A stretch of 5,262 nt of DNA from the NCBI GenBank assembly GCA_028868395.1, contig JAGWUO010000104.1, forward strand, positions 1 through 5,262, in the 5' to 3' direction. This document shows positions 1 to 5,262 of this stretch, piece after piece. Under the pieces are notes generated by a model. The model had not been told where the DNA came from. It saw only the letters and a program-made list of their open reading frames with translations, and did no database searches. A program made the position numbers and the translations under genes. The stretch is from Cytophagales bacterium. Lineage in GTDB: Bacteria > Bacteroidota > Bacteroidia > Cytophagales > Spirosomataceae. The stretch's first letter is position 1. Each line of letters starts with the position of its first letter.

Positions 1-1270
1 AAACATATTCGGAAGGCGTCCAAACCGATGCATCTTGAATTTGACGCAAGCCATTAGGCAACATGAAATCAAGCGACTGTTCACCGGTATAAATAAAATC
101 AGCTCCAAGGTCATTCATCGCCCATTTATCCGGTTCAGGTAAATAGAAATGACCAATTGCTTTTAGGTCCGTAATAGAAATGGTTGACTTAGCTGAGAAA
201 TCAGCGATTACCCGAGGAACCTGATGTCCACCTATCGAAAAGATTTCAGTAGTTTTTCGACGGGAATGAGCGAACGGATGAATAGGGGAGTCAAAGGCTG
301 CCGAATGCCCCGTAAAAACAGCAATGGGATCTTGCGAAGAAGCTCTTGTATCATAACGACGCACTAAGTCTTTTGCCACTGGAATTTCAAATTCTGGATC
401 TTCTGTTAGGGAAACACGAATAGTATCCCCTAGTCCATCTTCTAATAAAGTGCCTATACCCACAGCCGATTTAATACGACCGTCTTCACCATCACCGGCT
501 TCTGTTACCCCTAAGTGCATTGGATAGGCCTTAAATCCGCCATTCTTCAACTTTTTACTTAATAAACGATAGGCTTCCACCATCACCTGTGTATTCGATG
601 ATTTCATCGAGAGCACAATGTTGAAATAGTTTTCATCCTCGCAAATTCGTAAGAATTCTAAAGCCGATTCCACCATTCCATGAGGCGTATCTCCATAACG
701 GCTCAAAATACGATCAGAAAGCGAACCGTGATTCGTTCCAATACGCATCGCTGTGCCGTATTCCTTACAAATTTTAACCAATGGAAGGAATTTATCGCGG
801 ATGCGATCTAGTTCAGATGCATAGGAAGCATCGGTATAATCAATTGTTTCAAAGCGTTTTTTGTCGGCATAATTACCCGGATTAATGCGCACTTTTTCCA
901 CAATCCTAGCGGCTAATTCAGCTGCATTGGGTGTAAAGTGAATATCTGCTACTAAAGGCGTCGTATAGCCTCGCTCGCGTAAACCTTTGCGAATATTCTC
1001 GAGATTTTGTGCTTCTTTTACAGATGGAGCCGTAATGCGAACTAATTCACAACCTGCATCGATCATTCGAATAGATTGTTCAATGGATCCTTGGGTATCC
1101 ATCGTATCCACTGTCGTCATTGACTGAATTCGAATAGGAAAGTCAGAACCTAAATAGAGATCACCTATTTGCACTGGGATAGTCATGCGTCTTTCATAAG
1201 CATAGAGCGATGAAGCGTACTGATTTCCATCAGTAATTAGGGGATCCGTCAAATTCAAATTGTTAGACAT
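1..1270 (-). CDS. ispG: 4-hydroxy-3-methylbut-2-enyl diphosphate synthase IspG (GcpE), long form, 3' end cut by window
   Basis: This iron-sulfur enzyme of the MEP isoprenoid pathway reductively opens 2-C-methyl-D-erythritol 2,4-cyclodiphosphate to HMBPP in the cytosol. I translated 423 codons from the ATG at 1270; the frame stays open to the left edge. Family blocks visible in order are SMTTVDTMDT (about residues 50-59), VADIHF (108-112), RINPGNY (128-134), RIGTNHGSLSD (176-186), HLGVTEAGDGEDGRIKSA (252-269) and DTIRVSLTEDP (282-292), which together cover the TIM-barrel domain. The only cysteines are C74, C168 and C210. The C-x2-C plus C cluster ligands, found near residues 270-305 in the short E. 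coli-type enzyme, have not appeared by residue 423. This points to the long form with an inserted domain, as in Bacteroidota and plants, with the Fe-S domain beyond the edge. It lies 30 bp after the sugar transporter gene but is functionally unrelated to it. Confidence 0.96.
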   Translation of the reverse strand, partial: MSNNLNLTDPLITDGNQYASSLYAYERRMTIPVQIGDLYLGSDFPIRIQSMTTVDTMDTQGSIEQSIRMIDAGCELVRITAPSVKEAQNLENIRKGLRERGYTTPLVADIHFTPNAAELAARIVEKVRINPGNYADKKRFETIDYTDASYASELDRIRDKFLPLVKICKEYGTAMRIGTNHGSLSDRILSRYGDTPHGMVESALEFLRICEDENYFNIVLSMKSSNTQVMVEAYRLLSKKLKNGGFKAYPMHLGVTEAGDGEDGRIKSAVGIGTLLEDGLGDTIRVSLTEDPEFEIPVAKDLVRRYDTRASSQDPIAVFTGHSAAFDSPIHPFAHSRRKTTEIFSIGGHQVPRVIADFSAKSTISITDLKAIGHFYLPEPDKWAMNDLGADFIYTGEQSLDFMLPNGLRQIQDASVWTPSEYV

Positions 1271-1285
1271 AGCAGAAATAAAACG

Positions 1286-1293
1286 CAAAAATA
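1286..1293 (-). promoter_or_regulatory. Candidate -7 promoter box for ispG
   Basis: Read on the minus strand, this site is TATTTTTG, a full match to the Bacteroidota -7 consensus TAnnTTTG. It lies in the 30-bp gap between the transporter stop and the ispG ATG and would give a leader of only about 10 nt. The -33 element is weak: no TTTG stands at the expected 19-21 bp, the nearest candidates being GTTC at 17 bp and a TTG at 14 bp. An eight-base degenerate motif in AT-rich DNA can arise by chance. Confidence 0.4.
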
Positions 1294-1300
1294 GGCAATT

Positions 1301-2503
1301 CTACTTCCAAGAACTCTTTTTATGCCCAATTGTTGCGTAATAATAGATAAAAATATAGCAAGGGATTAAAATCAGGTAAGCATTCTGCGTATTCCCGATT
1401 TGGTCTGCAATTTTACCATACAACAAAGGCATAAGCGCTCCACCTGAAATCATCATAATGATTAATGCACTACCCATCTTCGTAAATTTACCCAAGCCAT
1501 TAATGGCTAAAGGCCACAAAGCTGGCCACATCAACGCATTCGCTAAACCTAATAACGCTAAACACAAAACGGAATTAAATCCGGTAAATGCAATCGCACC
1601 AATCGAAAATAGCACACCTAAAATGGCCGAATAATTCAAGGCCTTTTGTTGAGATAAGTAGTTGGGAATAAAGAGGATACCAATAACATAGCCCGCTAAC
1701 ATTCCATATAAAGTATAGGTTGTGAAACTTTTAGCCACATCTTGACTAAAGCCTTGAGAAACCCCATAATTAATGATCGTATCTCCGGCAATAACTTCCA
1801 CTCCTACATAAAGGAAAAAAGCGACTAAGCCTAAGACTAAACTTGGATAGGCCCAAACACTTGATTTAGCATTCCCTGCTTCCTCCACGGTTTCCTCTGC
1901 TTCCACTTCTGGTAAAGAAGAAAACCACACCCAAATAGCTAAAACCACTAAAACCGCGGTCATGATACCATATGGCATAATCACAATGGCTAATTTTTCC
2001 GCTCCAGCTACAGCACTTGAAAGAAATAATCCCCCAAAAATAAATTGACTCAAAATCCCCGCCACCTTATTGCAAATTCCCATGACAGAAATACGTTGTG
2101 CCGCAGAATCCGCAGGACCTAATATCGTTACATACGGATTAGAAGCCGTTTGAAGAAGCGCTAAACCGGTACCGATTACAAAAAGACCAAATAAAAACAT
2201 CGGATAATTGGCCATTTGAGCGGCTGGAATAAATAATAAGGTTCCCACAGCCATGGCTAATAATCCAAGCGACATCCCTTTCTTAAAGCCTGTCTTTGCC
2301 AATACCCAAGAGGATGGAATTGCCATCACGAAATAAGAGATAAAGAAAGCGAAGGTAACTAAAAGTGAGTCGAAGTTATTTAATTGAAAGGCATCCTTAA
2401 AGAAGGCAATTAAAACCGAATTCACCCAGGTCACAAAACCAAAGACAAAGAAGAGAATACCGATAATTAAAAGAGGTCCGTTAACGTTTTTTGATTGGTT
2501 CAT
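1301..2503 (-). CDS. FucP-family (FHS) sugar MFS transporter
   Basis: This 400-residue inner-membrane protein with about 12 hydrophobic segments belongs to the fucose/glucose/N-acetylglucosamine branch of the major facilitator superfamily. Signatures include GFVTWVNSVLIAFFK in TM1 (22-36), LVMAIPS-like YFVMAIPSSWVLAKTGFKKG in TM2 and the following loop (57-76), LLQTASNPYVTILGP in TM4 (116-130), MGICNK (141-146) in TM5, and YVGVEVIAGD in TM7 (232-241). A polar, acidic stretch at about 198-214 is the central cytoplasmic loop. It starts 4 bp after the GH109 gene stop, so the two are almost certainly cotranscribed, and the likely cargo is the sugar that enzyme releases (GalNAc or GlcNAc, inferred). 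Compared from memory with E. coli FucP, the proton-coupling Asp46 and Glu135 positions carry S29 and Q118. The family is firm; the substrate is not. Confidence 0.92.
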   Translation of the reverse strand: MNQSKNVNGPLLIIGILFFVFGFVTWVNSVLIAFFKDAFQLNNFDSLLVTFAFFISYFVMAIPSSWVLAKTGFKKGMSLGLLAMAVGTLLFIPAAQMANYPMFLFGLFVIGTGLALLQTASNPYVTILGPADSAAQRISVMGICNKVAGILSQFIFGGLFLSSAVAGAEKLAIVIMPYGIMTAVLVVLAIWVWFSSLPEVEAEETVEEAGNAKSSVWAYPSLVLGLVAFFLYVGVEVIAGDTIINYGVSQGFSQDVAKSFTTYTLYGMLAGYVIGILFIPNYLSQQKALNYSAILGVLFSIGAIAFTGFNSVLCLALLGLANALMWPALWPLAINGLGKFTKMGSALIIMMISGGALMPLLYGKIADQIGNTQNAYLILIPCYIFIYYYATIGHKKSSWK

Positions 2504-2507
2504 AGGT

Positions 2508-3860
2508 TTAGTATTGATCGTTTAAAGCAAAAATAGGTTGATTTTTTTTCCATTTACCGCGGGTGAAATCAGGTATTTGAATAGGAGCGGAGCCCTTTTT
2601 AATGGACTCCTCAGAAAGGGGTGCAATAGCTGACCAAGCCGCCGCATCATACACATCAATCGGTGGAGCTACTTTCGCCTTGATTGCCTCGATAAAGGCT
2701 CTTAAAACGAAATAATCAATACCTCCATGGCCCGCATTTTCCGCATCAGCGGCATGCGCTTTCCATAAAGGGTGATCGTATTTTTCTAGATAAGGTTTCG
2801 CGTCTTCCCAGCGGTGTGCTTTAGGAGATACTCCTTCTAAATAAATCGATTTATTATCCTCCATCCATAATCCTTTTGTTCCTTGAACTCGGAAACCTAA
2901 GGAATAAGGTCGTGGTGAATTCGTATCATGCGTAATGAGAATCGTTTCTCCATTGACACATTTGATCATGGTTTGGACGATGTCACCGCATTTGAAATTG
3001 ACTTTCGCGTTTGGATGATCAGCTCCTCCTTTTTCAACAATATAATTATGTAGTCCCAAAGAGGGCGTTGCCATCGACGTTAAATAGGCGAATTGATTTC
3101 CACGGTTAATATTCAACATCTCAGCCACCGGCCCTAAACCGTGTGTTGGATACAAATCTCCATTGCGGTCGACAGAATGCTGGGTGCGCCATTTGGCCTC
3201 AGAAAAACCTTTCTCCCCAAACTCCACACCGCCGCCATAAGCTTGCTTTCCATCATTGAATTTCACTTCACGCAAATCATGCTGATAACCACATTGTACA
3301 TGATTTAAAGTACCGAACATCCCCTGGCGAACCATATTTAACGTGGCCAACACATCACGGCGGTAACACACATTCTCCAAAATCATGCAATGAGAACCCG
3401 TTTTCTCGAACATATTCACCAGATCCCACGATTCTTTCAAGGTTACGGTAGCGGAAACTTCCACACCCGCGTATTTACCTTGTTTCATCACTTCCAAGGC
3501 CATGGGAACGTGCCATTCCCAAGGAGTAGCAATGACCACACCATCGATGTCAGAACGCTTGGCTAAGTTTTCAAAATCTTTTTCTGTTTTACCAAAGACT
3601 GCAGGAGCGGGGCGTCCTTTGTCGGAAACCATCTTTAAAGCGATGTCAATGGCTTTAGGATCGATATCACAAATAGCTACCACCTCAACATCTGGTCGAT
3701 ACATGGCCATTTCGAGGTGATTTTGGCCTCTTAATCCAACGCCAATAAAACCTAAACGCACTTTTGTTTGTTCTTCAGGTAACTGTCGTAGGAAAGTGGG
3801 GAATAAAGCGGTACCAGAGGTATATACTAAGGAATCGGAAATAAACTTCCTTCTTTTCAT
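2508..3860 (-). CDS. GH109-type NAD-dependent glycosidase (alpha-N-acetylgalactosaminidase-like), twin-arginine signal
   Basis: This 450-residue member of the Gfo/Idh/MocA fold closely resembles the glycoside hydrolase family 109 alpha-N-acetylgalactosaminidase of Elizabethkingia, which hydrolyses the glycosidic bond by an NAD+-dependent oxidation/elimination cycle. The N-terminus KRRKFI is a twin-arginine motif, implying folded export with bound NAD. The Rossmann motif GFIGVGLRG is at 37-45. The usual dehydrogenase EKP lysine motif is replaced by GVEVS (132-136), as in GH109. Further hallmarks are PWEWH (113-117), ENVCYRRD (162-169), GYQHD (191-195), YPTHG (237-241), RPYSLGF (317-323) and AGHGGIDYF (376-384). 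E162, Y192, H194, H240 and Y319 match the reported catalytic or binding residues at a constant offset of 12-13 (numbering from memory). I chose the ATG at 3860, not the one at 3956, because it puts the twin-arginine motif at the N-terminus and avoids overlapping the divergent gene. The exact sugar specificity is unproven. Confidence 0.9.
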   Translation of the reverse strand: MKRRKFISDSLVYTSGTALFPTFLRQLPEEQTKVRLGFIGVGLRGQNHLEMAMYRPDVEVVAICDIDPKAIDIALKMVSDKGRPAPAVFGKTEKDFENLAKRSDIDGVVIATPWEWHVPMALEVMKQGKYAGVEVSATVTLKESWDLVNMFEKTGSHCMILENVCYRRDVLATLNMVRQGMFGTLNHVQCGYQHDLREVKFNDGKQAYGGGVEFGEKGFSEAKWRTQHSVDRNGDLYPTHGLGPVAEMLNINRGNQFAYLTSMATPSLGLHNYIVEKGGADHPNAKVNFKCGDIVQTMIKCVNGETILITHDTNSPRPYSLGFRVQGTKGLWMEDNKSIYLEGVSPKAHRWEDAKPYLEKYDHPLWKAHAADAENAGHGGIDYFVLRAFIEAIKAKVAPPIDVYDAAAWSAIAPLSEESIKKGSAPIQIPDFTRGKWKKNQPIFALNDQY

Positions 3861-3940
3861 TTTGTTAATGATAGGTCTAATAGGTGTTATAAAGATGAAA
3901 TTTAAGGAAAATACTTTAAATTTATAAGAATTTAGAAAAA
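3861..3940. promoter_or_regulatory. Divergent intergenic region holding both promoters
   Basis: This 80-bp, strongly AT-rich spacer separates the start codons of the GH109 gene (leftward) and the PTPS gene (rightward), so promoters for both sets should lie here or just inside the genes. Near matches to the Bacteroidota -7 box TAnnTTTG are TAAATTTA on the plus strand (3917-3924) and TAAATTTC on the minus strand (3897-3904), each differing only in the last base. Neither has a clear TTTG at -33. No GGAGG-like ribosome site precedes either start; A-rich runs do, as is usual in the phylum. Confidence 0.5.
3898..3923. repeat. Short AT-only inverted repeat between divergent starts
   Basis: AAATTTAA (3898-3905) and TTAAATTT (3916-3923) are perfect 8-bp inverted arms around a 10-bp centre. 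The arms coincide with the two candidate -7 boxes pointing in opposite directions. The repeat could be an operator for a dimeric regulator or simply the mirrored promoter elements. Arms made only of A and T in an AT-rich spacer are weak evidence. Confidence 0.3.
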
Positions 3941-4363
3941 ATGACTGAAGCTCCACGCGTTACTGTATTCCGAAAAGAACATTTCAATGCTGCACATCGT
4001 TTGCATAATCCACTTTGGACAGCTGAGAAAAACAAAGAAATTTTCGGTTTATGTAACAATCCGAACTACCATGGACATAATTATGAAATTATTATTCAGG
4101 TAACCGGAACAATTGACCCAGAAACGGGTTATGTCATTGATACGAAGTTTTTATCGGATTTAGCGCAGACTGAGGTTTGCAAAAAATTTGATCACAAGAA
4201 TTTAAATTTAGACGTCCCTGAGTTCGCTGATTTAAATCCTACTGCTGAAAACATCGTCATGGTGATATTTAACAAACTGAGGGCTAAACTCCCTTCTAAA
4301 TTAGATTTAAAAATCAGATTGTATGAAACAGAAAGAAATTTCGTTGAATTCCCTGCTAATTGA
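3941..4363 (+). CDS. 6-pyruvoyl-tetrahydropterin synthase homologue (QueD/PTPS superfamily), mammalian-type active site
   Basis: This 140-residue cytosolic enzyme belongs to the COG0720 family, which acts on dihydroneopterin triphosphate, the product of the next gene. Zinc ligands are H19 (in FNAAHR) and H44 and H46 (in HGHNY). The catalytic cysteine is C38 in CNNPNYHGH, with five residues between C and HGH. The Asp-His pair is D84-H85 in FDHKNLNLDVP. T101-E103 (TAEN) and E129 (YETE) fit pterin-binding positions. The C-x5-HGH spacing and the CNNPN and DHKNLxLDVP blocks resemble animal PTPS; classical QueD for queuosine has C-x3-HGH. Removal of the triphosphate to give 6-pyruvoyl-tetrahydropterin is thus the favoured reaction, with 6-carboxy-tetrahydropterin synthase activity as the alternative. 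The ATG follows an A-rich run, and the length is normal for the family. It leads a rightward operon with folE and an SDR gene. Confidence 0.92.
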   Translation: MTEAPRVTVFRKEHFNAAHRLHNPLWTAEKNKEIFGLCNNPNYHGHNYEIIIQVTGTIDPETGYVIDTKFLSDLAQTEVCKKFDHKNLNLDVPEFADLNPTAENIVMVIFNKLRAKLPSKLDLKIRLYETERNFVEFPAN

Positions 4364-5024
4364 TACCGACCGTTTCTTGTTAACTGACGAGGAAATTGGA
4401 GATAATCATGTAGCCACCTCTATCGAAACACCGATGAGGGAGGATGCTTTTGATCTTTCTGATTCGGAGAAAATAGCCATTATTGAATCTCATTTCCGTG
4501 AAATCATGTTAACCTTAGGGTTAGATTTAACCGACGATTCTTTACGAGGCACTCCTAAAAGAGTGGCTAAAATGTACGTAGAGGAAATATTTAGCGGTTT
4601 GAATCCAGCTAATGAGCCTAAAGTTGCCTTGTTTGAAAATAAATACGGCTATAATGAGATGTTGATTGAAAAGAATATTTCATTCTATTCTAATTGCGAG
4701 CATCATTTTGTACCTATCATGGGTAAGACGCACATTGCGTATATCTCTTCTGGACAAGTCATTGGCCTTTCGAAATTAAATCGAATAGTTCAGTATTATG
4801 CCAAAAGACCCCAAGTTCAAGAGCGCCTAACAATGCAAATTGCAAAGCATCTTCAAAGAGTTTTGAAAACAGATCATGTTGCCGTATTTATTGATGCAAA
4901 ACACTTGTGCGTCTCTTCTAGAGGGGTAAAAGACGAGGCAACTTCTACGATTACGTCCTATTATGGAGGTAAATTCCAAGAAGAAAATACAAGAAGAGAA
5001 TTCTTACAATCTATTCAAGCCTAA
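4323..5024 (+). CDS. folE: GTP cyclohydrolase I FolE
   Basis: It converts GTP to 7,8-dihydroneopterin triphosphate, the entry step to folate, biopterin and deazapurine compounds, as a cytosolic homodecamer. The protein has 233 residues. Zinc ligands are C125 and H128 (in SNCEHHF) and C196 (in KHLCVSSRG); H127 and H194 match the catalytic histidines of the E. coli enzyme. GTP-binding and family blocks include SLRGTPKRVAKM (73-84), GLSKLNRIV (148-156), RRPQVQERLT-like KRPQVQERLT (161-170) and SRGVKDE (199-205). The segment GDNHVATSIETPMREDAF (26-43) is a conserved Bacteroidota N-terminal block, so the ATG at 4434 (M38) is too late. The ATG at 4323 is the only upstream ATG and gives a 41-bp overlap with the PTPS gene in another frame; a TTG start at 4377 without overlap cannot be excluded. 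Strong coupling with PTPS supports a shared pterin pathway. Confidence 0.97.
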   Translation: MKQKEISLNSLLIDTDRFLLTDEEIGDNHVATSIETPMREDAFDLSDSEKIAIIESHFREIMLTLGLDLTDDSLRGTPKRVAKMYVEEIFSGLNPANEPKVALFENKYGYNEMLIEKNISFYSNCEHHFVPIMGKTHIAYISSGQVIGLSKLNRIVQYYAKRPQVQERLTMQIAKHLQRVLKTDHVAVFIDAKHLCVSSRGVKDEATSTITSYYGGKFQEENTRREFLQSIQA

Positions 5025-5027
5025 ATC

Positions 5028-5262
5028 ATGGGAAAATATGTTATTGTTGGGGCTAGCCAAGGAATTGGGGAGTCCATTGCTACTACTTTGCTTTCTGCTG
5101 GCCATGAAGTGATTAACTTCTCTAGAAATCCATCTTCTATTGCGGGTGTAGTAAATTTCACATGGGATGCGCTGGAAACGGATGATGCTGCTTTAGCAGC
5201 AATGACTGGACCTGTAGACGGAATCGCTTATTGCCCAGGAAGTATAAATTTGAAGCCTTTTC
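5028..5262 (+). CDS. Short-chain dehydrogenase/reductase (SDR), N-terminal part, possible pterin reductase
   Basis: The gene opens at the ATG 3 bp after the folE stop and is cut by the right edge; 78 codons are visible. The start MGKYVIVGASQGIGESIA holds the SDR cofactor motif G8-x3-G12-x-G14 after the first beta strand. The second strand ends in INFSRN (29-34); R33 is compatible with NADPH preference. W45-D46 lies near the usual adenine-contact Asp. The fourth strand ends GIAYCPGS (65-72), so the common NNAG motif is replaced by YCPGS. The Ser-Tyr-Lys catalytic residues would lie beyond the edge. Placement after PTPS and folE suggests a sepiapterin-reductase-like step that reduces the 6-pyruvoyl side chain, but this rests on context. 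A dihydropterin reductase role (FolM-like) or an unrelated SDR are alternatives. Confidence 0.85.
   Translation, partial: MGKYVIVGASQGIGESIATTLLSAGHEVINFSRNPSSIAGVVNFTWDALETDDAALAAMTGPVDGIAYCPGSINLKPF

Follow-up and report, generated by a model that had tools for sequence, protein, structure and literature searches.

A candidate tetrahydropterin and folate operon with an atypical SDR as its third gene in an Aquirufa-type bacterium

Results

Layout of the locus and identity of the host

The window analysed here, a stretch of 5,262 nucleotides on contig JAGWUO010000104.1, ends in three genes encoding PTPS, FolE and an SDR of 140, 233 and 78 amino acids, respectively, the codons of the last occupying positions 5028-5261 (Table 1). 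Open reading frame coordinates and Pfam matches bore out the preliminary description of this locus as three plus-strand genes, with an overlap of 41 bp between ptps and folE and a gap of 3 bp between folE and the SDR gene. Over its full length the window shares 90% DNA identity with a Cytophagaceae MAG (L001) and 86% with Aquirufa antheringensis (L005), and we therefore regard the host as an Aquirufa-type bacterium. The host is described as a freshwater organism.

Upstream of the operon, the start of a minus-strand Gfo/Idh coding sequence was placed by comparison with relatives at an ATG at window position 3860 (MKRRKF...) and not at a GTG at 3956. Scanning positions 3700-5262 for sigma-70-like promoters and for terminators returned 4 and 1 sites, against 4.5 and 1.1 in shuffled sequences. 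A role in anti-phage defence was also considered and set aside, as none of the PTPS, FolE and SDR proteins had a match in PADLOC.

Table 1 Features at the downstream end of the window
Feature	Position	Strand	Basis
Divergent intergenic region ahead of the operon	3861-3940		Gfo/Idh start in relatives
PTPS, 6-pyruvoyl-tetrahydropterin synthase, PTPS-II (CxxxxxHGH) type	3941-4363	+	Pfam, PDB relatives, motif
FolE, GTP cyclohydrolase I (E. coli type)	4323-5024	+	NCBIfam, PDB match
41-bp ptps-folE overlap; TAT/GAA of PTPS forms the folE ATG	4323-4363	+	69/69 pairs
SDR gene, 5' third, 78 of ~232 codons, open at the window end	5028-5262	+	ORF; complete in L001 and L005

An old and probably coupled ptps-folE pair

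We examined the best 80 of 580 loci ranked by FolE similarity and found PTPS directly upstream of folE in 69, the remaining 11 having no PTPS match. Every one of these 69 pairs overlaps by 38-47 bp and has the folE ATG inside the Tyr-Glu codons of the PTPS YE[TS] motif. The pairing is thus old, and a chance origin of the overlap was rejected given the retention of both its length and the ATG in all pairs. At the folE start the Tyr codon is always TAT (69/69), compared with 256 of 380 for Tyr codons elsewhere in these genes, which are related sequences and not independent observations, so the folE start codon seems to be held by selection. Judging from the overlap, the two genes are very likely translationally coupled.

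Identity of PTPS and FolE

The PTPS protein matched the Pfam PTPS family (1.9e-31), and its best PDB relatives were rat and human PTPS (127 and 118 bits), compared with at most 38 bits for chains of 6-carboxytetrahydropterin synthase (QueD). Aligned with the rat enzyme, 57 of 130 residues are identical, and the window protein shares the His, Cys, Asp-His and Glu of rat PTPS in an alignment free of gaps at these sites; the second Thr of the rat TTEN is replaced by Ala. The stretch CNNPNYHGH, present in the window PTPS and its close relatives, fits the signature CxxxxxHGH given for PTPS-II in PMC5041015. By this motif and the rat-PTPS residues, the window protein is classed as a biopterin-type PTPS (PTPS-II), and it falls below the cut-offs of both NCBIfam PTPS/QueD models, TIGR00039 and TIGR03367. 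The second PTPS of A. antheringensis scored 92 bits to animal PTPS versus 23 bits to QueD.

FolE matched Pfam GTP_cyclohydroI (4.7e-64) and passed the NCBIfam equivalog cut-offs of NF006824 (283.9 bits, cut-off 202) and TIGR00063 (234.8 bits, cut-off 181.6). Its best PDB match was a GTP cyclohydrolase I (218 bits), presumably the E. coli enzyme.

Pterin-related gene content of relatives

Genome-wide gene content was counted in relatives of the host, namely nine Aquirufa-type genomes (G001-G009, being the genomes of loci L001, L002, L004, L005, L008, L010, L012, L016 and L018) and 11 others, several of which are MAGs and may be incomplete. PTPS is present in two copies in eight of the nine Aquirufa-type genomes and in one copy in G006. 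These counts bear on the reading of PTPS as QueD of the queuosine pathway, which we consider highly improbable. The QueD equivalog model does match the window PTPS, at 62.4 bits versus a cut-off of 89.25, and QueC matches occurred in 19 of the 20 relatives, many barely above the Pfam cut-off of 22 bits. However, these matches were short or weak, reaching 19.6-28 bits over no more than 121 of 210 positions across the relatives and 19.6-22.7 bits over ~60-120 positions in the nine Aquirufa-type genomes, none of which held a convincing QueC. Four of these matches were examined individually, and we take them to be MnmA (G004), argininosuccinate synthase (G015, G016) and a sugar-amidotransferase-like protein (G012). 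The PTPS motif is moreover Cx5HGH rather than Cx3HGH. The outcome of the QueC search, the PTPS copy number and the motif together led us to set the QueD reading aside.

FolE is a single copy in all nine Aquirufa-type genomes, so that the second folE sought following the preliminary description did not appear. A FolE dedicated to biopterin was ruled out in the six counted genomes that carry all three genes (G004, G096, G131, G214, G269, G293), each with one folE. Because the single folE of the Aquirufa-type relatives sits in the ptps-folE pair, the pair would also feed folate, and the sequence evidence points to a PTPS-FolE unit that makes a tetrahydropterin alongside folate. The single FolE could equally be taken to mean that the operon serves folate alone, with PTPS diverting or bypassing the FolB step and the pair being the housekeeping FolE locus, as could the breadth of both families across Bacteroidota (of 296 genomes, 293 have PTPS and 283 have FolE, most showing two PTPS). 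We find this quite improbable: FolB is present in eight of the nine Aquirufa-type genomes, leaving no need for PTPS to stand in for it in folate synthesis, and PTPS carries the PTPS-II Cys motif with Pro and not the Glu of PTPS-III.

An aromatic amino acid hydroxylase (PF00351) was found in none of the nine Aquirufa-type genomes and in six of the 11 other relatives. Pterin-4a-carbinolamine dehydratase (PCD, PF01329) is encoded in six of the nine, with no hydroxylase found there, and in ten of the 11. Photolyases of PF03441 occur in all nine Aquirufa-type genomes and those of PF04244 in eight; Sandaracinomonas lacks PF04244.

The third gene belongs to an SDR family lacking the catalytic Tyr

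Among the best 80 loci, the SDR gene directly follows folE in 17 (L001-L016 and L018), whose record titles comprise three Aquirufa, one Sandaracinomonas, ten Cytophagaceae MAGs and three MAGs titled Spirosoma fluviale. It lies distantly downstream in L019, L020 and L024 and upstream on the opposite strand in L069, and the remaining 59 loci, some on short contigs, gave no SDR match. The three-gene order, whose conservation across Bacteroidota was raised in the preliminary description, is thus not general there, and the ptps-folE pair is much more widespread.

The 78-residue stub matched Pfam adh_short at 7.9e-06 and 25.9 bits, just under the cut-off of 26.6, while the full-length protein of L005 matched at 2.1e-30; completed from L001 and L005, the SDR has 232 amino acids. 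Best relatives of the full-length protein in NCBIfam, Pfam and PDB were FabG-like dehydrogenases. A structure model had a Rossmann fold (mean pLDDT 81), with residues 122-130 below 50 and His131 adjacent to this poorly modelled stretch, and the first 50 Foldseek matches were dehydrogenases of the FabG kind and similar ones. The preliminary description had expected catalytic Ser-Tyr-Lys residues, as in sepiapterin reductase, and this expectation failed in the relatives, where the Tyr had to be read because the corresponding window residue falls past the window end: all 120 close homologues have Ile at the Tyr position of YxxxK, and the 47 aligned Bacteroidota SDRs have Ile (25), Val (21) or Thr (1) there. 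Ser120, His131 and Lys138 are invariant in all 47 (His-x6-Lys). The family is similar to FabG-type classical SDRs in fold and sequence but differs from them in the replacement of the YxxxK Tyr, mainly by Ile or Val, and in the invariant His at Lys minus 7. This His presumably occupies the position of the catalytic Tyr in FabI (Tyr-x6-Lys), so that, by analogy, another proton donor is possible in the Tyr-less SDR.

Judged in its relatives, the SDR is FabG-like by sequence and outside the usual definition of sepiapterin reductase, which bears directly on the central proposal of the preliminary description, a full biopterin operon whose SDR is a sepiapterin reductase and whose product serves an aromatic amino acid hydroxylase or becomes a glycoside. 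The part of this proposal that stands is FolE and a PTPS-II in a coupled unit, and the PTPS-II motif and conserved residues, the direct adjacency of all three genes and the PCD of six Aquirufa-type genomes are all in keeping with it. So is the best NCBIfam match of the SDR stub, a weak one to (S)-benzoin forming benzil reductase (28.5 bits versus a cut-off of 258, over 36 residues), which we assume to belong to a sepiapterin-reductase-like group. Against the full proposal, the catalytic Tyr is missing in the SDR relatives examined, no sepiapterin reductase is named among the 25 top-ranked of 220 NCBIfam families or the 60 top-ranked PDB sequences of lists of 674 and 726, the nine Aquirufa-type genomes offer no hydroxylase as user of the cofactor, and the SDR is paired elsewhere with folE without PTPS. 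We consequently view a full biopterin operon as improbable and the standard sepiapterin reductase as the part that lacks support.

SDR neighbourhoods across Bacteroidota

We searched 296 Bacteroidota genomes for the SDR family (profile A1, E ≤ 1e-60) and found it in 57, with one match each. Neighbourhoods of ~13 kb were assessed in 40 of these 57 genomes, with markers counted within six ORFs of the SDR. A photolyase-family gene, defined as two clusters named by Pfam plus cluster 30 assigned by eye, was present in 19 of the 40 and missing from 21. DUF2805/TIGR03643 was found in ten, a flavin reductase in eight and an SRPBCC-like protein in ten, this last label being our own for a protein with no Pfam or NCBIfam match; TetR and MarR regulators were also among the neighbours, and nine neighbourhoods held none of the counted markers. 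FolE was near the SDR in nine of 40, directly adjacent in seven, and PTPS in five. Four of the nine FolE-SDR loci have no PTPS within six ORFs (G158, G246, G077 and G088), and in G162 and G238 the coordinates place a folE match ~230 bp away from that of the SDR. Each of these six genomes has two folE, which is also common among the other Bacteroidota genomes counted. That the SDR pairs with folE where PTPS is not near argues that it does not have to act on the product of PTPS. Adjacency of SDR and folE need not imply a common substrate.

Kinship among the genomes was handled by parsimony on the SDR tree alone (54 rows), on which the plain minimum number of changes was 9 for FolE adjacency, 10 for FolE nearness, 11 for photolyase nearness and 4 for PTPS nearness. 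We do not treat as proof the chance estimates for the neighbourhoods, which assumed per-genome averages of 3700 genes, 1.5 folE and 3 photolyases. FeS-type photolyases (PF04244) were present in 41 of the 57 SDR-bearing genomes, 16 lacking them, versus 59 of the 239 others (Fisher p = 5e-11, with related genomes treated as independent). Where both genes occurred, they lay within 20 kb of each other in 12 of 41 genomes and within 5 kb in nine. The PF04244 gene of A. antheringensis is grouped with two photolyase-like genes and TIGR03643 on a contig other than that of the trio, and its protein is closely similar to the structurally characterised PhrB and CryB.

SDR relatives on plasmids

A plasmid search gave 30 matches, of which five were opened, one (Methylobacterium) being without annotation. 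The proteobacterial relatives share 44% (Mesorhizobium), 42% (Methylobacterium), 38% (Caballeronia) and 36% (Legionella lytica) SDR identity, and in all four aligned the His and Lys are kept and the Tyr is absent, while Ser120 is not kept in Caballeronia and L. lytica. Gene order is MerR-folE-SDR in Caballeronia and SDR-PF04244 in L. lytica; a Spirosoma plasmid copy of the SDR had no neighbour of these kinds. In Mesorhizobium the SDR lies between rpoE-chrR and a PF04244 gene, and in both Mesorhizobium and L. lytica a set of genes of the cyclopropane/furan fatty acid type lies close to the SDR.

Under the main rival to a pterin-acting SDR, the protein would be unrelated to pterins and be a photo-oxidative stress enzyme of lipid, aldehyde or quinone chemistry, its place behind folE merely reflecting a need for both genes during light stress. 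Nearness of the family to photolyases, flavin reductase and TetR and MarR regulators would suit this, as would the fatty acid genes of Mesorhizobium and L. lytica. Yet nearness to FolE has been gained or lost repeatedly, with at least 9-10 changes on the SDR tree, and the SDR stands beside folE without PTPS in the four genomes named above, each with two folE. In addition, RSP1087 of R. sphaeroides, an SDR of a comparable regulon by description, is dispensable for furan fatty acids according to PMC7380195. We rate the stress-enzyme explanation as rather unlikely, though it deserves to be taken seriously.

Discussion

Starting from the directly observed gene order, gene families, loss of Tyr in relatives and neighbourhood counts, we infer coupling, substrate, product and a link to light, and tentatively favour a reading that we hold at slightly less than an even chance: a tetrahydropterin/folate operon joined by an atypical, pterin-acting SDR from a light-response set. 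FolE and PTPS of the coupled pair would form 7,8-dihydroneopterin triphosphate and then 6-pyruvoyl-tetrahydropterin, and the pair would supply folate as well, since no other folE was seen in the Aquirufa-type relatives. The third gene would add an SDR of a distinct family, with Tyr lost, Ser/Thr and Lys kept and an invariant His at Lys minus 7. It would reduce or isomerise a pterin without calling on the usual Tyr acid. Its role would be to support a function related to light or photo-oxidation, not that of a classical sepiapterin reductase working for an aromatic amino acid hydroxylase.

The tetrahydrobiopterin pathway of animals, cyanobacteria and Chlorobium resembles the operon in having FolE, a PTPS with animal-type residues and the PTPS-II motif, and then an SDR, but differs in that the operon's SDR is FabG-like and Tyr-less in relatives and that the nine Aquirufa-type genomes have no aromatic amino acid hydroxylase. 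Parallels to the SDR neighbourhoods come from light and singlet-oxygen responses. The light-inducible genes under LitR/PplR in Pseudomonas include phrB, an SDR, ufaM, cryB and folE-folM-folX (PMC9758184), and this set is similar in uniting an SDR, photolyase/CryB and folE in one light response, the SDRs being likened by description; it differs in that PTPS takes part in the window operon and that we saw no gene of the MerR type next to the trio. The ChrR-sigmaE singlet-oxygen regulon of Rhodobacter likewise brings together an SDR (RSP_1087, likened by description), phrA and folE2 (PMC7074977), and the family member of Mesorhizobium near rpoE-chrR extends the likeness. That the SDR's ties to photolyases and folE resemble these published regulons is among the reasons for favouring a pterin-acting, light-linked SDR.

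FeS-type cryptochromes and (6-4) photolyases (PhrB, CryB; PF04244) are recurrent genomic partners of the SDR family, not the same protein. Antennas named for them include a ribityllumazine (PMC4619345) and a deazariboflavin (PMC9178010), neither of which is a known product of the ptps-folE-SDR operon. For cyanobacteria, PMC3546692 describes proposals that cyanopterin is the chromophore of a cryptochrome and that a BH4-like pterin is a factor in phototaxis. Our search for literature on non-folate pterins of Bacteroidota (biopterin, PTPS, sepiapterin reductase) found little, namely work on ferroptosis and the gut microbiome, and none on Aquirufa with biopterin.

A bolder and more speculative proposal, which we consider unlikely as it stands, is that the Tyr-less His-x6-Lys SDRs of Bacteroidota and Proteobacteria may be a new pterin enzyme that makes a tetrahydropterin, or keeps it reduced, for use with FeS-type cryptochromes and photolyases, where the pterin would serve as an antenna, electron donor or photoprotectant. 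The Aquirufa enzyme would have been joined to the sole PTPS-FolE unit of the cell, giving a pathway unlike those of biopterin and folate. The SDR family offers a concrete handle on these questions, being an enzyme without the expected catalytic Tyr whose neighbourhoods tie it to folE and to light-dependent DNA repair, and, if it acts on a pterin, it would connect pterin synthesis with bacterial cryptochromes beyond the cyanobacteria.

Additional PTPS copies

Among the best 80 of 580 loci by FolE similarity, 21 carried an additional 6-pyruvoyl-tetrahydropterin synthase (PTPS) 5' of the ptps-folE pair, with the motif CANENWHGH. This motif fits the signatures of PTPS-II (Cx5HGH) and PTPS-III (ExxHGH) at once, and motif rules alone therefore cannot sort such copies. 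At one locus from a metagenome-assembled genome (L075), the match to the folE-coupled PTPS was split into two pieces in different frames, which may reflect a frameshifted gene or an assembly error.

A QueD-like copy (CxxxHGH) was present alongside the PTPS-II type in stretches from Pinibacter (L081) and Emticicia (L082), and another was seen by reading the sequence of a Sediminibacterium stretch (L151), again alongside the PTPS-II type. Despite these copies, matches to QueC were weak or absent there.

Neighboring and unlinked genes

Pterin-4a-carbinolamine dehydratase was found in six Aquirufa-type genomes (G001-G006), in which a search for aromatic amino acid hydroxylase found none. A plasmid of Spirosoma oryzicola also carries a member of the SDR family; none of the genes annotated within 8 kb of it is a pterin or photolyase gene. 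The photolyase island of Aquirufa antheringensis encodes a TIGR03643 protein, a 358-aa photolyase-like protein whose match is confined to the FAD-binding domain, an FeS-type photolyase and a longer photolyase.

Coordinates of the features discussed
Feature	Stretch	Position	Remark
GH109-type Gfo/Idh gene	window	2508-3956	as called by ORF caller; GTG start at 3956, overlaps PTPS
CANENWHGH PTPS	L028	3784	upstream of ptps-folE pair
CANENWHGH PTPS	L035	4136	upstream of ptps-folE pair
CANENWHGH PTPS	L074	4077	upstream of ptps-folE pair
Split PTPS match	L075	4635-5035	
SDR family member	L222	7983-8684	Spirosoma oryzicola plasmid
Photolyase island	L250	7090-11341	Aquirufa antheringensis; four genes

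In relatives, the divergent Gfo/Idh gene begins at an ATG corresponding to window position 3860, and its called overlap with PTPS is therefore not real.
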